From assembly GCA_946479725.1 (NCBI GenBank), contig CAMLHB010000140.1, positions 1-6,308 of the forward strand: 6,308 nt of DNA, written 5' to 3'. Within the stretch, counting starts at the first letter, position 1; each line of letters begins with the position of its first letter. The notes under the pieces are model-generated. The model worked only from the letters and a program-made list of their open reading frames with translations, was not told the origin of the DNA and searched no databases. Shown here piece after piece: positions 1 through 6,308 of the stretch. Source of the stretch: an uncultured Actinomycetes bacterium. GTDB taxonomy: Bacteria; Actinomycetota; Thermoleophilia; Solirubrobacterales; 70-9. The position numbers were made by a program, and so were the translations under genes.

Positions 1-1570
1 TCCCGGCCGCGGCCAGCGCCTGGGCCAGCAGCGGCACGGTGTCCAGGCCCTCGGAGGCCTGCCCGATCTTGGCCGGGATCTCGGCCGCGGGGATGCCCGT
101 CCCCAGCAGCTCCCCGGCGCGGCGGTTGCGGCTCGCGGGAGCCATCATCGTCGCCGTCAGGTCGCCGACCCCGGCGAGGCCGGCAAAGGTCTCCAGCTCG
201 GCGCCGCGGGCGACGGCGTGGTCGATGCACTCGCGCCAGATCGCGGCGACGGCGATCCCGGCCGCGTTGAGGCCGTGCGGCTCGGCGGCCGCGGCGGCGA
301 GGGCGGCGGCGTTCTTGGCGGCGCCGGCCATCTCGACCCCGGTGACGTCGCGCGAGCGCTCGCAGACGAGCCCGGCCCGGTCGAAGACCTCGCCGACCTG
401 GACCCGCAGCTCCTCGTCAGCGGAGCCGAGCACCAGGGCGGCGGAACCGGAGACGGCCTCGCGGGCGTGCGCGGGGCCGCCGAGGCAGGCGATGCCGCGG
501 GCCCGCACCCGTTCGCCGACGTATTCGGAGGGCAGCTGTCCCTGCGGACTGATCAACCCCTTGGTCAGCATCAGCACCGCGCTGCGCGAGCTGACCCGGT
601 CGGCGATCGCCCCGACCGCCTGCGGCAGCTGCGCCGAGGGGATCGCGAGGCAGATCAGGTCGAGCCCGGCCAGCTCGATCGCCGAGGCGGGCCGGACGTC
701 GATCGACTCGGGCAGCGGGACACCCGGAAGGTAGCGGCGGTTCTCGCCGTCCTCGATCAGCTCCAACACGCGCTCCGGCGTCCGCGCCCCGAGCTGGACC
801 TCGAGGCCGCCGCGGGCGAGGAGGACGGCGACCGCGGTCCCCCAGCTGCCGGCGCCGATCACCGCGGCGCGGCGCATCGGCGGCAGGCCGCCGAGGTCTT
901 CCCACTGCAGGAGGACGTTGGGCCAGATCCTCGCCGTAACCGTTTCCGCCAGCGCCGGCGAGGGCTCCTCGGAGCGGGGGAAGGTCATCGGCGGCCCCAT
1001 CCGCACCTTGCACTTGCGCGGGCGGATCCGCCAGCCGCGGCGCACGTGTTCGGTTCCCAGCACCGCGGTCGGGATCACGACGGCGCCGGTCTGCAGCGCC
1101 AGCCGCCCCACCCCCCGCTTCGGGTTGGCGAGGGTGCCGCGACGGATCCGCGTGCCCTCGGGGAAGATGCAGACGGCGCCACCGCGTTCGGCGATCATCC
1201 GCGCGGTCAGCATCGATTCCTCGTCCGACTCCCCGCGCTTGACCGGGAAGGCGCCAAGCCGCGAGAGCAGCCATCCCTGCCAGGGCCGCTGGAACAGCTC
1301 AACCTTGGCCATGTAGTTCATCGGCCGCCGCCAGGGCAGGCAGGCGCCGGCGACGAAGGGATCCAGGAAGCTGCGGTGGTTGGCGGCGACGATGACCCCG
1401 CCCTTCGCCTTCCCGTACTCCCGCCCCCGCCGCTCGAGCCGGAAGTAGACAAGGAAGAACGGCAACAGCACCGCCCGCGCGACGCAGTACATCGGCCAGT
1501 TGACGCTGTGCTTGCGCGTATACGCGTGGTAGGAGGCGAGCCGCTCGGGCCTCAAACGTTCGGGGTCCAC
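1..1570 (-). CDS. plsC-gpsA: Fused 1-acyl-glycerol-3-phosphate acyltransferase / glycerol-3-phosphate dehydrogenase (C-terminus off window)
   Basis: One uninterrupted frame encodes 523 visible residues. Residues about 25-230 are a PlsC-type acyltransferase, with the NHxxxxD catalytic motif at 64-70 (NHRSFLD) and the FPEGTR substrate-binding motif at 136-141. Residues about 233-523 are NAD(P)-dependent glycerol-3-phosphate dehydrogenase: the Rossmann loop GAGSWG at 239-244, a GPAHA block at 365-369, GAAKN with the expected catalytic Lys at 419, and GLAGVGDL then SRNRRAGELLG at 464-490. The family reaction converts dihydroxyacetone phosphate to glycerol-3-phosphate; PlsC adds the second acyl chain to lysophosphatidate. 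Both act in phospholipid synthesis at or near the membrane. The GTG at 1570 is chosen because an in-frame stop lies just upstream (1595-1597) and residues 1-26 look like a normal PlsC leader; ATG 1492 is the alternative. No Shine-Dalgarno is visible. An internal ATG at 877 could start GpsA alone, but no stop separates the domains. Only the final part of GpsA is missing, cut by the window edge. Confidence 0.9.
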   Translation of the reverse strand, partial: MDPERLRPERLASYHAYTRKHSVNWPMYCVARAVLLPFFLVYFRLERRGREYGKAKGGVIVAANHRSFLDPFVAGACLPWRRPMNYMAKVELFQRPWQGWLLSRLGAFPVKRGESDEESMLTARMIAERGGAVCIFPEGTRIRRGTLANPKRGVGRLALQTGAVVIPTAVLGTEHVRRGWRIRPRKCKVRMGPPMTFPRSEEPSPALAETVTARIWPNVLLQWEDLGGLPPMRRAAVIGAGSWGTAVAVLLARGGLEVQLGARTPERVLELIEDGENRRYLPGVPLPESIDVRPASAIELAGLDLICLAIPSAQLPQAVGAIADRVSSRSAVLMLTKGLISPQGQLPSEYVGERVRARGIACLGGPAHAREAVSGSAALVLGSADEELRVQVGEVFDRAGLVCERSRDVTGVEMAGAAKNAAALAAAAAEPHGLNAAGIAVAAIWRECIDHAVARGAELETFAGLAGVGDLTATMMAPASRNRRAGELLGTGIPAAEIPAKIGQASEGLDTVPLLAQALAAAG

Positions 1571-1610
1571 GCGTAGCGCTACACGGCCGGGAAGTCACGG
1601 TTACGCGCAA

Positions 1611-1659
1611 CGCGAGTCCGCAGAAACTGACGCATAACGTCAGGTCTCGCGGACTCGCG
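1611..1659 (-). terminator. Nested hairpin after the maleylacetate reductase gene, probable terminator
   Basis: The outer arms are perfect 11-mers (1611-1621 CGCGAGTCCGC with 1649-1659). Inside them, after 5-nt internal loops, lies a second perfect 6-bp stem (CTGACG 1627-1632 with CGTCAG 1638-1643) around a 5-nt loop. On the minus strand the structure begins 2 nt after the TGA of the upstream gene (1662-1664), which is where a terminator would sit. No U-run follows it, so it would be a U-less terminator, an mRNA 3' stabiliser or a Rho-related site. It also lies about 40 nt upstream of the plsC-gpsA start, so a role in that gene's leader is possible. The pairing is seen directly; the function is inferred. 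Confidence 0.6.
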
Positions 1660-1661
1660 GA

Positions 1662-2699
1662 TCACCAGGCCGCTCGAACCAGCTTCGCGAGGTCTCGAGG
1701 GGACGGGGGGCCGGGGACGCGCTGGAGCTCGGGGCGCTGGAGCATTGCCTGTATCGCCTCGTCGAGGCGCGATTCGTCGCCGCCGAAGGTGCTGAGGGGT
1801 TGGGGTTGTCCCAGCTCCTCGATGCGCCGGGGAAGCTCCGCGCGGTCGGTCCCGAGAGCAGCCGCGAGACCCTCGTACGGCTCGGGCGCCCGCTCGGCCA
1901 GGAACCCGATCGCCTGCGGGAGGATCGCGGCGTTGGTCTCGGCGTGCGGAGTGCCGCAGATGCGGACCAAGGTCTGGCAGATCAAGTGATGAAGGCCGAG
2001 GCCGGCGGAGTCGATCGCGTATCCGCAGAGGATCGAGCCGAGAGCGAGCGCCCCACGGTCGCGCTCGGCCCGCGCTTCGTCGAGTGCTCCCGCCAGAAGC
2101 CCCGCCCCCCGCAGAGCCGTCATCTCCGAGACCGGGTTCGAGGTCGGCAGGTACAACCCATCCGCCCCGTGCGCCAACGCGTTCATCGCACTCGCCCGCA
2201 GCTCCGCCTCCCCCTGCCCGGTCATCGCCTCCGGATCCGCGATCACCAGCGACGGCCGCACCATCCCCCGCGACCGCTCCTCCGCCCCCTCAGGCAAACG
2301 ATGAATCCCCGTCATCGGCGCCCCCGAAAGCGTGGTCGGAACCGCCACCACCTCCGCCCCCAGCACCGAAGCCACCGCCTTCGCCGAATCGATCACCCGG
2401 CCACCGCCGAGCGCAACGAGTGGGCGCACTCTCACCCCCTTACCTGCTCTGTGAGGGGGTGAGAGTGCGCCCAAGAGCGCTTTGGCGGCGGCCGGAACCT
2501 GCCCGTGGCCGACCTCGTGAACTTGACTTGCGGCAGCGACCAAACCCCGAGCATCGAGCTCCCCCAGCGCCCGCCCCGTACTAAGCAGCTCGAACTCCCC
2601 CACCCCCTGCTCCCGCAGCACCTCGACCGCGCCGGCCACCCCACCGCGCCCGAACACCACCGTGCGCCCGGCATCGCGCCAGACGAAGACCCCGCTCAA
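1662..2699 (-). CDS. Maleylacetate reductase-like enzyme, iron-containing alcohol dehydrogenase superfamily
   Basis: 345 aa, close to the usual family length. The order of motifs is typical: nucleotide-binding ALGGGRVIDSAKA (96-108), PTTLSGAPMT (121-130), MNALAHGADGLY (172-183), GLGLHH with C241 (233-241) and PHAETNAAILP (251-261). Asn173 sits where metal-dependent alcohol dehydrogenases carry an Asp ligand, as is usual in maleylacetate reductases. The expected reaction is NAD(P)H-dependent reduction of (substituted) maleylacetate to 3-oxoadipate, in the cytoplasm. The start is a TTG (2697-2699) one base after the TGA of the upstream dioxygenase, so the two are co-transcribed and probably translationally coupled. 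Two oddities: the family HHxxCH motif ends in Gln (Q242) instead of His, and residues 76-93 are encoded by a large palindrome that adds extra residues before the GGG loop. The superfamily call is firm; the exact substrate is inferred from the neighbour. Confidence 0.85.
   Translation of the reverse strand: MSGVFVWRDAGRTVVFGRGGVAGAVEVLREQGVGEFELLSTGRALGELDARGLVAAASQVHEVGHGQVPAAAKALLGALSPPHRAGKGVRVRPLVALGGGRVIDSAKAVASVLGAEVVAVPTTLSGAPMTGIHRLPEGAEERSRGMVRPSLVIADPEAMTGQGEAELRASAMNALAHGADGLYLPTSNPVSEMTALRGAGLLAGALDEARAERDRGALALGSILCGYAIDSAGLGLHHLICQTLVRICGTPHAETNAAILPQAIGFLAERAPEPYEGLAAALGTDRAELPRRIEELGQPQPLSTFGGDESRLDEAIQAMLQRPELQRVPGPPSPRDLAKLVRAAW
2421..2473. repeat. Near-perfect palindrome with 23-bp arms inside the reductase coding sequence
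   Basis: The left arm is 2421-2443 and the right arm is 2451-2473, with a 7-nt loop (CTGCTCT, 2444-2450). All 23 positions pair except one G.T wobble (2441 with 2453). The arm carries the core GGGCGCACTCTCACCCCCT. The gene's frame runs straight through it and the palindrome encodes residues 76-93 (L-G-A-L-S-P-P-H-R-A-G-K-G-V-R-V-R-P). This stretch lies between the helix after VPAAAKAL and the nucleotide-binding strand LVALGGG, a segment that I recall being shorter in relatives. No transposase is nearby. It is most simply a small palindromic element inserted in frame; an intragenic hairpin acting on transcription or mRNA is the alternative. A 6-bp direct repeat GAGCGC flanks it (2409-2414, 2475-2480), which may be chance. 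Confidence 0.8.
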
Positions 2700-2700
2700 C

Positions 2701-3618
2701 TCAACCCTGGGTCATCAGCCGCGGGTTCTCGACCGGGCGCAGGCGCGGCTCGACCTCGTCACGCAGGTGCTCGTAGTCCGGCGGCAGCGAGAGCTTCTCG
2801 CCGAGGTGCTCGACCGGCTCGTCGACGGTGAAGCCCGGCCCCAGCGTCGCGATCTCAAAGAGGACGCCGTTGGGTTCGCGGAAGTAGACGGAGCGGAAGT
2901 AGAAGCGGTCGATCACCGGCGTCGGCTGGGCCCCGCCCGCCACCGCCTTCTCGCGCCAGTCGAGCAGCTCCTCCGGGGGCGAGGCCCAGGCGACGTGGTG
3001 GATGCCGCCGGCGCCCTGCAGGCCGCGCTCGCCAGGCGGCTCATCAAAGAGATAGAAACCGCCGCGCTGCTCGCCGCGCGCCTCCCAGCCCCCGTCGGCG
3101 CGCTCGAACTCGAGCGCCTCCAGCAGCGGGCTCGAAGCCTCCGGCGAGATCGCGTAGGCCCGCACCGCGTGGAAGCCCTGCAGTGCCACCTCCCTCGGTA
3201 CTTCCGGATGGTCGGCGATCAGCGGGCGGTCTGGGACGTCCACCACCGCGAGCTCGTGCTCGAGCCCCTCCGGGTCGGCGAAGACGAGGCTGTCGCCATC
3301 GCGCTCGGCCTCGGTGTCGTTGGCGTGCAGCCGCTCCGCCCAGAAGTCGAGAGCGTCGCTCGACGCCACCCGCCAGACGACCCGGTGGACCATCCCGGCC
3401 CCGGCCCGGCCCCGGGGCGCCCCGGGGTACTCGAAGAAGGTCAGGTCGGAGCCCGCATCCCCCGCCTCGTCGGCGAAGAAGAGGTGGTAGACGGTCGGGT
3501 TGTCCTGATTGACGGTTTTCTTGACCAGCCGCAAACCCAGCACGCCGGCGTAGAAGTCGACGTTGCGCTGGGCGTCCTCGGTGATCGCCGTGATGTGGTG
3601 AATTCCCTCCAGCTTCAT
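2701..3618 (-). CDS. Ring-cleaving extradiol dioxygenase of the glyoxalase/VOC fold (MhqO/PcpA/LinE type)
   Basis: 305 aa, made of two vicinal-oxygen-chelate halves (about 1-125 and 145-260) plus a C-terminal tail. The three expected Fe(II) ligands are visible: His8 in GIHHIT, His208 in GGIHHVAW and Glu255 in GVLFEIATLGPGF. The stretch KKTVNQDNPTVYHLFF followed by DLTFFEYPG (about 33-66) is characteristic of the MhqO / hydroquinone-dioxygenase group. Known relatives (PcpA, LinE) cleave hydroquinones next to a hydroxyl, giving acyl or semialdehyde products that lead to maleylacetate; this fits the maleylacetate reductase 1 nt downstream. The exact substrate cannot be read from sequence, and quinone detoxification (MhqO role) is the other option. 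The ATG at 3618 has no Shine-Dalgarno and lies 6 nt after a TATACG element, so the transcript may be leaderless. Confidence 0.88.
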   Translation of the reverse strand: MKLEGIHHITAITEDAQRNVDFYAGVLGLRLVKKTVNQDNPTVYHLFFADEAGDAGSDLTFFEYPGAPRGRAGAGMVHRVVWRVASSDALDFWAERLHANDTEAERDGDSLVFADPEGLEHELAVVDVPDRPLIADHPEVPREVALQGFHAVRAYAISPEASSPLLEALEFERADGGWEARGEQRGGFYLFDEPPGERGLQGAGGIHHVAWASPPEELLDWREKAVAGGAQPTPVIDRFYFRSVYFREPNGVLFEIATLGPGFTVDEPVEHLGEKLSLPPDYEHLRDEVEPRLRPVENPRLMTQG

Positions 3619-3630
3619 GGGTCACGTATA
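3619..3630 (-). promoter_or_regulatory. Candidate -10 element for the dioxygenase-reductase operon, leaderless
   Basis: Read on the minus strand, TATACG (3630-3625) ends 6 nt before the ATG at 3618. This spacing would start transcription at or next to the A of the start codon. No purine-rich ribosome-binding site fits in the 22-bp gap, and no convincing -35 hexamer is visible in the opposing gene. Leaderless mRNAs are common in actinobacteria. The element is inferred from one short match. Confidence 0.4.
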
Positions 3631-3640
3631 GCATCCGCAT
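3629..3640 (+). promoter_or_regulatory. Candidate -10 element for the SHOCT membrane protein gene, leaderless
   Basis: On the plus strand TAGCAT (3629-3634) fits TANNNT and ends 6 nt before the ATG at 3641, the spacing expected for a transcript starting at the start codon. No Shine-Dalgarno precedes this ATG. The element overlaps the opposing -10 candidate by two bases (3629-3630), so the two promoters could not both be occupied by polymerase at once. Confidence 0.4.
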
Positions 3641-5038
3641 ATGAGCCGCGGACGCCGTCGCCTGGTCAGAGCGCTAGTGATCCTCGGCTCGCTCCTCGCC
3701 TTCCTCAGCGCCTTCGCGATCTGGACCGAGCGCCAGGCGCTCAACACCGAAGACTGGGTCAACACCAGCGGCCGCCTGCTGCAAAACAAGACGATCCGCT
3801 CGACCCTCGCCGACTACCTGGTCGACCAGCTCTACGAAAACGTCGACATCCACAAGGAACTCGAAGAAATCCTTCCCGGCGACACCAAGGACCTGGCCGG
3901 GCCCGCCGCGGGCGGACTGCGGCAGGTGGCCGGACAGGGGGCCGAAAAGGCGCTCGAAACCTCCACCGCGCAGGGTCTCTGGGAAGAGGCGAACCGGACC
4001 ACGCACGAACAGCTCCTCGCCGTCCTCGAAAACAAGAAAGAAGCGGTCGAAACCGAAAACGGTGAAGTCAAGCTCAACCTGGGCAGCCTCCTCACCAACC
4101 TCGCCCAGCAGGTCGGGATCGGCGAAAGCCTGGCCGAAAAATTGCCGCCCGACGCCGCCCAGGTGGAGATCCTCAAGTCCGATCAGCTGAAGACGGCGCA
4201 GGACATCGCCGTCGCGATCAAGGGCCTGGCGCTGCTGCTCTCGCTCCTCACCCTCGCCGCCTTCGCCGCCGCGATCTACCTCTCGGGAGACGAACGCTGG
4301 GTCACCGTGCTGCTCAGCGGCATCGGCCTCATCGCCGCCGGCTTCGCCGTCGTCGTCGTCCGCCACATCGCCGGCGGCATCGTCATCGACCAGCTGGTGA
4401 CCGAAGAGAGCGTCAAGCCGGCGGGCGAAGCGGCCTGGTCGATCGGCACCTCCCTGATGACGAGCATCGCCAAGACGGTGATCGTGATCGGCGTCCTCTT
4501 TCTCGCCGCCGGCTGGCTCGCCTCGCCCACCAACGGCGCCCGCACCACCCGCCGTTACCTGGCGCCGACGCTGCAGATCCACCCCGGCTACGTCTACGCC
4601 GGCCTGGCGATCGTCGTCTGCATCTATTTCCTCTCCGGCCCGACCCAGGGGCTTCGCACCTTCCTGACCACGTTGGTAATCGCCGGCATGGCCGCCTTCG
4701 GAATCCACGAGCTGCGCAAGCAGACCGAAGAGGAATACCCGGAGGCGAGCTACGACGAGATCTTCGGCGGCACCCGTGACAAGGTCGTCGGCGCGGTCAA
4801 GGACGCCAACATCGGCGAGAGGGTCGGCGAGCAGGCCTCGAAGCTGCGCCTGCCGGAGGTGAAACGGCCCGGCAAGGGCGGCGAGGAGGCGACCACGACG
4901 GCGATGCCGCTGAGCGGCGAGGACGCCCGCATCGCGCGCCTGGAGCGCCTCGGCAGCCTGCGCGACAAGGGCATCCTCACTGAGGAGGAGTTCGCCGCCG
5001 AGAAGGCCAGGCTCCTCGGCGACGACTCCTCGGCCTAG
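3641..5038 (+). CDS. Six-helix integral membrane protein with C-terminal SHOCT domain, function unknown
   Basis: 465 aa. Likely membrane helices are at about 9-28, 191-215, 220-245, 274-294, 315-333 and 338-356. Between helices 1 and 2 lies a soluble region of about 160 residues with LNTEDWVNTS (34-43), LVDQLYENVDI (60-70) and LAEKLPPDAAQ (164-174); since helix 1 is preceded by a basic MSRGRRR, this domain is probably extracytoplasmic. After helix 6 comes a charged linker and a SHOCT (short C-terminal) domain at about 430-460, with LERLGSLRDKGILTEEEFAAEKARLLG-type residues: leucine/glycine turn then acidic helix. I know proteins of this layout as uncharacterised actinobacterial membrane proteins and do not assign a function. 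The ATG at 3641 is supported by the basic N-terminus before helix 1. Glutamate codons change sharply along the gene (GAA early, GAG late). It is divergent from the dioxygenase operon and convergent with the cupin gene 7 bp away. Confidence 0.85.
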   Translation: MSRGRRRLVRALVILGSLLAFLSAFAIWTERQALNTEDWVNTSGRLLQNKTIRSTLADYLVDQLYENVDIHKELEEILPGDTKDLAGPAAGGLRQVAGQGAEKALETSTAQGLWEEANRTTHEQLLAVLENKKEAVETENGEVKLNLGSLLTNLAQQVGIGESLAEKLPPDAAQVEILKSDQLKTAQDIAVAIKGLALLLSLLTLAAFAAAIYLSGDERWVTVLLSGIGLIAAGFAVVVVRHIAGGIVIDQLVTEESVKPAGEAAWSIGTSLMTSIAKTVIVIGVLFLAAGWLASPTNGARTTRRYLAPTLQIHPGYVYAGLAIVVCIYFLSGPTQGLRTFLTTLVIAGMAAFGIHELRKQTEEEYPEASYDEIFGGTRDKVVGAVKDANIGERVGEQASKLRLPEVKRPGKGGEEATTTAMPLSGEDARIARLERLGSLRDKGILTEEEFAAEKARLLGDDSSA

Positions 5039-5045
5039 CCGCGAC

Positions 5046-5402
5046 TCAGCGTTTGGCGTAGTCGCCGATCTCGCCGAAGTCGACCATCACGCACGGCTCC
5101 GATCCCGGCACCTCGGCGTCGTGACCGGGTGGGATCGCGACCACGTCCCCCGCGTTGATCTCCATCTCCTGGCCGTCGTCCATGTAGACGCGCATGCTGC
5201 CGGAGAGGACGTAGCCGAAGTGGGCGACCTGGCAGGAGTCGGTGCCGGCGATCGGCTTCACGTTCTCCGACCATCTCCAGCCGGGCTCGAAGGTGCCATA
5301 ACCGACGGTGTGGCCCGCCAGCTCCACCACCTTCGCGCTGCCCTTGCCCTCGAACTCACGGGTCTCGTCGGGTGAGTCGAAGTTCTTCACTTCCGCGGCC
5401 AT
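5046..5402 (-). CDS. Small single-domain cupin protein
   Basis: 118 aa, the normal size of a stand-alone cupin. Motif 1 is represented by H61 in QVAHFGYVLSGSM and a following MDDGQEMEINAGD stretch; motif 2 by IPPGHDAEV with H94. Some of the classic metal-binding residues are absent: only one His in motif 1 and no clear motif-1 Glu, so metal binding is uncertain. A Trp-rich stretch FEPGWRWSENVKP (38-50) precedes the barrel and is common in small cupins of this kind. The substrate is unknown; such proteins range from sugar isomerases to ligand sensors. Start ATG 5402 is decided by a good ribosome-binding site, GGGAG (5412-5408), 5 nt upstream within a purine-rich run. Its stop is 7 bp from the convergent membrane protein gene, leaving no room for a separate terminator. 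Confidence 0.85.
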   Translation of the reverse strand: MAAEVKNFDSPDETREFEGKGSAKVVELAGHTVGYGTFEPGWRWSENVKPIAGTDSCQVAHFGYVLSGSMRVYMDDGQEMEINAGDVVAIPPGHDAEVPGSEPCVMVDFGEIGDYAKR

Positions 5403-5418
5403 GTGAACTCCCTTCCTC
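5403..5418 (-). promoter_or_regulatory. Ribosome-binding site of the cupin gene
   Basis: On the minus strand GAGGAAGGGAG ends 5 nt before the ATG at 5402. The GGGAG core and the upstream AGGA both complement the 16S 3' end. It is the clearest Shine-Dalgarno in the window and fixes the cupin start, in contrast to the dioxygenase, membrane protein and plsC-gpsA starts, which lack one. Confidence 0.75.
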
Positions 5419-5439
5419 GCTGGGTCCCCGCCCGTACCG

Positions 5440-5468
5440 ACCCTACATCCGCTCCGCAGGCGCGTCGA
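5440..5468 (-). promoter_or_regulatory. Candidate promoter of the cupin gene
   Basis: On the minus strand TCGACG (5468-5463) and TAGGGT (5445-5440) are separated by 17 bp. These resemble the actinobacterial housekeeping -35 (TTGACN) and -10 (TANNNT). Transcription would start near 5433, giving a leader of roughly 30 nt that contains the ribosome-binding site. It lies just downstream of the hairpin ending the previous gene, as expected for a new transcription unit. It is a pattern match only. Confidence 0.4.
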
Positions 5469-5482
5469 GCCCCGGGGTCGGC

Positions 5483-5518
5483 GCCGAGCCGGGGGCTGCG
5501 CTCAGCCCCCGGCTCGGC
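5483..5518 (-). terminator. Strong GC hairpin after the TIG/PASTA protein gene, probable terminator
   Basis: A perfect 16-bp stem (5483-5498 with 5503-5518) encloses a 4-nt loop. The arm core is GCCGAGCCGGGGGCT. It begins 14 nt after the stop codon of the upstream minus-strand gene (TAG at 5533-5535). No U-tract follows on the minus strand, a frequent situation in high-GC actinobacteria, so termination is inferred from position and stem strength. Because the stem is symmetric it would also form in any read-through from the plus strand. Confidence 0.65.
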
Positions 5519-5532
5519 CCACTTCCTGCCTC

Positions 5533-6308
5533 CTATTCGGCGAGGGTGACGCGGACCCGGGCGCCCGGCGCCAGGACCTTGCCCGCCTTCGGCCTCTGCT
5601 TCAGGACCTTGCCGACCTGCTTCGGCTTAGTCGCCTTGACCTTCTTCACGTGACCGAGCTTGCAGCCGCCGCGTCGCAGCAGCTTCTTTGCCTTCTTCAG
5701 CGTCTTGTTCTTGACCGCCGGGACGACGCAGGCCTTGTAGACGTAGTCGTCGAAGCGGGTGTTGGGGTTGTTGCCGGCGAGAGTGGTGATCGAAACGTCG
5801 ACTTTCCCCGGACGGGCGCTCTTCGGCGCGGTGGCGGTGATCTGGGTGTCGGAATCGACGGAGAAGCTGGCCGCCGGGCTCGAGCCGAACATCACGGCAC
5901 TGGCGCCGTTGAAGTTCTTGCCGGTGATCGTCACCAGGGTGCTGCCGGTGACAGGCCCGGATGCCGGAGCGATCGTGATCACTTCCGGCACCGGCTGGAC
6001 TTCGGCGCTGAGCGAGATCTCTTCGCCGCTGAAGCTTTCGCTCGGGGCGTGGACCGAACCGTCGAACGGGGTCGGGTAGATCGAGGCGAAACTTGCCCCG
6101 GCGACGGTGGTGAAGCCGATTTCGTCGGTGTCGTGCGAAGGATCGACGCCGATCAGGTCACCCGCCTGGACCTTCATGTTGGTCGAGAAGGTCTGCAAGC
6201 CGGTGTCGCTGGGGATTGCCCCAAGGCTGGTGCCCGTCGCTTCGTAGCCGCCTTTGCCGTCGGGATGGAGGACGCGGAGGAAGAACGGGCCTCCGACTGC
6301 ACCCTGCA
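5533..6308 (-). CDS. Secreted TIG/IPT and PASTA domain protein, C-terminal part (N-terminus off window)
   Basis: About 257 residues are visible and the frame is open to the right window edge, so the start and any signal peptide lie outside. The first ~100 residues are a beta-rich segment (GPFFLRVLHPDGKG, then a GLQTFSTN stretch and AGDLIGVDPSHDTDEIG), followed by a TIG/IPT immunoglobulin-like domain at about 107-191 (ITIAPASGPVTGSTLVTITGKNF, then VMFGSSPA and a late APKSARPGKVDVSITT). A PASTA domain (about 193-257: VVPAVKNKTLKKAKKLL, ending in VRVTLAE) closes the protein. PASTA domains elsewhere bind peptidoglycan or muropeptides, so a cell-wall-attached or extracellular role is likely. Two cysteines, C193 and C215, flank the first PASTA helix and could form a disulfide, consistent with export. 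No kinase domain is visible. The TTG at 6198 is only an internal codon, not the start. Confidence 0.8.
   Translation of the reverse strand, partial: QGAVGGPFFLRVLHPDGKGGYEATGTSLGAIPSDTGLQTFSTNMKVQAGDLIGVDPSHDTDEIGFTTVAGASFASIYPTPFDGSVHAPSESFSGEEISLSAEVQPVPEVITIAPASGPVTGSTLVTITGKNFNGASAVMFGSSPAASFSVDSDTQITATAPKSARPGKVDVSITTLAGNNPNTRFDDYVYKACVVPAVKNKTLKKAKKLLRRGGCKLGHVKKVKATKPKQVGKVLKQRPKAGKVLAPGARVRVTLAE

Follow-up and report, generated by a model that had tools for sequence, protein, structure and literature searches.

Palindromes that lie in frame within coding genes are known from Rickettsia (the RPEs), Wolbachia and Methanocaldococcus jannaschii, and in the excerpts of the sources at hand they typically encode non-structured segments (PMC2229807, PMC2996958), with RPE lengths of 105-146 bp (PMC2229807). 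Excerpts on template switching between short inverted repeats describe homogenisation of arms and inversion of spacers, coding genes included, and report repeats evolved in this way in yeast, rRNA hairpins and Nematomorpha mitochondria, with amino-acid changes as a by-product (PMC8604942, PMC8794818, PMC6649704). According to the excerpt of a further source, REPs also occur inside genes (PMC3733652). Literature searches on palindromes of Thermoleophilia and Solirubrobacter and on bacterial coding palindromes covered titles, abstract openings and few subscription papers; among the matches listed, the elements reported here are not described.

The locus studied here is a palindrome in a window of 6,308 nucleotides (the whole stretch of DNA that was analysed) from an uncultured Actinomycetes bacterium. 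This element (2421-2473, 53 bp, no strand assigned) lies in a minus-strand gene of 345 aa (1662-2699), whose reading frame stays open through the palindrome and reads it as residues 76-93. The product is a maleylacetate reductase-like iron-containing alcohol dehydrogenase; domains of the latter kind were found in it, and maleylacetate reductases are among its relatives. The inverted repeat has arms of 23 nt each (2421-2443 and 2451-2473), which are 96% complementary, are spaced by 7 nt and contain a single non-Watson-Crick pair, T2441/G2453. We divide the element into a conserved centre of 19 nt (2438-2456, plus strand, CCTTACCTGCTCTGTGAGG), comprising a 6-bp inner stem with one T.G and the loop CTGCTCT, and two outer arms of 17 nt on the plus strand. 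The left arm (2421-2437) varies among copies of what we call family I and pairs with its own partner arm, and the right arm (2457-2473) is its complement. The termini read TGGGCG...CGCCCA, with flanks cgag and agag. The preliminary description had held that 23-bp arms with one wobble, translated in frame, were beyond chance, and synonymous recoding bears this out: the real gene has a hairpin score of 20, and the best score in 1000 recodings was 14, reached once.

Two other hairpins were seen in the window. One, with no strand assigned, lies directly downstream of the reductase stop (1611-1659), and its arm part CGAGTCCGC recurs, with weak likeness, in a hairpin of the related genome G279 (L131:15285-15329), so that the window may carry two elements from different families. 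(Here and below, G numbers denote related genomes, L numbers DNA loci from them and P numbers proteins of relatives.) The other is a perfect, terminator-like hairpin with a short loop (5483-5518), between a cupin gene and a TIG/PASTA gene.

When 50 genomes of the family were searched with the arms of the 53-bp element, the same gene in G288 was recovered and nothing else. The clue to a recurring centre came from a BLAST search with this element, which found two weak matches to the loop in G288. With at most 2 mismatches, the centre CCTTACCTGCTNNGTGAGG is found at 21 places in 18 of the 50 family genomes. Seventeen of these loose matches are not palindromes, and 4 are centres of long palindromes: one in the G288 reductase and three at ends of AbiEi/DUF559 genes (two in G288, one in G279). 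The three AbiEi/DUF559 loci share the neighbourhood metK - DUF559 - PH-domain - priA (domain scans identified metK and priA in L086, the PH-domain gene in L079 and the DUF559 gene in all three), and their stop codon lies inside the centre. Their arms differ from the reductase arms around the same 19-nt centre. The earlier expectation that the palindrome would recur thus holds for the 19-nt centre, present at a second type of locus, and for related palindrome families, but not for the whole 53-bp sequence, and the recurrence is seen in relatives; its assignment to Thermoleophilia agrees with the record names of these relatives. The G288 record holds two versions of the metK-priA region (L082, on C6, and L086, on C8), probably from two strains in one assembly.

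The 19-nt centre had no exact match in viral contigs. An exact search of a species-genome collection for the inner arms, with 2-32 nt allowed as the loop between them, found 3 stretches, and Thermoleophilia appears in the title of none. Their genomes (one labelled only 'Actinomycetota bacterium') lack a reductase match, and the stretches were set aside. Two of the three contain GCACTC/GAGTGC repeats, which we take to resemble CIRCE.

A second family has the 14-nt centre MAACAGCGGGGAGG. When 232 genomes of the order were searched for it, 15 contained exact matches, 82 in total, and the reversed control pattern matched 4 times. Eleven genomes (G278-G282, G284, G287-G289, G293 and G294) hold 78 of these matches, with 1 to 14 each, and the remaining 4 are single matches, one per genome. 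All 15 copies that were read, from G288, G279 and G287, form the central part of a palindrome whose arms are specific to that copy. Arm pairing was 0.929 within a copy and 0.595 when arms were swapped between copies, with one-base register shifts allowed in real and swapped pairs alike, and none of 20000 permutations reached the real value.

Long hairpins are abundant in some of these genomes. At an arm score of at least 14, G288 gave 22 over 391 kb and G279 gave 34 over 800 kb, compared with 1 in a Markov control of G279. Hairpins of at least 44 nt numbered 18 in G288 (391 kb), 22 in G279 (800 kb), 24 in G287 (200 kb) and 6 in G249 (200 kb); none were found in 200 kb each of G273 and G294, or in Markov controls. 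By eye they sort into families, of which family I has the centre of the window element and others share arms rather than centres, e.g. GGCGTTCGTCCTTTG. The 24 palindromes of G287 (L198-L206) include arm-sharing families around GGGCCGAAAACC and GGCGCGGCCATC, and G249 has palindromes of its own (L186:7052-8883), with a common centre CCGACTGCGTAGTCCCGCAC in both orientations and differing arms.

Of 56 hairpins, a crude gene caller placed 28 within ORFs, and it misses at least three known cases (L101:16802, L100:17150 and L126:12435). Ten host ORFs were scanned; one matches nothing and nine match known families, namely cysS, folP, glycerate kinase, an Lhr-type helicase, an ABC ATPase, a MocA-like oxidoreductase, ThiO and two AbiEi/DUF559 genes. 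Frames stay open through the palindrome in cysS, folP, the Lhr-type helicase, the ABC ATPase, the MocA-like gene and the AbiEi/DUF559 genes. The copy lies between the two halves of the ABC ATPase, in the C-terminal part of the MocA-like protein and at the C terminus of ThiO. Compared with solved structures, folP is longer by 18 residues (6day), the Lhr-type helicase has an extra stretch of about 30 residues (5v9x), and the glycerate kinase palindrome adds no length relative to 3cwc. AbiEi/DUF559 genes are hit repeatedly (L082, L086, L079, L100, L126 and L143, and L107 by eye), at the N-terminus, middle or C-terminus; this may reflect the number of such genes or a real link to the elements. In G279, four palindromes lie in or beside one unidentified ORF of 678 aa (L145:9538-11400), and relatives hold other palindromes at some of these points.

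A cysS match was found in 49 of 50 family genomes, and among the 30 loci read, 11 carry a palindrome between LRNFFR and FRDALADDFNTP, 1 carries a weak one and 18 have none (two of these, L162 and L167, have long linkers). Near codon 400, a second cysS site holds a family I-like palindrome in L148, L149, L150 and L152 with no clear change of length, which looks as if it had been built from existing sequence.

At the reductase site, comparison with relatives depends strongly on how distant they are. The best 120 of 5590 protein matches to the window reductase are all 342-348 aa long and all carry the segment; hence the extra residues are invisible among them, and the nearest relatives alone would pass for equal-length homologues. 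When DNA was compared at 32 reductase loci from genomes of the phylum and order, the spacing from LL to LVALGGG was 17 residues in the window versus 7 (in a few cases 8-10) in the 29 loci without the segment. The preliminary description had proposed extra residues relative to homologues, and this is correct against the more distant reductases, but not against the best 120 listed or against the distant solved reductase 3hl0, to which the alignment has no gap at the segment. The case for insertion therefore rests on the nearer relatives. The insertion is old, and all of the best 120 of 5590 proteins have it.

Three loci are filled. In L009 (about 77% identical) and L010 (about 74% identical) the palindrome is present, and changes in one arm are paired with changes in the other. 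L011 has another palindrome at this point, 51 nt long, which equals, when counted by hand, the excess length of the locus. A further 119 reductases were listed when L011 served as the query, 101 with an insert at the site and 18 without; 17 of the latter are 333-336 aa long, and the other is P0209, which belongs to the 102 proteins of at least 342 aa. Insert classes at this site in these further reductases include IAISPPEGGKWRSP, DAFVPGMRGQMRPE, GRRAENGPISPEIGPSA and LAPPSHAEEGVRVRP. By eye, DAFVPGMRGQMRPE fits a palindrome elsewhere in G279 (L133:11741), and GRRAENGPISPEIGPSA resembles a palindrome family of G287 (L202:17328). From these protein sequences we infer that the inserts in the further reductases would likewise be DNA palindromes.

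We also asked whether residues of relatives can encode at least 20 of the 23 pairs. This was so for 118 of the 120 listed relatives and for 18 of 498 control windows; swapped halves between relatives also give 98%, so that encodability indicates compatibility rather than covariation. In the second protein set, read likewise as compatibility only, a near-perfect palindrome can be encoded by 70 of the 102 proteins of at least 342 aa, compared with 3 of the 17 short proteins and 8 of the 39 control windows.

In the predicted structure of the window reductase (mean pLDDT 94.8), the segment sits between a helix (residues 68-79) and a strand (94-98), and residues 81-90 form the weakest block, with a mean of 62. 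These residues are probably flexible, as suggested by the low model confidence there. For the window reductase the model thus agrees with the earlier idea of a tolerant surface segment ahead of the strand. The good model was built with more diverse relatives; that from close relatives alone was poor.

Orthologues without the element exist for the reductase, for cysS and at L101:7413. The last is a clean empty site, where a 67-nt palindrome in G288 corresponds to 5 nt (GGCCC) in G279. Element ends vary among copies, and this single clean case defines no duplication. For elements placed in the compared parts of G288 and G279, 18 sites are filled in both (counted in both directions), 3 are empty and 5 are other. 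Most placed elements are thus shared, and recent transposition is hardly seen.

These data bear on whether a mobile element is needed at all. Local template switching might produce palindromes from quasi-palindromes, and shared centres would then be convergence or chance. Template switching can create hairpins, in the excerpt available of PMC8794818, and the second cysS site, with its palindrome and no clear length change, would fit such an origin. However, one 2.4-Mb genome carries the exact 14-nt family II centre at 14 places and its reversed control at none, and whole palindromes appear as net insertions in L011 and at L101:7413. We therefore regard a purely local origin as very unlikely.

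Movement by a RAYT (Y1 tyrosine transposase), as for REP elements, is more improbable still. The likeness is that REPs, too, are short palindromes in several families, often near gene ends, and that intragenic REPs are known, as stated in the excerpt of PMC3733652. Against this, none of 11 genomes, among them the ones with most copies of the family II centre, matched the transposase profile PF01797, whereas 5 of 14 control genomes did. Moreover, the window element, the one examined in this respect, has no terminal GTAG or CGTC tag, and in the present elements the terminal arms are the variable part. The reading was rejected for want of the transposase, although the profile might overlook a diverged enzyme.

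How the arms diverge was measured in cysS. The arm test used 10 loci, leaving out L158, in which the centre is inverted, and L159, which has a weak hairpin. The two outer arms of a gene pair at 0.933, a value reached by none of 20000 permutations, and swapped arms pair at 0.645; between species, left arms agree with left arms at 0.644 and right with right at 0.646. The central 9 positions per side are 0.80 identical among the 10 loci. The arms of one gene thus match each other better than the same arm matches between two species.

Orthologues might also come to differ symmetrically if copies were repeatedly lost and different ones inserted in their place. The reductase site and one membrane-protein-like site do hold different palindromes according to species. 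In cysS, however, centre, frame and position are the same in the 10 genomes and the arms differ by scattered paired changes, and L227 and L145 agree in the outer arms and differ in the inner pairs and loop alone. Both observations speak against re-insertion, which we consider an unlikely source of the symmetry.

Centres also occur in both orientations. Among 121 reductases, class A loops are of YLLSEG type in 17 and of the reverse HxASKG type in 35, and class B loops are of SHAEEG type in 61 and reversed in 6; these classes are text patterns that we defined, and 2 of the 121 remain unclassed. Parsimony gave 13 orientation changes within class A (n=52) and 26 over all four states, on a tree built without the insert columns, in which many branches are weak and strain recombination could inflate the count of flips. 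One starred clade (P0049, P0050, P0060 and P0097) nevertheless includes both loop orientations.

Selection could keep the arms matched if the hairpin or cruciform were functional, as a terminator, in RNA stability or as protein-binding DNA, and changes in one arm were compensated in the other. In its favour, arms vary around conserved centres, a pattern shared with structured RNAs that are bound at the loop, and a number of copies are situated at stop codons or between genes that converge. Symmetric change could also result from selection on a cruciform. Against these points, it is hard to see what a strong mRNA hairpin would do within cysS, folP, Lhr-type and reductase genes, all of which harbour copies, and both centre orientations occur within one gene. 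Arm mismatches are rare (21 of 230 pairs) and show no wobble excess on the sense strand, with 2 G.U against 4 A.C, although these numbers are small. Furthermore, Rfam had no family fitting the elements in the 126 kb scanned, where one locus holds a tRNA, and nothing above threshold in the window, which gave only sub-threshold microRNA-like scores. Maintenance by selection is accordingly a possibility that we hold in some doubt.

Our preferred explanation, which we consider probable, is that the window copy belongs to one of several dispersed families of palindromic elements, with RPE-like insertions whose arms are matched by template switching. Small palindromes of about 45-75 bp would have spread through genomes of a Thermoleophilia lineage, settling in intergenic DNA and also in frame within genes whose protein can accommodate an additional loop. 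During replication, as we infer, DNA polymerase would switch template between the arms and copy one onto the other, and the same switch may sometimes invert the loop. Since template switching acts on DNA, no selection for an RNA hairpin is needed. It explains symmetric divergence within conserved genes, but not the conservation of centres or their spread to new loci. Centres may perhaps be conserved through recognition by a mobilising or structure-binding protein; no mobilising enzyme was found when 11 genomes were searched for Y1 transposase. More speculatively, and in our opinion rather improbably, these could be mobile palindromes of a new kind, defined by their centre, in which the donor passes on the hairpin tip alone and template switching creates or rewrites the long arms at the target. 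If so, centre-defined palindromes would be self-repairing inverted repeats that feed new peptide segments into conserved enzymes and flip them.

A Thermoleophilia lineage with many species and several palindrome families offers a natural experiment, in which one gene site is empty, variously filled and occupied by both loop orientations. With such data it can be told whether mutation or selection maintains palindromes. They can also reveal by what route small elements come to lie in conserved genes, and in what way new protein segments arise from template switching. In addition, they carry a warning: strong covariation in a coding region need not signify a functional RNA.

Among known systems, MITEs have ends that form the conserved part. 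The present elements are alike in being small inverted-repeat elements without an enzyme of their own, but in them conservation is in the middle and variation at the ends. REPs and REPINs are likewise small dispersed palindromes, some of them intragenic in the excerpt of PMC3733652; here the arms are longer, no Y1 transposase was found in 11 genomes and the window element has no GTAG/CGTC tag. Template-switch repeats, as the excerpts present them, share homogenised arms and inverted spacers with our elements, yet they are local, whereas here families with shared centres are spread over the genome. The closest likeness proposed in the preliminary description, that to RPEs, is one of behaviour: a recurring centre, in-frame copies in conserved genes and relatives without the segment. 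To the extent of the excerpts, RPE-type coding palindromes are also short, dispersed over the genome and located both in frame in conserved genes and between genes. In contrast to RPEs, the elements here belong to another phylum and are shorter (45-75 versus 105-146 bp, 53 bp in the window); and they differ from RPE-type palindromes in combining a conserved centre with copy-specific arms, with both centre orientations and different palindromes at one site. We class them as protein-coding palindromic elements of RPE-like behaviour, set apart by their lineage and by the conserved centre with arms that change together.
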